Assembly (NCBI RefSeq): GCF_001989615.1
Contig: NZ_CP019067.1
Coordinates: 1,488,001 to 1,552,000 of the forward strand
From: Halorientalis sp. IM1011
GTDB lineage: Archaea > Halobacteriota > Halobacteria > Halobacteriales > Haloarculaceae
Direction: 5' to 3'
Length of the DNA stretch: 64,000 nt
Shown here: positions 1 through 64,000 of the stretch, in pieces
How positions within the stretch are numbered: position 1 is the stretch's first letter
How the letters are laid out: each line of letters starts with the position of its first letter
Notes under the pieces: model-generated
Told to the model about the DNA's origin: nothing
The model's database searches: none
The model's input: the letters and a program-made list of their open reading frames with translations, nothing else
Position numbers and translations under genes: made by a program

Positions 1-5
1 TCCCG

Positions 6-332
6 GTGGGCTACGCCGGGATCGGAGCGTCACCTATTCTGCCCGTCGGCTTCGCGGTTCTGGCCGCCGGACTCTACGTCGCCTGGCAGCGCAGCGACGA
101 GTACGGGGCCTACCTCTCTGGACTCTGGCTCGGGCCCGTCCTCGCCGCCGTCGTGGCGATCGCTGGCTTCCTCATCGGCGCCACGCCCGGCGAACTCCAG
201 GCGCTGGGCGGCATCGTCGGAATCGTGGGCGTGTTCAATCTCATCCTCCGCCCCGTCTACCGGGCCGTCCACTACGTCGTCGCCGGCGCGCTCCAGATCG
301 GCCGCGAGATCCAGGAAGAACGCTCCTCCTAG
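6..332 (+). CDS. Small integral membrane protein (5' end possibly outside window)
   Basis: Hypothetical protein of at least 108 residues. The first start seen is a GTG at the window edge, and the frame is open upstream, so the N-terminus may be missing. Hydrophobic stretches at about residues 8-27, 40-60 and 65-85 suggest three membrane segments, with a short charged cytoplasmic tail. The family is not recognised. Its TAG stop shares a CTAG with the stop of the convergent trm1 gene, so the two genes overlap by 4 bp. Confidence 0.6.
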
Positions 333-1432
333 GCCAGCGCCGCCTCGACCTCGGCCACGTCCGCCGTCGTCTTGAACGTCGTTCCCCCGTAGTGAGTTCT
401 GGATGCCTCGTACCCCGCGTCCCGCAGTGCCGCGAGAAAGTCGTCCATCCCCACCGCCGACTCGTTCCACCGTTTGTAGAGCCGATGCTGGTCGTAGTGG
501 GTCGGCGTCGATAGCTCCCCCTCGATGGTCGAGAGGAGGTCGCGTGCCCGGTCGGCGGTCCCGAACTCGTCGGTGACCGCCTCGCGGACGGCGGCGACGA
601 ACTCGGGGTCGTGGGCGTCGCCGAGCCAGATCGGACCGGCGGTCTGGAGGTGGTGACCGCAGTTCGGGCAGTCCTCGCGCGGGTCGGCCAGCAGTCCACG
701 TTCGTGCTCGCGGTAGAGACAGTGCTGGCAGTGATCGACGTGACCGAGTTCCTCAAGCAGGGCGTTCGCGGCCCGAGCGCCCTGCTCGACGTCGAGGTAC
801 GTCCGGGCGTAGTGGTCGGTGACGTGGCTGAAGACGGGGCGGGCGGCCACGTCGAACTTCGCGGCGGTGCGGACCAGCGCCGAGAGCAGTACCCGGAGTC
901 CCATCTCGGCGTGGTACTCGGTGTTGCGCGGGACCGCGCCGTACTTTCGGACGCCGCTCTCGAAGTGTGCGCCACACAGCGGCGCGGTGTCGGTCGCGGT
1001 GACACAGAGCAGCCCCTGCGCACTCCGGGCGGCGGCGTCGGCGAAGGGGATCGGCGTCCCGAACGGGTCCACGTCCACCACGTCGAAGCGCCGCTGGTGC
1101 ATCAGGACGTTCGCGTCCTCGTGGATCGTCTCCCCCGCCAGCCCGTTGCGCTCGAAGTTCGCCGCCGCGAGGTCGACGGCCTCGGGGTCCACGTCGCAGG
1201 TCGTGGCCGTCCAGCCGTCGGCCGCGGCCCGCACGCCCCGGATGCCGCTGGCGGCCGTCGCGTCGAGATAGGTGGTCGGCTCCGAATCCTCGCGCTCCCG
1301 GTAGGCCCGCAGCGTCGCCACCGTGAGGTCACGGTTGAGCTCCATCTCCGGGTTGTAGAACACCTCGCCCTCCTTCCCGTCGGTGGCTTCCCCGGGAACC
1401 TCGACGTCGACGCCGCCCTCCTCGATTCGCAT
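329..1432 (-). CDS. trm1: tRNA (guanine(26)-N(2))-dimethyltransferase Trm1
   Basis: Trm1 is a SAM-dependent enzyme that dimethylates G26 of tRNAs in archaea. The 367-residue protein carries the family's early motif [15 protein letters not shown], a Rossmann SAM site ([16 protein letters not shown]), the catalytic-type stretch [10 protein letters not shown], and a CxxC...CxxC zinc element (CQHC and CPNC, about residues 245-275). I chose the ATG at 1432, directly before [12 protein letters not shown], because longer readings add a basic low-complexity stretch that falls in the repeat-rich intergenic DNA. Length agrees with archaeal Trm1. It is convergent with, and overlaps, the first gene by 4 bp. 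Confidence 0.93.
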
Positions 1433-1504
1433 ACCGGGGGTCGCCGGGCCAGCACGAAAAGGGATGCGCTCCGCGCCGGATCGGATCCACTCCGACGCAG
1501 CGCT

Positions 1505-1566
1505 TCGCCGCTCACGGGCTCCGCCCGCTCGCGCGTTGGGAGCCGCTCCTCGCCTCGCGTCTCCCG
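1505..1566. repeat. Intergenic stem-loop element, copy A
   Basis: This low-complexity stretch between trm1 and the SWIM gene contains a 23-bp segment (1515-1537) that recurs exactly at 2415-2437. Inside it CGGGC/GCCCG can form a 5-bp stem with a 3-nt loop. A second stem, GGGAG/CTCCC (1538-1542 with 1561-1565), follows. It looks like a dispersed palindromic element rather than coding DNA. Confidence 0.55.
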
Positions 1567-1606
1567 CATCGAACCTGTTTTGACGGTCCGCCACTATTTC
1601 GCGGTC

Positions 1607-1954
1607 GTGACAGCGGTCGACGACTGGGTGGCCGCACTGGCCACCGCCGGCGAACTCACCCCGGAGAGCGTCGACCGTATCGTCTCCGTCCACGGCGAAC
1701 GCGGCCAGCGCGCCATCGAGGCCGTCGGCGAACACCGCGTCAAGGAGTACCGCGATTTCACCGTCGTCGTCGGCTACGAGGACGAGTACATCGTCGAGGA
1801 GGGAAACTGCACCTGCGCCGACTCGGAGTACAACTTAGACCCCGACGACCCGACCGAACTCTGCTGGCACGCGCTGGCCGTCCGCATCGCCGAGGCCATC
1901 GACGAGGTGGACCACCACGACATGTGGTACAGCGACGTGCGGGATTTCCTCTGA
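1607..1954 (+). CDS. SWIM zinc-finger protein
   Basis: A 115-residue protein with a C-terminal SWIM motif, CxC...CxH (CTC at about residues 66-68, then CWH after about 17 residues). SWIM domains bind zinc and usually mediate DNA or protein contacts. The GTG at 1607 was chosen because upstream in-frame sequence belongs to the intergenic repeat and to trm1 antisense. The N-terminal half is helical and charged with no recognised domain. It could be a stand-alone DNA/RNA-binding adaptor; its target is unknown. Confidence 0.8.
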
Positions 1955-1999
1955 TTTTTCGCCCCAGTTTATAACTGCCGAGAGGCCGTCCTGAAGACC

Positions 2000-2404
2000 A
2001 TGCCCGAGATCCCCGAGGCGTACCTCGACCTGTTCGAGAAGGCCACGTTCGCCCACGTCACGACTATGCTGCCCGACGGCCGCCCGCACACCACGCCGGT
2101 CTGGGTCGACTACGACGCCGACGCCGACCGCCTCCTCGTGAACACCGAACGCCACCGCCGCAAGGCGAAAAACGTCGAGAAAGATCCGACCGTCTCGGCC
2201 AGCATGACCGACCCCGACAACCCCTACCGGTTCCTCTCGGTCACCGGCGAGGTCGAAGACGTGACGACGGAGGGCGCACGGGAGCACATCGACGACCTCG
2301 CGATGCGCTACACGGGCGAAGACGAGTATCAACAGCCCATCGAGAGCGAGCGGATCGTCCTCCGTATCCGCCCCGACGAGGTTTACTCGATGGATCCAAG
2401 CTGA
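2000..2404 (+). CDS. PPOX-class F420/FMN-dependent oxidoreductase
   Basis: A 134-residue split-barrel flavin/F420-binding protein of the pyridoxamine-5'-phosphate oxidase superfamily. The N-terminal segment (FAHVTTMLPDGRPHTTPVW, about residues 17-35) and the RKAKNVEKDPTVS stretch are typical of the short archaeal and actinobacterial F420-dependent members. The substrate is unknown. It follows the SWIM gene by 45 bp and may be cotranscribed. The start is a single clear ATG. An FMN rather than F420 cofactor cannot be excluded from sequence. Confidence 0.85.
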   Translation: MPEIPEAYLDLFEKATFAHVTTMLPDGRPHTTPVWVDYDADADRLLVNTERHRRKAKNVEKDPTVSASMTDPDNPYRFLSVTGEVEDVTTEGAREHIDDLAMRYTGEDEYQQPIESERIVLRIRPDEVYSMDPS

Positions 2405-2465
2405 CCGTCGCTCGCGGGCTCCGCCCGCTCGCGCGTTCGGAGGACTCGCTGCGCTCGTCCTCCCG
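2405..2465. repeat. Intergenic stem-loop element, copy B
   Basis: Lies between two convergent genes. It carries the same 23-bp segment as copy A (2415-2437), followed by a perfect 7-bp stem GGAGGAC/GTCCTCC (2439-2445 with 2457-2463) around an 11-nt loop, TCGCTGCGCTC. That loop matches those of the stem-loop array next to tRNA-Gly near 19.2-19.6 kb. It could act as a bidirectional terminator between the convergent genes. Confidence 0.6.
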
Positions 2466-3518
2466 TCAATCGCCCGCCGCTTGCTTGTCCACGTCTTCCA
2501 GATCCGCACCGCCGACCGAGGAGCGCAGGGCGTCCATCCCGTCGTCGCGGTCGATGCCGAAGTTGTCCTCGTAGAGCTCCTCGACGCGCTCGAACTCCTC
2601 GTCGGAGAGCGGGGGCGTGTCGGCCGCGCCGGCCCACTCGTCGATGTCGTCGGTGGTGCGGAAGGTCGGGGTGACCGAGGCCACCTCGTCGAAGGAGAGC
2701 AACCACTGGATCGCGGCCTGTCCCATCGTGCGCTCGCCGTCCCGCTCTAAGAACCGCAGGTTGTCCACCTTCTCCCACCCCGTCTCGTACCACTCGTCGG
2801 GGCGGTAGGCGCGGTGGTCGTCCTCGCCGAGTTCCGTGTCGGGCGTGACCTGTTCGTTCAGGAGGCCCGACGAGTGGGGGACCCGCGGGAGAATGGAGGT
2901 GTCGGCGTCGAGTCGGCGGACCTCCTCTATGGCGTGTCGACCCGGCGTCTGCTCGAAGACGTTGAAGACGAGCTGGAGCGCGTCGAACTCCTGTTCCACC
3001 GCTTCGGTGGCCTCCGCGAGCCAGCCGATGGAGGGGCCCAGCGCCCAGCCGACGGCCTCGACCTTGCCCTCCTCGCGGAGTTCGTCGAGTGCCTCCAGCA
3101 CGTCGGGCGTGACCTCGTCGACGTTTGCGTTGTGCAGCATGAGGACGTCGACGTAGTCCATGTCGAGCCTGTCGAGCGAGCGGTCCAGCGCCGTGTGGAT
3201 CCACTCGCCGTCCATCCGCTTGGGGAGTTCGCCGTGGCCGGCCTGCGGGTTGTTGTAGAAGTCGTAGCCGACCTTCGTGGAGACGGTCACCTCGTCGCGG
3301 TACTCGGCGAGGGCGTCGCCGACGAGTTCCTCCGAATCGCCGTGGCCGTACACGTCGCCGGTGTCGAAGAACGTGACGCCGCAGTCGATGGCGTGTTCGA
3401 GCATGTCGACGGCCTGCTCGCGGGAGCGGTCGCCCCACCAGTCCGTGCCGACGACCCAGGCACCGAAGCCGACTTCGCTGACCTCGACGCCCGAGTTACC
3501 GAGTTCGCGCTGGTTCAT
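2466..3518 (-). CDS. Aldo/keto reductase
   Basis: A 350-residue NAD(P)H-dependent aldo/keto reductase (TIM barrel). The catalytic tetrad can be placed: Asp in FFDTGDVYG with its Tyr five residues on, Lys in VSTKVGYDF, and His in MLHNANVD. The C-terminal region has the usual cofactor-loop sequence before a short acidic tail. The physiological substrate is unknown. The gene stands alone on the minus strand, about 45 bp from the upstream CPBP protease gene's 3' end, with which it may be cotranscribed. Confidence 0.92.
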   Translation of the reverse strand: MNQRELGNSGVEVSEVGFGAWVVGTDWWGDRSREQAVDMLEHAIDCGVTFFDTGDVYGHGDSEELVGDALAEYRDEVTVSTKVGYDFYNNPQAGHGELPKRMDGEWIHTALDRSLDRLDMDYVDVLMLHNANVDEVTPDVLEALDELREEGKVEAVGWALGPSIGWLAEATEAVEQEFDALQLVFNVFEQTPGRHAIEEVRRLDADTSILPRVPHSSGLLNEQVTPDTELGEDDHRAYRPDEWYETGWEKVDNLRFLERDGERTMGQAAIQWLLSFDEVASVTPTFRTTDDIDEWAGAADTPPLSDEEFERVEELYEDNFGIDRDDGMDALRSSVGGADLEDVDKQAAGD

Positions 3519-3563
3519 GTCCCTTCGTTGGGACGCGGTCCACTTAGCGCGTACGATTGCAGT

Positions 3564-4628
3564 CTACTCCCGAAGGGTCGCCACCGCGACGGACTCCCTG
3601 AGCGCGAGATCGCCGTACTCCCGCCGGACCCACCAGGCCGTCAGGCCGAAGCCAGCGACGAGCGCGAGCAACACGAGCAGCCCGCCCTCGGGGCCGAACG
3701 CGCCGCCGGTCAGGAGCGGGGGGCCGGTCGTCTCCGTCTCCAGCACGGTGACACCGACGGTGAGCCCGCTGACGGGGAACCCGTACACTGCGCCGACGAC
3801 CGCGTTCCAGGTCAGGTGGACGCCGACGGCGATTCCCAGCCGACTGGTCCAGACGTAACAGAACCCGAGCAGGACGCCGAACAGCGTGATGTTCGTGATC
3901 GAGAGCAGGGTCGCGTTGGGGTTGCCGGCGTGCAGGACGCCGAACAGCCCGGCGGTCGCGAGCGTCGCGACGGTGATGGCGTGCCGGCCCGCAACTCGCT
4001 CGAATCCGGCCAGCGCCTCCGCCAGGTTCGTCAGGAGGTAGCCCCGGACGAACAGTTCCTCGGAGACGGCGACGCCGAGGAAGAAGACCAGAACCGAGAG
4101 CAGTGCGACTGGCACGGACGCGTCGCCGAACGCGAGGTAGGCGTCGGACGTTGTCACGAAGGTTCCGGTGACGGTTACCCAGCCGGCAGCGACGCCGACG
4201 CCGAACAACAGCGTCGGGAGCAGGGCGCCGAGCGCCAGGCCGAATCCCGCGTCGCGCCACCACTGGCGGTCGAGGTCGAGGCCGAGTGCCCGGATCGGGC
4301 GCCGGCCGACGATGTAGCTCGTAGCGGGGAGGGCGACGACGACCGCGACGGTCGACAGGAGCTGCCCGCCGGCGCCGTCGATCCAGGCGTCGCCGAGCGC
4401 GATCACCGCCACCGAGCCCAGCGCGAGGACCAGGAGGCCGACGACCCCCACTGCGACGGCCAGTCGCCACGGGAACCGGAGCCGGCGCTCCCGCCGGTTC
4501 CAGAAGAGTCCGACGAATAGCCCTGCGACGCCGCGACTCCCGGCGCTTCCCGCTTCCGACCGGGCCCCGGTCGCCTCGACTTCGTCGCTCTCTGACCCAC
4601 CGTCCGCGCCCCCGTGCTCGTCGCTCAT
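3564..4628 (-). CDS. CPBP family intramembrane metalloprotease
   Basis: A polytopic membrane protein of 354 residues belonging to the CAAX protease/bacteriocin-processing (Abi) family. The EExxxR-like signature is seen as EELFVRGY, followed by FGVLHAG and a later HLTWN histidine, the expected metal ligands. About eight hydrophobic segments follow a charged, disordered N-terminus of about 45 residues. Haloarchaea carry many paralogues with unknown substrates. The next upstream gene, ccmD, is on the same strand 96 bp away, but a functional link to cytochrome maturation is not shown. Confidence 0.88.
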   Translation of the reverse strand: MSDEHGGADGGSESDEVEATGARSEAGSAGSRGVAGLFVGLFWNRRERRLRFPWRLAVAVGVVGLLVLALGSVAVIALGDAWIDGAGGQLLSTVAVVVALPATSYIVGRRPIRALGLDLDRQWWRDAGFGLALGALLPTLLFGVGVAAGWVTVTGTFVTTSDAYLAFGDASVPVALLSVLVFFLGVAVSEELFVRGYLLTNLAEALAGFERVAGRHAITVATLATAGLFGVLHAGNPNATLLSITNITLFGVLLGFCYVWTSRLGIAVGVHLTWNAVVGAVYGFPVSGLTVGVTVLETETTGPPLLTGGAFGPEGGLLVLLALVAGFGLTAWWVRREYGDLALRESVAVATLRE

Positions 4629-4724
4629 GTCGGGGCCGTGGAGCGCCGGCGGAATGAAACGAGGGGGTCAGCAGACGGGGAACGGGCCACAACGTGGCTC
4701 GCTCGGGGGCCGGTACGGTCGCGG

Positions 4725-4844
4725 TTACTGCTGGCGGTCGGTGAGCCGTCGTTCGAGGCGGGCCAGTCGCCGCTGCAGGCGCAGCATGTAGCCGAACAGC
4801 AGGACGAACAGGCTCGTGTATCCGACGAGCAAGAGCGGTTCCAT
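4725..4844 (-). CDS. ccmD: CcmD-like small membrane protein of the heme exporter
   Basis: A 39-residue protein: a single hydrophobic helix (about residues 4-19) followed by a strongly basic, heptad-like tail (RLQRRLARLERRL). That architecture is the hallmark of CcmD, which tethers the CcmABC exporter to heme-loaded CcmE in System I cytochrome c maturation. Its ATG overlaps the ccmC stop by one base (TGATG), so translation is probably coupled. Identification rests on size, topology and position, because CcmD sequences are poorly conserved. Confidence 0.8.
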   Translation of the reverse strand: MEPLLLVGYTSLFVLLFGYMLRLQRRLARLERRLTDRQQ

Positions 4845-5569
4845 CAATGGTCACCTCCGTGTGGCTGGGTGCGGACGCGGTCGGTCAGTTCGTGTAGTTC
4901 CATTCGCAGTGCCATCAGGTAGCCGTACAGCAGCGTCGCGGCGACGAAAGAGACCCCCAGCGTCAGGGGGTCGATGTTGGCGCTCACCTCGGGGTTCGCC
5001 AGCGTCGTCTCGTGGAACGTGGGCGTCCACAGCCGCGTGGACAGATACGAGATCGGAACGGTGATGAACCCCAGCACGCCGTAGACGGCCGCGTACCGCT
5101 CGTCGCTGGTGCGATCGGTCGCGCCGTAGACGAGGAGGTAGCCGGCGTAGATGAACCAGACGATCAGGAACGTGACGAGGCGGACATCGGTCCACTCCCA
5201 CCAGGAGTTCCAGACGACGCGGCCCCAGATACTTCCAGTGAGCAGCGTGAGCGTCGCGAACAGGAACCCGATCTCGCCGGCGCTGTGGGCGAGCCGGTTC
5301 CAGAACCGACCGCCGTACCGGAGGTACAGCCCACTCCCGAGGAACGTCACCGACAGCGCGAGCGCGGCCACCCAGGCCATCGGGACGTGCCAGTAGGCGA
5401 TGAGGTTCGCGCCGTGTTCGATTCCGTACATCGTGTCCGAGGCGTACCCGAAGACCAGCCCCATCGAGAGCAGGCCGGTGACGAGCGTACCCCACCGGAC
5501 CACGCGGCTCCACATGAGCCAGTCCGCGACGCGGATCAGCCGCGAGAGCGTCGAGGTCAGTGTACTCAT
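4844..5569 (-). CDS. ccmC: Heme exporter/heme-handling protein CcmC
   Basis: CcmC passes heme to the chaperone CcmE outside the membrane. The 241-residue protein has about six membrane segments, the Trp-rich heme motif at residues 115-128 (W115, W123, W124, W126, D128) and two histidines at H61 (YWHVP) and H186 (PTFHET), at the positions expected for the axial heme ligands. The canonical WD pair is interrupted by one threonine (WTD). The ATG at 5569 was chosen because GGAG lies a few bases upstream; the longer reading to 5617 lacks such support. Neighbours ccdA, ccmD and, farther off, ccmA/B/E/F complete the pathway. Confidence 0.93.
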   Translation of the reverse strand: MSTLTSTLSRLIRVADWLMWSRVVRWGTLVTGLLSMGLVFGYASDTMYGIEHGANLIAYWHVPMAWVAALALSVTFLGSGLYLRYGGRFWNRLAHSAGEIGFLFATLTLLTGSIWGRVVWNSWWEWTDVRLVTFLIVWFIYAGYLLVYGATDRTSDERYAAVYGVLGFITVPISYLSTRLWTPTFHETTLANPEVSANIDPLTLGVSFVAATLLYGYLMALRMELHELTDRVRTQPHGGDH

Positions 5570-5637
5570 CGGTCTCTCCTCCTGTCGTAGTGAAACGCCG
5601 CCGACGGCGGGTTCCACCGCGGTCGTCCAGTAGTCAT
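5566..5637 (-). CDS. 23-codon ORF bridging ccdA and ccmC
   Basis: An ATG at 5637 overlaps the ccdA stop (ATGA), and this frame stays open for 23 codons and ends in a TGA that overlaps the ccmC start (ATGA). The peptide is basic and hydrophilic (begins MTTGRPRWNPP, ends in an Arg-rich tail). It fills the gap exactly, so ribosomes could pass from ccdA to ccmC without leaving the message. It could be a true microprotein or only a translational-coupling leader. Its DNA also holds the purine-rich GGAGGAGA that serves as the ccmC ribosome-binding site. Confidence 0.4.
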   Translation of the reverse strand: MTTGRPRWNPPSAAFHYDRRRDR

Positions 5638-6326
5638 ACTGTTCCGTTAGCGAATGTCATCGCGAGTTTGTCGAGTTCGAACAGAAGCGACACGCCGGTC
5701 CCGACGAGGACTGCGCCAGTCACGCGCCGCAGGACAGCTGGCCGGTCGCCCGCGAGCAGTCGTGACTCGAACCACTGAACGGTCCGGTTGCCCCCGTAGG
5801 CGACTGCCAGCAAGGGGACGCCGAATCCCCAGCCGTAGACGAACAGCAGCGTGCCGGACCTGACCAGGTCGCCGGTCTGCCCGACGGCGGCGAGCACGGC
5901 GCCGAGGACCGGGCCGACGCACGGCAGCCAGATGACGCCGAGCAACAGCCCCAGTGCGACGCCGCTGGCGACAGGATGGGCGTCCCGTTCGAGTCCAGAC
6001 GACAGGTCGGTCGCCCACCCGGCGAGTCGAGAGGCACGGCGTTCGTAGGCGGCGTTGATACCGTCGTCGAGCAGGACCACCCCGAACCCGACGACCAGCA
6101 CGGTGAACGGCAGTCGGAACGTGTCCGGACCGAGGCCGGCGACTGCCCCGGTCGCGACCCCGGCCGCCGTGAAGGAGACGACGCTCCCGGTGACGATGCC
6201 GAGCGGCCGGAGGCGATGGCCCACGCCGCCGGCCAGCAGTGGCGGGAGCATCGGCAGACAGCAGGGCGTCAGAATCGTCAGTAGCCCAGCCAGGAACACC
6301 GCCGTCACGCTCGGGAGGTCGACCAT
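5634..6326 (-). CDS. ccdA: CcdA/DsbD-type transmembrane thiol transporter
   Basis: A 230-residue, six-helix membrane protein of the cytochrome c biogenesis protein CcdA family. It moves reducing equivalents from cytosolic thioredoxin to extracytoplasmic thiol proteins, keeping apocytochrome CxxCH cysteines reduced. The redox cysteines are visible in helix 1 (TPCCLP, C22/C23) and near helix 4 (WLPCVGP, C136), in the family's PCxxP-like contexts. It lies 27 bp downstream of the diheme cytochrome gene and is coupled to ccmC through the bridging ORF, so it is surely part of the cytochrome operon. Confidence 0.92.
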   Translation of the reverse strand: MVDLPSVTAVFLAGLLTILTPCCLPMLPPLLAGGVGHRLRPLGIVTGSVVSFTAAGVATGAVAGLGPDTFRLPFTVLVVGFGVVLLDDGINAAYERRASRLAGWATDLSSGLERDAHPVASGVALGLLLGVIWLPCVGPVLGAVLAAVGQTGDLVRSGTLLFVYGWGFGVPLLAVAYGGNRTVQWFESRLLAGDRPAVLRRVTGAVLVGTGVSLLFELDKLAMTFANGTV

Positions 6327-6353
6327 AGACGGAATGGTTGGGGGAGACTGCGC

Positions 6354-7610
6354 TCAGTCCCCGTCGCTCATCGCGTTCGAGATGCTGTTCTGGGTGTTCG
6401 CGGATTCGTTACGTAGCGGCTGGTCGTACCGGCTCACGTCGTCTGGAATCATGTCCTCCTCGAGGGGCGTGTCGTCGGTCGGGATGCCCGCCAGCTCGAG
6501 CTTGTGCGCCATCGGGTTGCGGTCGTAGCCGAACCGCTCCTGGGTGCGTTCGTAGTAGACGGCCTCGTCGGGCGGGCCCGTCTCGGGCCAGTCCTGTGAC
6601 TGGCGCTGGAGGTTCGGCCGGTCGTGGGCGTTCATGTAGCCAGCGATGTCCTGGACGTCACGCCAGTCCGACACCGTGTGGGGGGTGCCGTACGGCATCG
6701 CCTCGCGGATGAACGCCGCCGCGGTGTAGACGCGGCCCATCCCGGCACCGTCGCCGTACGAGCCGTTCCCCCACAGCGGCGGATACTGGCCCTCGATGCC
6801 CTGGCCATCAGCGCCGTGGCAGGACGCGCAACTCTCGAGGTACAGCTCGGCGCCCCGGACCGGGTTGATCTCGGGGATCGGAACCTGCTCGTCGCCGGTC
6901 GGCTTGGCCAGGCGGCGCCAGTAGGGAGCGCTACCGATGGGCTGGCCCTGTCCGAGCCACTCTATGTAGGCCTCCATCGCCTGCACCTCGCGGCTCGTGT
7001 AGTTGGGGACGCCCTCGGGTGAGCTGGGTGCGTCCATGCTCCGCAGGAAACACCCCGTGATGCGCTGTCGCATGTCGCGCATCCGGCTGGTCCGGTTGGT
7101 CCACTCTGGGTAGCCCGCAGCGGTCCCGACCAACGGGATCAAGTCGATGTCCTGGCCGACCATCCCCTGAGTCGTCGGCAGGTCACCGCCGCCGTGACAG
7201 TTCGCACAGGAGAGGTTGTTCCCGACGTGGTCGGGCATCACCTCTGACGTATTGGCCATGATCTCCCGCCCGTAACGGACGAGGTCGCGCCGGTAGGGGT
7301 TCGCCGGGAGCGTGGACTCGTTCATCTCCTTGGGGACGAACTCGACCGCGTCACCGGCCGTCGCGTTCCGGTAGCGGAAGTTCGTCTTGTTCTCGCCCGA
7401 CCGCAACCCCTCGTCGTAGACGTGCGTGTCGTTCCACTGGGTTGGGAGCGCACCCGGCCCGCCCTCCCCGCCCGGGGCGGCACCCCCGTCGCCGCCACCG
7501 GCCGGCGACGTATCGTTCGCAATCGGGGGATTGAATCCACAGCCAGCCAGCGTAAGTACCACGAGTGTGAGCAGTGTCGCCAGCGCCCGCCGATCGAGTG
7601 GGAGGTTCAC
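6354..7610 (-). CDS. TsdA-like diheme cytochrome c lipoprotein
   Basis: A 418-residue exported lipoprotein (lipobox ending LTLAGC, C24) with two covalent heme sites: CANCH (134-138) and CASCH (260-264). Between them the stretch RITGCFLRSM places C186 where thiosulfate dehydrogenase TsdA has RINGCxxRSM, whose Cys is an axial ligand to the active-site heme. M304 (AMPYGT) is a plausible ligand of heme 2. It may oxidise thiosulfate to tetrathionate, run the reverse reaction, or serve as an electron carrier. It heads the minus-strand operon with ccdA-ccmC-ccmD and is the obvious client of the maturation genes. Substrate is inferred, not shown. Confidence 0.8.
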   Translation of the reverse strand: MNLPLDRRALATLLTLVVLTLAGCGFNPPIANDTSPAGGGDGGAAPGGEGGPGALPTQWNDTHVYDEGLRSGENKTNFRYRNATAGDAVEFVPKEMNESTLPANPYRRDLVRYGREIMANTSEVMPDHVGNNLSCANCHGGGDLPTTQGMVGQDIDLIPLVGTAAGYPEWTNRTSRMRDMRQRITGCFLRSMDAPSSPEGVPNYTSREVQAMEAYIEWLGQGQPIGSAPYWRRLAKPTGDEQVPIPEINPVRGAELYLESCASCHGADGQGIEGQYPPLWGNGSYGDGAGMGRVYTAAAFIREAMPYGTPHTVSDWRDVQDIAGYMNAHDRPNLQRQSQDWPETGPPDEAVYYERTQERFGYDRNPMAHKLELAGIPTDDTPLEEDMIPDDVSRYDQPLRNESANTQNSISNAMSDGD

Positions 7611-7712
7611 GAACCGCTCACCACCGCGAACGAATCGGCAGGGTCGTGTTGTATCGTCGACAGCATGGTGAGATATCTACAATACTGGCACGCAAATTAC
7701 ACCGCCGGCCGT

Positions 7713-7745
7713 GATAACTATTATCCACACTGTGTTTATATAAAC
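7713..7745. promoter_or_regulatory. Palindromic elements in the divergent cytochrome promoter
   Basis: Between the divergent diheme cytochrome and thioredoxin operons sits GATAA-CTA-TTATC (7713-7725), a perfect 5-bp dyad flanked by imperfect GTG/CAC arms, followed by the 12-bp palindrome GTTTATATAAAC (7734-7745). The latter resembles a TATA box readable in both directions. Suggests regulated divergent transcription; the binding factor is unknown. Confidence 0.45.
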
Positions 7746-7815
7746 GCCAAGACAGCCCACACTCGACGAAAATGGTCTGTCGACCCGGTCAGCAGTATGA
7801 ATGCTGAGGTAGATG

Positions 7816-7844
7816 TTGTTTGTGCTATCCAAACAATATTTATC
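7816..7844 (+). promoter_or_regulatory. Dyad operator plus TATA box for the thioredoxin-ccmF operon
   Basis: A perfect 7-bp inverted repeat, TTGTTTG and CAAACAA with a 7-nt spacer (7816-7836), abuts a TATA-like AATATTTAT (7835-7843) about 30 bp before the ATG at 7873. A factor bound here would overlap the BRE/TATA region and could block or recruit TBP/TFB. Confidence 0.5.
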
Positions 7845-7872
7845 GCGGGGCGTGGAGTAGCGGGCAGGTTCG

Positions 7873-8343
7873 ATGAACGCGCGGAAGTCCTTGACCGCCG
7901 TCGTTCTGGTCGTCGCGCTCGGGGTCGGATATACGTCGATGAGTACGGCACCGGTACTCCGTGACGACGCGTACTCCTATCACGGCGATACGAAGTGGCA
8001 CACCGACTACGAGCGGGCCGCGACCATCGCCGACGAGCAGAACAGGCCCATGCTCGTCTACTTCTGGACGACGTGGTGTACCTACTGCGAGGACTACGAC
8101 GAGAACGTCTACTCCGACCCGACGGTGCGAGACCGACTCGACGAGTTCGTCCTCGTCGCCGTCAATCTCGACAACGACGGGTCGCGAACGTCCGAACTCG
8201 TCAACCGCTACGACGCGAACTACCCGCCACAGCTCGTGGCGACCCACCCGAACGGCACCCGGCTCGTGAAGATAAACGGCTACGTCGAGCGTGATCGCTT
8301 CCTCTCGCACCTCGACCGCGCCGAGCGGAGGATGGACCGATGA
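7873..8343 (+). CDS. Membrane-anchored thioredoxin-fold protein (CcmG-like role)
   Basis: A 156-residue protein with an N-terminal signal anchor (about residues 7-23) and a thioredoxin-like domain holding the redox motif WCTYC (C69, C72). It is closest in feel to the DsbD gamma/DUF255-type thioredoxins that act outside the membrane. Its stop overlaps the ccmF start (ATGA), so it is the first gene of the ccmF operon. The context argues that it takes electrons from CcdA and reduces the apocytochrome cysteines, the job of CcmG/CcmH in bacteria. Confidence 0.85.
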   Translation: MNARKSLTAVVLVVALGVGYTSMSTAPVLRDDAYSYHGDTKWHTDYERAATIADEQNRPMLVYFWTTWCTYCEDYDENVYSDPTVRDRLDEFVLVAVNLDNDGSRTSELVNRYDANYPPQLVATHPNGTRLVKINGYVERDRFLSHLDRAERRMDR

Positions 8344-10712
8344 CGACACTCGGCACGCTCCTGCTGGGGGCCGGGACCCTGCTGGCGGCGGTCGCGACGA
8401 CGCTGCTCGGCGTCGGCTACGCCCGCCGGGACGACCGGTTCGACGCGCTCGTCCCACGAGTCGTCGCGGGTGCTGCCGGCCTGCTCGTCGTCTCGCTCGT
8501 CTACCTCACCTACCAGTTCGTCGTCACCGACTACAGCAACGCGTACGTCTGGCAGAACTCCGCGGACTATCTCCCGCTCCTGTACCGTGTCACGGGCGTC
8601 TACGCCAGCAACGCCGGCTCGCTGCTCCTCTGGGCGACGCTCGCCGCCGTCGTGGCCGCGTGGGCCATCTGGCAGCGCGGTCCCGGGGACGCCGAGGGCC
8701 GACTCGTCGGCGCGCTCACGATGGGCGTCGTCGCGTACTTCGGGACGGTACTCGTCCTCGATAGCCCGTTCCGGCACGTTTCGACTGCCGTCTCGGGCGG
8801 CGTCCCGACCACCGGGAGCGGTCTCAACCCGCTGTTGATCGATCCGTACATGGCCATCCATCCGCCGCTCATGTTCGCCGCCTACGCGCTGCTGACGATG
8901 CCGTTCGCCATCGGGGCGGCGCACTTCGTCGGTCTGGCCCGTCGCGACGACGGACTGTTCGCCGCCTGGCGCGGCGCCGTGACCCGCTGGCTGCGGGCCG
9001 CGTGGCTGTTGCTGACGACGGCGCTGGCGCTCGGGGCACTCTGGTCGTACACGGTACTCGGGTGGGGCGGTATCTGGGCGTGGGACCCCGTCGAGACGGC
9101 CATCCTCGTGCCGTGGCTGTTCCTGACGGCGACGCTACACGCCGTCGTCAACTACCGGCCCAGGGACCGCTACGCCCTGCTGGCGCCCGCGATGACTGCC
9201 TCGACGTTCGCGCTCGTGCTCTACACCACGACGGTCGTTCGCAGTGGCGTCTTCCGCAGCGTCCACTCGTTCGCCGACAACGGGGCCGGCCTGGGAATCG
9301 TCGTCCTCGTGGGGCTCGTCGCGCTCCTGGGTGTCGGGCTCCCGCTTGGGTACTGGCTGGTGCGCGAGGACGACCACGAGGGCAGCGGCGGGGAGTGGGT
9401 GACGCGCTCGACGCTGCTCCACGGGGCCGTCCTCGCGCTGGGCCTGCTCGCGTTCGTCTCCCTGTGGGGGTTGACGTTCCCCGTCCTGCGCGACCTCGCG
9501 ACGGGGATCGAGGTGGAGGTCACCGCCCGCTACTACAATCGCTGGAGCTACCCGTTCGTGCTCGTCACGCTGCTCCTGCTCGGCTTCTACATGGACTTCG
9601 ACGTCGAGGGGAAGCGCCGGGCGCTCGTCGGACTGGGCGTGTTCGGGGCGGCGACGGTGGTCGCGGCGCTGTACGCCCCGACGACGACGTGGCAACTCGG
9701 CGGCGCCGACCAGCAGGCGACGGGCCTGTACGCCGTCGTCGGGCAGGTGAGCGCGCTCTCGGTGTTCCCGCCGGTCGCCTACGTCGTGCTGGCGGTGCTC
9801 AAACGCGGCCTCACGCGCATCCCGGGCGCGCCCCGCCAGACCAAACTGAAGCAGACGGGAATCGTGTTCGTCCACATCGGCGTCGCCCTTCTGGTGTTCT
9901 CCCTGGCCTTCACCTACCTGTTCACCGGGCAGGCGTCGGTCATCGTCGAAGGCAACAGTGAGACCGGCGAGCGGGTCGACGTCCCCGATTCGCCGTACTC
10001 GGTGCAGGCGCTGTCGTTCGGGTCGTACTCGGTGCCCGAAAATCCGGACGTCGACCGGGTCGCGCTGTCGACCCGGGACATCAACCGGCGAGGGACGGCG
10101 ACCAACGGGACGACCCAGACGGTCCACGGTACGGTCACCGACATCAGGCGTGGCCCCAGCGCGACGGTCTACCAGCTCGACGACTCGGGCGTCTGGCTCG
10201 GCGTCACGGCAGCCAACGGCACCACTACAACCCAGTTCGCTCGCGGCGACGAGGTCGTCGCACGGGGTGCCGTCCTCTGGGACTACGTGCCACAGGCTGC
10301 CGTCGTGGTCCTGACGTCCCCGGGGAACGTCGGCCCGGTGTCCGACCCGCCGGCGTCGCTGGGGCTGACCCGCGTGGCGGGACAGACGGTCGACCTCGCG
10401 GTGTACGAAGACGGCCAGCAGGTCACCGTGGGACGGGCCGCACAGAAACGGTATCCGCGACAGGGCGGGATGCAGACGCGGGAGGTCATCGTCGACCGCG
10501 GACTGGTCTCGGACACGTACGTCATCGCGGCGATCCAGGGCGACACGGCCTCACTGACGGTCAAACGCATCCCCCTGATGACGCCGCTCCGACTGAGTGT
10601 GGCCGCGTTGCTGTTCGGCATGCTGCTCGTCTTCCTGTTCGATCCGGCCCACGGCGTCTGGACGCGCCTGCGCAGTCCGTCGCTCGAGACCGACCCCGCA
10701 ACCTCCGACTGA
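8340..10712 (+). CDS. ccmF: Cytochrome c heme lyase subunit CcmF
   Basis: CcmF is the large multi-spanning synthetase that attaches heme from holo-CcmE to the CxxCH of apocytochromes. This 790-residue protein has about 14-15 hydrophobic segments and the diagnostic tryptophan-rich WWD-domain motif WGGIWAWDPVE (about residues 242-252). A large extracytoplasmic domain (about residues 530-740) precedes a final helix. Length is slightly above bacterial CcmF (about 650 residues), mostly because of that late domain. It overlaps the upstream thioredoxin gene by 4 bp. No ccmH was found beside it, consistent with archaeal variant System I. Confidence 0.95.
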   Translation: MTTLGTLLLGAGTLLAAVATTLLGVGYARRDDRFDALVPRVVAGAAGLLVVSLVYLTYQFVVTDYSNAYVWQNSADYLPLLYRVTGVYASNAGSLLLWATLAAVVAAWAIWQRGPGDAEGRLVGALTMGVVAYFGTVLVLDSPFRHVSTAVSGGVPTTGSGLNPLLIDPYMAIHPPLMFAAYALLTMPFAIGAAHFVGLARRDDGLFAAWRGAVTRWLRAAWLLLTTALALGALWSYTVLGWGGIWAWDPVETAILVPWLFLTATLHAVVNYRPRDRYALLAPAMTASTFALVLYTTTVVRSGVFRSVHSFADNGAGLGIVVLVGLVALLGVGLPLGYWLVREDDHEGSGGEWVTRSTLLHGAVLALGLLAFVSLWGLTFPVLRDLATGIEVEVTARYYNRWSYPFVLVTLLLLGFYMDFDVEGKRRALVGLGVFGAATVVAALYAPTTTWQLGGADQQATGLYAVVGQVSALSVFPPVAYVVLAVLKRGLTRIPGAPRQTKLKQTGIVFVHIGVALLVFSLAFTYLFTGQASVIVEGNSETGERVDVPDSPYSVQALSFGSYSVPENPDVDRVALSTRDINRRGTATNGTTQTVHGTVTDIRRGPSATVYQLDDSGVWLGVTAANGTTTTQFARGDEVVARGAVLWDYVPQAAVVVLTSPGNVGPVSDPPASLGLTRVAGQTVDLAVYEDGQQVTVGRAAQKRYPRQGGMQTREVIVDRGLVSDTYVIAAIQGDTASLTVKRIPLMTPLRLSVAALLFGMLLVFLFDPAHGVWTRLRSPSLETDPATSD

Positions 10713-10713
10713 C

Positions 10714-11877
10714 ATGGCACGCACGACTCTTACACTCCTGGTCGCGTTCGCCTGCCTCGCCACCGTCACCGGCGTCGCCGCGGCCGATCCGGTGACCGGA
10801 ACCGTCGACGTCGAGAACGGTACCGCCGAAGGCGACACCGTCACCGTCACGCCGATGGACGGCGGGTTCAAGCGAGTGGGCGAGCCGGTCTCGACGACCG
10901 TGCGGAACGGCCGCTACCGGGCGTCGGGCCTCCCCAACGCGACCATGTACGCCGTGCGCCTCCAGCACGGGAACGCCAGCCACTACCGCGTCGTCTCCGA
11001 ACCACGGGCGAATTTCACGCTCTCCGCCACGCTGTCGGCACGGCTTGTGACTCCGGACGGGACGCCGGTAACCGACGCACAGCTCACGGTCCTGTCCCGG
11101 GCCGGCCCGCCCGTCGCGAGACTCGAGGCCGGACCGGAGGGCAGGATCGAACTGGGTCCGCTCCAGCTGAATCGGAGCTACACCCTCCGCACGAACCGGA
11201 ACGGAGCCCCGTATCGGTACGTGCTCCGGACGGGGACCAACGCCACCGGGGCAGAACTCCGGGTGCGGCCCCCGACGAGCGACGGGGCGGCGTTACGGGT
11301 GACCGGCGGCGACCCGGCCAGCCACGTCGTCCAGCCCGTCGAGCGCAACGGCGCGACGACGGTTGTCGAGCGCATCCAGTTCGAGAACGCGGCCGACCGG
11401 CCGTTCGTCGGGCCGGTCGCGGTCGGCCTGCCGCCGAACGCGACGGTACGCTCGGTCGCCATCCAGGACCAGCAACTACGGCATCGGCGCACGGCCGACG
11501 GCGTCGCGGTGAACGCCTCTCTGGCCCCTGGTTCGCAGATCCGCGTGACCGTCCGGTACGAACTCCCCGACGGCCGGCTCGCGAAGCCTGTCCTCCACGA
11601 TACCGACTCGCTGGTCGTCGTGTTGCAGGGGTACGACGCAGACCGGGTCGAGTACGCCGACGAGCTCCGGCTCGTCAACAGAAGCGGGATGCCGATCCCG
11701 ATGCTGACGACGACCGCCGGACTCTCGGCCGGCGACCGGATCGCGGTCACGCTCCCGGGCGGTACCTCCGGCGGGGGCGAAGAGGGCGGACCGATGCCGC
11801 GGTTCCCGGCCACGGTGTTCGCGGTCGCGCTGCTGGCCGTCGTCGGTGGCGGCATCGCGGTGTACCGCGTCGTCTAG
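10714..11877 (+). CDS. Secreted, C-terminally anchored protein of the Ccm cluster
   Basis: A 387-residue protein with a signal peptide (about residues 1-23), two carboxypeptidase-regulatory/Ig-like beta segments (about 25-180), a mid-section of beta-rich sequence and a C-terminal membrane helix (about 363-385). It starts 1 bp after ccmF and so belongs to that operon. No heme or thiol motif is seen and there is essentially no cysteine. A similar secreted protein with a single C-terminal anchor could scaffold the ligase complex, replacing CcmI or CcmH, but that is speculation. Its TAG stop shares CTAG with the convergent ccmB stop. Confidence 0.75.
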   Translation: MARTTLTLLVAFACLATVTGVAAADPVTGTVDVENGTAEGDTVTVTPMDGGFKRVGEPVSTTVRNGRYRASGLPNATMYAVRLQHGNASHYRVVSEPRANFTLSATLSARLVTPDGTPVTDAQLTVLSRAGPPVARLEAGPEGRIELGPLQLNRSYTLRTNRNGAPYRYVLRTGTNATGAELRVRPPTSDGAALRVTGGDPASHVVQPVERNGATTVVERIQFENAADRPFVGPVAVGLPPNATVRSVAIQDQQLRHRRTADGVAVNASLAPGSQIRVTVRYELPDGRLAKPVLHDTDSLVVVLQGYDADRVEYADELRLVNRSGMPIPMLTTTAGLSAGDRIAVTLPGGTSGGGEEGGPMPRFPATVFAVALLAVVGGGIAVYRVV

Positions 11878-12554
11878 TCGGCGACGATGGACTCGAAGAC
11901 GACCATCCCGGCCAGGAGGAGGATGCCGGTGTACGCGACGAGCAGTCGCAGCCACGAGCCGAGGGCACCCCCGACGCCGAGGAGGCGCGTGAGTTCGACC
12001 CCTGTCAGCAGGAGGGGAACGACCAGCGGGACCAGCAGGATCGGAACCAGCGATTCACGCAGGTTCGAGCGGGCCGCCAGAAGCGAGAGGACGACGCCGA
12101 CGGCCGAGAAGCCGATCGCGGCCACGCCGACGACGCCCGCGAGCGCCGCCAGCATCGCCACCGGCGGCCGGTAGTTCAGGAAGACGACGGTCCCCGCGAG
12201 CGTCGAGAGCGAGATGATCGCGACGAAGACGGCGTTGCTCGCGACCTTTCCGAAGTAGATGGCGGTGCGGTCGACGGGGGCGAGCAACAGCCCGTCGATG
12301 GCGCCGTCGCGGTATTCGGCGGTGACCGCCTGCGTGACCGAGACGGTGCCCGCGAACACGAACGCGATCCAGAGCGCGCCGCGCCCCAGCACCGCCAGAT
12401 TCGACACCGCCGTCGCGAACGCGAAGGCGAACGCGACGACGACCAGAAGTGCGAACACGAGCGCAGTGGCGAGCACCCGCTTGGAGCGGGCCTCGACGAG
12501 CAGGTCCTTCCGGACGACGGTCCAGACCACCCGCAGATACGTCCGTACGGTCAC
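11874..12554 (-). CDS. ccmB: Heme ABC exporter permease CcmB
   Basis: A 226-residue membrane protein with six hydrophobic segments and the early conserved stretch RKDLLVEARSK followed by the EYRDGAIDGLLLAP motif, both typical of CcmB. It forms the CcmABC(D) complex that releases holo-CcmE from CcmC. The GTG at 12554 was chosen because it overlaps the ccmA stop (GTGA), matching the pattern at the ccmE-ccmA junction; longer readings run through ccmA in another frame. It is the last gene of the ccmE-ccmA-ccmB operon. Confidence 0.93.
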   Translation of the reverse strand: MTVRTYLRVVWTVVRKDLLVEARSKRVLATALVFALLVVVAFAFAFATAVSNLAVLGRGALWIAFVFAGTVSVTQAVTAEYRDGAIDGLLLAPVDRTAIYFGKVASNAVFVAIISLSTLAGTVVFLNYRPPVAMLAALAGVVGVAAIGFSAVGVVLSLLAARSNLRESLVPILLVPLVVPLLLTGVELTRLLGVGGALGSWLRLLVAYTGILLLAGMVVFESIVAD

Positions 12555-13258
12555 GACGACACCTCCAGCCCGACTGCGTCGCGGTAGGCCCGCTCGAAGG
12601 CGTCGGTGTCGGGGTACTCGGCCACCGCGTCGTCGAACCGGACCTGCCCGCGGCCGAGGACGACGGCCCGGTCGCAGTGTTCGAACCCGCGCTCGAAGTC
12701 GTGGGTGGCCATGACGACCAGTCGGTCGTCGAACCCGTCGAGGACGGCCCCGAGCGTGCCGGCCGCGCGCCGGTCCAGCCCCGCGTACGGCTCGTCGAGC
12801 AACAGCACGTCGGGGTCGTGAACGAGTGCGCGCGCCAACGACAGTCGCTTGCACATCCCGTGTGAGAACGCGACTGGGCGCTCGCTCGCCCGGTGTGCGA
12901 GCCCGACCCGGTCGAGCAACGCCTCACATCGCGCGGCGTCGACGCCGTGCAGGCGGGCGTGGAGCCGGACGTTCTCCCGGGCCGTCAACTCGTCGTAGAG
13001 CATCGTGTCGTGCGTGAGCACGCCCAGTCGGCCGCGGACAGCGTCGGGCGCCGATCCGAGGTGCGCACCGTCGAGTCGGACACTCCCCTCGGTCGGGGTC
13101 GAGAGCGTGGCCAGCACGCGGATGAGCGTCGACTTGCCGGCACCGTTGGGCCCGAACAGGCCGAGGAACTCCCCGTCGGTGATCTCGAGGTCGATCCCTC
13201 GAAGGGCGGTGAACCGACCGAACCGTTTCGTGAGTCCGTCGACGACGAGACGCGTCAC
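12551..13258 (-). CDS. ccmA: Heme ABC exporter ATPase CcmA
   Basis: A 235-residue ABC ATPase: Walker A GPNGAGKST (36-44), signature FSHGMCKRLSLARAL, Walker B VLLLDEPYAGLD and H-loop ATHD. The FSHGM signature departs from LSGGQ but resembles the YSxGM form of some CcmA/ABC-2 ATPases. ATP hydrolysis drives release of heme-loaded CcmE. Start GTG at 13258 overlaps the ccmE stop; it overlaps ccmB by 4 bp at the other end, implying a tightly coupled operon. Alone it could be any ABC-2 ATPase; the flanking ccmE and ccmB fix the call. Confidence 0.92.
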   Translation of the reverse strand: MTRLVVDGLTKRFGRFTALRGIDLEITDGEFLGLFGPNGAGKSTLIRVLATLSTPTEGSVRLDGAHLGSAPDAVRGRLGVLTHDTMLYDELTARENVRLHARLHGVDAARCEALLDRVGLAHRASERPVAFSHGMCKRLSLARALVHDPDVLLLDEPYAGLDRRAAGTLGAVLDGFDDRLVVMATHDFERGFEHCDRAVVLGRGQVRFDDAVAEYPDTDAFERAYRDAVGLEVSS

Positions 13259-13623
13259 GTGTCCTCGGGACGCTCGGATCCTTCGTGGGCCCGCACGGAG
13301 AGCTGGCGTGCCTCGAGCCTGCCGTCCTCGTAGACGCCCTTCGCGACGACGACGCGGCCCTCGTTCATCGTCTCGGGCTGTGTCTTCTCGTAGACGACCG
13401 GGACCGAGGCGTTCCCGTCTGTCACGGCGAACTCGAGACGGCCGTCGGCCGTGTGCAGGTCGGTCACGACGCCTTCGAGGTTGACGCGCTGGCCCTCGTG
13501 TGACCCCTCGTCGAGTTCCGTCGGCGTGACGAACTGCGCCGACGCGGTCGACGTGGTGACGAGTAACCCCGATAGCAGCAGGATTCCGACGATCGCGATA
13601 CCGAGTTTGGTCTTTCGCTGCAC
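13255..13623 (-). CDS. ccmE: Heme chaperone CcmE (variant lacking the heme-site tyrosine)
   Basis: A 122-residue (from GTG 13623) membrane-anchored OB-fold protein: signal anchor about residues 7-28, beta-barrel core, and the family's VVVxKGxYEDGRLEA strand. In bacteria the following HxxxY histidine binds heme covalently, and archaeal variants use CxxxY. Here H113 is present (RAHEGSE) but the tyrosine position is glutamate, and the protein ends nine residues later. The GTG was chosen because a TATA-like element lies about 24 bp upstream, giving a leaderless mRNA; an ATG at 13656 would sit upstream of that box. Confidence 0.85.
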   Translation of the reverse strand: MQRKTKLGIAIVGILLLSGLLVTTSTASAQFVTPTELDEGSHEGQRVNLEGVVTDLHTADGRLEFAVTDGNASVPVVYEKTQPETMNEGRVVVAKGVYEDGRLEARQLSVRAHEGSERPEDT

Positions 13624-13642
13624 AGTACACAAATTCAGTCGG

Positions 13643-13651
13643 TAATATGCA
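13643..13651 (-). promoter_or_regulatory. TATA-like box of the ccmEAB operon
   Basis: On the minus strand the sequence reads TGCATATTA, centred about 24 bp before the GTG start of ccmE. Spacing fits a leaderless transcript. Confidence 0.45.
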
Positions 13652-13835
13652 TTCAATCTTCCGTGGACTAAAACGAGCCCGGCGGGGTCGAGTACCCGGC
13701 CTCGGGAGTGGCCATCGCCCCCGAGGACACGTGGTCGCCCGGGTCGGTTGACTGCCTGACTGGTCGCGGTTACCTCGTGGTAATGGGGCAGAGAGTAACG
13801 AAAACCCCTATGAACGCGGGTTCCGATGAGGTGGT

Positions 13836-14744
13836 ATGACGAAGCGTCACGTCTCTTTGCCGCCGCTGGCGGAGGAGGGGCTCCGGGCGTTTATCGACGA
13901 GGTCGACGAGCGTCTCAGCAGCGACGAGAACACCTGCGACGTGGTCGAGGACGTGCTCGTCGACCTCCACGGCGACCGGCAGGCCTACGACCGCTGGCAG
14001 TCCGGCGAGTCGGTCTCGCCAGCCGAGCGTGTCCGTCTCCAGGGGTACGACCCCTGTAACGCGACCCTCGAGAGCGAGTACTACGCAGAGATCGAAGGGA
14101 TGGACGAGGGCGAGTACGAGCGCTCGAAGCACCTCCAGTGGCTCTGGCGGCAGTTCGACGCCACCCCGATGGCCGACAACATCGCCTTCGCCCTCCGCTT
14201 CCGGCAGATGCTGGCCGACCACCTCTTCGCCGAGGCGGGCGAGGACCTCCGGCTGTTCAAGGGCATCTCCTTCACCTACGGCCACAACATCGAACTGGGC
14301 GACAACGTCGTGATCCACGACGACGTGCACCTCGACGACCGCGGGATACTCACGATCGGCGACCGCGTGTCCATCTCCGACAACGCCCACGTCTACACCC
14401 ACGACCACGATGTCGTCGACCAGACCGAGGTCACCAACTACCACACGATCATCGAGGACGACGTGCGCGTCACCTACGACTCGATGGTGCAGGCGGGCGT
14501 GCGCATGGGGGAGAACTCGATTCTCGCAGCGAAGTCGGTCGCCGGCAAGGACGTGCCGGCCCACCACATCGCCGCCGGCCAGCCCGCGAAATCCATCGCC
14601 GTCAAGGAGGGCTGGGAGAGCGTCGCCGATCCCCTGGAGGACGCAAACGTCGACCGCAGCGAGGAGCGCGTCGTCGAGTACGACGTGCCCGACGTGGACG
14701 TGTTCGACGAGTTCCAGCGCGACCTCTCGCCACCCGACGCCTGA
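13836..14744 (+). CDS. Hexapeptide-repeat acyltransferase (maltose/galactoside acetyltransferase-like)
   Basis: A 302-residue left-handed beta-helix acyltransferase. The central part (about residues 145-260) has hexapeptide-type repeats and a YTHDHD segment with the histidine expected at the active site, ending in AAGQPAKSIAVKEGW. The N-terminal 120 residues are a helical, acidic extension not found in short acetyltransferases. It probably transfers acetyl or another acyl group from CoA to a sugar or envelope component. No partner gene lies beside it; about 210 bp separate it from divergent ccmE. Confidence 0.85.
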   Translation: MTKRHVSLPPLAEEGLRAFIDEVDERLSSDENTCDVVEDVLVDLHGDRQAYDRWQSGESVSPAERVRLQGYDPCNATLESEYYAEIEGMDEGEYERSKHLQWLWRQFDATPMADNIAFALRFRQMLADHLFAEAGEDLRLFKGISFTYGHNIELGDNVVIHDDVHLDDRGILTIGDRVSISDNAHVYTHDHDVVDQTEVTNYHTIIEDDVRVTYDSMVQAGVRMGENSILAAKSVAGKDVPAHHIAAGQPAKSIAVKEGWESVADPLEDANVDRSEERVVEYDVPDVDVFDEFQRDLSPPDA

Positions 14745-14812
14745 GCGGCCCTGTAATTGTATTTACCTGTAAGAATATTAATTTTTATTCGACGGGCATC
14801 TGAACGGCCGGT

Positions 14813-15196
14813 ATGGCACAGCGATCGTATCCGTCACGGGGATCGACGACGGGGTCGGCACCGCTCGGTATCAAGGTTCTGTGCGGTCTAAGCGTCATCG
14901 TCGGCCTGTTCATGGTCGTCGGACTCGTGCTCTCGGTCGGGCAGTACACGACTGGGCTGATCGGGCTGATACTCGTGGCGTTCGGGATCGGACTGGTCCT
15001 GTTGATGGGCGTGGTCGTCTACGGACTGTGGACGCTCGAGACGTGGGCCTGGTATCTGGTGGTCGTGCTCTACACCGCGGGGACGTTGCTCTGGCTGATC
15101 CCCCCCTGGAGCGTGCCCGAACTGGCCACGATCCTGCTCACCGTCCTCCTGCTGGCCTATCTGTTCCACGTCCGGGGCTACTACCTCGGGTCCTGA
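14813..15196 (+). CDS. Small four-helix membrane protein
   Basis: A 127-residue hypothetical with four hydrophobic segments (about residues 20-43, 47-72, 77-95, 99-118) and a polar N-terminus. No family recognised with certainty. An AT-rich patch with TTAATTTTTATTC (about 14778-14790) lies about 30 bp upstream and is a reasonable promoter. Confidence 0.7.
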   Translation: MAQRSYPSRGSTTGSAPLGIKVLCGLSVIVGLFMVVGLVLSVGQYTTGLIGLILVAFGIGLVLLMGVVVYGLWTLETWAWYLVVVLYTAGTLLWLIPPWSVPELATILLTVLLLAYLFHVRGYYLGS

Positions 15197-15280
15197 TTCA
15201 CGGCTTCCCGCCCGACCGGCTCCCCCTCATCCAGTGCAACCGACGGAAGAGCCAAGTACCGTGATACCCAATCACATGGT

Positions 15281-15556
15281 ATGGAGGTCTGGACCTGGAT
15301 CGTGGCGTACATCGTCGGGTTCAGTCTGCTCCAGTTGCTGGTCTACCGGTACTTCCGGGACAGCGATCCGTCGGTCGAGGGCACCTCGCCGGGCACGGGC
15401 GAGCAGTACTCGGCCGCGGCCGACGGACTGGAGCGAGACCAGACGAGTCGCCGGACGCGTCAAGACGACGGGACAGTGTGCCAGCACTGTGGTACGTTCA
15501 ACGAACACGAAGCGACGTATCGATACTGCAAACACTGCGTCTCGCCGCTCCGGTAG
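15281..15556 (+). CDS. Membrane-anchored zinc-ribbon protein
   Basis: A 91-residue protein with an N-terminal membrane helix (about residues 4-22), a disordered polar linker and a C-terminal zinc ribbon made of CQHC and CKHC (about 67-70 and 83-86). This architecture is frequent in haloarchaea and usually of unknown function. It is a single gene between two plus-strand hypotheticals. Confidence 0.75.
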   Translation: MEVWTWIVAYIVGFSLLQLLVYRYFRDSDPSVEGTSPGTGEQYSAAADGLERDQTSRRTRQDDGTVCQHCGTFNEHEATYRYCKHCVSPLR

Positions 15557-15592
15557 CGACGGGGTTTTCCCCGCCAGCGTCGACCGATCGGT

Positions 15593-16321
15593 ATGCGAAG
15601 CGTCGCGATCAACGTCGCCGCCAACACCAACCAGCCCGGCGTCCGCGGCCCACTGTTCTCCGACGGCTCCTTCGAGTACGTCCCGATCCCCGAATCCGAA
15701 CCCGTCCGCGCCGACGCGACCGCCCCGACCTACGCCGACCTCGATCTGACCACCGACGTACCCGCCGACTACCGGTCCCACCCTGTGCACCTCGACCCGG
15801 AGTTCGCCGAGTATCCACACTGCGATCGGTACACCTACGGTGACAACAACGGCGTGAAGGCCCGGCCCATCTCGGAGCTATCGGCCGGCGACTACCTCTT
15901 GTTCTACGCCACACTCGCCACCGACGCGGACCGCCCCGACTGGGCCCCGCCCGAGTGGGGTGCGTTCCTGATCGGAGCGTTCCGACTGGCGCGCGACCCA
16001 CTGACTGGCGAGGCCTACCGCGACCTGTCCGCCGACGCCGAGGCCCGCCGAATCTTCGCCGACAACGCCCACGTCAAGCGCGACCCGTTCGACGCCCGCG
16101 TGCTCGTCCACGGCGACCCCGACGCGTCGGGGCTGTACGATACCGCCGTCCCACTGAGTACCCCAGAGAGCGGCAGCGAGGCGAACCACGTCGTGACCGA
16201 CCTTTCGACCGACTCCGGGAAGGGGCCGTGGTGGCGGCGACCGCTCCGGTTCGATCCCGACGCGACCGAACGGCTGTTGGCCCTCGATCCCGCCGACGCC
16301 GCCCGGCTGTCGGACCGGTGA
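15593..16321 (+). CDS. Nmad3-like (nucleotide modification associated domain 3) protein
   Basis: A 242-residue protein whose N-terminus (VAANTNQPGVRGPLFSDG, then FEYVPIPE) resembles the start of the Nmad3 family, predicted in the literature to act in nucleotide or DNA base modification. The middle contains HLDPEFAEYPHCDRYTYGDN with conserved-looking His/Asp/Cys residues. No methyltransferase or restriction gene is adjacent. The assignment is from motif memory and is moderate. It starts 36 bp after the zinc-ribbon gene. Confidence 0.55.
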   Translation: MRSVAINVAANTNQPGVRGPLFSDGSFEYVPIPESEPVRADATAPTYADLDLTTDVPADYRSHPVHLDPEFAEYPHCDRYTYGDNNGVKARPISELSAGDYLLFYATLATDADRPDWAPPEWGAFLIGAFRLARDPLTGEAYRDLSADAEARRIFADNAHVKRDPFDARVLVHGDPDASGLYDTAVPLSTPESGSEANHVVTDLSTDSGKGPWWRRPLRFDPDATERLLALDPADAARLSDR

Positions 16322-16386
16322 GACGGCACGCTCCCGGGGCGCGTGTCCCGCACCGTTCTCAATCGTGAGAACACAGCAGGAACACC

Positions 16387-16392
16387 TATATT
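16387..16392 (+). promoter_or_regulatory. TATA box of the KaiC-like gene
   Basis: TATATT centred about 26 bp before the ATG at 16415, predicting a leaderless transcript and supporting that start over a longer reading. Confidence 0.55.
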
Positions 16393-16414
16393 CCGAGATG
16401 GGTCTGTTCCGGGT

Positions 16415-17101
16415 ATGCGCGTTTCGAGCGGTGTCCCCGGTTTCGACGAGATCGTCGAGGGCGGCCTCCCGGCGAATCGGCTGTACGTGGTCAGCGGACC
16501 ACCGGGTAGCGGGAAGACGACCTTCTCCTCGCAGTTCATCACGGAGGGCGCCCGCAACGGCGAGAACTGTCTGTACGTGACGATGCACGAGTCCAAAGAC
16601 GAACTCGTCAACGACATGTCGAACTTCGACTTCGGCTTCGAGAAGGTGATGCGCTCCGATCGGGTGCAGTTTCTCAACCTCGTGACCGAGGCCGGCAAGC
16701 GGACTATCACCCAGTTCGGGACCGACGGCGGCCTGACCAACCGGCTGAAAGCGTTCATCGAGTCCAACGACATCGACCGCGCGGTCATCGACTCGACGAT
16801 GCTCCTCCAGCACTTCTTCGCAGATATGTCCGAGGAGATCACCGGCTTTCTCTCCTCGCTGAAACAGACCGACGCGACGATCCTCCTCATCTCGGAGATG
16901 ACCGATCCCACCTCCTACTCCGACGAACACTACCTCGCCCACGGGGTCGTCTTCTTCCACAACTACATGGAGGCCGGCGGGATGACACGCGGCGTCCAGA
17001 CGATCAAGATGCGCGGGACCGCCATCGACTGTGACATCCACAAGATCGGGTTCTCGGACGCGGGCCTGCGCGTCTATCCGGACGAGAAGATACAACGATG
17101 A
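16415..17101 (+). CDS. KaiC-like RecA-fold ATPase (RAD55 family)
   Basis: A 228-residue single-domain KaiC/RadA-type ATPase. Walker A is GPPGSGKTT (about 28-36) and the Walker B-like strand is RAVIDST. Haloarchaea hold many such one-domain proteins, often tied to signalling or archaellum regulation. The ATG at 16415 places the protein at MRVSSGVPGFDEIV, the usual family start, and 26 bp after a TATA box. The stop overlaps the next gene's start (ATGA), indicating a functional pair with that small acidic protein. Confidence 0.87.
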   Translation: MRVSSGVPGFDEIVEGGLPANRLYVVSGPPGSGKTTFSSQFITEGARNGENCLYVTMHESKDELVNDMSNFDFGFEKVMRSDRVQFLNLVTEAGKRTITQFGTDGGLTNRLKAFIESNDIDRAVIDSTMLLQHFFADMSEEITGFLSSLKQTDATILLISEMTDPTSYSDEHYLAHGVVFFHNYMEAGGMTRGVQTIKMRGTAIDCDIHKIGFSDAGLRVYPDEKIQR

Positions 17102-17514
17102 GTCTCTACGAGGACCGCTTCGACACCGACTGGGACCACCTCGACCGCGACGAGGCCATGGAGCGTGCCTTCGCGCTCGGCGTCGCCGCCTCGCTCGGTG
17201 AACGCAACGAAGACGAGTACGAGGCCATCCACCAGGCGATGGGGTCGAACTACGACGCCAGCATCGTCGAACTCGCCTACGAGGAGGGCAAACAGAAGGG
17301 ACGGAAGCGCAAACGCGCCGTCGACAGCGCGACCGACGCCGAGGAGATCTGGGAGACCGTCATCAGCGCGGAACTCGACGACGCCCGACCCGCCGAGGAC
17401 GAACCGGCCGACCGGGCCACCGACCTCCCCTCCGCCGTCTCGGACCCCCCGGAGATGACCGAGCGACCGGATCGAGACCCCGAACAGACGGAGTTCCCTG
17501 ACTTTCTGGAGTAA
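17098..17514 (+). CDS. Acidic partner protein of the KaiC-like ATPase
   Basis: A 138-residue hypothetical, coupled to the KaiC-like gene by a 4-bp overlap. The N-terminal half is helical with a basic patch (KQKGRKRKRA, about 64-73); the C-terminal 60 residues are Pro/Asp/Glu-rich and probably disordered. No known domain. Likely cofunctions with the ATPase. Its stop abuts the convergent histidine kinase stop with no spacing. Confidence 0.7.
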   Translation: MSLYEDRFDTDWDHLDRDEAMERAFALGVAASLGERNEDEYEAIHQAMGSNYDASIVELAYEEGKQKGRKRKRAVDSATDAEEIWETVISAELDDARPAEDEPADRATDLPSAVSDPPEMTERPDRDPEQTEFPDFLE

Positions 17515-18618
17515 CTAGCGCGGGAGTTCGAGGTTCACCACGGTCCCCGCCGTCCCGTCGCCGATCCAGACACGCCCACCGTACTGTTCGACGACCGAGG
17601 CCGTCAGGAAGAGTCCGAGGCCCTCCCCGTCGCTGTCGATTCCGCGCTCGCTGGGCTCGAACACGTCCGCCCGCACCTCCTCGGGAATCCCGGGACCGTT
17701 GTCCGCGACCGAGAGGACCACTGCGTCCTCGTCCACCTCGACCGACAGTTCCACTCTCGGTTCCGCGCTGTCGTTGTGTTCCACGGCGTTGGCCAGGACG
17801 TTCGCGATGGCCCGCCCGAGCAGGTCGTTGGCCTGGACGGTACAGTCCGACGGGATCGACCCCTCGACCACGAACGTCCCGTCGGGGAACCGCTCCCGCG
17901 CGTCGGCCAGTTCCTCGGTCAGGACAGTCCCGAAATCGACCGACAACAGGGTCGGCTCCTCGGTGAGCGTCCGCGTGATGTCCCTGATCTCCTCGATCGT
18001 CGCCGTCATCTCGTCGGCCCGGTCGATCACCGTCTCGGCGTGATCGACCGCCTCCTCGTCGACGCGCGCTTCGAGAACCTGCGCCTGCCCCCGGATGACC
18101 GTCAGCCCGTTCAGCAGGTGGTGGCGGAGGATCCGGTTGAGCACTTCGTTTGTCTCCTGCTGGCGCTCGAGGAACTCCTGTTCGAGTTTGGCCTGAGTCG
18201 CTGCCTCCGCGTTCTGTTTGGCCCTGACCTGTGCGACCCCGACCAGCAGACCGAAGAACCCGCCGGCGACGATCTCGGTCATCGACTCGACGCTCATCGG
18301 CACGTCCTGCCCGAGCAGTCCCAGCAGGACCGACCACCCGGCCAGCCCCACCATCGTGTAGATCCCTAGCGCGTACCAGACCGCGACCGTCCGGCGTCCA
18401 TCGGTCGTCAGCTCCTGCTCGTGGAGTTTCAGCCCCTGCCAGACGATCAGCGTCACGAACAGCGCCGGCAAGACCAGATCCAGCGCCCGGAAGAACGGTT
18501 CCCCGACGCGCATCCGGACCAGCCCGACGAACAACCCGAGCAACACCAGACTCACGACGGGAACGATCCACTCGAAGAAGGTGTCGAGAACCCACTCGTC
18601 GACATCCGCCCAGTCCAT
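17515..18618 (-). CDS. Membrane histidine kinase
   Basis: A 367-residue sensor kinase. Four hydrophobic segments (about residues 18-34, 45-62, 77-101, 112-130) form the sensor, followed by a coiled-coil linker, the H-box NRILRHHLLNG (phosphoacceptor probably H166), and an HATPase domain with N box (VLANAVEHN), G1 (VADNGPGIP) and G2 (GEGLGLFL). The sensor lacks PAS domains, so the signal probably lies in the membrane. No response regulator is adjacent, as is usual in haloarchaea. Confidence 0.92.
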   Translation of the reverse strand: MDWADVDEWVLDTFFEWIVPVVSLVLLGLFVGLVRMRVGEPFFRALDLVLPALFVTLIVWQGLKLHEQELTTDGRRTVAVWYALGIYTMVGLAGWSVLLGLLGQDVPMSVESMTEIVAGGFFGLLVGVAQVRAKQNAEAATQAKLEQEFLERQQETNEVLNRILRHHLLNGLTVIRGQAQVLEARVDEEAVDHAETVIDRADEMTATIEEIRDITRTLTEEPTLLSVDFGTVLTEELADARERFPDGTFVVEGSIPSDCTVQANDLLGRAIANVLANAVEHNDSAEPRVELSVEVDEDAVVLSVADNGPGIPEEVRADVFEPSERGIDSDGEGLGLFLTASVVEQYGGRVWIGDGTAGTVVNLELPR

Positions 18619-18806
18619 ATCCCCTGCTTCCCCCTGCCCGACTCGCCGTCTTATGTGTGTCGAAGTGCCAGACGGCTATCGGACGCGTCAGGCCCCCTCG
18701 GATGTGAGGACGAACCTTTTACCCGAACGCTGCCGAGACAGTAGCCACGGAAGCACCGAGTGGGGCGTCGTGGGGACGACGCGTGACCGCTTCCGGGGAT
18801 CGACGG

Positions 18807-19106
18807 ATGGGACAGACACGCGACAGCGCGACAGACCAGTACAGTGCATTCGACCGAGCGACGTGGCTAGTTCTGGGCCTCACAGTTCTGGGACTCGCCG
18901 TCTCGGGCGCGGCGGCCGCCGACGGCACGGCGACCCCGTCGCCCCTGACGCCGGCTCCAGCCGCCGACGACCCCGGCGCGGCCGACCCCGTCGACGCGAA
19001 CGCCGGACTGACGCTCCCGTCCGCCACCGGCCCCGTCGCCGGTGCCGGAATCGCAACGGGTCTCGTCGTCGCCGTCGGCCTGTTCTCGCGGTTCGAGCGG
19101 GACTGA
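18807..19106 (+). CDS. Small secreted/membrane protein
   Basis: A 99-residue hypothetical (ATG at 18807; a GTG at 18783 would add eight residues). It has a hydrophobic signal-like segment (about 17-38), an Ala/Pro/Asp-rich linker and a second hydrophobic segment (about 72-92) before a short charged end. The layout suggests a two-pass membrane protein with an external linker. No family recognised. Confidence 0.5.
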   Translation: MGQTRDSATDQYSAFDRATWLVLGLTVLGLAVSGAAAADGTATPSPLTPAPAADDPGAADPVDANAGLTLPSATGPVAGAGIATGLVVAVGLFSRFERD

Positions 19107-19403
19107 GGACTGGCGAATCGTTCTCCGTAGAACTGCGCCGATTGCTCGTTTCGCTCACGGGTCACTGCGTTCCCCGTTCGCCCACCGAGGCGCTCACTCC
19201 GTTCGCGCCTCGCAATGCGCCGGCCGGGAGTTCACCGAGCACCGCGAGGTGAACGCCGACCGACTACGTCGGTCGGAAATTGAACCGGATGGAGACGTTC
19301 CGGGCCTGTGGCCTCGCTCTGCTCGGCCATTCCGGGCTGCGACTCCCAGGGTTCAATCCCTGGCCTGCTCGTACGCGACGCTCACTGGAGTTCGCGTCGG
19401 TAC
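19107..19403. other. Non-coding stretch with stem-loops and tRNA-like debris
   Basis: No convincing gene. It holds four stem-loops: 19157-19177, 19186-19212, 19309-19329 (11-nt loops) and 19376-19399 (12-nt loop). It also holds a 14-bp copy of the 3' end of tRNA-Gly (19216-19229 equals 19404-19417), a T-arm-like hairpin CCAGGG-TTCAAT-CCCTGG (19346-19363) and a further T-arm-like string near 19277-19290. The content looks like remains of tRNA duplication or integration. Confidence 0.6.
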
Positions 19404-19639
19404 TGCGCCGGCCGGGAATTGAACCCGGGCTATGAGCTTGGGAAGCTCATGTCCTACCACTAGACCACCGGCGCTCACATCCGTTCGCGCCGAGCCTCGC
19501 TTCACTGCGTTCAGCGAGACACCGGCACTCGTTCGTTCCTCACTCGCGCCGAGCCCTGCGTCGCTTCGCTCCGCAGGACACCGGCGCACTTCGCTCACTT
19601 CGTTCGCGTCCCGAGCGCCACCTCGTTTCACTCGGTGGC
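19157..19639. repeat. Array of eight stem-loops with shared loop and differing stems
   Basis: Stem pairs: ACGGG/CCCGT (19157-19177), CGAGGCGC/GCGCCTCG (19186-19212), TGGCC/GGCCA (19309-19329), CGACGC/GCGTCG (19376-19399), CGGCGC/GCGCCG (19469-19492), CTCGCT/AGCGAG (19496-19518), CCTGCG/CGCAGG (19555-19577), GCCACC/GGTGGC (19617-19639). Loops are 11 nt (12 in the fourth and fifth) with consensus TCRYTNCRYTC. The last three are each 23 bp and are followed directly by ACACCGGC. Stems differ but all pair perfectly, which points to structure rather than sequence being conserved. Confidence 0.7.
19404..19474 (-). tRNA. tRNA-Gly (anticodon CCC)
   Basis: Reads on the minus strand as a full cloverleaf of 70 nt plus discriminator A: acceptor GCGCCGG/CCGGCGC, D arm with AGTGGTA, anticodon stem TGAGC/GCTCA around loop TTCCCAA (anticodon CCC), and T arm CCGGG-TTCAATT-CCCGG. 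No CCA is encoded. There is no intron. It is embedded in the stem-loop array, and one array stem (19469-19492) overlaps its 5' end. Confidence 0.93.
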
Positions 19640-19831
19640 ACACCGGCACTCGGTTCGAGGTACCTCGTCCCGGCACTTGAACGTAGCGCTTCGCCCGACA
19701 ACTCCCGGTGATCGTTGCACGTCGGTAAGCCGGGGCAAACCAGACCGTCGGCACGCCGATCGTCGTGAAACCGTTGCAGGCCGTTGCTATTCCGTATATA
19801 ACCAAGCCGCCGTCGTCCTTTGAAATGGTGC
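19475..19831. other. Non-coding region upstream of tRNA-Gly and the DUF4397 gene
   Basis: The first 165 bp hold four of the array stem-loops. The sequence ACCGGC recurs at 19467, 19521, 19580 and 19642 (spacing 54-62 bp); it equals the reverse complement of the tRNA 5' end GCCGGT, so the array may have grown from partial copies of the tRNA start. The remainder (19660-19790) shows no gene. A TATA box, TATATA at 19795-19800, serves the next gene. Confidence 0.55.
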
Positions 19832-20710
19832 ATGCCAGCCAACTATCTACGCCGCGCCGCCGGTGTCGTTCTGGTGGCCGCACTCCTCGGGACGCTCCTC
19901 GTCGCCGGGGCGACAGCCGGCCTCGCACAGGAGGAACCGACGGAGACGCCAGAGACCGAAACCGACGACGGAACGGCGGACGTCCGGATCGTCCACGCGG
20001 TCCCGGACGCGCCGGCCGTCGACGTAGCGGTCGACGGTGAGACCGTTCTCGAAAACGTCACGTTCGGGACGGCGAGTGATTACCTGTCGGTCGACGCCGG
20101 CGCGCGACAGGTGACCGTCACGGCCGCGAACGACTCCGAGGAAGTGCTCTACGACGAGACACTGCCGATCCAGGAAGGCACCTACACCGTCGCCGCCGCG
20201 GGTGAGGCAGGCGAGGACGCCGAGGAACCGTTCACGCCCGTCGTCCTCCTGGACGAGGGTGAGCAACCCGCCGACGACGAGGCCATGGTCCGACTCGCCC
20301 ACCTCGCGCCCGACGCACCGGCCGTCGACGTGTCCGTCGCCGACTCCAACGAGACGCTGTTCGAGAACGTCAGCTTCGCGAACAGCTCCGACTACCAGAC
20401 CGTGCCCGGCGGTGACTACACGCTCGAAGTGCGACCAGCCGATGCGGAGGACGACTCCGAACCCGTCGCCACCGTGGACGTCACCCTCGACAACGGGACC
20501 GCTTACACCGCCTTCGCCGTAGGCTACCTCGAACCCGACGACGCTGCCGGCGAGGAGCCCTTCGACGTGATCCTCGAATCCGATCAGCTCGCCGAACCGA
20601 CCGTGGAGAACGAGTCGGGCATGACGCCCGAGATCACCGTCGAAACCGTCGCCGAGACGCCGACCGACGCCGCGGACGAAGACGACGAGACGCCGACCGC
20701 CGACGAGTGA
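19832..20710 (+). CDS. Secreted DUF4397 domain protein
   Basis: A 292-residue exported protein: signal peptide (about residues 6-31), then two DUF4397-type beta domains whose starts repeat (VRIVHAVPDAPAVDVAVDG and VRLAHLAPDAPAVDVSVAD), and an acidic Thr/Asp-rich tail without an obvious anchor. DUF4397 proteins are surface or secreted in haloarchaea and other prokaryotes; function is unknown. The ATG at 19832 lies about 35 bp from a TATA box; the extra upstream TTG frame is not needed. Confidence 0.87.
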   Translation: MPANYLRRAAGVVLVAALLGTLLVAGATAGLAQEEPTETPETETDDGTADVRIVHAVPDAPAVDVAVDGETVLENVTFGTASDYLSVDAGARQVTVTAANDSEEVLYDETLPIQEGTYTVAAAGEAGEDAEEPFTPVVLLDEGEQPADDEAMVRLAHLAPDAPAVDVSVADSNETLFENVSFANSSDYQTVPGGDYTLEVRPADAEDDSEPVATVDVTLDNGTAYTAFAVGYLEPDDAAGEEPFDVILESDQLAEPTVENESGMTPEITVETVAETPTDAADEDDETPTADE

Positions 20711-20725
20711 TCCGCGTGGGACTCA

Positions 20726-20758
20726 CCCGCCGGTAGTCCGGCGGGGCCGTTCTTTTTT
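20726..20758 (+). terminator. Hairpin plus T-run terminator after the DUF4397 gene
   Basis: A perfect 8-bp stem CCCGCCGG/CCGGCGGG with a TAGT tetraloop (20726-20745), followed 7 nt later by six T (20753-20758). This is a bacterial-style intrinsic terminator shape; archaeal termination mainly needs the T-run. Confidence 0.6.
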
Positions 20759-20836
20759 CGCCGATCGAACCGGACGCGTGTCCGGGAATCGGGCCACGGC
20801 GGGACGTATTAGTCGGTCGGGGTCGAACGGGACCAC

Positions 20837-21691
20837 ATGACAGCCACGGACGAAATCGCCCGCGCCGGGGAGCCGCTCGACCTCTCGCTGTCGACGGCGG
20901 AACTCGACGCACACCGGGATCACATCACGGCGTTCATCACCGACCAGCTCGACGCGGCGGGGGTCGAGGACGCCATCATCGGGCTCTCGGGGGGGATCGA
21001 CAGCACGCTGACCGCGTATCTCGCCGTCGAGGCGCTGGGTCCTGAGCACGTCTACGGGCTCGTGATGCCGAGCGAGGTCAACCGCGAGGAGAACATGAGC
21101 GACGCCGAGCGGGTGGCGGAGACGCTCGGCATCGAGTACGACGTGGTGGCGGTCGAACCCATCGTCGACACCATCCTCGACGTGGTGCCGGGGATCGATC
21201 CCACGGTCGACGCGGAATCGGAGTCTCTCCGGACCGCCGTCGGGAACCTCCGGGTCCGGGCGCGTGCGGTCCTGAGCTACTTCTACGCGAACCGCGAGGA
21301 CGCGCTGGTGCTGGGGACGGGCAACCGCAGCGAGGCGCTGGTCGGCTACTTCACCAAGTACGGCGACGGTGCGGTCGACTGCCACCCAATCGCCAACCTC
21401 TACAAGGGACAGGTGCGCCAGCTGGCCAAACATCTCGGCGTCGAGGACGACCTCGCGGAGAAGACCGCCAGCGCCGAGATGTGGTCCGGGCAGACCGACG
21501 AGCAGGAGCTCGGCGTGACCTACGAGACGCTCGACTCGGTGCTCGCGCTGCACGTCGACGGCCCGCTCTCGAAGTCCGCGACCGCACGGGAGATCGACGT
21601 CGACCCGTCGGTCATCGATCGGGTTCGCGGGCTCTACGAACGGAGCGCACACAAACGACGGCTGCCGCCGGGGCCGGAGCCGCTGGCCTAG
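20837..21691 (+). CDS. nadE: NAD+ synthase
   Basis: NadE amidates nicotinic acid adenine dinucleotide to NAD+ with ATP. The 284-residue protein has the PP-loop LSGGIDSTL (about residues 48-56), the GTGNRSE motif and the NLYKGQV stretch, all diagnostic. There is no N-terminal glutaminase domain, so it uses ammonia as the nitrogen donor or depends on a separate glutaminase. It ends in a CTAG shared with the convergent zinc-finger protein's stop. Confidence 0.96.
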   Translation: MTATDEIARAGEPLDLSLSTAELDAHRDHITAFITDQLDAAGVEDAIIGLSGGIDSTLTAYLAVEALGPEHVYGLVMPSEVNREENMSDAERVAETLGIEYDVVAVEPIVDTILDVVPGIDPTVDAESESLRTAVGNLRVRARAVLSYFYANREDALVLGTGNRSEALVGYFTKYGDGAVDCHPIANLYKGQVRQLAKHLGVEDDLAEKTASAEMWSGQTDEQELGVTYETLDSVLALHVDGPLSKSATAREIDVDPSVIDRVRGLYERSAHKRRLPPGPEPLA

Positions 21692-22323
21692 TTCGTCTCG
21701 ACGACGATCCGGATGGCGTCACCGTCCTGCAGGACGTACGACGACGGGTCGATGTCGTTCCCGTTCACGGCGACGGTGACGTTCGTGTTCGCGTCGTCGT
21801 CGGTGTAGGTCGTGCCGTCGTAGGTGACCGACGAGTCGTTGACGCCGATACCGAGCGTCGACATTCCGTACTCGAGCGTTACGCCCTGGGCGTGTTTGTG
21901 CCAGCGCTGGCCGTTGCCGTTCTCGAAGTGGAACTCTCTGGCCTGTCTCTGGTACTGCTGCTGGCTGAAGTCGATCGAGGTGCCCTCGATGACCACGTCG
22001 ATCGGTCCGTGTTCGTGGACGGTCTGGAGACCGTAGGGCGTCTGTTCCACGTCACCGACGTCCCCACTGGCGGCCGCCGAACCACCACCACCCGTGTTGA
22101 GGAAGAAGATCACGTAGACGAGCACCCCCACCGTCAACAGGAGGGTGCCGCCGATGATGGCCGGTCCCGTCGGGAACTCCTCCTCCTCCTCGTCGCCGAC
22201 GTGGTCGGCGACCCGGCGGCGGTCGATGCGGCTCAACTCGGACTCCTCGTGGTCCGCGTGCAGGTGTTCGAGATACGCCCCCTCCTCCTCGAACGACGCG
22301 TCGCAGTAGTTACATTCCGGCAT
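21688..22323 (-). CDS. C2H2-finger, single-pass membrane protein with external domain
   Basis: A 211-residue protein. The N-terminus carries a C2H2 finger (CNYC at 4-7, then HLHADH). After an acidic stretch comes one membrane helix (about residues 53-75), then a Gly/Ser/Ala linker and an external beta-rich domain of about 120 residues containing HEHGPIDVVI and RWHKHAQGVTLEYG. The His-rich outside part could bind a metal, but no family is recognised. A cytosolic zinc finger joined to an external sensor-like domain would suit a trans-membrane signal protein; this is inference. Confidence 0.75.
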   Translation of the reverse strand: MPECNYCDASFEEEGAYLEHLHADHEESELSRIDRRRVADHVGDEEEEEFPTGPAIIGGTLLLTVGVLVYVIFFLNTGGGGSAAASGDVGDVEQTPYGLQTVHEHGPIDVVIEGTSIDFSQQQYQRQAREFHFENGNGQRWHKHAQGVTLEYGMSTLGIGVNDSSVTYDGTTYTDDDANTNVTVAVNGNDIDPSSYVLQDGDAIRIVVETN

Positions 22324-22401
22324 GGCACTCCCCGTGTCGTACTGACACGCTTGGAGATTCGACGGTTCAACCTTTTCGGTCCGACACTCACCTCGGCCCG
22401 A

Positions 22402-23082
22402 TCAGGTCCGGTCGAACTCAGCGGCGGCGTGCAGATCGGCGAAGGCGTCCGCTTCCCGACGCTCCTGCTCGGTCCGCCCGTCGTCGTCGCGCAACCGCCG
22501 TTTCAGAACGCCGAGCGCACCGTGGTCGTTCGCCGCGAGTTCGTCCGCAACCGCCCGCGGATCGTCGGTGATCCGGGAGATCAGCCCCATCCGCAGGGCC
22601 GCCTCGGCGTCGACGATCCGCCCCGAGAGCGCGATGTCCATCGCCTCGCCCTCCCCGACGACGCGGGGGAGCCGCGCCGTGCCACCCCAGGCCCCGAACA
22701 GGCCGAGTTTCACGCCGGTCTCGGCGAAGGTCGCCTCGGGAGTCCCGACCCGGAGGTCACAGGCGAGTGCGAGTTCGACGCCACCGCCCCGGGCGGCCCC
22801 GTCGATCCCAGCGACGACCACGCTCTCGCTGTCCGCGATGGCGCGCGCGACCACCTGCCCGCGAGCGGCGAACGCCCGTGGATCCTCGAGGTCGGCGACC
22901 ACGTCGAGGTCGGCCCCGGCACAGAAGGCGTCGCCGGCTCCCCGCAGGTAGACGACGGGGGCGTCGGTGTCGGTGACGGCCGCTTCCAGCGCGTCCAGCC
23001 CCGACGGGGTGAGGGCGTTGCGTCGCTCGGGCCGGTCGAGCGTGACGATCAGCACGTCCTCGGCCCGTTCGGTCGTTATCAT
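22402..23082 (-). CDS. Enoyl-CoA hydratase/isomerase family protein
   Basis: A 226-residue crotonase-fold protein. It shows the RPERRNAL start, the oxyanion-hole strand AFCAGADLDVV and the second oxyanion glycine region IDGAARGGGVELALACDLRV. The general-acid glutamates of true hydratases are not clear (AWGGTARLPR replaces the usual GG/E pair), so isomerase, dehalogenase or other crotonase activity is possible. ATG at 23082 chosen; a further ATG nine codons upstream is less likely. Stands alone. Confidence 0.87.
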   Translation of the reverse strand: MITTERAEDVLIVTLDRPERRNALTPSGLDALEAAVTDTDAPVVYLRGAGDAFCAGADLDVVADLEDPRAFAARGQVVARAIADSESVVVAGIDGAARGGGVELALACDLRVGTPEATFAETGVKLGLFGAWGGTARLPRVVGEGEAMDIALSGRIVDAEAALRMGLISRITDDPRAVADELAANDHGALGVLKRRLRDDDGRTEQERREADAFADLHAAAEFDRT

Positions 23083-23143
23083 GCGGGGTCCGTGGTCGGT
23101 CGTTTCCAAAGGTCTTTGCCTTTCCCCCCGCTAGGTCGGCGTA

Positions 23144-23866
23144 ATGGAGGAAGCCGCTGCGGTTCGGCGAGCGGCGCTGGAGGCCGTCGACGACGTCGAT
23201 CCGGACCGTCTCTTCGAGCGCATCGAACAGCGCATCGAAGAGGGGTCGATGGCACCGGGGGCGCTGACGCTGTGCAGTGCGGCGGCCGTCGAGGAAGCGA
23301 CCGGCACCGACGGCATCGCCGACCGCGCCGCCGGCGTCCAGTTGATCTACGAGGGGCTCCGGCTCACCCGCTCGCTGGCCCACGCCGAGCCGTGGGCCGG
23401 CCACGGCCACCTCGACGACTGGACGACGACGGACGCGGCCGCGACCCGATCCGACGACGGGAAGGCCCGCGCGGCCGCAGCGGCCGATCTGGACGTCCTC
23501 GTCGCCGACATCCTCGTCGCACGCGGCTTCTACCTCCTCGCACGCACGGAGGCCGCCGAGGCCGCCGTCGGCGTCGTCCGCTCGTTCGGCCAGGATCAAA
23601 CCGTGCGCCGGGAGACCGACGACCCCGCACTCGACGGCAACCTCGAAGCCGACGTGTTCGAGCTGGCCGTCGTCGCCGGAACCACCGCCGCCGGCGGCAG
23701 CGCCCCCGTCGGCCTCCGGGAGTTCGTCACCGATCTCGCGACGGTCGAGGGCGACCTGCCACAGGCCGTGGCCGTCCTCACCGACGATGTCCGGGACCGC
23801 CTCGCCGGACTCGTCGGAACCGACCCCTCGCCGGCCGGCGGTGCGCGAACCTCCGCGGACCACTGA
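23144..23866 (+). CDS. Conserved haloarchaeal hypothetical protein
   Basis: A 240-residue, mainly helical, Ala- and Asp-rich protein, with no signal peptide or clear membrane segment. It has the segments GVQLIYEGLRLTRSLAHAEPW and ADILVARGFYLLART, spaced like helices of an all-alpha fold. The pattern vaguely recalls polyprenyl synthetases but the DDxxD motifs are absent, so no function is given. It is divergent from the enoyl-CoA hydratase gene. Confidence 0.65.
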   Translation: MEEAAAVRRAALEAVDDVDPDRLFERIEQRIEEGSMAPGALTLCSAAAVEEATGTDGIADRAAGVQLIYEGLRLTRSLAHAEPWAGHGHLDDWTTTDAAATRSDDGKARAAAAADLDVLVADILVARGFYLLARTEAAEAAVGVVRSFGQDQTVRRETDDPALDGNLEADVFELAVVAGTTAAGGSAPVGLREFVTDLATVEGDLPQAVAVLTDDVRDRLAGLVGTDPSPAGGARTSADH

Positions 23867-23945
23867 ATCCGATTGGCGTTCGGAAATCCCTGAACCTTGG
23901 AGCGGTACGTCACGGTACGCCACGCCGACCGGCTTTCATCACATA

Positions 23946-23951
23946 TTTATA
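23946..23951 (+). promoter_or_regulatory. TATA box upstream of tRNA-Thr
   Basis: TTTATA about 54 bp before the mature tRNA, implying a 5' leader of about 27 nt to be removed by RNase P. Confidence 0.5.
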
Positions 23952-24001
23952 CGGTAGCCCAGTAGAACCGGGCACAGCGGACGGACGCTGCCGTCCGAGG
24001 T

Positions 24002-24073
24002 GCCTGGGTAGCTTAGCGGTAAAGCGCGTCCTTGGTAAGGACGAGACCGCGGGTTCAATTCCCGCCTCAGGCT
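24002..24073 (+). tRNA. tRNA-Thr (anticodon GGT)
   Basis: Cloverleaf of 71 nt plus discriminator T: acceptor GCCTGGG/CTCAGGC (one G-T pair), D arm with AGCGGTA, anticodon stem CGTCC/GGACG around TTGGTAA (anticodon GGT), T arm GCGGG-TTCAATT-CCCGC. No intron, no encoded CCA. The tnpB gene starts about 150 bp downstream, so this tRNA may mark the insertion neighbourhood. Confidence 0.95.
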
Positions 24074-24188
24074 CTTCTCACAGTTCCACTGAGTTCCAGT
24101 TCGCCTGTAACCGTCGGAGACCTTCGATACTCGAGATTCGAATCGGGGACAGGCGTGGCGTCCCAGATACTGTAGCCTCACCGTCAAG

Positions 24189-24198
24189 TTATAAATAA
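24189..24198 (+). promoter_or_regulatory. TATA box of tnpB
   Basis: TTATAAATAA centred about 27 bp before the GTG start at 24220, indicating a leaderless transcript. Confidence 0.6.
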
Positions 24199-24219
24199 TC
24201 GCCGAGCGCCACTGGATAC

Positions 24220-25482
24220 GTGGCGGACGACTACGTGTATCGGACGGCGATCACTCGTCTCGAGGTCTCCGACGAGCAGCGTGTGCGGCTCGAAGAGACG
24301 ATAGCCGAGTGGAAGCGCGGCTGTCAAATTGCGACGAATCTCGCGTGGAACCGGTGCCACGAGAAATCAGACGTTCAGTCACTCGCCTACGATACGCTGC
24401 GAGAACGAACCGACCTCGGGAGTCAACACGCGATTCTCGCCACACACCAGGCCGCACAGGCGATAACTGGCTGTATCGAGCGTAGGTCGAGAGGGGAGCA
24501 AACGAGCAAGCCGCGATTCACTGCGCCGACAGTGAAATACGATTCTCGGACGCTGACACTGTTCGACGACGAGACAGTGTCACTCAGTACGACCGAGAGT
24601 CGGATTCGCTGTCCGCTCGTCCTTCCGGAAGACGACGACGGGTTCCAGTGGCAATTCCTCGATTCGGAACGCTGGGAAGTGACCGAAAGCACGCTCACTG
24701 CCGACGGGGACGACTACTTCCTGCACCTCGGTTTTCGACGCCCGAAAACGGACGCACAACGGACCACCGCCGAGAACGGAACGGTTCTCGGGGTCGACCT
24801 CGGTGTCGAAAACATCGCTGTCACTAGCACCGCGCGGTTCTTTCCAGGTGGGGAGTTGAACCATACGCTCAGTGAATTCGAGGAGGCACGTGCTGGACTG
24901 CAGCGAACCGGGACCCGAAGTGCTCACCGAACGATCGAACAGGCGAGCGGTCGCCAACTCCGACGCGTTCGTGACGAGATGCATCGCGTCTCGAAAGGAA
25001 TCGTCACCGAAGCCGTCCGATACGACTGTGATCGCATCGTCTTCGAGGACCTCACACACATCCGAAAACGAACGGAGGGTGCGTGGGGGCACAGGTGGGC
25101 GTTCCGACAGCTCTACCAGTTCGTCGAGTACAAGGCTGAACGTCACGGTATCGAGGTCACACAGGTTGGGTCGGCCTATACGTCGAAACGGTGTGCCGAA
25201 TGTGGGTTCACGTCCGACGAGAACCGTCCGACTCGTGAGCACTTCGAGTGCCAGTCGTGTGGAACGGAAGCGAACGCGGATTACAACGCGGCGAAAACCG
25301 TTGGAATGCGGTACGTCCGTCGGGGCCAACAGTCGTCCCGGCGGACGGGCGATGGTCAACTCGCCCTGAAGTCCGGAACGGTGACACCGAACGGCGGATT
25401 TACCGCCTACCCCGACGGGTTCGAGGCCGAGTTCACGGACAAGCCCCAGTATGCTACCGCGCCACCATCAGATCCGGTCTGA
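24220..25482 (+). CDS. tnpB: RNA-guided nuclease TnpB of an IS200/IS605-type (IS1341-like) element
   Basis: A 420-residue TnpB with an intact RuvC core: D in GVDLGVENIAV (about residue 193), E in VFEDLTHIRKR (about 275), and the last D in NADYNAAK (about 353), with a CxxC...CxxC zinc ribbon (CAEC, CQSC) between the second and third. Such proteins cut DNA guided by an omega RNA made from the element's right end. No tnpA transposase is present, so the element is non-autonomous or domesticated. GTG start is fixed by the TATA box 27 bp upstream. All catalytic residues are kept. Confidence 0.93.
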   Translation: MADDYVYRTAITRLEVSDEQRVRLEETIAEWKRGCQIATNLAWNRCHEKSDVQSLAYDTLRERTDLGSQHAILATHQAAQAITGCIERRSRGEQTSKPRFTAPTVKYDSRTLTLFDDETVSLSTTESRIRCPLVLPEDDDGFQWQFLDSERWEVTESTLTADGDDYFLHLGFRRPKTDAQRTTAENGTVLGVDLGVENIAVTSTARFFPGGELNHTLSEFEEARAGLQRTGTRSAHRTIEQASGRQLRRVRDEMHRVSKGIVTEAVRYDCDRIVFEDLTHIRKRTEGAWGHRWAFRQLYQFVEYKAERHGIEVTQVGSAYTSKRCAECGFTSDENRPTREHFECQSCGTEANADYNAAKTVGMRYVRRGQQSSRRTGDGQLALKSGTVTPNGGFTAYPDGFEAEFTDKPQYATAPPSDPV

Positions 25483-25509
25483 TGGGAACCGGCGGGCGGA
25501 ACTGTGGCA

Positions 25510-25560
25510 GTTGATATTCCGGCCTAGACTCTTCCGCGATATCAACCACCCGAGGAGTCT
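25510..25560 (+). ncRNA. Candidate right end/omega RNA 3' part of the TnpB element
   Basis: Just after tnpB lie two overlapping, mutually exclusive stem-loops: GTTGATAT/ATATCAAC (25510-25517 with 25539-25546; 21-nt loop) and AGACTC/GAGTCT (25526-25531 with 25555-25560). Right-end hairpins in this position form the scaffold of the omega RNA in known TnpB systems, with the guide immediately downstream. The exact element boundary is not determined here. Confidence 0.4.
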
Positions 25561-25795
25561 TCCGTCCCCCAGATAGACCACGGTGCTACCGACTTGAGCC
25601 GCCGCGGCACCACCCTCGTGCGGACGACTATCCCGCACAGTTCGAGGCGCGTCTGTGTCACGACGCGGCCCCGTACCGGACCGGGGCGTGAGTTCCAGAC
25701 TCCTCTCACCCACCCAACTTTTCATCCCTGATAATCGGGCGCAAGATATTTTACCCATCCGCGCCTATCCGGTAGTAGGCACCAACACGGTGCCA

Positions 25796-25829
25796 CCCCC
25801 ACCCCCCACCCCCACCGATCCCCCACCCC
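25796..25829 (-). other. G-quadruplex-type tract upstream of aceA
   Basis: Five runs of 4-6 cytosines, separated mostly by a single A, on the plus strand; the minus strand therefore reads as five G-runs with short loops, well above the usual four-run quadruplex pattern. It lies about 480 bp before aceA. Confidence 0.5.
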
Positions 25830-26306
25830 TTTCTACTTCGACGCTACACCCCCGAGCGATAGCTGTGTGCGCTGATCCGCCCGGATCGACGATCCCGCCG
25901 AGTTCCCGTGCTAGAGAACCACAGTCCATTATATTCGTTAGTTCGCTCTAGGATCCGGAATGCGATTAAAGAGTTTTAACATTATAGACCATAACATTTT
26001 TCTGCTGATGTATGCTCGTGACGGATGCGTACGAACAGACACCGCGAAACGCGGGCGGAGTTCAATGCTACCGGACACGATCCCTCGTAGATACCAGTCG
26101 TCAGCCGCTGTCGGCACGTGGGTCCAGCGGGTGGTTCGCGCCGTCGCTGGTCCTCGGAGTGGGGTCGACCGACTGGCCCTGCGCCGGGTCGTCGACGGTA
26201 CTGGAACTCCCTCGCGCGGTTCTCGGGCGGTTCCTGGGTCCCGCCGTCCGCGAGCCGTTTCGACAGAGATAAACCGATTCTACTGGAGGACCTACACGCA
26301 ATAACC

Positions 26307-27374
26307 ATGGCACACGATTCAGATGGGGACGACCCCGTTGCGAGCAACGTCAACACGACAGAACCGTTCCTTCGCGACGTCGACAACAAGAAGGCACGCG
26401 AACTGCGCGAGCAGCTGAACAACGAAGACTTCGTCTTCGCACCCGGTATCTACCACGCGCTCGACGCCCGACTGGCCGAGATGGCCGGTCTGGACGCCGC
26501 GTACATGTCGGGCTACTCGACGGTCCTGGGCCAGTTCGGCTTCCCGGACCTCGAGATGGTCGACATGCGCGAGATGGTCGAGAACGCAAAGCGCATCGTC
26601 GAGGCGACGGACCTGCCCGTCATCGCGGACTGTGACACCGGCTACGGTGGCATCCACAACGTCCGCCGCGCGGTCCGAGAATACGAGAAGGTCGGCGTCG
26701 CTGCGGTCCACATCGAGGACCAGACGACGCCCAAGCGCTGCGGTCACATCGCCGGCAAGAAGATCGTCTCCCGCGAAGACGCCAAGGCCCGCTTCGAGGC
26801 CGCCGTCGACGCGAAGCAGGACGAGGACACGATCATCATCGCCCGGACCGACGCCTACGGTTCCTCCAACGGTGACTGGGAGGAACACCTCGAGCGCGGT
26901 CGGATGTACGCCGACGCCGGCGTCGACCTGGTCTGGCCCGAGATGCCCGACCCGTCCCGCGAGGACGCCGTCAACTACGCCGAGACCATCCACGAGACCC
27001 ACCCCGACCTGAAGCTGGCCTTCAACTACTCCAGCTCCTTCGCCTGGTCCGAGGAAGAGGACCCGCTCACGTTCCAGGAACTGGGCGACCTCGGCTACAA
27101 GTACCAGTTCATCACCCTGTACGCCCTGCACTCGGGCGCACACGCGGTCTACGAGGACATGGTCAACATCGCCGAGAACGACGAAGAAGCCCAGTGGGAC
27201 CTCGAGGACCGCTACCTGGGCCACGAGACCGAGAGCCACCACGAGCTCTCCTTCGTCCCGCGCTTCCAGAACATCGAAGCCAAGTTCGACCCCGAGGCCA
27301 AGAAGCGCCAGGAAGAGTCCGCCGGCTTCAGCGACGACGAGGAAGACGCGGTCATCAGCTCCGACCAGGACTGA
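26307..27374 (+). CDS. aceA: Isocitrate lyase
   Basis: First enzyme of the glyoxylate bypass: isocitrate to succinate plus glyoxylate. The 355-residue protein has the catalytic loop KRCGHIAGK (about residues 143-151, with the active cysteine), the metal site DCDTGYGG and the RTDAYG strand. It is the short haloarchaeal form. ATG at 26307 was chosen because sequence upstream is non-coding. The acidic C-terminal tail (DDEEDAV) is typical of halophiles. Malate synthase lies 1.9 kb downstream on the same strand, with two regulatory-type genes between. Confidence 0.95.
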
Positions 27375-27582
27375 TCGGCTACGCACCGCTTTTCTTTCGA
27401 CGCCTGCCGCGTAGCGACAGCGCCGCCATGGCAGGACCGCCTGGCTACAGCGACGCCCAGCGCCGCGTCTCGGTCGACACGGCGCGATAGCCGCGGCTCC
27501 CCGGTCGACCCTGGTTCGAAAAATCAGCGGCTCGCAGTCGCGAGTGGGGAAGTGACGCGCCGACCCCGACCCGCCGGGTCCG

Positions 27583-27765
27583 TCAGTCGTCGGCGGCCCG
27601 TTCGACGACGGTCACGACCACGTCCCAGTCGGGGTGGCCGTCGTCGCCGTCGACGTCCCAGCCGCCCTCGACCGCGATGCCGTTCTCGTGTGCCGTCCGC
27701 AGTAACTCGGTGAGCAACGTCTCGAACGTCGTCTCGTCGGTGACGTTCAGTTGTGGGTCCTCCAT
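27583..27765 (-). CDS. Small acidic conserved protein
   Basis: A 60-residue protein (from ATG 27765, preceded by GTGAGGA as a ribosome-binding site) with a helical N-terminal part (ETLLTELLRTAHENGI) and an acidic beta-like end. A longer reading from a TTG at 27846 would add HRFCRSHC, a possible HxxCxxHC metal site; that start is weak but the extension cannot be dismissed. No family known. It is opposite to aceA and the HTH gene that follow on the plus strand. Confidence 0.5.
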   Translation of the reverse strand: MEDPQLNVTDETTFETLLTELLRTAHENGIAVEGGWDVDGDDGHPDWDVVVTVVERAADD

Positions 27766-27895
27766 GATGTCCTCACGGGGTATGCAGTGACTTCGGCAGA
27801 ACCGGTGCCCCGTGTCGCCCGGCGCGAGGTCCGTAGCAGTGTACAATCGCCGTACCCGATCATATGGGGCCCCGACTTAATAACCCCGGGATAAA

Positions 27896-28009
27896 CTTGG
27901 TATACCATGGTCACCCCACCAACCCGGGCGCTATCCCCGATTTCGTGTAGAGAATATTAAAAAAATCAGGGATTGCTTATGGCTGGGCCGTGTAGCCTCG
28001 TATACCAAG
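27896..28009. promoter_or_regulatory. Paired 10-bp inverted sites upstream of the Bat-like regulator
   Basis: CTTGGTATAC at 27896-27905 and its exact reverse complement GTATACCAAG at 28000-28009. The left copy also sits in the palindrome TGGTATACCA (27898-27907). A TATA-like AATATTAAA lies between at about 27953-27961. Two matching sites around a promoter suggest looping or auto-regulation. Confidence 0.45.
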
Positions 28010-28058
28010 GCAGCCACATTTGACCCCGGAACAAGAACCAGCAGACACTGAACGGTTC

Positions 28059-28718
28059 ATGAGTGTCATCGTGGAGATGGAAGTCGTCGCGAGTGATTTC
28101 GAGCTGGGTCGCATCCTCGATATCGTCCCCGGTGTGCGGATCGAGGTGGAAACGATGGTACCCGCCGGAGAGCGAGCGGTGCCGCTGTTCTGGGTCTACG
28201 ACGGTGACCAGAACTCCTTCGAGTCCCGCGTCCAGGACCACCCGGCCGTCGACGCGGTCACAGAGATCGACGTGTTCGAGGATCGCACGCTGTACGCCAT
28301 CGACTGGAACGTCGAGTTCGACCACTTCTTCGGCGCGATCGTCGAGAACGACGGGCACGTCCTGGCCGCGACGGGCCACAGTGACGCCTGGCAGTTCGAG
28401 CTCCGGTTTCCCGGCCACGATAGCCTGTCGACGTTCCGGGAGTCACTGGACGACGCCCGAATCAGCTTCGAGGTGATCCGGGTGTACAACCCTACCCGAC
28501 CCGACGCCGGGCCGTGGTTCGGCCTGACGCCGACCCAGCGGGAGGCGCTGGTGCTCGCCGTCGAGTCCGGCTACTACGACATCCCCCGGACCTGCACCAC
28601 CGTGGAACTGGCCGAGAAACTGGACATCTCCGATCAGGCCGTGACCGAACGGCTTCGCCGGGCCATCGTCAACCTCGTCGACCACTCGCTGCTGGTGTCC
28701 GGGGACGATGGCGACTGA
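28059..28718 (+). CDS. Bat-type HTH-10 transcription regulator
   Basis: A 219-residue protein of the haloarchaeal bacterio-opsin activator-like family: an N-terminal GAF-less sensory half (begins MSVIVEMEV, a common family start) and a C-terminal HTH-10 DNA-binding domain (LTPTQREALVLAVESGYYDIP ... LDISDQAVTERLRRA, about residues 150-212). Such proteins usually regulate neighbouring operons. It lies between aceA and aceB, so glyoxylate-bypass control is the natural guess. The ATG at 28059 is preferred over a TTG at 28020. Confidence 0.85.
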   Translation: MSVIVEMEVVASDFELGRILDIVPGVRIEVETMVPAGERAVPLFWVYDGDQNSFESRVQDHPAVDAVTEIDVFEDRTLYAIDWNVEFDHFFGAIVENDGHVLAATGHSDAWQFELRFPGHDSLSTFRESLDDARISFEVIRVYNPTRPDAGPWFGLTPTQREALVLAVESGYYDIPRTCTTVELAEKLDISDQAVTERLRRAIVNLVDHSLLVSGDDGD

Positions 28719-28816
28719 GATCCGTCCGCGCCGGTACGGTGGCGGCCTCCACCGGGTGCATGGTCGACCATGCGCCGGTTACAACCGGTTCTGGGTCGAT
28801 AGTCGATTGCACACGA

Positions 28817-29173
28817 ATGACTCCCAGGGAATACGAGAGCGACGGTCGTGGACTGGATAGTACAGCCGACCCGTCGTTCGACAGGTGGCTCGAACTGCTC
28901 GCACACAGGGATCGCCGCCTGGTACTCTCGACGCTCGCCGAGAACGGCGACGAGAGGATCCCTGTCAGCGTCCTGAGCGACGAGGTGGCCCGCGAACGGG
29001 GGGACGACGTGAACCCGGAGGCGGTCCTGATCGACCTCCACCACGTCCACCTGCCGAAGCTCAGTCGCGAGGATATTATCGAGTACGACCCCGAGGAGTC
29101 ACTGGTGACCTACCGAGGCCACGACGGACTCGAACGGTGTCTGCGCGCCGTCCAGGACGCGGCAGCCGACTGA
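28817..29173 (+). CDS. DUF7344-type winged-helix-like protein
   Basis: A 118-residue protein with one helix-turn-helix-like domain: FDRWLELLAHRDRRLVLSTLAEN begins a helical half, followed by LHHVHLPKLSREDIIEYD, the pattern shared by haloarchaeal DUF7344 proteins thought to bind DNA. It sits 93 bp before aceB on the same strand. A role in regulating aceB, alone or with the HTH-10 protein, is possible. Confidence 0.7.
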   Translation: MTPREYESDGRGLDSTADPSFDRWLELLAHRDRRLVLSTLAENGDERIPVSVLSDEVARERGDDVNPEAVLIDLHHVHLPKLSREDIIEYDPEESLVTYRGHDGLERCLRAVQDAAAD

Positions 29174-29225
29174 CCCCCGCCGGACAGTAGCCACCCGAAC
29201 GGCCGGCTCTCGACTCGATTCGGCC

Positions 29226-29232
29226 AGCTTTA
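29226..29232 (+). promoter_or_regulatory. TATA-like box of aceB
   Basis: CTTTAAG centred about 28 bp before the GTG at 29257 and 37 bp before the ATG at 29266. The transcript would be leaderless or have a 9-nt leader. Confidence 0.45.
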
Positions 29233-29265
29233 AGAGCCGCGGAGTAATCTCTGCGAGTGACTACA

Positions 29266-30579
29266 ATGACTGCAATCGACACGCGTCTCCACGACCGAAA
29301 GTTCGTGCGGACGTTCTTCACGACACCGACGGCGGAGAAGGGGGTCGACGACTCGGCGAAGAAGCTCCGAAGCGCCATCGGCCTGCGCGGCATGCAGGCC
29401 CCGGACGTGTGGGTCCCGGACAACGAGGACGCCACCGCGCCCAACATGCGCGATGAGGGTGCCGAGAACATCGCCGAGGTCGTCGCCGAGGAGGGCGAGG
29501 AGTTCCCCGGCGAGATCCACCCCCGCGTCGTCTGGCACCGCGACAGCCCCAGCACGCGCTACAAGGGCTTCCAGCACATGCTCGAGATCGCCGACCCCGA
29601 GAACGGTGCCGTCGAGAACATCGACGGGTTCGTCATCCCGGAAGTCGGCGACATCGACGACTGGAAGAAGGCCGACGAGTTCATCACGATCGTCGAGAAC
29701 GAGTACGGTCTCGAAGAGGGCAGCCTCGCCATGTCCGTCATCATCGAGTCCGGCTCCGCCGAACTCGCGATGGGCAAGCTCCGCGAGGAGATGGGCAAGG
29801 CCGACAACAACCTCGAACGCCTGTTCCTGCTGGTCGACGGTGAGGTCGACTACACCAAGGACATGCGCGCCATCACGCCGACCGGCGGCCTCCCCGAGTG
29901 GAAGGAACTCCGCCACAACACCTCCCGCGCGGCCAGCGCCGCCGGCTGCATCTCCGTGGACGGTCCCTACGACGACATCCGCGACGTCGACGGCTACCAC
30001 GAGCGCATCACCGCCAACAACGCGATGGGCATGCTCGGCATCTGGTCGCTGACGCCCGGACAGGTCGTCGAAGCCAACAAGAGCCCGCTCCCGCCGGAAG
30101 AGGGCTACTGGGTCATCGACGCCGACGGTCGCGAAGTGGAACTCGACAGCCAGGACGGCGTCGAGGTCTACAGCGGCGACCGGATCGAACTCGAGGAAGA
30201 GGACGGCGGCTACGAACTCGAAGTCGGCAGCGACGAGATCTTCGTCGAGTCCGAGGAGGAACTCGCCGACGAACTGCTCGACCTCGTGGACTACGTCCCG
30301 AGCATGGACGACATCGTCGACTCCATGGAGGAGTTCGAGGCGGCCAAGGAGGCCGGCAAGGGCGCGATCGCGATGACCCGCGCGGCCACCGTCGAGATCG
30401 ACGGGATCCAGGTCGACGTCTCCAGCGACCGCATGTGGGACGAAGCGACCTACCAGGCGCTGATGACGCCGGTCAAGCTGTTCCAGGACGTCTACGAGAA
30501 CCGTCCGGACCAGCACGACGACCTCGCGGACCTGTACAGCGAGGACGTCGTCGAGCGCGCGATGGACGTCGGCAACTGA
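29266..30579 (+). CDS. aceB: Malate synthase (haloarchaeal type)
   Basis: Condenses glyoxylate with acetyl-CoA to malate. The 437-residue protein starts with the family stretch RKFVRTFFTTPTA and has QAPDVWVPDNEDATAP, an acidic metal-site motif; it belongs to the haloarchaeal malate synthase group, shorter than the bacterial A and G forms and with part of its sequence resembling HpcH/citrate-lyase-beta TIM barrels. The stretch of about residues 280-350 is very acidic. GTG at 29257 is an alternative start. A run of T (30597-30602) follows as a probable terminator. Confidence 0.93.
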   Translation: MTAIDTRLHDRKFVRTFFTTPTAEKGVDDSAKKLRSAIGLRGMQAPDVWVPDNEDATAPNMRDEGAENIAEVVAEEGEEFPGEIHPRVVWHRDSPSTRYKGFQHMLEIADPENGAVENIDGFVIPEVGDIDDWKKADEFITIVENEYGLEEGSLAMSVIIESGSAELAMGKLREEMGKADNNLERLFLLVDGEVDYTKDMRAITPTGGLPEWKELRHNTSRAASAAGCISVDGPYDDIRDVDGYHERITANNAMGMLGIWSLTPGQVVEANKSPLPPEEGYWVIDADGREVELDSQDGVEVYSGDRIELEEEDGGYELEVGSDEIFVESEEELADELLDLVDYVPSMDDIVDSMEEFEAAKEAGKGAIAMTRAATVEIDGIQVDVSSDRMWDEATYQALMTPVKLFQDVYENRPDQHDDLADLYSEDVVERAMDVGN

Positions 30580-30596
30580 CGCAACAGCCACACTCG

Positions 30597-30602
30597 TTTT
30601 TT
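30597..30602 (+). terminator. T-run terminator after aceB
   Basis: Six consecutive T, 18 bp beyond the aceB stop, with no strong hairpin; fits archaeal poly-T termination. Confidence 0.4.
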
Positions 30603-30672
30603 GGCGCGTAGATCACCGGTCTACCCGCAGGTAGGGCTAGTGTTTTTACCCGTGGTGGCACATCACACACCC

Positions 30673-31335
30673 ATGAAGTTCGTCATCGTCGGCTACGGCC
30701 GGGTCGGGATGCGCACTGCACGGACCCTCCAGTCCGAGGGCCACGAGGTCATCATCGTCGAGCGCGACCACGACAAGATCGCCCGCGCCGAGTCCGAGGG
30801 GTTCGCGGTCGTCGAGGGCGACGGCGCCGAGGAGGACGTGCTGGACGCGGCCGAAGTCGCCGACGCCGACGCCATCGCCGCGCTCACGGGTGACCTCAAC
30901 ACGAACTTCGCGGCCTGTATGGTCGGGAAACACAACGGCTGTCGCACGGTCTTGCGCATCGACGAGGACTACCGCGAGGAGATCTACGAGAAGTACGCCG
31001 AGGACGTCGACGAGATCATCTACCCCGAACGGCTCGGGGCCGCCGGGGCCAAGACCGCTCTGCTGGGCGGGGACTTCAACGTCCTCGCGGACATCACCGA
31101 GCAACTCTCGGCGGCCAGCGTGCAGATCCCGGAGGGCTCGCCGATGATCGGCAAACGCGTCGTGGAGATCGACCTCCCCGCAGACGCCCGCGTCTACGCC
31201 CACGGTCGCGCGAACGAACCCATGACGATCCCGCTCCCCCAGACCGCGATCCAGGCGGGCGACAGCGTCGCCCTGATCTCACATCCCGACTCGCTGGCGG
31301 CCGCTCGCGAACAACTGCGCGGCGAGAGCGCCTGA
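30673..31335 (+). CDS. trkA: Trk potassium uptake regulatory protein TrkA
   Basis: A 220-residue cytosolic gating subunit of Trk/Ktr K+ channels. RCK-N Rossmann domain starts VIVGYGRVGMRTA (GxGxxG) with an acidic residue after the second strand (IIVERD), so it binds NAD(H) or ATP, and an RCK-C domain (about 135-220) follows. ATG at 30673. No trkH channel gene is adjacent; it may serve a channel elsewhere. Haloarchaea keep molar K+ and hold several TrkA copies. Confidence 0.92.
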   Translation: MKFVIVGYGRVGMRTARTLQSEGHEVIIVERDHDKIARAESEGFAVVEGDGAEEDVLDAAEVADADAIAALTGDLNTNFAACMVGKHNGCRTVLRIDEDYREEIYEKYAEDVDEIIYPERLGAAGAKTALLGGDFNVLADITEQLSAASVQIPEGSPMIGKRVVEIDLPADARVYAHGRANEPMTIPLPQTAIQAGDSVALISHPDSLAAAREQLRGESA

Positions 31336-31634
31336 GCTATCGAAACGTTGGGAAAGGAAGTGGGGTGGGGTCAACGGTGTCCGGGCGCGCGATAGGATGG
31401 GAGACTGAGGCCGCCTGTGCGCGCCCTAATTTTCAGCAGGCCCGGGTATTACTTAAATTCGCGTCAGACATCCGTCACACGACCGCAGGACCGCAGGCAG
31501 GCGACGGCGTCACCTCGCCGGAACAGCGTCCGATACGCCGAGCGATCTAGCCGGTATCGGGTACGCGAGGCCACCCGCGAAACCCCGGACAGTTGCTGGC
31601 AACGCTGATATACCGGCAGTTCCGAAGGCGTGTC
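31336..31634 (+). other. Intergenic region upstream of the MOT1-like permease
   Basis: No gene seen. It contains an AT-rich ATTACTTAAATT patch (about 31448-31459), which is a possible promoter for a short RNA, and the GATATAC box (31607-31613) 25 bp before the permease GTG. No known riboswitch fold was recognised. Confidence 0.4.
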
Positions 31635-32723
31635 GTGGCCGTTTCGACCGTCGAACGCGTCAGTGAACGGTTGCCCGTCGCCGTCGGAGAGCTGACGGGC
31701 GCGCTAGGGGATTCGGTTACGGTGTTGCCCCTCGTGGTCGCGCTGGGGGCACTGACCCCCGCCTCGCTGCCCCACGTACTCGTCGGGTTCGGCGTCTTTC
31801 AGATCGTCTGGGGGGTGCGCTATGGGCTCCCGCTCTCGGTCGAGCCCATGAAGGCGTTGGCGGGGCTGGCCATCGCCGGCGCGCTGACCTACGGCGAACT
31901 CGTCGCCGCGGGCCTGCTTGCGGGAGGTGTCCTGCTCGTCGTCGGCGCGACGGGGACGCTCTCCCGACTCCAGACAGTCGTGGGCCGTCCGGTGATCCGC
32001 GGCGTGCAGTTCGCCGTCGCCCTCCTGCTCGCCCAGGCCGGCCTCGACCTCGCGCTGGGCGATCCGGGTGTGGCGGTCGTCGGTGCCGCCCTCGCGGGGC
32101 TGGTCGCTCTCGCCGGCTACCGCCGGGCCGCCGCGCTGGTCGTCCTCGCCGCCGGCACCGTCTGGACCGCGGTCGTCGCCGGCGTACCAACACCAGTACT
32201 TCCCTCCCTCGCCATCTTCCCGACCGGCGGCCCCGCACTCACCGTCGGGGCGGTCGAGGGGACGCTCGCGCAACTGGCGATGACCGTCGGCAACGCCGCG
32301 GTCGCGACCTCGCTGCTCTGTGCCGACCTCTTCGACCGCGATGTCTCGCCCGACCGCCTCGCCCGGAGCATGGGCGGGATGTCGCTGGCCGCCGTACCCC
32401 TCGGCGGCCTGCCGATGTGTCACGGCAGCGGCGGCCTCGCCGGGAAGTACGCCTTCGGCGCACGCTCCGGGACCGCCAACGTCGTCCTCGGTGTTCTCTA
32501 TCTCGCCGGCGCGCTGGTGGCTGGCCTCTTCCTGTCCTTCCCGATGGCACTTCTCGGAACCCTGCTCGCCGTCGTCGCCGTGTCGCTCGCCCGGGTCGCG
32601 CTGGACACCGACCACCTGCCGCTGGTGGGTGCGATCGGCCTGCTCGCCGTCGCGACCAACGTCGGCGTCGCCTTCCTTTTCGGACTCGGCTACTGGCTCG
32701 CCCGAGAACGCTGGCTCGCGTAA
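31635..32723 (+). CDS. MOT1-family (SulP-like) molybdate/sulfate permease
   Basis: A 362-residue transporter with about 10-11 membrane segments. Family signatures are clear: GELTGALGDSVTVLPLVVAL at the start, VEPMKALAGLAIAG, and PLGGLPMCHGSGGLAGKYAFGARSG in the second half. MOT1 proteins carry molybdate in plants, algae and some prokaryotes; sulfate or another oxyanion remains possible. The GTG at 31635 lies 25 bp from a TATA box, so a leaderless start; a TTG further upstream precedes the TATA box and is unlikely. Confidence 0.87.
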   Translation: MAVSTVERVSERLPVAVGELTGALGDSVTVLPLVVALGALTPASLPHVLVGFGVFQIVWGVRYGLPLSVEPMKALAGLAIAGALTYGELVAAGLLAGGVLLVVGATGTLSRLQTVVGRPVIRGVQFAVALLLAQAGLDLALGDPGVAVVGAALAGLVALAGYRRAAALVVLAAGTVWTAVVAGVPTPVLPSLAIFPTGGPALTVGAVEGTLAQLAMTVGNAAVATSLLCADLFDRDVSPDRLARSMGGMSLAAVPLGGLPMCHGSGGLAGKYAFGARSGTANVVLGVLYLAGALVAGLFLSFPMALLGTLLAVVAVSLARVALDTDHLPLVGAIGLLAVATNVGVAFLFGLGYWLARERWLA

Positions 32724-32760
32724 GCGGTGGGTTTTCGGCGCGTGCCCACCCACTTCAGGT

Positions 32761-32865
32761 ATGACCTGGGCGGCCCTGTTCGAGCGCGCCGACGAGTACG
32801 ACGTGACCGTCGAGACCGTCCGCGAGCGACTGGCGACGCGGCGGGAGGAGAGCGCGGATGAGTGA
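32761..32865 (+). CDS. 34-residue protein coupled to a PIN-like gene
   Basis: A short helical, charged protein (MTWAALFERADEYDVTV start) that overlaps the following PIN-like gene by 8 bp. The codon pattern is haloarchaeal and its size and coupling resemble the DNA-binding or toxin-neutralising small partner in VapBC-like pairs. No family known. An alternative is a leader peptide for the downstream gene. Confidence 0.55.
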   Translation: MTWAALFERADEYDVTVETVRERLATRREESADE

Positions 32866-33331
32866 CGACCCCAACCCCGCCCGGTTCGTCGCCGATGCGG
32901 ACGTGCTGGCCGCGGACCTGCTGGTGGGCGGCCCCGCCCGCGAGGCCATCGACCTCGCCCGTGCGCACGACTGGATCGATCTGGTCGCCAGCGACCCGCT
33001 TCTCGACGACGCCGGGGCCGTGATCGCCGACTGCGCAGACGACGCTCTCGCCACGGACTGGCGCGAGAAGATCGAGGCCCTGCGCGAACCCGTCTCCCAC
33101 CCCGCCGGCGATCATCCGGCGCTCGCCTCCGCCTACAACGGCGACGCTCCACACCTGCTGACGTTCGACGAGGGCCTCCAGTCGGCACGGGCTGGAGCAG
33201 CGTTGAACGCCCACGTCGACGTGAGCGTCCGCGAACCGCGGGCGTTCGTCGCGCTGTTCGACCCCGAGTCGATGTACGAGGTCGTCGTCGGTGGCGAGTA
33301 CCCGGGCCCGGACCGGGACCCACGGGCGTAG
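32858..33331 (+). CDS. PIN-like domain protein
   Basis: A 157-residue protein. The start RFVADADVLAADLL has acidic residues as in PIN nucleases (D12, D14), followed by DLVASDPLLDD and LLTFDEGLQ, which resemble the DxxF/D strand motifs; the overall fold suggests a PIN-like ribonuclease or derivative. The acidic set is not the full classical DxD/E/D quartet, so it may be inactive. It is translationally coupled to the 34-residue protein, so toxin/antitoxin or RNA-processing roles are both possible. Confidence 0.6.
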   Translation: MSDDPNPARFVADADVLAADLLVGGPAREAIDLARAHDWIDLVASDPLLDDAGAVIADCADDALATDWREKIEALREPVSHPAGDHPALASAYNGDAPHLLTFDEGLQSARAGAALNAHVDVSVREPRAFVALFDPESMYEVVVGGEYPGPDRDPRA

Positions 33332-33354
33332 GGGACCCGGGCCGGTTCGCGTCG

Positions 33355-33996
33355 CTATCGCCCCTGATACCACTCGGAAAATTTCGCCAGCGCCCGCCCG
33401 CGGTGGGAGACCGCGTTCTTCTCCTCCGGCGTCATCTCCGCGAAGGTCGTCCCGTCGTGCTCGAAGATCGGATCGTAGCCGAATCCGCCGTCGCCCCGCG
33501 GCGCGACGATCTCGCCCGGGACGTACCCCTCGAAGATTTTCACCGGCAGGTCACCCTCGGCGATCTGGTCGTCGGTCGTCGCCGTCGCGCGCTCGTCGTC
33601 GGCCTGGTCCTGGCCGCGCCGTTCCCGCGAAACCGGCTCCGGCGACGCGTCGAAGGGCTCGCCGTCGCAGTAGGCCAGCACCGTCCGGAACGACGCCGAC
33701 CGGTCGTCCTCCTCGCGGGTCAGCCGCCAGACGCGCTCGACGCCGACCGTGTCCTCGACGTAGGAGGAGTAGGGACCCGGAAACCCGTCGAAGGCGTCGA
33801 CGAACAGGCCGGCGTCGTCGACCAGCACGGGTTCGCCCGCGTGGCGGTAGGCCTCGCGTGCGCCGTGTGCCGCCACGGTCGCCAGATCGTCGGCCTGAAT
33901 CTCCGTGTAGTCGAAATCGAGTTGTTCGACCGTCTCCCCGAGATACTCGCGGGCTTCCCGCACCTTCCCCTGATTGGTCGTCACGAACCGGAGCAT
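33355..33996 (-). CDS. rdgB: XTP/dITP pyrophosphatase (RdgB/HAM1) with insertion
   Basis: House-cleaning enzyme hydrolysing non-canonical purine nucleotides. The 213-residue protein has TTNQGKVREA (substrate loop), VDDAGLFVDA with catalytic Asp and GGFGYDPIF, ending SHRGRAL. Between VLAYCDGEPFDASPEP and the IFEGYVPGEI motif sits an acidic, charged insertion of about 25-30 residues not found in bacterial RdgB. ATG at 33996 chosen at MLRFVTTNQ. It is probably cotranscribed with the DUF5808 gene upstream. Confidence 0.92.
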   Translation of the reverse strand: MLRFVTTNQGKVREAREYLGETVEQLDFDYTEIQADDLATVAAHGAREAYRHAGEPVLVDDAGLFVDAFDGFPGPYSSYVEDTVGVERVWRLTREEDDRSASFRTVLAYCDGEPFDASPEPVSRERRGQDQADDERATATTDDQIAEGDLPVKIFEGYVPGEIVAPRGDGGFGYDPIFEHDGTTFAEMTPEEKNAVSHRGRALAKFSEWYQGR

Positions 33997-34037
33997 GCCC
34001 GCCGATCCGGGCCGCCGGAAAAAAGGCGCGTCGGTCC

Positions 34038-34313
34038 TCAGTCGACGATGACTTCGACCGGTTCGTCCTCGTCGCCGGCGTCGCTTTCCTCGTCGCTCGA
34101 CGACTGGCTCTGGTAGAAGAGGACACCGGCGACGGCCAGCACGACCCACGATCGCCAGTTGGCGAGGTTCAGCGTGTAGCCGATGCCGAAGGGCTTCTCG
34201 ACGAGCATCCCCTCGTCGGGTCGCCAGTACGACGAGAGCAGGCGCTTGATGCTCGGCCGTTCGAAGTTGTACGGTACCCCGAAGATCTCACCGGACTCCG
34301 GCTTGTCAGCCAT
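34038..34313 (-). CDS. DUF5808 membrane protein
   Basis: A 91-residue protein with the DUF5808 pattern (IFGVPYNFERPSIKRLLSSYW then FGIGYTLNLANWRSW), one hydrophobic helix at about residues 53-68, and an acidic tail. Function unknown. It lies 41 bp upstream of rdgB, same strand. Confidence 0.8.
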   Translation of the reverse strand: MADKPESGEIFGVPYNFERPSIKRLLSSYWRPDEGMLVEKPFGIGYTLNLANWRSWVVLAVAGVLFYQSQSSSDEESDAGDEDEPVEVIVD

Positions 34314-34405
34314 ACACCGTGTTTCGTCTGGACGCGTTAAGACGTTTGTCCTGACGGATCGGTCCGGGACGTGGCTTTATCTCCCTTCGAGGTAGTCGTT
34401 GGCAT

Positions 34406-34852
34406 ATGTCACAACCGTCACGGCTCGCCACACTACGCGAGGCCGTCTGGGAACGCCACGCCAACCCGGCGAGTGGCTGGTCGCGCGTGCTCAGTCTCCC
34501 CCTGCTCATGCTGGCGATCTACCGCCGGGACGAGCGCCTGCTGGTCGGCACAGTCCTGTTCGTCGCCGTCAACCCCGTCCTGTTCCCGCCCCCCGAGGAC
34601 GACGACGCGTGGATGTCCCGCGTCGTCTACGGCGAGCGCCTGTGGCTCGAACACGGGAACCGCCGGCACCCGATCCAGTTGCTGAACGTTGCCAACGCAG
34701 CCTGTACGATCTACGCCGTCCGCGCTGCCGTCCACCGCCAGCCCCTCAGGACCGCCCTCGCGACCGGCGGCGCGATGGCGCTGAAATTCCTGTTCGTCGC
34801 CTTCGTGGCCGACTACTACGACCGCCACGCCGCCGACGTGACCCCCGAGTAA
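34406..34852 (+). CDS. DUF6653-like membrane protein
   Basis: A 148-residue hypothetical with hydrophobic segments near residues 32-60 and 105-140, and a WSRVLSLPLL...YRRDERLLVGTVLFVAVNPVLFPPP pattern that resembles the DUF6653 family. Stop abuts the Kae1-Bud32 stop with no gap (convergent). Confidence 0.65.
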   Translation: MSQPSRLATLREAVWERHANPASGWSRVLSLPLLMLAIYRRDERLLVGTVLFVAVNPVLFPPPEDDDAWMSRVVYGERLWLEHGNRRHPIQLLNVANAACTIYAVRAAVHRQPLRTALATGGAMALKFLFVAFVADYYDRHAADVTPE

Positions 34853-36487
34853 CTACTGATACCGTCCGCGCCCCTCGATCTCCCGCAGGTGGTCGAGGAC
34901 GCGCTCGTCGCCCACCGCTCGATAGGCCGCCTCGGCGGCCGCGAGCAGGTCCTCGGCGTCGTCGGTCGTCCCCGCCAGCGACTGCGCCAGCACGTGCAGA
35001 TCCATCGCGTAGTCCTCGCGGTCGTCGGTGTAATAGCCCAGTCCGAAGTCGATGAGGTAGGTCCGATCACCGTCGCCTTCGAAGGAAACACGGACGTTCC
35101 GCGTCGTCGGATCGCCGTGGACGAACCCGGCATCGTGGATCGTCGCCAGGTGTCGGCCCACGTCCCGGACGTTCGGTTCGGTCAGGTACTCGCGCAGGTC
35201 CGCGTCGCCGACGCGCTCGAAGACGATCCGGGTCTCCCACGGGTCCACGTCCAGCACGACCGGCGTCGGGACGCCGTGGCGGCGCGCATCGGCAGTCAGT
35301 CGGGCCTCCTCCCGGGTGCGCTCGACCCGCAACCGCTCGTCCAGTTCCGGATGGCGATAGCTTCGGGGCTTCCGGTGTTTGACCACCCGATCGCCGTCGA
35401 TCTCGACGGTCGCCTCCGCGCCCTGCAGTTCGTCAGCGTCGTCGGTCCGGTAGTGTGGCGACTCGTCTTCCCGCCATGACACCGCGACCTGATCCGGCCG
35501 GAAGTCCGCGTCGATGCCCGACTCGGCGACCTCGATGGTGTCGCCCGCGGCGTACATCTTCGCGCCCAGCACCGCGATCATGCCGGCGTTGTCCCGCAGG
35601 AAGCGCGGCTCGGGGGCGAAGAAGTCCGCGCCGCGTTGCTCGCACATCTCGCCCAGCATCTCCCGCAGGCGAGCGTTCTGTCCGACCCCGCCACCGAGGA
35701 CGAGTTCGTCGCTGCCGGTCAGCGAGAGGGCGCGCTCGCTGACTTCCGTCAGCATGGCGAAGACGCTCTCCTGCAGGCCGTGACAGACGTTCTCGACGGG
35801 GACCCCATCGTCCACAGCCTGCTTGGCGGCGCTCATCACGCCCGAGAAGGAGAAGTCCATCCCCTTGACGACGTAGGGGAGTTCGTGATACTGGCCCTCT
35901 TTCGCGGCTTCTTCGACCTTCGGGCCGCCGGGGTGGGACCAGTCGAGGTGGCGGGTGAACTTGTCGATGGCGTTGCCGACGCCGGTGTCCATCGTCTCGC
36001 CCAGCACGCGGTAGCGGCCGTTCCGGTAGGCCAGGACATGCGCGTTCGCGCCGCTGGCGTTCAGACAGACCGGCGAGTCGAACCCGGAGCGATGGCGACC
36101 GATCTCCAGGTGCGCGACCATGTGGTTGACGCCCACGAGGGGCACGTCCAGTCGCTGGGCGACCGCGCGGGCCGCCGTCGCGACGATTCGCAGGCAGGGA
36201 CCCAGTCCCGGCCCGCGGGAGAAAGCCACGCAGTCGACGGGTGGGTCGTCGGCGTCGCTGTCGGGAGCCTCGGCCGCCAGGTCGCGGGCGTGGTCGAGTG
36301 CACGCTCGACGACCTCGGGAATATTGTCGCCCATGTGCTCGGCGGCCTCGCGCGGGTGGATACCGCCGCTGTCGGGCTGGTAGGCGTCGGTCTCGATCTC
36401 CACGGCATCGGTCGCACTGTCGTAGACGGCCGCGCTGGCGGCCCAGGCGGTCCCCTCGATGCCCAGCACGCGCGTGTCCGGCGTCAC
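34853..36487 (-). CDS. kae1-bud32: Kae1-Bud32 fusion: tRNA t6A transferase and kinase/ATPase
   Basis: A 544-residue fusion of the two central KEOPS subunits. Kae1 (about 1-330) transfers threonylcarbamoyl to A37 of ANN-decoding tRNAs: metal site H122 and H126 (NHMVAHLEIGRH), ASGANAHV, and VLGGGVGQNARL. Bud32 (about 345-544) is a small P-loop-like kinase: HGDPTTRNVRV, DFGLGYYTDDREDYAMDLHVL. The fusion is known for some archaea and keeps both partners at fixed ratio. It follows the rpl/rpo cluster on the minus strand, but a plus-strand gene now separates it from rps27ae. Confidence 0.97.
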   Translation of the reverse strand: MTPDTRVLGIEGTAWAASAAVYDSATDAVEIETDAYQPDSGGIHPREAAEHMGDNIPEVVERALDHARDLAAEAPDSDADDPPVDCVAFSRGPGLGPCLRIVATAARAVAQRLDVPLVGVNHMVAHLEIGRHRSGFDSPVCLNASGANAHVLAYRNGRYRVLGETMDTGVGNAIDKFTRHLDWSHPGGPKVEEAAKEGQYHELPYVVKGMDFSFSGVMSAAKQAVDDGVPVENVCHGLQESVFAMLTEVSERALSLTGSDELVLGGGVGQNARLREMLGEMCEQRGADFFAPEPRFLRDNAGMIAVLGAKMYAAGDTIEVAESGIDADFRPDQVAVSWREDESPHYRTDDADELQGAEATVEIDGDRVVKHRKPRSYRHPELDERLRVERTREEARLTADARRHGVPTPVVLDVDPWETRIVFERVGDADLREYLTEPNVRDVGRHLATIHDAGFVHGDPTTRNVRVSFEGDGDRTYLIDFGLGYYTDDREDYAMDLHVLAQSLAGTTDDAEDLLAAAEAAYRAVGDERVLDHLREIEGRGRYQ

Positions 36488-36601
36488 TCTTATCGACTGG
36501 GTGGTTACGGGCGGGCAAATGGGTTGCCATCCGCTGCCTCCAGCGATCCATCGCCGCCCGAAGGTTCAAATACCAGAACGGGAGCACTCCGTCACGAGAC
36601 A

Positions 36602-38005
36602 ATGCGACGAGCGATCGGACGGCGACAGGTACTCGCGACACTCGGCGGCACCGCCGTCGGTGGAACGGTGCTCGCGACGGCCGGCTCGGTGCCTGCGGCC
36701 GCACAGGACGGCACAGACGACGAGGGGCTGGATAAACCGCTGGCCTGGGCCAACGGCTACGGCGGTTCACGGTACACCGTGATATCGTCGGTCGTTCCGG
36801 CCCAGGGTGGGGGATATCTCGTCGGCGGCCGGCAGGTGTCCGATAGCGACGAGACGAGCGCGTGGCTCGGACGGGCCGACGCCGACGGGCAACTCCAGTG
36901 GGACCGCCGATACGAGGGCGGCGTCCGCGGGAGCGTCGAGACGGTCGTCACCAACGGTGACGGAACCTACCTCGTGGCGGGCGGGCGAGCCGAGGGCGAG
37001 ACCACCGGCGGCTGGGTGGCGACGGTATCGAGCAGTGGCGACATCCAGTGGGAACGCCGCTACGACGACGCGGCGAAAATCCTCTCGGCCGCCCGGACCG
37101 GGGACGGTTATCTCCTCCTCGGGAGGCGATCGCCCGGTATCTGGACGGCCGCCGTCGACGGGGATGGGTCGGTCGACAGCGACCGGACCAGCAACGACAG
37201 CCTCGCGTTCACGATTCGGCCGGCTGGCGACGGAACGTTCCTGCTCTGTGGCGTGCAGTACACCGCCGAGGGCGCCCCCACCCCCTGGGTCGCGTCACTG
37301 GCCGGGACCAACCGGATGCGCTGGGACCAGACCTACGAGACGAACGCCGTCCCGAACCAGGTGGTTCCCGCCGACGACGGCGCGTACCTCGTCGGCTACT
37401 CGACCGACGGTGAGACCGAGGCCACCGACGGCTGGATGGCCAAGATCGGGTCACCCGGGGAGCTGGGCTGGGAACGCCGCTACGACCGGAACCAGCGAGA
37501 CATCCTGTTCTCGCTCGCAGCGACCGAGGACGGGGCGTTGCTCGGTGGGTGGTCCGGTACCGGTTCGACCGGTGATGCGTGGCTCGTGTCCGTCGACGCG
37601 GCCGGCGAGAAGCGTTGGGATCAGATCTACGACACCGACGGCTGGAGCCGGTTCAACGATCTGCTGGGAACCGACGATGGAGTCATCGTCGCTGGCAGTA
37701 GCGGTGGAGCCGCGCTGCTTGGCCTGTACGACCCGTCGGCCGAATCGGGGCCCCAATCGACGCCGGTGACGGCCACTCCGACCGAGACGTCCACGTCGAC
37801 TGCCGACGGCACGGAGCGGACGGCCCGGACGATGGGTGCCAGTGGCGAGACGGCCCAGGAGGACCGGACGACGACGGCGGAGCAGGCCGAGGAACCCGGA
37901 ACCACCACGACCGGTTCGGGACCGGGACTGGGCGTCGCGAGCGCACTCGCGGGTGTCGGTAGTGCCGCCGCTCTGTTCCGGCGGAATCGGCAGGACGAAA
38001 ACTGA
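36602..38005 (+). CDS. Tat-exported repeat protein with archaeosortase-type tail
   Basis: A 467-residue surface protein. The N-terminus has a Tat signal (RRQVLATLGGTAVGG) and the mature part has five to six imperfect repeats of about 50 residues with motifs of the form LQWDRRYEGG, IQWERRYDDA, MRWDQTYETN, LGWERRYDRN and KRWDQIYDTD, suggesting a beta-propeller. A Thr-rich linker leads to GPGLGVASALAGVG, a hydrophobic stretch and RRNR, which resembles PGF-CTERM sorting signals processed by archaeosortase. It lies between rps27ae and kae1-bud32 on the opposite strand. Confidence 0.85.
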   Translation: MRRAIGRRQVLATLGGTAVGGTVLATAGSVPAAAQDGTDDEGLDKPLAWANGYGGSRYTVISSVVPAQGGGYLVGGRQVSDSDETSAWLGRADADGQLQWDRRYEGGVRGSVETVVTNGDGTYLVAGGRAEGETTGGWVATVSSSGDIQWERRYDDAAKILSAARTGDGYLLLGRRSPGIWTAAVDGDGSVDSDRTSNDSLAFTIRPAGDGTFLLCGVQYTAEGAPTPWVASLAGTNRMRWDQTYETNAVPNQVVPADDGAYLVGYSTDGETEATDGWMAKIGSPGELGWERRYDRNQRDILFSLAATEDGALLGGWSGTGSTGDAWLVSVDAAGEKRWDQIYDTDGWSRFNDLLGTDDGVIVAGSSGGAALLGLYDPSAESGPQSTPVTATPTETSTSTADGTERTARTMGASGETAQEDRTTTAEQAEEPGTTTTGSGPGLGVASALAGVGSAAALFRRNRQDEN

Positions 38006-38013
38006 ACGGAGCC

Positions 38014-38148
38014 CTACTGCCACTCGGTGTAGCTACAGCGGCCGCAGTGGAGACGGTCGCCGTGGTCCGCGAGGAAGGCGTCGCCACAGCGCGGGCACGT
38101 TTCCTTGTCGGTCGTGCCGTCGTCGTTGTAGAGTTCGTGGCGGGGCAT
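38014..38148 (-). CDS. rps27ae: 30S ribosomal protein S27ae
   Basis: A 44-residue zinc-ribbon ribosomal protein starting MPRHELYND, with CPRCG (18-22) and CGRCS (35-39) as zinc ligands. Standard length for archaeal S27ae without the ubiquitin part. Its ATG follows the S24e stop with no gap (TAG ATG). The downstream plus-strand gene ends 8 bp away. Confidence 0.95.
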
Positions 38149-38463
38149 CTATGCCTCCTCGGCCTCCTCTTCGGCCTCCTCGTCGGCCGTGATCTTGTTG
38201 CGTTCGAGCATGTGGTCCTGCTCGACGTCGGCGGCGAACTCGGGGCTGTCGTACACCTTGGCGTAGCCCACGGTCGTGCGCATGCCGTATTTCGTGTCGA
38301 GTTCGTGGACGACGACCTCCTCGGCGTCCTTGTTGAGTTTGGCGGCGAGGCTGTCACGAACCGAGAGCCGCGAGGGGGTCGCGTCCTCGTGGACCATCTC
38401 GAACCGGACGTCGGTCCGGTGTAACATCGGATTCTCCGTCTCCTCGATGATGTCGATATCCAT
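38149..38463 (-). CDS. rps24e: 30S ribosomal protein S24e
   Basis: A 104-residue ribosomal protein with the S24e core (NPMLHRTDVRFEMVHEDATPSR, VHELDTKYGMRTTVGYAKVYDS). The acidic Glu/Ala-rich tail is haloarchaeal. Member of the eif2g-rpoE-spt4-S24e-S27ae cluster and directly followed by S27ae. Confidence 0.96.
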   Translation of the reverse strand: MDIDIIEETENPMLHRTDVRFEMVHEDATPSRLSVRDSLAAKLNKDAEEVVVHELDTKYGMRTTVGYAKVYDSPEFAADVEQDHMLERNKITADEEAEEEAEEA

Positions 38464-38535
38464 GGTTCTTGGTGGTACTCCCCGCGAAACGAGTAAAAGG
38501 ATTTCGAAGCCCGTACCGCCGTCGCCCCGCCCCGG

Positions 38536-39111
38536 TCAGCCCGCGAGCAGGTCCCGGAGCCGCTCGGTATCCCCGTCCATCCGGTCGAACAGGTCCGAAA
38601 CCGTCGATTTGATCGCGTCGTCACACTCGACGAGGACCATCCCCTCGTCGGGCTGGCCGTAGACGACGCTCGCGCCCGTCGGCACGGCGGCGATGGCCGG
38701 CAACGTCGCCAGGTCCTCCTCGCCGTCGACGACGATTACGGTCGACTCGCCGTCGGCCGCAGCGTCGACGGCCGACACGGTCGCCGACAGCAGGGCCGCG
38801 CTCAGCCCCGCCGCGGCGTTGACGACCTCGACTTCACGGTCGAAGACGCCCGCGTCGATCGCTTCCCGGACGTGGTCCTCGATTTCCGAGCGCTTGGTCT
38901 GGCCGTCGATCAGCGCCACGTCCGGCCGGCGGTCGGCCTCGATGAGGTGGTAGGTGACGATGTCTCCGACCGCGACGATCGGGGGGTCGGCCGCCGACAG
39001 CAGGGCGTCGGCCTCGGTGTAGACCTCGCCCATCGGCTCTTTGAGTTCGCCCCGCAGTGCCTCCTGCAGGCTGACGACGACCTCGGTGTCGGTGTCTGTG
39101 TCGTCGGTCAC
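38536..39111 (-). CDS. GTP-dependent dephospho-CoA kinase
   Basis: The archaeal enzyme of the last CoA step, unrelated to bacterial CoaE. The 191-residue protein has PIVAVGDIVTYHLIEADRRPD and LIDGQTKRS near the N-terminus, VDGEEDLATLP in the middle and YGQPDEGMVLVE near the end, all family-typical. GTG start at 39111, one base after the Spt4 stop. Linked to transcription genes by operon position only. Confidence 0.9.
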   Translation of the reverse strand: MTDDTDTDTEVVVSLQEALRGELKEPMGEVYTEADALLSAADPPIVAVGDIVTYHLIEADRRPDVALIDGQTKRSEIEDHVREAIDAGVFDREVEVVNAAAGLSAALLSATVSAVDAAADGESTVIVVDGEEDLATLPAIAAVPTGASVVYGQPDEGMVLVECDDAIKSTVSDLFDRMDGDTERLRDLLAG

Positions 39112-39112
39112 G

Positions 39113-39310
39113 TCAACGTACCTTCAGCGCGTACTTGCCGGGCTCGTCGACCTGCATCTCCTCGGCCACCTCGCTCTCCTCGGGGTGGGCGATGATCACG
39201 TAGCCGGCCCAGTCCTCGGTCAGCGAGCTGGAGCCACAGGAGACACAGGCCTCCTCCTCGCCGGACTGCTGGACGCGGTGACACTCACGGCAGACGAGTC
39301 TGTCAGCCAT
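39113..39310 (-). CDS. spt4: Transcription elongation factor Spt4 (RpoE'')
   Basis: A 65-residue zinc protein: CRECH (8-12) and CVSCGS (22-27) ligands, then WAGYVIIAHPEESEVAEEM. It pairs with Spt5 (NusG homologue) on RNA polymerase. Sits between rpoE' and the dephospho-CoA kinase gene in the usual archaeal order. Confidence 0.95.
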   Translation of the reverse strand: MADRLVCRECHRVQQSGEEEACVSCGSSSLTEDWAGYVIIAHPEESEVAEEMQVDEPGKYALKVR

Positions 39311-39312
39311 GA

Positions 39313-39888
39313 CTACTCACCCGTGGCCGCCTCGCTTTTGCGTTCCTGACGCTCGGCTTCGAGCCAGCCGTGTTTCCCGAGGCCGACCTGCTTCGCGGTG
39401 AGGCCGATCTTCGAGTCACGCGGGTTGCGCTCGTCGATGCTCTTGGTGACGATCCGGGCCCGCACCGCGTCCCCGACCGTCAGCGTGTCGTTGGAGTCCC
39501 GGGAGGCCAGTTGCTGGTTCTCCTCGTCGTATGCCAGATACTCGTCGGAGATCTGGGAGACGTGGAGCAGGCCGTCGACCGGCCCGATACCGACGAACGC
39601 GCCGAAGTTGACGACCTCGACGATCTCCCCGTCGACGACCTCCTGCATCTGCGGGTCGAAGGTCAAGGCGTCGAACTCCGCCTCGTAGTAGACGCCCGGC
39701 TCGTTCGGGATGACCGCTCCCTCGCCGATGTCGTGGACCTCGACGACGGAGACGACGCTGCCCACGTCCTCGTCCATCCGGCCTTCGAGTTTGTCCTGCA
39801 GCAGTCGCTTGATCCGTCCCGGAGTCACGTCTGCGAGGTGTTCCGGGGGCACCTCTACCGTGTCGCGAAGTCGAACCCGTTTGTACAT
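39313..39888 (-). CDS. rpo7: DNA-directed RNA polymerase subunit E' (Rpo7)
   Basis: A 191-residue stalk subunit: N-terminal tip domain (RVRLRDTVEVPPEHL) and an S1/OB domain (GEIVEVVNFGAFVGIGPVDGLLHVSQISD). Forms the stalk with Rpo4, aiding promoter opening and RNA binding. The stop is 2 bp from the spt4 start. C-terminal tail is lengthened by about 10 charged residues. Confidence 0.96.
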   Translation of the reverse strand: MYKRVRLRDTVEVPPEHLADVTPGRIKRLLQDKLEGRMDEDVGSVVSVVEVHDIGEGAVIPNEPGVYYEAEFDALTFDPQMQEVVDGEIVEVVNFGAFVGIGPVDGLLHVSQISDEYLAYDEENQQLASRDSNDTLTVGDAVRARIVTKSIDERNPRDSKIGLTAKQVGLGKHGWLEAERQERKSEAATGE

Positions 39889-39889
39889 G

Positions 39890-40267
39890 TTATGGTTGAG
39901 TGATGGCGAGTTTGTTCTGGCCCCTTAAACCAATTACTGGAACGCCACGGTCCAGCACGCGGTCCCGCAGGGGCCGGTCGTTCGTGACGACACAGTCGCA
40001 CTCGCCCTCGGCGGCGAGTTCGACGATGGCGTCGTCTGCGTACGATTCCTCGTGGTCGAGGACGCGAGCGCGGTCGGCCAGATCCCGGCCGACGCTTGCG
40101 GCCGTCCCTTCCTCGCCGTTGCCTTCGGCCAGCGAGTCCAGTTCGGTGACCACGGCCGCCGGCACGGCGAGGTCGTGGTCGTCCACGACACGGTCGAGTT
40201 CCTCGAACAGCCGCACGTCGCATTCGACCGGCATCATCAGCGCGCTCGTGTCCAGACACACCGTCAT
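39890..40267 (-). CDS. PIN domain ribonuclease-like protein of the eIF2-gamma operon
   Basis: A 125-residue PIN-fold protein: D in [10 protein letters not shown], acidic E in VTELDSL, D in ADDAIVELA and D in [10 protein letters not shown], matching the four-acid PIN site. Archaea keep such a gene next to aIF2-gamma and rpo7; eukaryotic Fcf1/Utp24-type relatives process rRNA, so an rRNA role is likely but inferred. Start overlaps the aIF2-gamma stop (ATGA). Confidence 0.88.
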
Positions 40268-41493
40268 TCCCGGAGCGTCCCGACGCCGATCAGCCGCCAC
40301 CGCGCGCCGACCCGGCGGTTGATGGCGATCTTCGAGCCCGGTTCGGCACACACCGGCCGTTTCAGCGCGACCTCACACTCGCCGCCGCGAGCGCTCGTGA
40401 CCGAACCGACCGTGGTCGCCGTCCCGACGGTGAGCATCAGCGGTTCGCCCGTGGAGATCTCCTCGACCTCGTCCGTCTCGCCGACGATCCGTTCCAGGAG
40501 ATCCACGTCCATCTCGAACTGCTCGAAGGTCGGCGGGAGCGTCCCCGGCGGGCCAGCGACCTGCCCCGCCAGCGCGTCGCCTTTCGTCAGCGACGGGTCC
40601 AGCCCGGTCCCGACGCCGAGCAGGCCACCGGGCGTGGCTTCCTCGACGTCCTCGCCGCCGGCCTGGAGCGATCTGATCGTGGTCTCGACGGGCCGCCACT
40701 CGGTCTGGCCGCCCTCCTCGACCTCGCGGCCGGGCCGGAGTTCGATGTCCTCGTCGGCGTGGAGTTGGCCCTCGACGAGACTGCCACCGAGGACGCCGCC
40801 CATCAGCGAGTCCCAGGTCGTGCCCGGACGATTGATGTCGAAACTGCGCGCGACGAGCATCTGAGCGTCCTGTTCGGGGTCACGGTCAGGCGTGGGGATC
40901 TCCTCCTCGATGGCCTGGATCAACACGTCCATGTTGACGCCCTGCTGGGCGGAGACGGGGACGATCGGTGCGCCCTCGGCCACCGTTCCCGAGACGAACT
41001 CCTGGATCTGTTCGTAGTTCTCGGCGGCCTGCTGGCGGTCGACGAGGTCGACCTTGTTCTGGGCGATGACGATGTTGTCGATGCCGATGATGTCCAGCGC
41101 CATCAGGTGTTCTTCGGTCTGGGCCTGCGGGACGGGCTCGGAAGCGCTCACGACGAGCACCGCGCCGTCCATGATCGACGCCCCCGAGAGCATCGTCGCC
41201 ATCAGCGTCTCGTGACCGGGGGCGTCGACGAAGGATACGGTCCGCAGGGGCTCGCTCGGCGAGCCGTCCGGACACTCCTCGTCGACGGTGTACTTCTCGG
41301 GTTCGTCTGCGTCGGGGCACTGCCGGAACGTCGCGTCGGCGTACCCGAGGCGGATGGAGATGCCGCGTTTCATCTCCTCTGAGTGCTGGTCGGTCCACTC
41401 CCCACTCAGCGCCTGGACCAGCGTCGTCTTCCCGTGATCGACGTGGCCGACGAGCCCGATGTTCACCTCCGGTTGTCGGTGTTCGTCTGTCAT
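40264..41493 (-). CDS. eif2g: Translation initiation factor aIF2 subunit gamma
   Basis: The GTPase that delivers Met-tRNAi. In the 409-residue protein G1 is [10 protein letters not shown]3 DAPGHE, G4 NKVD, and the switch region [11 protein letters not shown] is typical. The zinc loop retains only two cysteines in the visible [12 protein letters not shown] segment. EF-Tu-like domains 2 and 3 follow. ATG at 41493 begins [13 protein letters not shown]; longer readings enter the promoter. First gene of the cluster. Confidence 0.97.
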
Positions 41494-41632
41494 TTCGAGA
41501 GTAATCTTACCGTCCCTTCGCCGCCTGCACCTGATAAAGTTGCTGTTCTCGCCCGCCGACGGCGATATCGGCCCGATCTTCCGGCTCCAGACCAGCCCAG
41601 CGGTTTTCCCGTTCGCTACCTTTCTAGGGCCT

Positions 41633-42316
41633 ATGGCCTTCGATCCCGACAGTGTCAGCACCGTCACGTTCGACTCCTACAGCACCGTCGTCGACGTCGA
41701 GGCCGCCGAAGTCGCGCTGGCCGAGGTCGTTCCCGACCCGGAACCCGTCTCGAACCTCTGGCGCGCGCACTCGCTGATGTACACGATGGTCGCCAACCAC
41801 GTCGACGCCTACCAGCCCTTCTACGAGATGAACCGCGACGCGCTCACCCACGCGCTGGACGTCTTCGGCGTCGACTACACCCCCGCCGAGCGCGACGAGA
41901 TCCTCGCCGTCTACCACGAACTCGACGTGTTCGACGACGTGCGCGACGGGATGGAACGCCTCTCCGAGGCCGGCTACGACTGCTATATCGTCTCGAACGG
42001 CAACCCCGAGATGCTCGACTCCATGGTCGCTCACGCCGGCATCGGCGATCTGCTCGCGGACACGATCAGCGCCGACGAGGTCGAGACGTTCAAACCCGAT
42101 GCGGCGATCTACCGCCACGCCGCCGCCCGGACCGGGACGCCCGTCGACGAGATCGCCCACGCCACCGCGGGCTGGTTCGACGTGCAGGGCGCGCGCCACG
42201 CCGGCATGCAGGGCGTCTGGGTCGACCGCAAGGACGACCCGTGGGTGACCTTCGACGGCGAGCCCGATCTCACAGTAACGGACTTCCACGACCTCGCGGA
42301 CGAACTGGACGCCTGA
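41633..42316 (+). CDS. HAD-superfamily hydrolase (haloacid dehalogenase type II-like)
   Basis: A 227-residue HAD hydrolase. Motif I is [11 protein letters not shown] (nucleophile Asp; the usual YGT is YST), motif [11 protein letters not shown], motif [13 protein letters not shown], followed by [17 protein letters not shown]. The arrangement resembles L-2-haloacid dehalogenases. Actual substrate unknown; phosphatase also possible. ATG at 41633. Divergent from eif2g. Confidence 0.88.
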
Positions 42317-42364
42317 GTCGACGCCGAGCGCGACCCTTTTGCTCGCCGCGCCCCTCTTCCCTCT

Positions 42365-43333
42365 GTGTCCGAGTTCGCGTTCGAAATCGCGCTGTGTGCC
42401 CACCTGGAGCGCGAGCGCGAGGCAATCCTCGCCCGCCAGCTCGGGACCTCCTGCCACGGCAACCGCGTCATGGACGTGGTGGTCGTCGAACCCGGGGCCG
42501 ACTTCGCGGCGCGGGCGGCCATCACGCCCGAGCGGGTGCCGGCCCCGGCGATCGAGAGCGCGGTCGGTCCGGGCCGGGCGCGCTACTGGAAGGACGCCTT
42601 CGATATCCACCCCGACCGCGCCGAGTCTGTGGTCGAGCGCGCGGTCGAGTTGGGCTTCTTCGAGCGCGAGCGCCGCAACGGCCGCACCTACGTCCGCCAG
42701 ACCGCCCGCTACCCCGAGCACTGGTTCGGTTCCCTCGTAGGCATCGAGAACAAGCCCGACCTCGGACGGCCGGGTGACCTCGAAACGCAACTCCGCAAGG
42801 ACGTGAGTCTCGGCCTGCTGGATCGGGTCGTCCTCGCGACCGAGTCCCACGTCACCGGCGCGCACCTCAACCGCATCCCGGAGGCGGTCGGCGTCTGGCG
42901 GTTCCATCCGGAGACCGGCGAGCGCGAGGTGATCCGGGAGGCCGAGCCGCTCCCAGCCGAGGAGCCGGGGATCGACGTGCTGGAACGCCGCACTGCGCGG
43001 GCAGACGTGGCGGTCACCACCGCCGCCGAGAAGCGCCGTCAGCGCCGCCGCGTGGCCGAACGCGCCTACGGGAAGGGGTGGCGGACCTACGACTTCCCAG
43101 ACTGCGCCGAGATCGAGGCCGCCGAGCGGTTCGACCGCGGCGGCCTGCCTTACTGCGCGTGGAAGGGCCGGATCGTCGACCCCGCGCGGGAGTGTGGCCC
43201 CGACTGCGGCGGGTACGATCACGCCGACGCGCCCGACGTGGATCAGGAGGGCGAACGCGCAGCCGGCCAGCCGTGGGACCCAGATCCGGCGGGGAAACAG
43301 CGCAGACAGTCCGGGCTGGATCGGTGGGGCTGA
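42365..43333 (+). CDS. DUF5787 family protein, possible PD-(D/E)XK Fe-S nuclease
   Basis: A 322-residue protein (GTG start). An early strand holds D37 (RVMDVVVVE), a winged-helix-like segment follows (SVVERAVELGFFERERR...TYVRQ, about 88-112), then E128-x-K130 (GIENKPD) with QLRKDVSLGLLDRVVLATES after it, the layout of PD-(D/E)XK nucleases. Near the C-terminus four cysteines, C247, C264, C277 and C281, could bind a zinc or Fe-S cluster as in Cas4/AddB. The DUF number and function are from memory and inference. It is convergent and abutting with the metallo-beta-lactamase gene. Confidence 0.65.
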   Translation: MSEFAFEIALCAHLEREREAILARQLGTSCHGNRVMDVVVVEPGADFAARAAITPERVPAPAIESAVGPGRARYWKDAFDIHPDRAESVVERAVELGFFERERRNGRTYVRQTARYPEHWFGSLVGIENKPDLGRPGDLETQLRKDVSLGLLDRVVLATESHVTGAHLNRIPEAVGVWRFHPETGEREVIREAEPLPAEEPGIDVLERRTARADVAVTTAAEKRRQRRRVAERAYGKGWRTYDFPDCAEIEAAERFDRGGLPYCAWKGRIVDPARECGPDCGGYDHADAPDVDQEGERAAGQPWDPDPAGKQRRQSGLDRWG

Positions 43334-44158
43334 TTACAGCTCGTATCGCTCGCCGTCGACCGCCAGGTCCTCGCCGAAGGCCTCCTCGGCGGGAATGAAA
43401 TGCGAGAGGTGGACGATCCGGGTCTCGTCGGCGTCCAGTTCCTCGCCCAGCGCCCGCGCGCCCTCGATGGTCATGTGTTTGGTTCCGAACGTCCGGGGGA
43501 CGCCCGCGTCGTCCTCGTGTTTCCCGCCGAGCGGGTGGTGTTCACAGAGATCCGCGGGGACGATGCCGTCGGCCAGCAGCAGGTCGGGGTCGTCGAGGAC
43601 TCGGCGGGACTCCTCGGGGATCCCGAAACTGGTGTCGCCCGATAACGAGAGTTTCGCGCCCGTCTCGGGGTCTTCGATGGCGAGGCCGTAGCAGACCAGT
43701 GGGGGGTGATCGACCGGAACCAGCGTCACCTCGAACCCGCAGGTCTCGAAGGGCTCGAACGGCGACTCCGCCGAGACCGTTACGGCGTCGAGGTAATCGT
43801 AGTCGCTCCGAACTGTGCCGGCGACGCTCTCGCCGGTCTCGGGGTCGGTCTCGTCGGCGGCGTAGACCGGCAGATCGGAGAACAGACGGTAGGCGTTGCC
43901 CAGTCCGTCGAGGTGGTCGAAGTGGATGTGGCTGATCACCGCGGCGTCGGGCAGGTCCACGTCGCGTTCGAGGAACTGGTGGCGAAAGTCCGGGCTGGCG
44001 TCGACGAGCAGCGCCTCGCCGGTGCGCTCGTTGCGGACGTGGATCGAGTACCGGGTCCGCTCGACGCCGCGCTCGCGGGCCCGCTCACAGGTGTCACAGG
44101 AACAGCCGGGCGTCGGCGTGCCCGTCGTGTCGCCGGTGCCGAGCAGGGTGACCTCCAT
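43334..44158 (-). CDS. Metallo-beta-lactamase fold hydrolase (PhnP-like)
   Basis: A 274-residue MBL-fold protein: GTGDTTGTPTPGCSCDTC (cysteines 19, 21 and 24 as in PhnP zinc site), HIHFDHLDG (main metal motif) and LSLSGDTSFG, and a late HLSHF. Similar to phosphoribosyl cyclic phosphate phosphodiesterase and RNase Z relatives; C-P lyase genes are not nearby, so the true substrate is unclear. It stops immediately next to the DUF5787 gene. Confidence 0.88.
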   Translation of the reverse strand: MEVTLLGTGDTTGTPTPGCSCDTCERARERGVERTRYSIHVRNERTGEALLVDASPDFRHQFLERDVDLPDAAVISHIHFDHLDGLGNAYRLFSDLPVYAADETDPETGESVAGTVRSDYDYLDAVTVSAESPFEPFETCGFEVTLVPVDHPPLVCYGLAIEDPETGAKLSLSGDTSFGIPEESRRVLDDPDLLLADGIVPADLCEHHPLGGKHEDDAGVPRTFGTKHMTIEGARALGEELDADETRIVHLSHFIPAEEAFGEDLAVDGERYEL

Positions 44159-44240
44159 TCGCCCGTCGCAAGGAACTCCGGCGGCCTAAACCTCGCGGAT
44201 CCGACGGCCAGCGCCGATCGTTCCACGCAGAAAGAGACAG

Positions 44241-44250
44241 ATATTTAATA
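44241..44250 (+). promoter_or_regulatory. TATA box of the Fn3-repeat surface protein
   Basis: ATATTTAATA centred about 28 bp before the ATG at 44273, giving a leaderless transcript and setting the start. Confidence 0.55.
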
Positions 44251-44272
44251 CGACCTCGTGTCGGTGTGGCTG

Positions 44273-46495
44273 ATGGTTACCGAACGGAACGAGCGGTGGC
44301 GGTCCGCGAGTCGGATCGTCGCCGTCGTCGTGATCCTGGCGACGGTCGGCGCGCTCGCGACCGGCGTCGCCGCTGGGAGTACAGTGGAGAGTACGAACGC
44401 GTCGGACGGGCCCACAGTCCAGACGGCCTGGGCGGACGCGCTCGGGGACACCCACTACCTCGTCGAGGCGAACCTGACGGGCCTCGGCGGTGCCGACGAG
44501 GCGTCGGTTCGAATCGAGTACCGCCCGGCCGGAACGACCCAGTGGTCGCGGACGGCGAACCGGACGGTCAACCGGACTGGCGCGGTACAGTTCGAGCTGC
44601 CCGGCCTCGCGAACGACACGACCTACCGGTACCGGGCCGTCGCGACCACGGTCGACGGGCGAGATACGGGCACGACCCGGAACTTCACGACCCAGGGGAA
44701 CCCGCCGGTCGTCGAGACCCGGCCCGCGGCGAACGTCGGCGAGCACGAGGTCACCCTGCGCGGTGAACTGCTCGACCTCGGCGGGACCGACACCGCCAAC
44801 GTCAGTTTCTACTGGTCGGCGCTCGACGGCCTCGACTACGGCTTCACCGAGGATCAGACGGTCTCGTCGCCGGGTAACTTCTCGGAGACCGTCTGGCTCG
44901 AACCGAACACCACCTACGAGTACACGGCCCAGGCCTCGGACGGAAACGGCGAGTGGGCGAGCGGTTCATATCGCACGGTCACCACCGACCCCGCGTTCGA
45001 CCTCGACACGCGCCCGGCAACGAACGTGACGGCCACCTCGGCCACCCTCGGGGGCGTCGTCGCCGAGTTCGGCGACGCCGCGAACGCGAACGTCTCCTTC
45101 GAGTACCGGGAACCGGGGACCGGCCTAATCGGCTGGACCGACGTAGACGCGACGCTCGCCTCTGACGCGAGTTTCAGCGGGTCGGTCGACGGCCTCGAAC
45201 CGGACACGACCTACGAGTTCCGCGCGGTCGGGCGGGCGAGCGACGGTGACGTGGACACTGCGGCCACGGTCTCGTTCACGACCGATAGCCGTCCCGCCGT
45301 GACGACGCTTTCGGCGAGCAACGTGACAGAGAGCGCCGCGACGCTCCGGGGCAACATCACCGATCTGGGCGGTGCCGAGAACGCGACCGTCCGGTTCACC
45401 GTCGACGGCCCGGACGGCGTCGAACTGACGCCCCAGCGCCACGTCACCGAACCCGGACAGTTCAGCGAGCGAGTCACCGGCCTCACCGCGAACCAGACCT
45501 ACGAGTACTCGGCGTTCGTCGCGACCTCGGACGGCGACCAGGCCGAGGGACAGCGCCGCTCGTTCACGACCGAGGAGGCGCCACTCGCCGTGACCACGGG
45601 CGAGGCGACTGGCGTCAACGAGACGACCGCGACGCTGTCCGGCGCGGTCACCGACTTCGGCGGTGCCGACGGGGTGAAACCCGCCGTCGAGTATCGGCCG
45701 GAGGGGGCGACCGACTGGTCGACCGCCGGGGCCCGCCTCGCCTCCGACGGCTCGTTCGCGGCGTCAGTCGTCGGGCTTCGCGCGGACACGACCTACGAGT
45801 TCCGGGCCGTCGCGACCGCCAGCGACGAAGACCGAGCGACCGGTGAGGTCAGGACGTTCCATACCGAGGCCTTCCCCGCCGTCGAGACCGGGACCGCGAC
45901 GGACGTGAACGCGTCTGCGGCCACGGTCTCGGCGACCGTGACCGACCTCGGCGGCGCGTCCGAGGGAATCGTCCGATTCCAGTACCGCCGGGCGGACGCG
46001 ACCGACTGGACCGAAACCGACGGCCAGTCGGTCACCGAGACCGGGGCGGTCACGGCCACCCTGACCGGGCTCGATGCGGACACAGCCTACGAGTTCCGCG
46101 TGGTCCTCGACGCCGACGGTGACCGCGCTCTCGGCGACCGCGGGTCGTTCACGACCGACACCGCGAGCCGGCCCCCGGCGGTCGAACGCCTCTCGATCCG
46201 GGACACGAGCGGGCCCAACCCGCACGTCGACCTGGCCGTCGACTGGCGCGTCACCGACCCCGACAGCGATCTGGCGACGGTTCGGATCACGGTACGGGAC
46301 GGGAGCGGACGGGTCGTCGCCGACACGCGGTCGGTGTCGGGGTCCTCGGCGGCCGGATCGCTCGGCGAGCGGATCAAACACGGGAGCGGCGCGGACTACT
46401 CCGTGACGGTGCGTGTCACCGACGCCGCCGGCAACACCGCAACGGAGACCGACACGCTCGCGACGGCCGGATCCAAGAAGAACAGGAAGCGCTGA
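44273..46495 (+). CDS. Surface protein with tandem fibronectin type III-like repeats
   Basis: A 740-residue secreted protein. N-terminal hydrophobic signal (about residues 13-35) is followed by six repeats of about 90-95 residues; each starts near VTxxSATLxGxVTDLGGA and ends near GLxxDTTYEFRAVATxxDG, the Fn3 pattern. A final domain (about 640-740) resembles a cadherin-like/Ig fold ending in a basic KKNRKR tail. Many NxT/NxS sequons could be glycosylated. No anchor is evident. It may be an adhesin or S-layer-associated protein; exact role unknown. Repeats make copy-number variation likely. Confidence 0.87.
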   Translation: MVTERNERWRSASRIVAVVVILATVGALATGVAAGSTVESTNASDGPTVQTAWADALGDTHYLVEANLTGLGGADEASVRIEYRPAGTTQWSRTANRTVNRTGAVQFELPGLANDTTYRYRAVATTVDGRDTGTTRNFTTQGNPPVVETRPAANVGEHEVTLRGELLDLGGTDTANVSFYWSALDGLDYGFTEDQTVSSPGNFSETVWLEPNTTYEYTAQASDGNGEWASGSYRTVTTDPAFDLDTRPATNVTATSATLGGVVAEFGDAANANVSFEYREPGTGLIGWTDVDATLASDASFSGSVDGLEPDTTYEFRAVGRASDGDVDTAATVSFTTDSRPAVTTLSASNVTESAATLRGNITDLGGAENATVRFTVDGPDGVELTPQRHVTEPGQFSERVTGLTANQTYEYSAFVATSDGDQAEGQRRSFTTEEAPLAVTTGEATGVNETTATLSGAVTDFGGADGVKPAVEYRPEGATDWSTAGARLASDGSFAASVVGLRADTTYEFRAVATASDEDRATGEVRTFHTEAFPAVETGTATDVNASAATVSATVTDLGGASEGIVRFQYRRADATDWTETDGQSVTETGAVTATLTGLDADTAYEFRVVLDADGDRALGDRGSFTTDTASRPPAVERLSIRDTSGPNPHVDLAVDWRVTDPDSDLATVRITVRDGSGRVVADTRSVSGSSAAGSLGERIKHGSGADYSVTVRVTDAAGNTATETDTLATAGSKKNRKR

Positions 46496-46561
46496 CCGCG
46501 GGTCGTCGGTGAGGGACTGCGACTGAGAGTCGTTTTTCGGCCCCGAATCCCGGAAAATCGG

Positions 46562-47923
46562 CTAGTCGTCGGCGTGGTCGTGATCGTGGCCGTGCCCGTC
46601 GGCGGCGGCCTCTTCCTCCTCGCCGTTGGAGATGTCGCCGCCGGCCACCAGGGCGTCGGCGTCGCCGTCGATCATGTCGAGATTCTTCAGGTTGTCCCGC
46701 TCCTCGAAGTCCGCGACGGCGTCTTCGAGGTCCTGCTGGGTCAGGGTGGTCCGTTCCTCGGTGAGGGCGCTCAACACCGCCTCGCGGAGGACGAGTCGGA
46801 GGTCGCTGCCGGTGAGGCCCTCGGTCATCTCAGCCAGCGTCTCGGGGTCGAAGTCGGCGATCTCCATCTCGCGGGTGACGACCCGGAGGATGTCCGAGCG
46901 CATGGTGCGGTCGGGCTTGGGGAAGTTGACGATCTCGTCGAAACGTCGCCAGGCCGCGGCGTCGAGCTGGTCGGGGTGGTTGGTCGCGCCGATGAGCAGG
47001 ACGTCGTCGTCGATGAGGCTGATGTCGTCGATGCTCTTCAGGAGGGTGTTGACGGCGCGTTTGATCGCGGCGTGTTCGTCCGAGGAGCGGGTCTTGGCCA
47101 CGAAGTCGAACTCGTCCATGAAGAAGATACACGGCGAGAGCCGACGGGCCACCTCGAAGGACTTCTCGACGTTCTTGGCCGTCTCCCCGAGGTACTGGCT
47201 GGTGATCATCGACAGCTTCACCTCGACGAAGGGGAGGTCGAGTTCGCGGGCCAGCGCCCGGGCCACGGAGGTCTTCCCGGTGCCCGGCGGGCCGACGAAC
47301 AGGAGTTTGCCGATCTCGCGCAGGCCGATCTGGGCGAGGTAGTCGCGGTGTTCGATGGCCTTGACGAGCTTGTGGATCTCGCCTTCCTGGTCCTCGGTGA
47401 GCACCAGATCGTCCATCGTCATCTCGACCTCCTCTGGCGCGCGGATGTCGACGAGGTCGAGCATCTCCTCTTCTTCCTCGTCGTCGAAGTACTCGTCGAG
47501 CAGGCTGTCGATCCAGGCGCGGTCGGCGCGGGCTGGCCGGTTCAGTTCGCGGGCCTGCTCGTAGTCCACGTCGAACTCGTCGCTGTAGGTCGCGGCGAGC
47601 GTCGGGTTCTCGCGGATCCGGTCGTCGTCCGCGCGGTCGAGGAACCACTCCTCGGCCATCCCGTGGTCGGTGAACTCGATGTCGCCCGAGAAGTCGTCCT
47701 TATCCGTGAACATCAGGCCAGAGACGGCGTCCCACGGCCGCTCGACGCCGGTCGCGTCGGTTGCCGTCGTCGCAGTCACAGAGAGCGGGCGCTCGATGCG
47801 GCCGTCGGTCCAGAACACGCTTCTGTAAGCCGGCGGAAGATCGTCCGGCTCCAAATCGCGGTCGTCGTTGTACGCTGTCGCTGTCAACAGGAACTCGACG
47901 ACGTCCAGCTCCGGATCACTCAT
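46562..47923 (-). CDS. AAA+ ATPase with His-rich tail
   Basis: A 453-residue AAA ATPase of the classic clade. The N-terminal 190 residues are acidic and have no known domain; the AAA core has Walker A GPPGTGKT, Walker B IFFMDEFDF, and arginine-finger/sensor stretches (GATNHPDQLD, AWRRFD). The C-terminus ends in HGHDHDHADD, a possible metal-binding tail. Family is FtsH/Bcs1-like, but no protease or transmembrane part is present, so it may be a remodelling chaperone. ATG at 47923 chosen (MSDPELDVV). Divergent from thiolase. Confidence 0.87.
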   Translation of the reverse strand: MSDPELDVVEFLLTATAYNDDRDLEPDDLPPAYRSVFWTDGRIERPLSVTATTATDATGVERPWDAVSGLMFTDKDDFSGDIEFTDHGMAEEWFLDRADDDRIRENPTLAATYSDEFDVDYEQARELNRPARADRAWIDSLLDEYFDDEEEEEMLDLVDIRAPEEVEMTMDDLVLTEDQEGEIHKLVKAIEHRDYLAQIGLREIGKLLFVGPPGTGKTSVARALARELDLPFVEVKLSMITSQYLGETAKNVEKSFEVARRLSPCIFFMDEFDFVAKTRSSDEHAAIKRAVNTLLKSIDDISLIDDDVLLIGATNHPDQLDAAAWRRFDEIVNFPKPDRTMRSDILRVVTREMEIADFDPETLAEMTEGLTGSDLRLVLREAVLSALTEERTTLTQQDLEDAVADFEERDNLKNLDMIDGDADALVAGGDISNGEEEEAAADGHGHDHDHADD

Positions 47924-48055
47924 TCCCACCCAGATTGGACCGCGACGGTCATAAGCCCCCCGGAATCCGCCCGCGAACCCGCTCTCGCCCCGTTCCACAG
48001 CCGCCACCGCCCGAAACTGTCCCCGCTACTGTGTCATCTGTTCATCGGCGTCCCC

Positions 48056-48089
48056 CCTCACATTTCAACTGTAAGCCACCTATGTGAGG
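48056..48089. promoter_or_regulatory. 8-bp dyad between AAA ATPase and thiolase
   Basis: CCTCACAT (48056-48063) and ATGTGAGG (48082-48089) form a perfect inverted repeat with an 18-bp spacer in the divergent promoter region. A TTTAAC box (48163-48168) lies 27 bp before the thiolase ATG. Candidate operator for the thiolase or the ATPase. Confidence 0.4.
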
Positions 48090-48192
48090 TCGTTAACAAC
48101 GGAACGGGAGACCCGTTTTCCCGTCGACAACTGGTAGTGCCGGTGCGTGCAGTTCGACGGGATTTAACACGAACGACCCTGATGGGCTACAC

Positions 48193-49347
48193 ATGGCTGA
48201 CAATACACCAGTCGTCGTCAAAGCGTACCGTACACCGCAGGGGAAGGAGGACGGTGTCTTCTCGGAGGTCCGTAGCGAGGACCTCTCGATCCCGCTGATC
48301 AACAAGATGCTCGACGAGACGGGCCTCACGGGCGAGGACGTCGACGACCTCATCTGGGGCTGTGCCCAGCAGCGCGGCGAGCAGGGCAACAACATGGCTC
48401 GCGTCATCGCGCTCCTGTCGGATCTGGGCGAGAGCGTCCCCGCGACGACCGTCAACCGCTGGTGTGCCTCCTCGGCCCAGGCGATCATCTCCGCGGCCGA
48501 CGCCATCCGCGCCGGCCAGCGCGACGTGCTCATCGCCGGCGGTGTCGAGAGCATGTCCCGCGTCGAGATGGGCGAGAACACCGCTAACGTCCATCCCGCA
48601 CTCAACGACGACTACAACGTCATGAACCTCCAGATGGGGATGACCGCGGAGAAGGTCGCCGAGGAGTACGACATCTCCCGGCAGGAACAGGACGAGTACG
48701 CCGCTCGCTCCCAGCAGCGCGCCGTCGAGGCCACCGAGAGCGGCCGCTTCGACGACGAGATCGTCCCGATCGAGGGGACCGACGACGAGGGCAACGAGAT
48801 CACCGTCGAGAAAGACGAGGGAATCCGCCCGGGCACGACCGCCGAGAAACTCGAAGGCCTCCCGACCGTCTTCAAGGCCGACGGGACCGTCACCCCCGGC
48901 AACTCCAGCCAGATCTCGGACGGCGCGTCCGCCACGATGATCACCAGCAAGGAGTTCGCCGAGGAGCAGGGCCTGGAGATCCTCGCCGAGATCGGCGGCA
49001 ACAACGTCGCCGGCGTCGACCCCACCGTGATGGGCATCGGCCCGATCCCCGCCGTCCGGGGCCTCTGTGAGCGCACCGGCCGCGACCCCGAGGACTACGA
49101 TCTGGTCGAACTCAACGAGGCCTTCGCCTCCCAGTGTTACTACTGCCAGCAGGAACTCGGCTTCGACGACGACATCTACAACGTCAACGGCGGCGCAATC
49201 GCCATCGGCCACCCGCTCGGTGCCTCCGGTGCCCGCCTGCCCGTCACGCTCATCCACGAGATGAACAAGCGCGACGCCGAACTCGGCCTCGCGACCGAGT
49301 GTGTCGGCTTCGGACAGGGCGCGGCGATCGAGTTCGAGCTGCCCTAG
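48193..49347 (+). CDS. Acetyl-CoA C-acyltransferase (thiolase)
   Basis: A 384-residue thiolase acting in fatty acid beta-oxidation or acetoacetyl-CoA formation. Nucleophile C91 is in NRWCASSAQAI; the C-terminal catalytic His and Cys are in GGAIAIGHPLGASGAR and CVGFGQGAAIEF. A TATA-like box 27 bp upstream gives a leaderless start. The acyl-CoA synthetase is convergent just downstream, so the two could serve one fatty acid pathway. A six-T run follows as a terminator. Confidence 0.95.
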   Translation: MADNTPVVVKAYRTPQGKEDGVFSEVRSEDLSIPLINKMLDETGLTGEDVDDLIWGCAQQRGEQGNNMARVIALLSDLGESVPATTVNRWCASSAQAIISAADAIRAGQRDVLIAGGVESMSRVEMGENTANVHPALNDDYNVMNLQMGMTAEKVAEEYDISRQEQDEYAARSQQRAVEATESGRFDDEIVPIEGTDDEGNEITVEKDEGIRPGTTAEKLEGLPTVFKADGTVTPGNSSQISDGASATMITSKEFAEEQGLEILAEIGGNNVAGVDPTVMGIGPIPAVRGLCERTGRDPEDYDLVELNEAFASQCYYCQQELGFDDDIYNVNGGAIAIGHPLGASGARLPVTLIHEMNKRDAELGLATECVGFGQGAAIEFELP

Positions 49348-49372
49348 ACGGTCTCAGATTCCAGCGTTCTCG

Positions 49373-49378
49373 TTTTTT
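49373..49378 (+). terminator. T-run terminator after thiolase
   Basis: Six T, 25 bp after the stop, between convergent genes; no strong hairpin. Confidence 0.4.
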
Positions 49379-49406
49379 ACCCGACCGACTACGGAGAGAG
49401 GACGAA

Positions 49407-51389
49407 CTAGTCCGCAGTCGCTTTCTCTCTGTCCCCGTAGATCCGCTCGACTTTCCCGGCGTGTTCGTCGAGGATATTCCGGCGTTTCTTCTTCAGCGAG
49501 GGGGTGAGCATGTCGTTTTCCGGCGTCCACTCCTCGGGAACGAGTTCGATCTCCTTGATGGTCTCGTGTTTCTCGAGGTTGCGGTTGACGAGGTTCACGT
49601 CCTCGACGACCCACTCGCGGACCCTGTCGTCCTCGCAGATGGCGTTTCGCCCGGTCGGGAGGTCGATGTTGCGATTCGACGCCCACCGCCGGATGGCGTC
49701 GAAGTTCGGGACGATCAGGGCGGAGACGAACTTCTCGTCGTCGCCCATGACCATGATCTGCTCGACCCGCGAAGAGGTCGAGAACTCGTCTTCGATGGGT
49801 TCCGGGGCGACGTTTTTCCCCGTGTCAAGCACCAGCAGGTTCTTCAGCCGGTCGTGGTAGATCAGGTAGTCGTCGTCGGTCCGCTCGACGATGTCGCCGG
49901 TCTTGAACCAGCCGTCGTTGGTGAACGCGTCATCGGTCTCCTCGGGCATCTCCCAGTAGCCCTCCGTGACGTTCGGCCCCTTCACGAGGAGTTCGCCGAC
50001 GAACCCCTCGGCGTCAGCGAACTGCTCGTCGGACACTTTCGACGGGTCGATCCGGATGTCGACGCCGGGCAGCGGCGGGCCGAGCGTCCCCGTCCGGTGG
50101 TCCTCGGGCGGGTTCGCCGTCACGACCGGCGCGGCCTCGGTCAGGCCGTACCCCTCGAAGATGGGGATACCCATGCCGTCGAACAGCTCGGCCAGCCGAT
50201 CACTCAGGCTCCCGCCACCGCTGACCATCAGGATCACGTTCCCGCCGAGTTCCTCCTTGACTTTGCTGTAGACCAGCCGCTCGGCGATCCCCCGCTTGGC
50301 CCGGAGACCGAATCCGGGGTCGTCGGCGCGGCTGTACTGGCGGGCCACGTCGATGGCCCACTCGAAGACGCGCTCCTTGAAATCCGAGCCGCTGGCCTGC
50401 TCGCGGGCCTGGGCGAAGATGCGCTCGTACACCCGCGGGACGCTCGCGCCGCCGTGGGGCTCGATCTTCGTGATGTCCTCGTCGACCGTGTCCGTGCTCT
50501 GGGCGTAGCCCACGGTCGCGCCAGCGGCGAACATCAGGAAGTGCCCGACCGTCCGCTCGAAGACGTGGGCCAGCGGGAGAATCGAGATGGCCCGCTTGTC
50601 CGAATCCAGCACCGGGAGGTCGTCGTCCTTGTCGGGTCGCGGCCCGACGCGCTTCCAGAGCTGGTTGACGTTCGACCGGACGTTGTGGTGGGTCAGCTTC
50701 ACCCCCTTCGGCTTGCCCGTCGTCCCGGAGGTGTAGACGAGACTCGCCAGATCGTAGGGGTCCAGTTCGTCGAGCCACGCCTCGTAGGCCGCCTCGTCGT
50801 ACTCGACGGTCCCCCGGTCGTAGACGTCTTTCAGCGTGTGGATCTGGTCGACGTGGTCGTACTTGTCGAGTTCGTCGATGACGACGACGAACTCCAGGCT
50901 GAGATCGTCCTGCACCCTGACGAGGCGGTCGAGCAGATACTCGTTCTCGACGACGACACCGGTCGCCTCGGGATCGTTGAGCAGGTACTTGATCTGTTTG
51001 GGCGAGGACTCCGTGTAGATCGTCGTGACCACACCCCCGGCGGACAGGAGCCCGAAGTCCGACAGCGCCCACTCCATGCGCGAGTCGGACATGATCCCGA
51101 CGCGATCCCCCGACGAGACGCCCATCTCGCGGAACCCGGCGGCCAGCCGGCGGACGATCTCCCCCATCTTCTCGTAGGTGATCGACGCGTACTCCCCCGG
51201 TTCGGGCGCGTCGACGACTTCCGGCGTCAGCGACCGCGGATAGATTCCCCCCTTGTACAGCTGTGCCTCGCCGTCGCCGTGGCGTTCGACGCTCGCCTCG
51301 AACAGTTCGGGGAGCGTGTCCTCCCCGATCACTTCGTCGGTGTACTCCCGCTCGGCCTCCAGCCATCCCTGATCCCCAGCGCCCGTCAT
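49407..51389 (-). CDS. Long-chain acyl-CoA synthetase (AMP-binding)
   Basis: A 660-residue ATP-dependent fatty acyl-CoA ligase of the FACL/VLCS type. AMP signature VYTSGTTGKPKGVKLTHHN, A5 motif FEGYGLTEAAPVV, A7/A8 region WFKTGDIVERTDDDYL and DRLKNLLVLDTGKNVAPEPIE. C-terminal Lys region is present (LTPSLKKKRRNIL). No signal peptide. Promoter: minus-strand TTTATATTTC centred 27 bp before the ATG, hence leaderless. Chain-length preference cannot be read from the sequence. Confidence 0.94.
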   Translation of the reverse strand: MTGAGDQGWLEAEREYTDEVIGEDTLPELFEASVERHGDGEAQLYKGGIYPRSLTPEVVDAPEPGEYASITYEKMGEIVRRLAAGFREMGVSSGDRVGIMSDSRMEWALSDFGLLSAGGVVTTIYTESSPKQIKYLLNDPEATGVVVENEYLLDRLVRVQDDLSLEFVVVIDELDKYDHVDQIHTLKDVYDRGTVEYDEAAYEAWLDELDPYDLASLVYTSGTTGKPKGVKLTHHNVRSNVNQLWKRVGPRPDKDDDLPVLDSDKRAISILPLAHVFERTVGHFLMFAAGATVGYAQSTDTVDEDITKIEPHGGASVPRVYERIFAQAREQASGSDFKERVFEWAIDVARQYSRADDPGFGLRAKRGIAERLVYSKVKEELGGNVILMVSGGGSLSDRLAELFDGMGIPIFEGYGLTEAAPVVTANPPEDHRTGTLGPPLPGVDIRIDPSKVSDEQFADAEGFVGELLVKGPNVTEGYWEMPEETDDAFTNDGWFKTGDIVERTDDDYLIYHDRLKNLLVLDTGKNVAPEPIEDEFSTSSRVEQIMVMGDDEKFVSALIVPNFDAIRRWASNRNIDLPTGRNAICEDDRVREWVVEDVNLVNRNLEKHETIKEIELVPEEWTPENDMLTPSLKKKRRNILDEHAGKVERIYGDREKATAD

Positions 51390-51410
51390 AACGTTAATTT
51401 CTGACTGGCT

Positions 51411-51420
51411 GAAATATAAA
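51411..51420 (-). promoter_or_regulatory. TATA box of the acyl-CoA synthetase
   Basis: TTTATATTTC on the minus strand, centred about 27 bp from the ATG at 51389. Confidence 0.55.
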
Positions 51421-51572
51421 TGTTCAGTTGCGACAGGTCTTGGGCACGCTCGATTCCCGAGTGGAACGCCGTGGCTATCGAGGTCTGCGACCGCGAAAAA
51501 ACGTGTGTGATTCGTCGAGGGGCGCCGGTACGCCGCTCGGCCTATCGAGGTCTCCCGAAGGTCGACCTCGCT

Positions 51573-53546
51573 TTAGTCGTCCGCCGGCGTCGCACCACTA
51601 CCGCTGTCGGCCTGCTTCTTCGTGTGCGAGAGCTTCCCGCCGTCGGCGAGGATCTCGCGTTCACGTTCGGAGGCGTCCAGCGTGGCGGTGAGTTCCCAGT
51701 CGTCGTTGACGCGGACGGTGAACTCTTCCTGGCCCGAGCGGACGGCCTCGGCGACGTCGTCGACGATCTCGATGTCGTCGCCCTGCTCGATGTTCGCGTA
51801 GTCGGCCTCGTCGATCTCCAGCGGCAGGAGACCGAAGTTGAAGAGGTTCGCCTTGTGGATGCGGGCGAAGCTCTGGGCGAGGACGCCCTCGATGCCGAGG
51901 TACATCGGACAGAGGGCCGCGTGTTCACGCGAGGAGCCCTGGCCGTAGTTCTCGCCGGCGACGAGGAAGCCGCCGTCGCTGTCGAGTGCGCGCTGGGCGA
52001 ACGTGTCGTCGACACGCGAGAGCGTGAACTCGCTCAGCTTGGGGATGTTCGACCGGTACATCAGGATGTCCTGCGTGGCAGGGATGATGTGGTCGGTCGT
52101 GATGTTGTCCTCCATCTTCAGGAGGGCTTCCCCTTCGAGCTCGGCGTCGAGTTCGTCCTTCAGCGGGACGTCGCCGATGTTCGGCCCCTTGACGAGGTCG
52201 TCGTCGACGGGGTCGTCGGGCGTGATGATGTCGTTCTCGGCACCCTCGTACTGGTCGGGGAGCTCGAAGCCGGGCGCTTCCATGTCGCCGAGTTCGTCGG
52301 CGAGGTTGCGCGGATCGACGATCTCGCCCTTGATGGCCGCCGCGGTGGCGACTTCCGGCGAGCAGAGGTAGACGTTGTCGTCCTCGATGCCCGAGCGGCC
52401 CTCGAAGTTGCGGTTGAAGGTCCGCAGCGAGACGGAGTCACTACCGGGGACGTGGCCGATGCCGATACAGGCACCACACGTCGCCTCGGAGTAGTTGACG
52501 CCGGCCGCCATCATCTCGGCGGTCCAGCCCTCACGGGCGAGCATCTCGCTTGCCTTCTTGGAACCGGGGGCGACGATCATCTCGGTGTCCGGCTGGATCG
52601 AACGGCCTTCCAGCATCTTCGCGGCCGGGAGGATGTCCTCGTAGCCACCGTTCGTACAGGAACCGATCATGACCTGGTCGACGTCGACGCCCTCGACCTC
52701 GCTGACCGGGACGACGTTGTCCGGCATCGACGGCTCGGCGATGAGCGGTTCGAGATCCGAGAGGTCGATGGTGAGCTGGTCGTCGTACTCGGCGTCCTCG
52801 TCGGGCTGGAGCTCGACGTACTCGTCTTCGCGGCCCTGGCGCGCGAGGTAATCCTCGGTCTTCTCGTCGGTCGGGAAGATCGAGGAGGTCGCGCCCAGTT
52901 CCGTCCCCATGTTGGTGATGGTCGTCCGCTCGGGGACGCTGAGGCTCTCGACACCGGGTCCGGTGTACTCGAAGATCTTGTTGACCCCGCCCTTCACGCT
53001 GAGGCGGCGCAGCATCTCGAGGATGACGTCCTTGGCGGTCGCCCACTCGGGCAGTTCGCCTTCGAGTCGGACGTTGACGACCTCGGGCATGTCGATGTAG
53101 TACGCGCCGCCGCCCATCGCGACGGCCACGTCGAGCCCACCGGAACCGATGGCCAGCTGACCGAGGCCGCCGGGGGTCGGCGTGTGCGAGTCACTGCCCA
53201 GGAGCGTCTTGCCGGGCGCGGCGAAGTTCTCCTTGTGGACGTTGTGACAGATACCGTTGCCCGGACGCGAGAAGTACGCGCCGAACGTGCCTGCGGCCGA
53301 ACGCAGGAAGCGGTGGTCGTCCGTGTTCTTGAAGTCGAACTGGTAGGTCTGGTGGTCACAGTACTGCGCGGCCAGTTCCGTCTGGACTTCGTCGAGGCCG
53401 AGCGCCTCGAACTGCAGCCACACCAGCGTGCCAGTCGTGTCCTGTGTCAGGACCTGATCGATCTCGATACCGATCTCCTCGCCTGTCTCCAGTTCGCCTT
53501 CGACGAGGTGATCGTCGAGAATTTTTTCCGTAAGCGTCTGTCCCAT
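51573..53546 (-). CDS. acn: Aconitate hydratase
   Basis: A 657-residue aconitase that isomerises citrate to isocitrate, feeding both the TCA cycle and the glyoxylate bypass. The Fe-S cysteines are in GSCTNGG and GACIGIG; GSDSHTPTPGGLGQLAIGSG and the swivelling domain with GENYGQGSSREHAAL are present. It is shorter than AcnA (about 890) and matches the archaeal/mitochondrial-like size. ATG at 53546 (MGQTLTEKIL) is preferred over 53576. Confidence 0.95.
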   Translation of the reverse strand: MGQTLTEKILDDHLVEGELETGEEIGIEIDQVLTQDTTGTLVWLQFEALGLDEVQTELAAQYCDHQTYQFDFKNTDDHRFLRSAAGTFGAYFSRPGNGICHNVHKENFAAPGKTLLGSDSHTPTPGGLGQLAIGSGGLDVAVAMGGGAYYIDMPEVVNVRLEGELPEWATAKDVILEMLRRLSVKGGVNKIFEYTGPGVESLSVPERTTITNMGTELGATSSIFPTDEKTEDYLARQGREDEYVELQPDEDAEYDDQLTIDLSDLEPLIAEPSMPDNVVPVSEVEGVDVDQVMIGSCTNGGYEDILPAAKMLEGRSIQPDTEMIVAPGSKKASEMLAREGWTAEMMAAGVNYSEATCGACIGIGHVPGSDSVSLRTFNRNFEGRSGIEDDNVYLCSPEVATAAAIKGEIVDPRNLADELGDMEAPGFELPDQYEGAENDIITPDDPVDDDLVKGPNIGDVPLKDELDAELEGEALLKMEDNITTDHIIPATQDILMYRSNIPKLSEFTLSRVDDTFAQRALDSDGGFLVAGENYGQGSSREHAALCPMYLGIEGVLAQSFARIHKANLFNFGLLPLEIDEADYANIEQGDDIEIVDDVAEAVRSGQEEFTVRVNDDWELTATLDASEREREILADGGKLSHTKKQADSGSGATPADD

Positions 53547-53551
53547 AACGT

Positions 53552-53580
53552 CTGTCCGTCGACTGTCCGTAGACATAAAT
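53552..53580 (-). promoter_or_regulatory. Direct-repeat element and TATA box of aconitase
   Basis: On the minus strand ACGGACAG occurs twice (53563-53570 and 53552-53559), 11 bp apart or one helical turn, just downstream of a TATA-like ATTTATGT (53573-53580) and within about 25 bp of the ATG. A factor bound at the repeats would cover the start site. Confidence 0.4.
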
Positions 53581-53753
53581 CATGCGAGTTCCCGATTTCA
53601 GGTTTACCGCATCCCTAGTACCCCTTGGATGCCATCCAGTGCCACACACGATCACGTGTTTGCGGGGCTGTCCCCGATCACTTTCGTGAGCGGTGTAGCG
53701 GGCCGTCGTCGCGGACCGTCAGCGTTTTGCGCGCGCTCGCCGCCCACTCGCCC

Positions 53754-54218
53754 ATGTTCAGAAGCGGCGCGTTCCTCGCCGATCACCTCGACGACTTGCG
53801 CGACTCCCAGATCCAGCCAAACGGCGTCGACCTCACGCTCGGAGCCGTCTTCGAGCAGGAGAGTCCGGGCCGGATCGAACGCGGCGGCAAGACCGTCGGC
53901 GACCGCCGGGAACTGGAGCCCGACGACGACGAGGTCTACCACCTCGAACCGGGCGGCTACATCGTCCGCTACGCCGAGCGGATCCGGATCCCCGAGGAAC
54001 ACGTCGGCTTCCTCTACCCCCGCTCCTCGCTGCTTCGCAACTCCTGTATGCTCGACACGGCGGTCTGGGACGCCGGCTACGAGGGCCGCGGCGAGGGCCT
54101 GCTGGAAGTCCACCACGAGATCGAACTCCAGCAGGGCGCTCGCATCGCCCAGTTGACGCTCGCAGCGGCCGATCACGAGGGGACCTACGACGGCTCCTAC
54201 CAGCGTGAGAACCTCTGA
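53754..54218 (+). CDS. dCTP deaminase/dUTPase-like nucleotide hydrolase
   Basis: A 154-residue trimer-forming protein of the dCTP deaminase/dUTPase superfamily: N-terminal DSQIQPNGVDLTLGAVF, YPRSSLLRNSCMLDTAVWDAGYEGRGEG (motifs 2-3) and the late QGARIAQLTL. It prevents dUTP misincorporation. Archaeal members may do both steps; the deaminase or dUTPase role cannot be decided from motifs alone. ATG at 53754. Divergent from aconitase. Confidence 0.87.
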   Translation: MFRSGAFLADHLDDLRDSQIQPNGVDLTLGAVFEQESPGRIERGGKTVGDRRELEPDDDEVYHLEPGGYIVRYAERIRIPEEHVGFLYPRSSLLRNSCMLDTAVWDAGYEGRGEGLLEVHHEIELQQGARIAQLTLAAADHEGTYDGSYQRENL

Positions 54219-54313
54219 CTGGTACGGCCGATACCGTTGCACAAACTCGGCCCGATCCGGCCAGTGAGCCGTCCACCAAGCTGATATGCCCGCTCGTGGA
54301 ACTGACCCGGTAG

Positions 54314-55717
54314 ATGTCGCTTCGTCGGACGCTCGTGTCGACGCTGCTGGTCCTGCTCGCGCTCGCCGCGAGCGTTGGCGTCGCGAACGCGTCGCCCACC
54401 GCCGACGCCGCACAGGCAGGCGACGCAAACGTGACCACGTTCATCGCCCCGGGTGACGCGCTCGACGCGCTCCGGACGGGGTCGAGGACCGAACCGCTCA
54501 CGCCTCGACAGCGCGTGACCGTCGCCGACGCGCTCGTCGTACGCCTGTCTGCCCCCGGACTGGGCGCGGCGGTCGACGCCCAGCCCGGGAACACTACGAC
54601 CACTCGCGTCCGGGAACTGCTGTCCGGTCCCGACGCGTCTCTGACCGGCGTCGAGATCTCCTCCGGCGGTGGCCCGCCACGCGCCCTCGACCTGACGGGC
54701 GAGGACCTCGTCGTCCGGCGCACCGGCGAGAACACCGTCGAGTTGATCTACGACACCGGCGAACTGCAGACGACGCCCGACCGAAACCGCAACGGCCGCG
54801 CCGACGACGGCGTCCGGTCGACGATCTCCCCCACGAGAGTGTTCCGACTGAGCTTTTCCTTCGAAGGAACCACCGAGAAGACCTCGCTGGGCGTCTTCTC
54901 GCCGTCGATCGTGTTCTCGACGCCCCAGTCCGACGGCGTGGTGGTGTACCCGCTCCCGGATCAGCGGATCGTCGGGCAGACGCCGCTGGCTCCGGGGACG
55001 GCGGTGTCCATCTCGGTCGAGACCGAGAGCGGATCCGTCGCGACCGAGCGCGGCGTCATCACCACCGGCCGGCGGCAGTCGTTCGCCAACCTCTCGCTCG
55101 ATCTGGCCGACGTTTCGGGAGGTGAGTCGCTCACGGTCACGGCCCGGTTCGACGGCGGCCGACTCGGTCAGACGACCGGCCGGATCGGCGAGCTTGCCGC
55201 CTCGTTCGCGACGAGTCAGTCCGACGCCCCGCGAAACCGCCTCCGACTCCGGAACGTCTCGTTCTCCGCGGACGGCTTCCTCGTGGTCAGGGACGGCGAG
55301 GACGGCCCGCTCGTCGCCAACCGGTACGTCGAGGCCGGTGAGTACGAGTCGCTCACCGTCCAGTATCGGCGGGAACTCACGACCGATTCGGTGACCGTGA
55401 CCGCCTACGTCGATGCCGACGGGGACCGCATCCTCGAACGTAGCGGGCCCGACCGCCCCTTCCGCCGAGACGGCGACCCCGTCTCGACGGTCGTCGACCT
55501 CGACGCGTCGACGCCGGCTCCGGCGACCGACACGGTGACGACCGCACCGCCCACGTCGGCCGAGACGCCGACGACCGCGTCCTCGTCACCGGCCGCGAGC
55601 GGGACGGGGCCACAGACGCGCGTTCGGATCACCGACGCCAGCGGCGACGGATTCGCTCCCGCCGCCGCGCTCGCGGCGCTCGCACTCGTCACCGCGGCGC
55701 TCGCCCGGCGTGAGTAG
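54314..55717 (+). CDS. Secreted surface protein with PGF-CTERM-like tail
   Basis: A 467-residue exported protein: signal peptide (about 5-28), beta-rich body with the DRNRNGRADDGVR segment, two repeated beta stretches near residues 200-380 (the second ends in YVDADGDRILERSG, resembling BGTF/DUF7282-type surface domains), a Thr/Ala/Pro linker and a C-terminal GDGFAPAAALAALALVTAALARRE. That tail resembles archaeosortase-recognised PGF-CTERM with FAP in place of FGP. Function unknown; probably cell-surface. Confidence 0.75.
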   Translation: MSLRRTLVSTLLVLLALAASVGVANASPTADAAQAGDANVTTFIAPGDALDALRTGSRTEPLTPRQRVTVADALVVRLSAPGLGAAVDAQPGNTTTTRVRELLSGPDASLTGVEISSGGGPPRALDLTGEDLVVRRTGENTVELIYDTGELQTTPDRNRNGRADDGVRSTISPTRVFRLSFSFEGTTEKTSLGVFSPSIVFSTPQSDGVVVYPLPDQRIVGQTPLAPGTAVSISVETESGSVATERGVITTGRRQSFANLSLDLADVSGGESLTVTARFDGGRLGQTTGRIGELAASFATSQSDAPRNRLRLRNVSFSADGFLVVRDGEDGPLVANRYVEAGEYESLTVQYRRELTTDSVTVTAYVDADGDRILERSGPDRPFRRDGDPVSTVVDLDASTPAPATDTVTTAPPTSAETPTTASSSPAASGTGPQTRVRITDASGDGFAPAAALAALALVTAALARRE

Positions 55718-55732
55718 CCAGGACGGCCGGAA

Positions 55733-56272
55733 CTAGTCGGCGGTCTGCCCCGCGAACTTCTCGCGGACCTTCTGGACCTTCGGCCGGACGTTGGCCGCGC
55801 AGTAGGGCTTGTTCGGGTTCTTCTCGAAGTAGTCCTGGTGATACTCCTCGGCTTCCCAGAACCGCTCCAGCGGTTCGATCTCGGTCACGATGGGGTCGTC
55901 GTAGACCCCCTCGGCGTCGAGTTCCTCGACGAACCGCTCGACGGTCTCGCGCTGGCCCTCGTCGTGGTAGTAGACGGCCGAACGGTACTGGCTCCCCACG
56001 TCCGGTCCCTCGCGGTCCTTCGTCGTCGGGTTGTGGACGCTGAAGAAGACTTCGAGTAGGTCCTCGTAGGCCAGTTCCTCGGGGTCGTAGGTCACCTGCA
56101 CCGCCTCGGCGTGGCCGGTCTCGCCCCGACAGACCGCCTCGTAGGTGGGGTCGTCGACGTGCCCGCCCGCGTAGCCGGAGACGGCCGACTCGACGCCGTC
56201 GAGTTGCTTGAACGCCGCCTCGATACACCAGAAACACCCGCCCGCCAGCGTCGCTCGTTCGGTATCGGTCAT
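55733..56272 (-). CDS. msrA: Peptide methionine sulfoxide reductase MsrA
   Basis: Repairs methionine-S-sulfoxide. The 179-residue protein has the catalytic GGCFWC (C13 nucleophile, C16), GYAGG, PTYEAVCRGETGHAEAVQV, and YHQDYF near the C-terminus. No msrB fused. ATG at 56272, MTDTERATL. Located among several redox genes (DsbA/DsbB) but not in one operon. Confidence 0.95.
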   Translation of the reverse strand: MTDTERATLAGGCFWCIEAAFKQLDGVESAVSGYAGGHVDDPTYEAVCRGETGHAEAVQVTYDPEELAYEDLLEVFFSVHNPTTKDREGPDVGSQYRSAVYYHDEGQRETVERFVEELDAEGVYDDPIVTEIEPLERFWEAEEYHQDYFEKNPNKPYCAANVRPKVQKVREKFAGQTAD

Positions 56273-56342
56273 CACCCGCGGTAGGGGTCCCAGCGCCGTA
56301 AGTTCCTCGCTGGGTCGAGTTCGCCGTCGACCCGGGGTGTCG

Positions 56343-56630
56343 CTACCGCCGCTCCCGGTCGACCGCCGGGTCCGCGTGATCGCCCTCGTTCTCGATGATC
56401 TCCGCTTTCCGCTCGATATCCTGCAGCGCCCGCTCCTGCTCGCCGCGGGCAATCCCGCCGGACTCGGCGTGCCGGCCGCTGTACTGGCGGCCGGGAATGA
56501 AATCCCAGACCGACCCGTCACCCTCGTCGGACGGTTCCGTTTCGGTCGCCTCGCCGTCCGACACCCGTCCGTCGCCGGCCGTTTCTTCGTCCCGGCTCAG
56601 ACCCAGGAGCGCACGGATGCGTCCGAACAT
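56343..56630 (-). CDS. Small acidic conserved hypothetical protein
   Basis: A 95-residue protein with a basic-hydrophobic N-terminus (MFGRIRALLGLSRD), a disordered acidic middle, and WDFIPGRQYSGRHAESGGIARGEQERAL, a segment that looks conserved across haloarchaea. Helical C-terminus. No function assigned. It is divergent from the amphi-Trp gene. Confidence 0.6.
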   Translation of the reverse strand: MFGRIRALLGLSRDEETAGDGRVSDGEATETEPSDEGDGSVWDFIPGRQYSGRHAESGGIARGEQERALQDIERKAEIIENEGDHADPAVDRERR

Positions 56631-56680
56631 ACCAGTTACTTCGTCGACAGGAGTGAAAAACCCTCGCCCGGAACGGAGGG

Positions 56681-56704
56681 TTTATGTTTTTAGGCCAGCC
56701 TAAA
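56681..56704 (+). promoter_or_regulatory. TATA box and iron-box-like dyad before the amphi-Trp gene
   Basis: TTTATG (56681-56686) is followed by TTTAGGC-CA-GCCTAAA (56689-56704), a perfect 7-bp inverted repeat with a 2-bp centre. It resembles the TTAGGC...GCCTAA boxes of DtxR/SirR/Idr-family iron and manganese repressors. Placed at the expected transcription start, it would repress when metal is high. Confidence 0.6.
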
Positions 56705-56719
56705 CAGATTCGATCGACG

Positions 56720-57013
56720 ATGGCCAACGGAACTGAATCCGAGGACGACCGCACGCGCATCCGCACGGGTCGCGACTTCGAGCGGGAGTACCGACTCGAC
56801 GCCGACGAGGCCGGGCGGTTCCTGATCGCTCTCGGCGAACAGTTGCGGGACGGCGACGAACTGACGATCAGCACCGACGAGTGGGAACTCCCCTTCGCGT
56901 TCGGCGAACCCGTCGGACTGGAGGTCGACTTCGAGGGGGTCGACGATCCCGAACTGGAGATCGAACTGGAACTGCCGGGTCGCACCGACGAGCGCGCGCC
57001 CGACGTGGCGTGA
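56720..57013 (+). CDS. amphi-Trp domain protein
   Basis: A 97-residue protein of the amphi-Trp family: ETRIRTGRDFEREYRL-like start, DADEAGRFLIALGEQLRDGDEL, and the conserved WELPFAFGEPVGLEVDFEG. Function unknown; the family is small and mostly haloarchaeal, with paired Trp-like faces. ATG at 56720, about 15 bp after the iron-box-like dyad. Confidence 0.8.
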   Translation: MANGTESEDDRTRIRTGRDFEREYRLDADEAGRFLIALGEQLRDGDELTISTDEWELPFAFGEPVGLEVDFEGVDDPELEIELELPGRTDERAPDVA

Positions 57014-57033
57014 GCGATTCCGGCGGTAGTCGC

Positions 57034-57459
57034 TCAGTCGCCGGCACCGCCACCGACCAGTCCCGACGCGGCGACGACGGTGATCGCCACCAGTGCGAAT
57101 CCGAGTACCGAGAGGTTCGGGATCGTCAGCCCGAGGACGGGCAGTCGCCACTGGATCGCGGCACAGGCACCGCCGAACGCACAGCTACTCGACGTGACCT
57201 GCAACACGGAGTGATAGCTCGCCAGCGCGAGGCCGCCCAGGGAGAGGGGGAGCGCGGTCTTCCAGACCGCCGGCCGTAACTCGACCGTGGCGACGCCCAG
57301 CACGACCACCAGCGGGTACATCAGGATCCGCTGGTACCAGCACAGGTCACAGGGGACGAGCCCGAGCCCGAGGCTGAAAAAGAGGCTCCCGGCGGTCGCG
57401 ACCGCGGCGACCAGCGTCCCGGCGATGAGCCACGTCGCCGGGCCGGGACGGTCAGGCAT
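57034..57459 (-). CDS. dsbB: Disulfide bond formation protein DsbB
   Basis: A four-helix membrane protein of 141 residues. C37-x-x-C40 (PCDLCWYQR) is the quinone-linked pair and C93/C99 (SSCAFGGACA) the external pair. It reoxidises a DsbA-type thioredoxin and passes electrons to menaquinone. Its ATG lies 8 bp inside the end of the DsbA-like gene, so the two are one operon. Confidence 0.92.
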   Translation of the reverse strand: MPDRPGPATWLIAGTLVAAVATAGSLFFSLGLGLVPCDLCWYQRILMYPLVVVLGVATVELRPAVWKTALPLSLGGLALASYHSVLQVTSSSCAFGGACAAIQWRLPVLGLTIPNLSVLGFALVAITVVAASGLVGGGAGD

Positions 57460-58426
57460 TCGAGATCGCGTCCTCGATGCGGTTTCGCGTCTGCTGCTGG
57501 TTCGACGGTGAGACGAGACTGTTGCCGATCCGGAGCGTCGGCGTCCCGCTGACGCCCACCTGCGTCGCCCGCCGGTCCGTCGCCTGCAATTCGTCCGCGT
57601 ACTCGTCGTTCTCGACGGCCGTCCGCACCGCGCCCGGATCGGAGACCCCGGCGGCCTCTGCGAACGCTTCGAGTTTCCGCGGGGTGGCCCAGCGTTTCGC
57701 CTCCGGCGGCTGGTTCCGGAAGACGACCTCGTGGAAGCGCCAGTACGCGCCCGGGTCGGTGTTCCAGACGGCCAGCCCGGCGTGGCCCGCATTCGGCGCG
57801 TCCGGGCCGAGGAACGGCTCGCCGTCGAAGGTGGCGATGTGCCGGAACTCGATCCGGAGGTCGCCGGGCGCGACGTAGTCGGAGACCAGCGTCGGGAAGA
57901 ACCCCTCGTCGAACTGCGCACAGGCCGGACACTTCCAGCTCCCGAAGTAGGTGACGGTCGCGGCCGCGTCGGCGCTCCCCATCACGGCGTAGTCGTACTC
58001 ACCGGGCGAGACGGGGATCGGTGCGGTGCCGACCGGGCCGGCCTCCTCCGTCTGGATCTCCTCGGTCCCACCCAGCGCGTTGCGCAGCGCGACCCCGCCG
58101 GCCGCGACCCCGCCGATCGCGAGGACGCCGCCGCCGACCAGAAACGCCCGCCGTGGGAGTCCGCGGACGGCCGCCCCGACCCCGCCGTTGGAGAGTCGGT
58201 CGCCGAACGTGATCGAGTCGACCTCGTTCTCGGCCTGGCTGCGATCCCGGCGCGACAGGTCGTCTGGATGGGCGACCAGCCAGTGGCGATACAGCGCCGC
58301 TTTCTCGTCCCCGTCGACCCGATCCCCACAGTAGTGGCAGACACCGTGTGCCTCCCAGGCGTGGTCCCGCACTGCCCCGGCGGAATCGAACCCCCCGTCA
58401 CAGACCGGACAGTCGTTCCCGGACAT
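57452..58426 (-). CDS. Membrane-anchored DsbA-family oxidoreductase with zinc fingers
   Basis: A 324-residue protein: N-terminal cytosolic zinc-binding part (CPVC at 6-9, H28-ish and C30/C33, then H48/H53, two finger-like modules), one membrane segment (about 94-112), and an external thioredoxin/DsbA domain with KCPAC (C166, C169) and the cis-proline loop VSGTPTL. It oxidises exported proteins and is paired with DsbB downstream. A finger domain on a DsbA is unusual and may give cytosolic control or anchoring. Confidence 0.88.
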   Translation of the reverse strand: MSGNDCPVCDGGFDSAGAVRDHAWEAHGVCHYCGDRVDGDEKAALYRHWLVAHPDDLSRRDRSQAENEVDSITFGDRLSNGGVGAAVRGLPRRAFLVGGGVLAIGGVAAGGVALRNALGGTEEIQTEEAGPVGTAPIPVSPGEYDYAVMGSADAAATVTYFGSWKCPACAQFDEGFFPTLVSDYVAPGDLRIEFRHIATFDGEPFLGPDAPNAGHAGLAVWNTDPGAYWRFHEVVFRNQPPEAKRWATPRKLEAFAEAAGVSDPGAVRTAVENDEYADELQATDRRATQVGVSGTPTLRIGNSLVSPSNQQQTRNRIEDAISNA

Positions 58427-58517
58427 CTATTCTGAGTAATAGTTCCGCGCTACTCTGTAACAAGACTATCGGTCCCGTCCGCAACCGTCCCGGTGTCCGT
58501 CGACTCGACCCCGGCGC

Positions 58518-59264
58518 TCAGCCGTTCAGTCCCCGCTCGTCGATCGCTTCGAGGAAGGTCAGAATCGGGCTCTCTCGGGTCTCGACGTACTCGTAATCGA
58601 GGCTTTCGAGCCCGTCCAGTATCTCGGCGCGTACGTGGGCGCGGATCCGCTCGGGATCGGTCGTGTCGACGCCGACGCCGTCGACCAGGGCGGTGTCGTG
58701 GGTCAAAAAGCCGAACCGCTCGACGTCGATGTCCGGCAGGCTCTCCGCTAGCCGGAGCGCGTTCTCCACGTCCTGTTCGGTGTACTCGCCGGTCGACCGG
58801 TAGGCGTAGCCCTCGGTCTCGGGGTTGTCTACCGCCAGCGCGACAACGGCGTCCCCGTCCCGCGCCCGTACATCGAGATAGGGCTGGTCCAGGCTCGTTC
58901 CGCCGCTCTCGACGGTCACGGTGTAGGGCTCGCTCTCGGCCAGGTCGGTGATGGCGTCGCGGTGGAAGGCGGCCAGTCGCTCCCGCGCCGTCCGCTGGTC
59001 GGCCGCCAGTTCGCGGTAGGCGTCCTCCCACTCCGGGAAGAGTCTGACCGGCCCCGTCGTCTCCCGCCTGACCGCGCGTTTCTCCGGCCTGCTGAGGGGG
59101 TACTCCCGCTCGGCGGCGTCGTGGAGCGTGTCGGCGTTGGCCCGCCGGAACGCGGCCGTCAACTCGGTCCGAAGCTCCGTCCGCTGGTCGTTGAGCTCTC
59201 GCTCGACGGTCCGCAACTCCCGTTCGAGTTCGAACACCTCCTCGAAGTCCAGGTCGGAGTTCAT
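58518..59264 (-). CDS. Coiled-coil hypothetical protein
   Basis: A 248-residue protein with a long N-terminal charged coiled coil (about residues 8-45, ELERELRTVERELNDQRTEL), a helical middle (AYRELAADQRTARERLAAF) and a C-terminal alpha/beta part (YAYRSTGEYTEQDVENAL). No recognised domain, no signal. Shared by haloarchaea as far as the pattern suggests. Convergent with none; 119 bp divergent from the Lrp gene. Confidence 0.6.
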   Translation of the reverse strand: MNSDLDFEEVFELERELRTVERELNDQRTELRTELTAAFRRANADTLHDAAEREYPLSRPEKRAVRRETTGPVRLFPEWEDAYRELAADQRTARERLAAFHRDAITDLAESEPYTVTVESGGTSLDQPYLDVRARDGDAVVALAVDNPETEGYAYRSTGEYTEQDVENALRLAESLPDIDVERFGFLTHDTALVDGVGVDTTDPERIRAHVRAEILDGLESLDYEYVETRESPILTFLEAIDERGLNG

Positions 59265-59383
59265 GGGTCGTGACCGGACGGCTCCGGATCTACCCTCCCT
59301 ACCGGTCGCCGCGACTTGTGCGTTCGGGCGAGTTCGCGCGGTGTGGCGAAGTTACTTTGTCGGGGACGGGCCAAATCCGTGGC

Positions 59384-59857
59384 ATGGCCAGCGAGGATAT
59401 CGATGACGTGGACAGGGCGATCCTCCACGCGCTCCAGGAGGACGCACGGAACAGGTCCTCGGGCGAAATCGCGGAGCGAACCGGGACCTCGGACAGCACG
59501 GTTCGCAAGCGGATCCAGCGCCTGGAGTCCGAGGGCGTCATCAAGGGCTACAGCGCCGACGTCGACTACGGCAAGTCCGGCTACCCACTCCGGGTGCTCC
59601 TCTTCTGTACCGCCTCGATCCCCGAACGCGGCGACCACATCCCCGAGATCCTCGATATCGACGGCGTCGTCTCGGTCCAGGAACTGGTCACCGGCGAGCA
59701 GAACCTGCTCGTGACCGCCGTCTGTGAGGACGACGACGACATCACGCCGATCGCACAGGAACTGCTGGACATGGGGCTGACCGTCGCCGACGAAGTCCTC
59801 GTCCGGAGCCACGAGACAACACCGTTCGGTGGCTTCGACCCGGACGAGGAGTCGTAA
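59384..59857 (+). CDS. Lrp/AsnC family transcription regulator
   Basis: A 157-residue one-component regulator: HTH (DVDRAILHALQEDARNRSSGEIAERTGTSDSTVRKRIQRLE, residues 8-48) and an AsnC ligand domain (about 65-145) with a GEQNLLVTAV strand. It lies directly upstream of the dabB-dabA operon on the same strand, 367 bp away, so it is a candidate regulator. Other targets are equally likely. Confidence 0.9.
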   Translation: MASEDIDDVDRAILHALQEDARNRSSGEIAERTGTSDSTVRKRIQRLESEGVIKGYSADVDYGKSGYPLRVLLFCTASIPERGDHIPEILDIDGVVSVQELVTGEQNLLVTAVCEDDDDITPIAQELLDMGLTVADEVLVRSHETTPFGGFDPDEES

Positions 59858-60224
59858 GCCGATCCGTCGCGGTACCTCGCGCGCCGACGTCGATAACGAT
59901 CCGGTCGCTGTGGCAGGATTTCTCGAACGGTCCGGTATCTCACCTCCGAGCCGGTCGCCTGTCGATCGCCCCACGACGCCACCGACGGAACCTGTCGTGT
60001 TCGGGGTCAGGGCGGGTCGAACGGATCGGAGCGGCTTCCCGGCACCACTCCGTCAGATTCAGAAACATAATGTTCTATAATCCCCTTCTCTGGAACGTTT
60101 TGGTAATATAGGTAGACTTAAGGCACAATCTGTTCGTAGAACTGGGTAGATACGACCGGAACCTGGTATCGGGCACGGTCGCGGTGTGTCCGGTGGCGGG
60201 GGCTGGTCGAACACGAACCAAACG
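59858..60224 (+). promoter_or_regulatory. Upstream region of dabB-dabA
   Basis: No gene. An 11-bp palindrome AACATAATGTT (60064-60074), a TATA-like GGTAATATAGG (about 60102-60112), a second ACTTAAGG (about 60117-60124), and GTTC-GTA-GAAC (60132-60142) are seen, implying a leader of about 80-90 nt. The dyads are candidate Lrp or other regulator sites. Confidence 0.5.
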
Positions 60225-61709
60225 ATGACCGGACAGACCGAGACGGAAACCGTGGGACAGCTCCCGAACACGTCGACTTCGACGCCGCTCGCGCCGGCGG
60301 TGTTCACGCGACTGGTGTGGGCACTGCTGGTCGCGAGCGTCGGTGCGCTCGCCGCGCGACAGCTGACTGGTGGGAACTGGGAAGTCCCCGGACTGGTCGC
60401 CGTCGACGGGTTGACCGTCCTGCTGTGGGTCGTCGTGACCTTCTTCAGCGGCATCGTCCACAGCTACTCACGGCGCTACATGGCCGGCAGCGAACACCTC
60501 ACGCGCTTTTTCACGCGGCTGTTCGCGTTCACGCTCTCCGTGATGGTGCTCGCCGCCGCCGATCACGTCGCCCTGTTCGGGGCCGCGTGGCTGGCGATGG
60601 GGCTGGTGATGGCCGACCTGATCGGCACGGTGAAGGGCTGGCCGCAGGCACAGGCCGCCGCCGGGCTCGCACGCCGGTACTTCCTCGCCAGCAGCGCGTT
60701 GCTGGGCGGTGCTCTCGCGACCCTCGCCTGGACGACGAGTGCGACGAGTATCTCGGGGATTCTGGCGGCCGTCGACACGGTCCCGCACTCGATCCTGCTC
60801 GTGGCGGCCGGCCTGCTCCTGCTGGCGGCGATGGTCCAGTCGGCGCTGGTCCCCTTCCACACCTGGTTGCTCTCCTCGATGACCGCGCCGACGCCGGCCT
60901 CGGCGCTGATGCACGCCGGCTTCGTCAACGCGGGCGGCATCCTCCTGCTTCGCTTCGCCCCCGTGGTCACCGTCGACCCGGCGTTCATGCTCCTGATCAC
61001 GGTCGTCGGCGCGACCAGCGCACTGCTCGGAAAGCTGCTGAAGACCGTCCAGTCGGACGTGAAGCGCAAACTCGGCTGTTCGACGACCGGGCAGATGGGC
61101 TTCATGATCGCACAGGCCGGCCTCGGCTTCTTCGGGGCCGCCATCACCCACCTGATCCTCCACGGGTTCTACAAGGCCTACCTGTTCCTCTCCGCGGGGA
61201 GTCAGGTCGAAGCCACCAGCCCGACGAAATCGACGACCGGGTCGACGACCCTCGTCGGCGGTGCCGTGGCCGTCTGCTCGGCGATCGCCGGCGGTGTCCT
61301 GTTCGCGCTGCTCACCGGGAAGGGGACCCACCTCGACAGCGGTCTCCTGCTGACCGGGCTGATCTCGCTGACGACGCTGCACGCCACCTGGACCGCGGTC
61401 CAGCAGACGGATCTCCCGGCGACCCTCCGGTACGGCGTCGTCCCGCTGTTCTTCCTGCCCGCCATCGCGGTCTACGCGGGCGTCTACACCGCTGTCACCG
61501 CCGTGCTGGCCGGCGTCCCGCTCGTGACCGCACCGGCCGACCTGACGGTCGTCCACGTCGTCGTATCGGCGGCATTCCTGGCCGCCTACGTCGGCATCGA
61601 GACGGGCGTCTACCGCCGGAGCCGTCGCCTGTACGTGGCGCTGATCAACGCCGCACAGCCCGCGACCGACACCCTGCTGACCGCCACGGAGGAGTACAAT
61701 GAATACTGA
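60225..61709 (+). CDS. dabB: DabB: NADH-quinone oxidoreductase subunit 5-like membrane component
   Basis: A 494-residue antiporter-like (NuoL-type) membrane protein with about 13 hydrophobic segments. In DAB inorganic-carbon pumps this subunit uses an ion gradient to drive DabA. The proton-channel helix region shows LVPFHTWLLSSMTAPTPASALMHAGFVNAGG and a KLLKTVQSDVKRKLGCSTTGQMGFM motif typical of the family. ATG at 60225 is the first after the promoters. Its end overlaps dabA by 11 bp. Confidence 0.9.
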   Translation: MTGQTETETVGQLPNTSTSTPLAPAVFTRLVWALLVASVGALAARQLTGGNWEVPGLVAVDGLTVLLWVVVTFFSGIVHSYSRRYMAGSEHLTRFFTRLFAFTLSVMVLAAADHVALFGAAWLAMGLVMADLIGTVKGWPQAQAAAGLARRYFLASSALLGGALATLAWTTSATSISGILAAVDTVPHSILLVAAGLLLLAAMVQSALVPFHTWLLSSMTAPTPASALMHAGFVNAGGILLLRFAPVVTVDPAFMLLITVVGATSALLGKLLKTVQSDVKRKLGCSTTGQMGFMIAQAGLGFFGAAITHLILHGFYKAYLFLSAGSQVEATSPTKSTTGSTTLVGGAVAVCSAIAGGVLFALLTGKGTHLDSGLLLTGLISLTTLHATWTAVQQTDLPATLRYGVVPLFFLPAIAVYAGVYTAVTAVLAGVPLVTAPADLTVVHVVVSAAFLAAYVGIETGVYRRSRRLYVALINAAQPATDTLLTATEEYNEY

Positions 61710-64000
61710 ATCCGCGATCGAAGCGAGCGTCGAACAGGCCGCAGACAGCGTCGGGTCCGTCTGGCCGCTCCACTCGTTCGTGACGGCCAACCCCCTCGCC
61801 GGATTCGAGGACCGCCCGTTCCACGAGGCCGTCGAGCGGGCCGAGGACCTGCTCGGCGGCGATGGCTACCCGAGCACCCACGTGTTCCGTCGGGCGTGGG
61901 AGGCCGGCCGGATCGACCCCGACGTTCTCACAGAGAAACTCGACGCCCACGGCTACGACGCCGATCCCGAAGCGCTGCTCGATCGGATGGAAGAAGACGC
62001 CGATCCGGACCCGGATGTCGACACGGCCGAGACGCCCGCGGATCGCGTCGACGCCGTCCTGACGAAGTGGCTCGCGGCCTTCATGGATCAGGGGACGGCC
62101 ACCTGGTCGATGCCCGACCGCGAGCAGGGCTTCTACGCCGCGGTCCGTGCCGTGGCCCGCCACGACGGAGATATTCCGGACGGGTCCGCTGACGATACGT
62201 GGCCAACCGAGCCCGGCGAGGCCATCGAACGCGTCCTCGACGAGCATCCGAGGGACGAGTGGCCGACCATCTTCGAGCATCACCTGACCGCGCTCCCGGG
62301 CTGGGCCGGGTACATCAAGCAACGCGCCGCCGAGGGTGGCGAGTGGCAGTCGACGTACCCGATCACGCTGATCGAGTACCTCGCAGTGCGGCTCACGCTC
62401 GCCGACCTGTTCGACGCGCCGATAAGGCCATCCGAGCCGGCGACCGACGACAAGCCCAGCGATTCCGTCCCGCTCGAAGAGGTCTGGCTCTCGGCGTGGG
62501 AGGCCAGTTACCGCTCGGAACTGGTCGAAGCCGTCTCCGACGCCAGCCCGTCGGTCGACGAGCCAGAGGCCGACGGCCGGCCCGCCGCCCAGTTCGTGTT
62601 CTGCATCGACACGCGCTCGGAGATCATCCGCCGCCACGTCGAGGCCACGGGCGACTACGAGACCCACGGCTACGCCGGCTTCTTCGGCATCCCGATGCGG
62701 TACGAGGGATACGACACCGACGTGTCGGTCGACGCGTGCCCGCCAATCGTCGACGCCGAGCACCGCATCACGGACCGTCCGACCGGCGACGCCGAGGGCG
62801 ACCAGCAGGCCTACGATCGCTGGTCGAACGTTCGCGACGCGGGCGGCAAACTGGTGAAGTCGCTCAGATCCAACGCCGCGACGGCGTTCAGCTACGTCGA
62901 GAGCGCGGGAGCCGGCTACGGGCTGGCACTGGCCGCCCGGACGCTGCTGCCCGGACGCGTCTACGACGCCCACGACGCCGCCGACGAGCGCGTCCCCGCC
63001 GACCACGAAGTCTGTGAGCCCTCGGTCGACTACAACCCCGACGCCGTGACCGAACTCCGCGAGGGGCTGACGCTGGACGAAAAGGTCGAGTACGCCGCGG
63101 CGGCCTTCGAGACGATGGGCTGGGAGGAGTTCGCCCGCGTCGTCGTCTTCGCCGGCCACGCCAGCCAGACCGCGAACAATCCGTTCGACTCCAGCCTCGA
63201 CTGCGGGGCCTGCGCCGGCAACCCCGGCGGCCCCAACGCCCGCGTCCTCGCGACAATCTGCAACGACGAGGACGTCAGAGCCGAACTCCGCGAGCGCGGG
63301 ATCGAGATCCCCGAGGACACCGTCTTCGTCGCCGGCGAACACAACACCACCACCGACGAGGCCGAACTGTTCGACGACGCGGTCCCCGAAAGTCACACCG
63401 AGGACATTGCGCAGTTGCGCGCCGATCTGGAGACCGCCCGCGCCGGCGCGGCCGCCGAACGCGCCGGGGACATGGGCGCAGGCGAGGACGCCGGCGTCCG
63501 CGAGGTCGAGCGCCGCGCCGCCGACTGGGCCGAGACCCGCCCCGAGTGGGGGCTGGCCGGCAACGCCGGCTTCGTCGTCGGCCCGCGCGACCTCACCGAG
63601 GATCTGGATCTGGACGGTCGGTCGTTCCTCCACTCCTACGACTGGCGGACCGACGACGACGGCGACGCGCTCGAAGCCATCGTGACCGGCCCGCTGGTCG
63701 TCACGCAGTGGATCAACACGCAGTACTACTTCGCCACCGTCGACACCGGCGTCTACGGTAGCGGCTCGAAGGTCACGCACAACCCCGTCGGCAACGTCGG
63801 CGTCTACCAGGGCAACGGCGGTGACCTGCTGACCGGCCTCCCGCTCCAGTCGCTGAAGGCCGCCGACGACGAACCGTACCACCAGCCCCTGCGGCTCTCG
63901 ACCGTGATCCACGCGCCGGTCGAGCGCGTCACCGAGGTCCTCGCCGACCACGATGAGGTGACCGAACTGCTCGACAACGGCTGGCTCTCGCTGACCGTCG
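61699..64000 (+). CDS. dabA: DabA: inorganic carbon transport protein (partial, runs off window)
   Basis: DUF2309 protein, 767 residues visible and continuing past 64000. It has the beta-carbonic-anhydrase-like zinc set: C302 and D304 (FVFCIDTRSE), H487 (VVFAGHASQ) and C502 (SSLDCGACAG); the 15-residue H-to-C spacing matches known DabA. It probably hydrates CO2 to bicarbonate in a one-way, energy-driven way with DabB. Ribosome-binding site GGAGG lies inside dabB. Acidic insertions of 20-40 residues suit a halophile. Confidence 0.93.
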   Translation, partial: MNTESAIEASVEQAADSVGSVWPLHSFVTANPLAGFEDRPFHEAVERAEDLLGGDGYPSTHVFRRAWEAGRIDPDVLTEKLDAHGYDADPEALLDRMEEDADPDPDVDTAETPADRVDAVLTKWLAAFMDQGTATWSMPDREQGFYAAVRAVARHDGDIPDGSADDTWPTEPGEAIERVLDEHPRDEWPTIFEHHLTALPGWAGYIKQRAAEGGEWQSTYPITLIEYLAVRLTLADLFDAPIRPSEPATDDKPSDSVPLEEVWLSAWEASYRSELVEAVSDASPSVDEPEADGRPAAQFVFCIDTRSEIIRRHVEATGDYETHGYAGFFGIPMRYEGYDTDVSVDACPPIVDAEHRITDRPTGDAEGDQQAYDRWSNVRDAGGKLVKSLRSNAATAFSYVESAGAGYGLALAARTLLPGRVYDAHDAADERVPADHEVCEPSVDYNPDAVTELREGLTLDEKVEYAAAAFETMGWEEFARVVVFAGHASQTANNPFDSSLDCGACAGNPGGPNARVLATICNDEDVRAELRERGIEIPEDTVFVAGEHNTTTDEAELFDDAVPESHTEDIAQLRADLETARAGAAAERAGDMGAGEDAGVREVERRAADWAETRPEWGLAGNAGFVVGPRDLTEDLDLDGRSFLHSYDWRTDDDGDALEAIVTGPLVVTQWINTQYYFATVDTGVYGSGSKVTHNPVGNVGVYQGNGGDLLTGLPLQSLKAADDEPYHQPLRLSTVIHAPVERVTEVLADHDEVTELLDNGWLSLTV

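Follow-up and report, generated by a model that had tools for sequence, protein, structure and literature searches.

A self-contained cytochrome c maturation island, probably dedicated to one diheme TsdA, in Halorientalis sp. IM1011 and other haloarchaea

Here we describe a genomic island of Halorientalis sp. IM1011 that is very probably a self-contained System I cassette dedicated to one client, a membrane-anchored diheme TsdA. Within the window, by which we mean the whole analyzed stretch of 64,000 nucleotides, the genes ccmD, ccmC, ccdA, tsdA, trx, ccmF, orfX, ccmB, ccmA and ccmE form a single island at positions 4725-13620, organized in three operons: tsdA-ccdA-ccmC-ccmD on the minus strand, trx-ccmF-orfX on the plus strand and ccmE-ccmA-ccmB on the minus strand. 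The original prediction had proposed an island with ccmA to ccmF, ccdA, a CxxC thioredoxin and a diheme c protein, and Pfam or NCBIfam matches were obtained for every one of these genes; the three facing operons that it described were likewise recovered, with those of tsdA and trx divergent at 7611-7872 and those of orfX and ccmB convergent at 11874. Taken as a whole, its reading of the Ccm genes as a self-contained island serving a TsdA client was upheld, while its assignment to the archaeal variant class and its view of the chemistry as unusual for haloarchaea were not. The components of the island are the following:

4725 to 4844, minus strand: ccmD, 39 amino acids with one transmembrane helix, overlapping ccmC (NCBIfam TIGR04391)
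4844 to 5575, minus strand: ccmC, heme handling protein with WWD region (PF01578, 6.7e-23)
5634 to 6326, minus strand: ccdA, membrane thiol-electron carrier (DsbD_TM; PF02683, 1.7e-18)
6354 to 7610, minus strand: tsdA, 418 amino acids, homologue of diheme thiosulfate dehydrogenase / tetrathionate reductase (phmmer, alignment)
7611 to 7872, no strand: intergenic region from which the tsdA and trx operons diverge (sequence)
7873 to 8343, plus strand: trx, membrane-anchored CxxC (WCTYC) thioredoxin-like protein (PF13899, 6.6e-13)
8340 to 10712, plus strand: ccmF, cytochrome c synthase of the TsdA-type clade (TIGR00353, 1.1e-59, below cut-off; tree)
10714 to 11877, plus strand: orfX, 387 amino acids, secreted beta-sandwich protein with a C-terminal transmembrane anchor (AlphaFold, co-occurrence)
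11874 to 12554, minus strand: ccmB, heme exporter permease (PF03379, 3e-23)
12551 to 13258, minus strand: ccmA, ABC ATPase (PF00005, ABC_tran, 7.1e-33; TIGR01189, 3.8e-34, below cut-off)
13255 to 13620, minus strand: ccmE, heme chaperone (PF03100, 2.4e-13, above cut-off)

The synteny is complete in 25 of the 28 TsdA islands, two of the remaining three ending at contig ends, and the WCTYC motif is kept in all 27 TsdA-type loci that carry trx.

The diheme protein matched the Pfam domains Cytochrom_C (7.5e-15) and SoxA-TsdA_cyt-c (3.4e-12), and phmmer comparison with solved enzymes matched it to the TsdA structures 4v2k (2.3e-37) and 4wq7 (3.1e-37). Its membrane anchoring is predicted from the lipobox LAGC. 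The Cys in a RITGCFLRSM context, on which the TsdA-like client had been proposed, is present, being residue 187 when counted from our start codon and 186 in the earlier numbering; the likeness itself was borne out by the match to the solved enzyme (E ~3e-37) and by ligands and catalytic residues found in 28 of 28 copies. Alignment to the Allochromatium vinosum enzyme (AvTsdA) located the main sites as follows:

7194 to 7208, minus strand: heme 1 motif CANCH, residues 135-139 (aligned to CRHCH of AvTsdA)
7050 to 7052, minus strand: Cys187, predicted distal ligand of heme 1 and catalytic Cys (AvTsdA Cys96; alignment, 28/28)
6816 to 6830, minus strand: heme 2 motif CASCH, residues 261-265 (alignment)
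6696 to 6701, minus strand: Ala304-Met305, Met being the predicted heme 2 ligand and Ala standing at the position of AvTsdA Lys208 (alignment)

All 28 haloarchaeal copies have a pair of cytochrome c domains with a CXXCH motif in each, the Cys of the QRIxxCFxRS context (Cys187), the Met of heme 2 (M305) and the counterparts of AvTsdA R82, R92, C96, S100 and M209, and R293, the counterpart of Arg197, is invariant in the 27 copies of alignment A1 (27/28, L078 left out). The Lys208 column holds Ala in 25 copies and Ser in three. Passages of PMC4423706 on the active site give the substrate site of TsdA as Arg109, Arg119 and Ser127 (precursor numbering) and regard this Ser as TsdA-specific, and a passage of PMC5146829 calls the Met of heme 2 strictly conserved in TsdA. 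The AlphaFold model of TsdA, built on 27 of the 28 haloarchaeal sequences, reached a pLDDT of 38.7, too poor to place Cys187 relative to heme 1, and the case for TsdA therefore rests on the alignment to the crystallised enzyme.

In the mechanism that we propose, TsdA would sit at the cell's outer surface. CcmAB together with CcmCD would put heme on CcmE, and CcmF would join heme to both CXXCH motifs of apo-TsdA, which CcdA and the WCTYC thioredoxin-like protein may keep reduced, judging from the known roles of their families. The mature protein could couple two molecules of thiosulfate into one of tetrathionate, or run the reaction backwards, by way of a thiosulfonate formed on Cys187 beside heme 1, with electrons leaving through the His/Met heme 2 toward an acceptor that is perhaps halocyanin.

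That the Ccm genes of the island exist for c-type cytochromes elsewhere in the cell, with TsdA just located beside them, seems to us very improbable. TsdA occurs in 26 of 391 haloarchaeal genomes, each of them with CcmE, and the copy numbers of TsdA, CcmE and OrfX match (G319 and G325 carry two of each). CcmE itself is present in 40 of the 391 genomes; MauG was found above cut-off in 14, all with CcmE, and both clients coincide in one genome only (G037), while the one genome with CcmE and neither client (G346) has multiheme cytochromes. An unrelated client explaining the Ccm set, which had been raised earlier as a refutation, was not found in the Halorientalis sp. IM1011 genome, either among the 39 other CXXCH ORFs of at least 100 amino acids, none belonging to a credible cytochrome family, or in searches with PF00034 and CCP_MauG. 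A Cytochrome_C7 match on an ORF of 131 amino acids (E 0.0071) was rejected, being under the cut-off and accompanied by a zinc-ribbon match. In favour of other clients, a small second one could lie at one remaining CXXCH site of 101 or in 35 ORFs shorter than 100 amino acids.

TsdA is predicted from its sequence to interconvert thiosulfate and tetrathionate. Natronorubrum thiooxidans HArc-T has the whole island, and a paper of 2005 reports, by its title in reference lists, the oxidation of thiosulfate to tetrathionate by a haloarchaeon; the tie of N. thiooxidans to this oxidation is made by paper title and species name, not by a strain match. This title, and the account in passages of PMC4429474 of thiosulfate dehydrogenase (TDH) homologues that five haloarchaea carry beside ccm genes in an operon-like arrangement (Kletzin 2015), leave the claim that such chemistry would be unusual for the group unsupported. 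A cytochrome of the SoxA/TsdA family with a different substrate, such as sulfite, polysulfide or thiol-bound sulfur, for which thiosulfate dehydrogenase would be an inherited label, is in our opinion unlikely: the Pfam domain does join SoxA and TsdA, K208 is replaced, and nothing in the solved enzymes aligns with the tail beyond residue 341, although this tail contains invariant positions, but the best PDB match is TsdA (3e-37, against 4e-4 for SoxA), and the conserved arginines, Cys, Met and reportedly TsdA-specific Ser, together with the island in N. thiooxidans, argue for the TsdA substrate. Somewhat less doubtful, yet still not what we expect, is that in the living cell TsdA reduces tetrathionate for anaerobic respiration, as in Campylobacter jejuni, whose heme 2 pocket (Asn254/Met255 in passages of PMC5146829 and PMC6879331) also does without the A. 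vinosum Lys; against this, the 2005 title reports oxidation, the species named for oxidation has the gene, and the papers on the heme 2 Lys show that inserting Lys alone does not fix the direction.

With respect to the maturation apparatus, the System I set of CcmA, CcmB, CcmC, CcmE and CcmF is present with the heme-handling His of CcmC and CcmF, and both E. coli His positions of CcmC (60 and 184) are kept in 31 of 31 haloarchaeal proteins. CcmH (PF03918) was found in none of 30 CcmE-bearing haloarchaeal genomes, Halorientalis sp. IM1011 among them. The lack of CcmH agrees with archaeal variant System I, but that variant, in the passages of PMC9084895 describing it, combines a CXXXY CcmE with the absence of CcmD and CcmH, and the haloarchaeal set has CcmD and no CXXXY. 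The site concerned is:

13285 to 13293, minus strand: Arg-Ala-His of CcmE, replacing the (K)C(PSKY) / (K)H(DENY) heme-binding site (motif comparison)

The motif [RK][AS]H occurs in all 42 haloarchaeal CcmE copies (the genome of L046 being represented by L100 in this count) and CXXXY or HXXXY at the heme-binding site in none of them, with the conserved His one column past E. coli H130 and the Tyr at +4 absent; CxSKY is found in 30 of 30 CcmE loci from other classes of the same phylum. The motif may already be in print, because, according to a passage of PMC4429474, Haloarcula marismortui was among the sources of the CcmB, CcmC, CcmE and CcmF sequences in a paper of 2006 on variant System I. The 39-residue CcmD gave no match to Pfam CcmD (PF04995); it matches TIGR04391 (CcmD_alt_fam, NCBIfam; 3e-07, 30.3 bits against a cut-off of 24), as do nine of nine haloarchaeal proteins tested, seven of them above cut-off, and ccmD lies downstream of ccmC in all 25 complete TsdA islands.

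In the CcmF tree (20 TsdA-type rows, 10 of the 14 MauG-type rows, G346 and E. coli) the grouping follows the client, TsdA or MauG, and not the host. OrfX, which the original prediction overlooked (10714-11877), is full-length in 28 copies, which fall in the 26 TsdA genomes and in no other of the 391, and its AlphaFold model has a pLDDT of 85.6. The OrfX alignment A2 comprises 25 of the 28 copies (L072, L079 and L084 left out). At E <= 0.001, 80 of the 391 genomes have a match; in the 54 that are not among the 26 the matches are partial, with E values of 7e-10 or worse, and were taken as shared beta domains and not as orthologues. We rejected an enzymatic role suggested by the likeness of the second half to the N-terminal domain of M1 aminopeptidases and to ribophorin (Z ~11), the catalytic domain being absent; Foldseek matches to pilin and S-layer chains reflect common beta folds and give no function, and a cytochrome or thiol protein was discarded because conserved Cys are absent. 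The TsdA of Salinivenus, 59% identical, has neither linked ccm genes nor full-length OrfX, and OrfX is hence dispensable for the chemistry as such. Most likely, OrfX is a scaffold or apoprotein holder alongside the TsdA-type CcmF. Because CcmE lacks CXXXY, CcmD is present, OrfX occurs exactly with TsdA and CcmF sorts by client, the island is a client-dedicated System I variant, distinct from the CXXXY archaeal variant. More tentatively, haloarchaea may possess a third form of CcmE, carrying heme on the His of [RK][AS]H with no Tyr, and client-specific synthase modules that replace CcmH/CcmI, namely a TsdA-type CcmF with OrfX as holder of apo-TsdA and a MauG-type CcmF without OrfX.

The linkage of TsdA and Ccm in haloarchaea was published in 2015, as passages of PMC4429474 document, and hence is not new; what goes beyond this linkage is the CcmE motif with CcmD, the tie of OrfX to TsdA and the sorting of CcmF by client. 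A cassette that serves one client and moves together with it offers a simple natural system in which to see how, in the absence of CcmH, CcmF recognises the cytochrome on which it acts. Two statements in passages of PMC9084895, that CXXXY CcmE is universal in archaea and that CcmD is missing from them, are contradicted by the haloarchaeal sequences, and the puzzle posed in that paper, the lack of a His-type CcmE in archaea, can now be tested directly. For haloarchaeal thiosulfate oxidation the island supplies a candidate gene, present also in N. thiooxidans, whose name refers to this trait, and it can serve as a genome marker of the trait in hypersaline sulfur cycling.

Compared with known systems, the haloarchaeal protein resembles A. 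vinosum TsdA (4wq7, 4v2k) in being diheme by sequence, with predicted His/Cys heme 1 and with R82, R92, S100, R197 and M209 kept, and differs from it in having Ala or Ser for Lys208, a lipobox or N-terminal membrane anchor, an extra C-terminal tail and a linked Ccm cassette for its production. It shares with C. jejuni TsdA a heme 2 without Lys and with a predicted Met ligand, but has Ala for Asn254 and a different host, maturation and partner. Cluster 28 of Kletzin 2015 (archaeal TDH homologues), matched by description, is almost certainly the same family, OrfX, the CcmE motif and the CcmF sorting not being among the features described in the relevant passages (PMC4429474). Methanosarcina acetivorans also has a System I with CcmA, CcmB, CcmC, CcmE and CcmF and without CcmH; according to passages of PMC9084895, however, its CcmE is of the CXXXY type, CcmD is absent, the genes are not in an operon and CcmF is split, whereas the haloarchaeal genes lie in one island with CcmD, a single CcmF and the RAH motif in CcmE. 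Relative to E. coli Ccm, the His residues 173, 261, 303 and 491 of CcmF and 60 and 184 of CcmC are kept in all sequences or all but one, VLAKHDENY of CcmE corresponds to LSVRAHEGSE, and CcmH was not found in the 30 haloarchaeal genomes searched for it. In dedicated heme lyases of the NrfEFG type a CcmF homologue is devoted to a particular client, whereas in most haloarchaeal islands it is the whole System I that accompanies the client.

The cytochrome c maturation (Ccm) island comprises ten genes between positions 4725 and 13620 of the window, arranged in three sets.

First set, within 4725-13620, minus strand: tsdA, ccdA, ccmC, ccmD
Middle set, plus strand: trx, ccmF, orfX (orfX at 10714-11877)
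Last set, to 13620, minus strand: ccmE, ccmA, ccmB

Because genes overlap or touch within each set (ccmC/ccmD, trx/ccmF, ccmE/ccmA and ccmA/ccmB), the arrangement suggests three operons. The gene orfX, on the plus strand, was missing from the gene list of the original prediction. The contig that holds the window is 3.38 Mb long, in a genome of 3.78 Mb; we infer its genus to be Halorientalis, and the closest TsdA to that of the window is found in a genome of the same genus (G229). Elsewhere in the window, G+C drops to 0.594 at 24001-26000, directly downstream of a tRNA-Thr (24002-24074), a possible integrated element.

The best solved-structure matches of the window's TsdA were two thiosulfate dehydrogenases, 4v2k (2.3e-37) and 4wq7 (3.1e-37), followed by 5lo9 (1.3e-35), whose chain is titled Cytochrome C and which we take to be a TsdB-TsdA fusion; the match to a SoxA structure was much weaker (4e-4). 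Alignment of all 28 haloarchaeal TsdA copies with the Allochromatium vinosum stretch from the structure match showed both CXXCH motifs, R82, R92, C96, S100 and M209 (A. vinosum numbering) to be identical in 28/28. R293, the counterpart of R197, was invariant in a separate alignment of 27 copies. The position of K208 is occupied by Ala in 25 copies and by Ser in three. In excerpts of PMC4423706, the Arg and Ser at these positions form the lining of the TsdA active site, with its bound thiosulfate, and excerpts of PMC5146829 and PMC6879331 describe a Campylobacter jejuni TsdA in which the heme 2 ligand is Met and the Lys is absent, an absence that the haloarchaeal proteins share. Taken together, the conserved residues and these published roles predict His/Cys ligation of heme 1 and His/Met ligation of heme 2. 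Judged by its sequence the client is a TsdA; the island and the client claimed by the original prediction are both confirmed. The TsdA model built for the Cys-heme geometry (pLDDT 38.7) was too poor to judge that geometry. The membrane anchor of TsdA is swapped between copies, the N-termini (window 7520-7610 and other loci) carrying a lipobox in 15 of the 28 copies and resembling a transmembrane helix in 13.

Other c-type clients might explain the Ccm set, and the genome was examined for them. It contains 101 CXXCH-coding sites, fewer than the 368 of the reversed-pattern control; around the 100 of these that were listed, 75 open reading frames had a CXXCH downstream of a start codon, 35 being shorter than 100 amino acids, the other 40 being TsdA and 39 that were scanned with Pfam. 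No credible cytochrome c was identified among these 39, of at least 100 amino acids, which were radical SAM, DnaJ, alcohol dehydrogenase, HNH, ferredoxin, DUF255, zinc-finger, DUF and unassigned reading frames. In the whole genome PF00034 exceeded its cut-off only in the two TsdA domains, and CCP_MauG had no match.

Throughout the survey set of 391 genomes of the class, CcmE was present in 40 (42 copies), TsdA in 26 (28 copies) and CCP_MauG, above its cut-off, in 14; one further genome had a sub-cut-off CCP_MauG match containing a stop. All 26 TsdA genomes and all 14 MauG genomes carry CcmE. The chance of the former under random placement (~9e-31) overstates the association, since the genomes are related. 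TsdA spread is patchy (14/86 genera). Both clients occur together in one genome, G037, and neither accompanies CcmE in one other, G346, whose ccm region instead encodes proteins with eight and four CXXCH motifs. These eight-heme and four-heme cytochromes (L104:6690-8513 and 11022-11930) lie beside ccmE, ccmD, ccmC, trx and ccmF; haloarchaea harbour no multiheme cytochromes so far as known, according to excerpts of PMC4429474. A 369-kb plasmid (G319 C2, L078 and L079; taken as NZ_CP089469.1, Halobacterium noricense) carries two complete TsdA islands separated by ~166 kb, and Halorussus halophilus likewise has a plasmid-borne island.

All ten genes lie within 20 kb in 25 of the 28 TsdA islands, two others (L095, L099) being cut off by contig borders. 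The TsdA locus of G037 (L096) holds ccdA, tsdA, trx, ccmF and orfX with no adjoining ccmABCDE, while its MauG locus (L097) holds trx and ccmF together with ccmABCDE; in G098 (L254, L255) mauG-trx-ccmF stands apart from ccmABCDE and ccdA. These split loci show that the client keeps trx and ccmF, whereas ccmABCDE can be separated and shared between TsdA and MauG. In the CcmF tree, whose outermost rows (E. coli and G346) are both long-branched, one branch split 20 TsdA-type from 10 MauG-type rows in 200/200 bootstrap trees (support 89/87). Both types are drawn from families f1, f3 and f4 and yet are split by client, the two CcmF proteins of G037 falling on opposite sides.

A profile built from 25 OrfX copies matched over the full length in all 26 TsdA genomes and in no others, giving 28 such matches at E 2.2e-130 or better and copy numbers equal to those of TsdA; at E 0.001 it matched 80 genomes, the matches beyond the TsdA genomes all being partial (E 7e-10 or worse). 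In the AlphaFold model (pLDDT 85.6) beta domains are flanked by a helix at either end, the N-terminal one being a signal peptide. The small beta domain 3e8v matches residues 105-186 (Z 11.5), and residues 189-348 resemble the M1 aminopeptidase N-terminal domain and ribophorin (Z about 11), with no sign of a cofactor or active site in OrfX, which is probably a scaffold or apoprotein holder. TsdA has probably been exchanged between haloarchaea and halophilic bacteria: in Salinivenus iranica and in the genome of an uncultured member of the Bacteroidetes, TsdA (L209, L210, 8001-9044) shares 59% identity with that of the window along the part that matched, with no ccm gene or orfX in the stretch examined around tsdA and only partial OrfX-like matches genome-wide.

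The heme pathway looks intact from its conserved heme-handling histidines: all 33 CcmF copies have His 261, 303 and 491, 32/33 have His 173, and both His 60 and His 184 occur in 31/31 CcmC copies. At the heme-binding site, all 42 haloarchaeal CcmE matches lack CXXXY and HXXXY, with RAH in 41 and KSH in G346. The 30 best-scoring loci from other classes of the phylum, not a random sample, all have CxSKY (29 CPSKY, one CGSKY), as do the two Salinivenus-type genomes. Compared with LAKHDENY of E. coli CcmE, the haloarchaeal His lies one column later. The CcmD assignment comes from TIGR04391, which matched 9/9 haloarchaeal proteins tested, seven over cut-off, and CcmH was found in none of 30 genomes searched. 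Excerpts of PMC9084895, which name no haloarchaeal CcmE, state that CXXXY is universal in the CcmE of archaea and that CcmD, CcmH and CcmI are missing from them.

The TsdA-Ccm pairing is not new: excerpts of Kletzin 2015 (PMC4429474) describe five haloarchaeal species in which TDH homologues are encoded alongside ccm genes, and MauG likewise. Nor is a thiosulfate/tetrathionate trait, which the original prediction expected to be unusual, unheard of in haloarchaea; by its title, a paper of 2005 describes a haloarchaeon that oxidizes thiosulfate to tetrathionate. The N. thiooxidans HArc-T contig NZ_FTNR01000001.1 carries the complete island, and no published link of gene to trait was found in the open-licence literature. 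Haloarchaeal CcmE and CcmD depart from the described archaeal machinery, and this departure, together with the strict pairing of OrfX with TsdA and the sorting of CcmF by client, makes the island a new System I variant worth testing.

Follow-up and report, generated by a model that had tools for sequence, protein, structure and literature searches.

Hairpins with a fixed cap and freely variable stems form an intergenic family in haloarchaea

Around a tRNA-Gly(CCC) gene of Halorientalis sp. IM1011, short stem-loops follow one another at close spacing, each perfectly paired and each with a stem of its own sequence. This raises the question of what unites these hairpins, and of how arms that differ from copy to copy are kept complementary. 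An earlier note, made from the letters alone, had described eight stem-loops within positions 19157-19639 of the window (the whole 64,000-nucleotide stretch that was analysed) and a ninth at 2439-2463, with a constant 11-nt loop (12 nt in two cases) fitting TCRYTNCRYTC. Every one of the nine was found, and the family proved real, with stems that vary and stay paired. Under a strict definition (a GNA triloop, inner pairs and a stem of at least 5 bp), the window holds six hairpins, whereas the mean over 300 order-2 Markov shuffles was 0.003 and no shuffle held more than 1, so that the enrichment over shuffled sequence on which the earlier note had staked the family lies far above chance. A covariance model, the training sequences of which include the strict hairpins, returned eight matches in the window (E <= 0.0053).

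The cap and its setting at tRNA-Gly(CCC)

Read on the minus strand, TCRYTNCRYTC becomes GA-RY-GNA-RY-GA, in which the two RY steps are mutually complementary. The supposedly unpaired 11-mer is itself base-paired: its complement, GA-NN-GNA-N'N'-GA, consists of an internal loop of GA opposite GA, in which the G.A pairs are probably sheared, followed by two covarying pairs and a GNA triloop. The cap is closed by a C-G pair, or by T-A in a minority of copies, and below it the outer stem is Watson-Crick and freely variable, with many pair types at every position and conservation limited to the tip. The proposed loop pattern does occur, but its RY steps are too narrow, as the inner pairs found (GC/GC, AC/GT, GT/AC, CC/GG, and CT/AG) include CC/GG and CT/AG.

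The same architecture emerged from searches of wider scope. In a motif-free hairpin survey of 800 kb, loops of length 11 stood out by recurrent related sequences, including GACCGAAGGGA and GACCGCAGGGA, both of which lie outside the pattern of the earlier note. A scan over topologies gave clear enrichment only for an outer stem with a 2x2 internal loop, 2 bp and a triloop; within this topology GA/GA made up the internal loop in 42 of 137 cases per strand, with 9 for the runner-up, and most triloops were GNA. In the intergenic DNA of a 1.6 Mb scan, the combination of 2x2 GA/GA, 2 bp and GNA was counted 57 times, against 3 for the next. A stem of at least 5 bp was present in 46 of 159 flush inner-paired cores versus 2 of 1165 cores without inner pairing, and this association, like the cap grammar itself, was reproduced in three relatives. 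The comparison of paired with unpaired cores outweighs an alignment of 40 hairpins (98% paired cells; covariation score 1.10 vs 0.2 shuffled), because the stems of that alignment were chosen as Watson-Crick.

All features of the window that are described here are on the minus strand unless stated otherwise, e.g., the capped hairpin at 2439-2463 (7-bp stem, core GAGCGCAGCGA), which a stop codon precedes by 15 nt on the sense strand, and the tRNA-Gly(CCC) gene, at 19404-19474, whose ends were copied. On the downstream side of this gene are two capped hairpins at 19157-19177 (5-bp stem, core GAACGCAGTGA) and 19186-19212 (8-bp stem, core GAACGGAGTGA), an exact 14-nt copy of the tRNA 3' end (TCCCGGCCGGCGCA, 19216-19229), and, on the plus strand and thus opposite to the others, a hairpin at 19230-19254 with a 7-bp stem and the tip GA-GC-ACC-GC-GA, the loop of which is not GNA. 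A palindrome comes next, with a direct copy of the tRNA T-arm as one arm (GGTTCAATTTCC, 19276-19287), an inverted copy as the second arm (GGGATTGAACCC, 19349-19360), and at its centre a hairpin with a 5-bp stem and the tip GA-GC-AGA-GC-GA (19309-19329), the core of which is one base off the loop pattern of the earlier note. The first hairpin past the tRNA 3' end (19376-19399) has a 6-bp stem and a 12-nt tip, GA-AC-TCCA-GT-GA. Past many tRNAs of this genome, the first 3' hairpin carries another recurring tip, approximately GA-AC-AATCC-GT-GA (e.g., C1:138574-138646 and C1:2520058-2520129), with the GA/GA step of the family and a loop of 5-6 nt.

At the 5' end of the gene, the first 6 nt of the tRNA form one arm of a hairpin at 19469-19492 (6-bp stem; 12-nt tip GA-AC-GGAT-GT-GA). 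Three capped hairpins of exactly 23 bp, each with a 6-bp stem, then follow at 19496-19518 (stem CTCGCT, core GAACGCAGTGA), 19555-19577 (CCTGCG, core GAGCGAAGCGA) and 19617-19639 (GCCACC, core GAGTGAAACGA). After each comes ACACCGGC, which is the reverse complement of the tRNA-Gly 5'-end copy (GCGCCGGTG); these 5'-end copies are located at 19519-19526 (GCCGGTGT), 19578-19587 (GCGCCGGTGT) and 19640-19647 (GCCGGTGT), respectively. A hairpin of the second type in the array, with a 3-bp stem and the core GAACGAAGTGA, lies at 19592-19608. Upstream of the hairpin array and outside it, a box (GAAGCGCTACGTTCAAGTGC / GAARCGCTACGTTCAAGTGC, 19673-19692) is conserved before tRNA-Gly(CCC) in most of the orthologous loci read; at a guess, it is perhaps the tRNA promoter, in which case the array would sit inside a long leader.

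Distribution among genomes and beside tRNA genes

About 110 copies of the family are present in this genome, nearly all of them intergenic (113 covariance-model matches at E <= 1). The scan of haloarchaeal genomes that had been proposed as a check found the family across them, with matches in 34 of 39 relatives (E <= 0.1); family size ranges from dozens to more than 100 copies per haloarchaeal genome, often arrayed beside tRNA genes. By nadE, the nearest neighbours put the organism within or close to Halorientalis. Across the phylum, sampled evenly, the majority of Halobacteriales genomes had 3-47 matches and nearly all others 0-3. The sole sampled genome outside Halobacteriales with several matches (G085) had seven, for which transfer or convergence is possible.

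For this genome the statistics on genomic context cover 1.6 Mb, and for three relatives 0.4 Mb each (1.2 Mb in total); the gene calls come from a codon-model script of our own. Among flush hairpins whose stem reaches 5 bp or more, 45 of 46 fall between genes, in DNA of which the intergenic share is about 12%. An enrichment near tRNA genes, which had been suggested for counting, was borne out, as 14 of 48 hairpins lie within 300 nt of a tRNA versus 5.8% of intergenic bases, with tRNA genes called by ARAGORN, which may include a few false ones. Eleven of these 14 are on the strand of the tRNA; many hairpins are antisense to both flanking genes.

The earlier note knew of no named family with such traits, and none has come to light since: in the stretches scanned with Rfam covariance models only tRNA exceeded the gathering scores, and a description of the hairpins was not found in the open-access literature searched. 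They represent an order-wide class of structured non-coding sequence that is apparently undescribed. What defines the class is the geometry of the cap, not the sequence of the stem, which is why ordinary repeat finders miss it. In this genome, a recurrent module of the form AGCATCCGCG-[cap]-GCGCGGTTCAC ... [cap hairpin]-CTTTTTCGCCCACGTTT was also seen at C1:1439263, 1459919, 1573264 and 1670203; its T5C resembles a Haloferax termination motif.

Each tRNA end is copied next to its own gene and hardly ever elsewhere. A direct copy of the 3' 11-mer occurs in 10 of 30 own flanks and in 2 of 870 other flanks, and an inverted 9-mer of the T-arm in 30 of 95 own flanks and 13 of 5948 others; the latter counts are non-independent via orthologous flanks, yet the contrast is large. 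In many species of Halorientalis, Haloarcula and Haloferax, the tRNA-Gly(CCC) locus, which is syntenic among them, has as many as four units upstream of the gene. Each unit comprises a 5'-end copy of the tRNA, a capped hairpin whose stem varies and a complementary segment, and another cap is often present. Downstream of many tRNAs lies a palindrome, sometimes in tandem, which is made up of an inverted T-arm, a capped hairpin and a direct copy of the tRNA 3' end. The inversion covers only part of each tRNA end, namely the T-arm, and a full zigzag fold-back of the entire end therefore fails in its simple version. Most hairpins have no tRNA copy. The family may explain how the flanks of tRNA genes grow and change.

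Two further tRNA loci were noted. At G000:C1:2363340-2363960, four units of about 110-130 bp lie in tandem behind a tRNA-Leu(TAA) gene, each closing with a nearly identical copy of the tRNA 3' end; units 1 and 3 match exactly, and paired stem changes distinguish units 2 and 4. About 31 tRNA genes lie on one strand within 6 kb (G000:C1:2239040-2244716), whereas chromosomal tRNAs are otherwise scattered; this cluster looks like a virus- or plasmid-derived array.

Stem variation, strand and candidate explanations

Stem variants between constant flanks are available from g19, a Haloferacaceae-like genus, possibly Halorubrum. The pattern GCGAGGGA-N16-46-GAGGCTGGGGAGGCG occurs 58 times in one g19 genome and 8-78 times in six congeners, with no matches in controls, and related sequence is found on plasmids of Halorubrum, Halobaculum, Halorussus and Natrinema. 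Nearly all of the 118 distinct inserts that were taken from copies among the matches listed form complete folds, and most of their tips are GNA triloops with a C-G or T-A closing pair. Their cap orientation relative to the flanks is almost fixed, and therefore one strand matters. Where two variants differ by two letters in the stem, the differences fall at mutually paired positions in 86 cases and elsewhere in 2, and 36 of the paired differences are C-G to G-C flips, for which there is no wobble path; as the variants are related by descent, these counts are not independent. Such perfectly paired variants between constant flanks make an old question about stem upkeep directly testable, i.e., selection along a wobble path versus template switching in one step. 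In g19, the variable capped hairpin is one stem of a dispersed, intergenic repeat, about 300 nt long, in which several stems are nested (GGTGGCGCGTGCC ... GGCTGGGGCTTCGG, e.g., G025:C1:335230-335284 and flanks); the repeat is given with at least 58 copies per genome (flank-pattern counts 8-78) and has no match in Rfam.

The stems change both partners together with hardly any wobble, unlike tRNA stems: the ratio of G.U to A.C mismatches is 3:8 and 18:11 in the hairpins (small counts), compared with 25:2 for the acceptor stems of tRNAs (pooled P 0.0005). The hairpins are a haloarchaeal intergenic family made for one strand, with a fixed cap strand. Tentatively, and at close to even confidence, they are regarded here as structured hairpins of single strands in which hairpin-templated (template-switch) copying keeps the two arms complementary, and some of which serve as RNA 3'-end hairpins. 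This copying is inferred from the patterns. The cap would be a DNA mini-hairpin of high stability, formed whenever its strand is single, during replication or when displaced in transcription; a polymerase would then switch templates across the cap and copy one arm from the other, which would yield stems of arbitrary sequence and repair mismatches in one event. Beside tRNA genes, the same switch could turn tRNA ends into palindromic tandem units. Hairpins located on the sense strand just past stop codons, sometimes before a T-run, would act as 3'-end or terminator hairpins in RNA. These two layers, template-switch writing and repair plus partial use at RNA 3' ends, are favoured because the loops are of DNA type, wobble is scarce, sense strand and T-runs are biased, and cap orientation is almost fixed.

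That template switching creates and keeps hairpins has been argued from other organisms (PMC8794818), and arms that change together without wobble intermediates, as the non-independent variants do, are what it predicts. The paired changes and the tRNA-end copies favour a copying process acting on structure, which the earlier note had suggested as an alternative to selection. Several observations run counter to the favoured reading. The bias to the sense strand and the fixed orientation of the cap relative to the flanks show strand-specific use, which template switching in its plain form, able also to invert loops, does not predict; at the tRNA-Gly locus, Haloferax species show only slow change of the stems; and tRNA ends are inverted in part. 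A bolder version, in which snap-back copying is ongoing, i.e., strands folding at GANNGNANNGA self-prime or switch templates and neighbouring sequence is written back as complement, building arbitrary capped hairpins as well as palindromic tandem arrays of tRNA ends, is rather doubtful; if true, it would amount to structure-templated genome change seeded by one recurrent cap.

A considerable possibility is that selection at the RNA level alone accounts for the hairpins. The GA strand would be transcribed, the hairpins would be structures of 3'-UTRs, terminators or pre-tRNA leaders and trailers, the tandem-GA/GNA tip would be a stable RNA cap, and ordinary compensatory mutation would maintain the stems. 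Of the hairpins that have a stop codon no more than 40 nt away, 15 are sense and none antisense; T-runs after the 3' arm stand at 9:1, and as noted most tRNA-proximal hairpins share the tRNA strand. RNA folding predicts a stable GA strand, stronger than its complement, and some Haloferax 3' ends are hairpins, one of which directed termination in a reporter (PMC7237163). The family may indeed account for part of the 3'-end hairpins in haloarchaeal transcriptomes. TTTT, however, lies within 12 nt of only 9 of 76 hairpins, which makes T-run terminators a minority class. Against selection in RNA alone, G.U is almost missing and not in excess over A.C, unlike in tRNA; UUCG is absent among the loops and GNRA barely present; many hairpins are antisense to both neighbours, and all 11 of those assessed in one genome (G025) are more than 100 nt from any stop codon. 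The palindromes that copy the adjacent tRNA's own ends are left unexplained as well.

It is unlikely that the cap is a site on single-stranded DNA recognised by a putative haloarchaeal protein (recombinase, primase, nucleoid or repair protein), with the units beside tRNA genes as its substrates or footprints. A fixed cap strand with a variable stem is also seen in structure-read sites, and the direct tRNA 3'-end copies at unit borders, like the tandem units at tRNA-Leu, resemble attachment-site duplications; yet a candidate protein was not found, Y1 transposases do not track the hairpins, the integron integrase (TIGR02249) exceeded its cut-off in 0 of 39 genomes and was not found in this one, and the tRNA copy is missing at most hairpins. 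Integron-like cassettes are rejected on the same missing integrase. CRISPR- or casposon-like arrays, considered for the repeated tRNA 3' ends, were set aside, because the spacers there consist of homologous palindromes instead of random sequence.

Spread as REP-like mobile palindromes by a Y1 (RAYT or IS200/IS605) transposase is very improbable. The copies are short, extragenic, palindromic and numerous, sometimes in arrays, but they have no stem consensus, and Y1 counts do not follow hairpin counts, contrary to the transposase-linked spread that had been proposed: G005 and G025, with 120 and 45 hairpins, have no Y1 gene (PF01797), and G030 and G032 carry Y1 genes with 3 and 0 hairpins. Chance or codon bias in high-GC sequence, for which it could be said that bare TCRYTNCRYTC occurs 285 times in the genome, many times stemless within coding sequence, is practically eliminated by the shuffles and the intergenic location given above, and by the near absence of the family elsewhere in the phylum.

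Relation to known systems

The tip of the family, in which a C-G pair closes the GNA triloop and two or more pairs lie beneath, is that of the d(GCGAAGC)/GNA mini-hairpins, which are extraordinarily stable in DNA (Hirao, Yoshizawa, cited in PMC4686876); these are described on synthetic or isolated oligonucleotides, whereas here the tip is a recurrent genomic cap, joined by a GA/GA internal loop to an outer stem that varies. Quasi-palindrome template switching (PMC8794818, PMC3820800) likewise predicts perfect arms, paired multi-base changes and the creation of a stem in one event; such mutations are known as sporadic, and here they are proposed to recur, seeded by one cap across an order. The 3'-end hairpins and T-stretch terminators of Haloferax volcanii (PMC7237163) are likewise haloarchaeal hairpins, located near RNA 3' ends; some family hairpins precede a T-run, but most have none, and the part of that paper available does not describe the cap grammar.

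Among repeats, REP/BIME elements with RAYT are likewise short, intergenic, palindromic, arrayed and of many copies, but have a conserved stem sequence and a Y1 transposase, in contrast to free stems with no Y1 link. Integron attC sites are also single-strand hairpins read by structure, with variable tips and tandem units with repeated arms; the present family differs in having neither integron integrase nor gene cassettes, and in arms that are copies of the tRNA T-arm. The PATEs and small mobile repeats of Haloquadratum (PMC3119063) are, like this family, haloarchaeal non-coding repeats with palindromes, but they are longer and, unlike it, have a link to IS605-type transposons or terminal inverted repeats.
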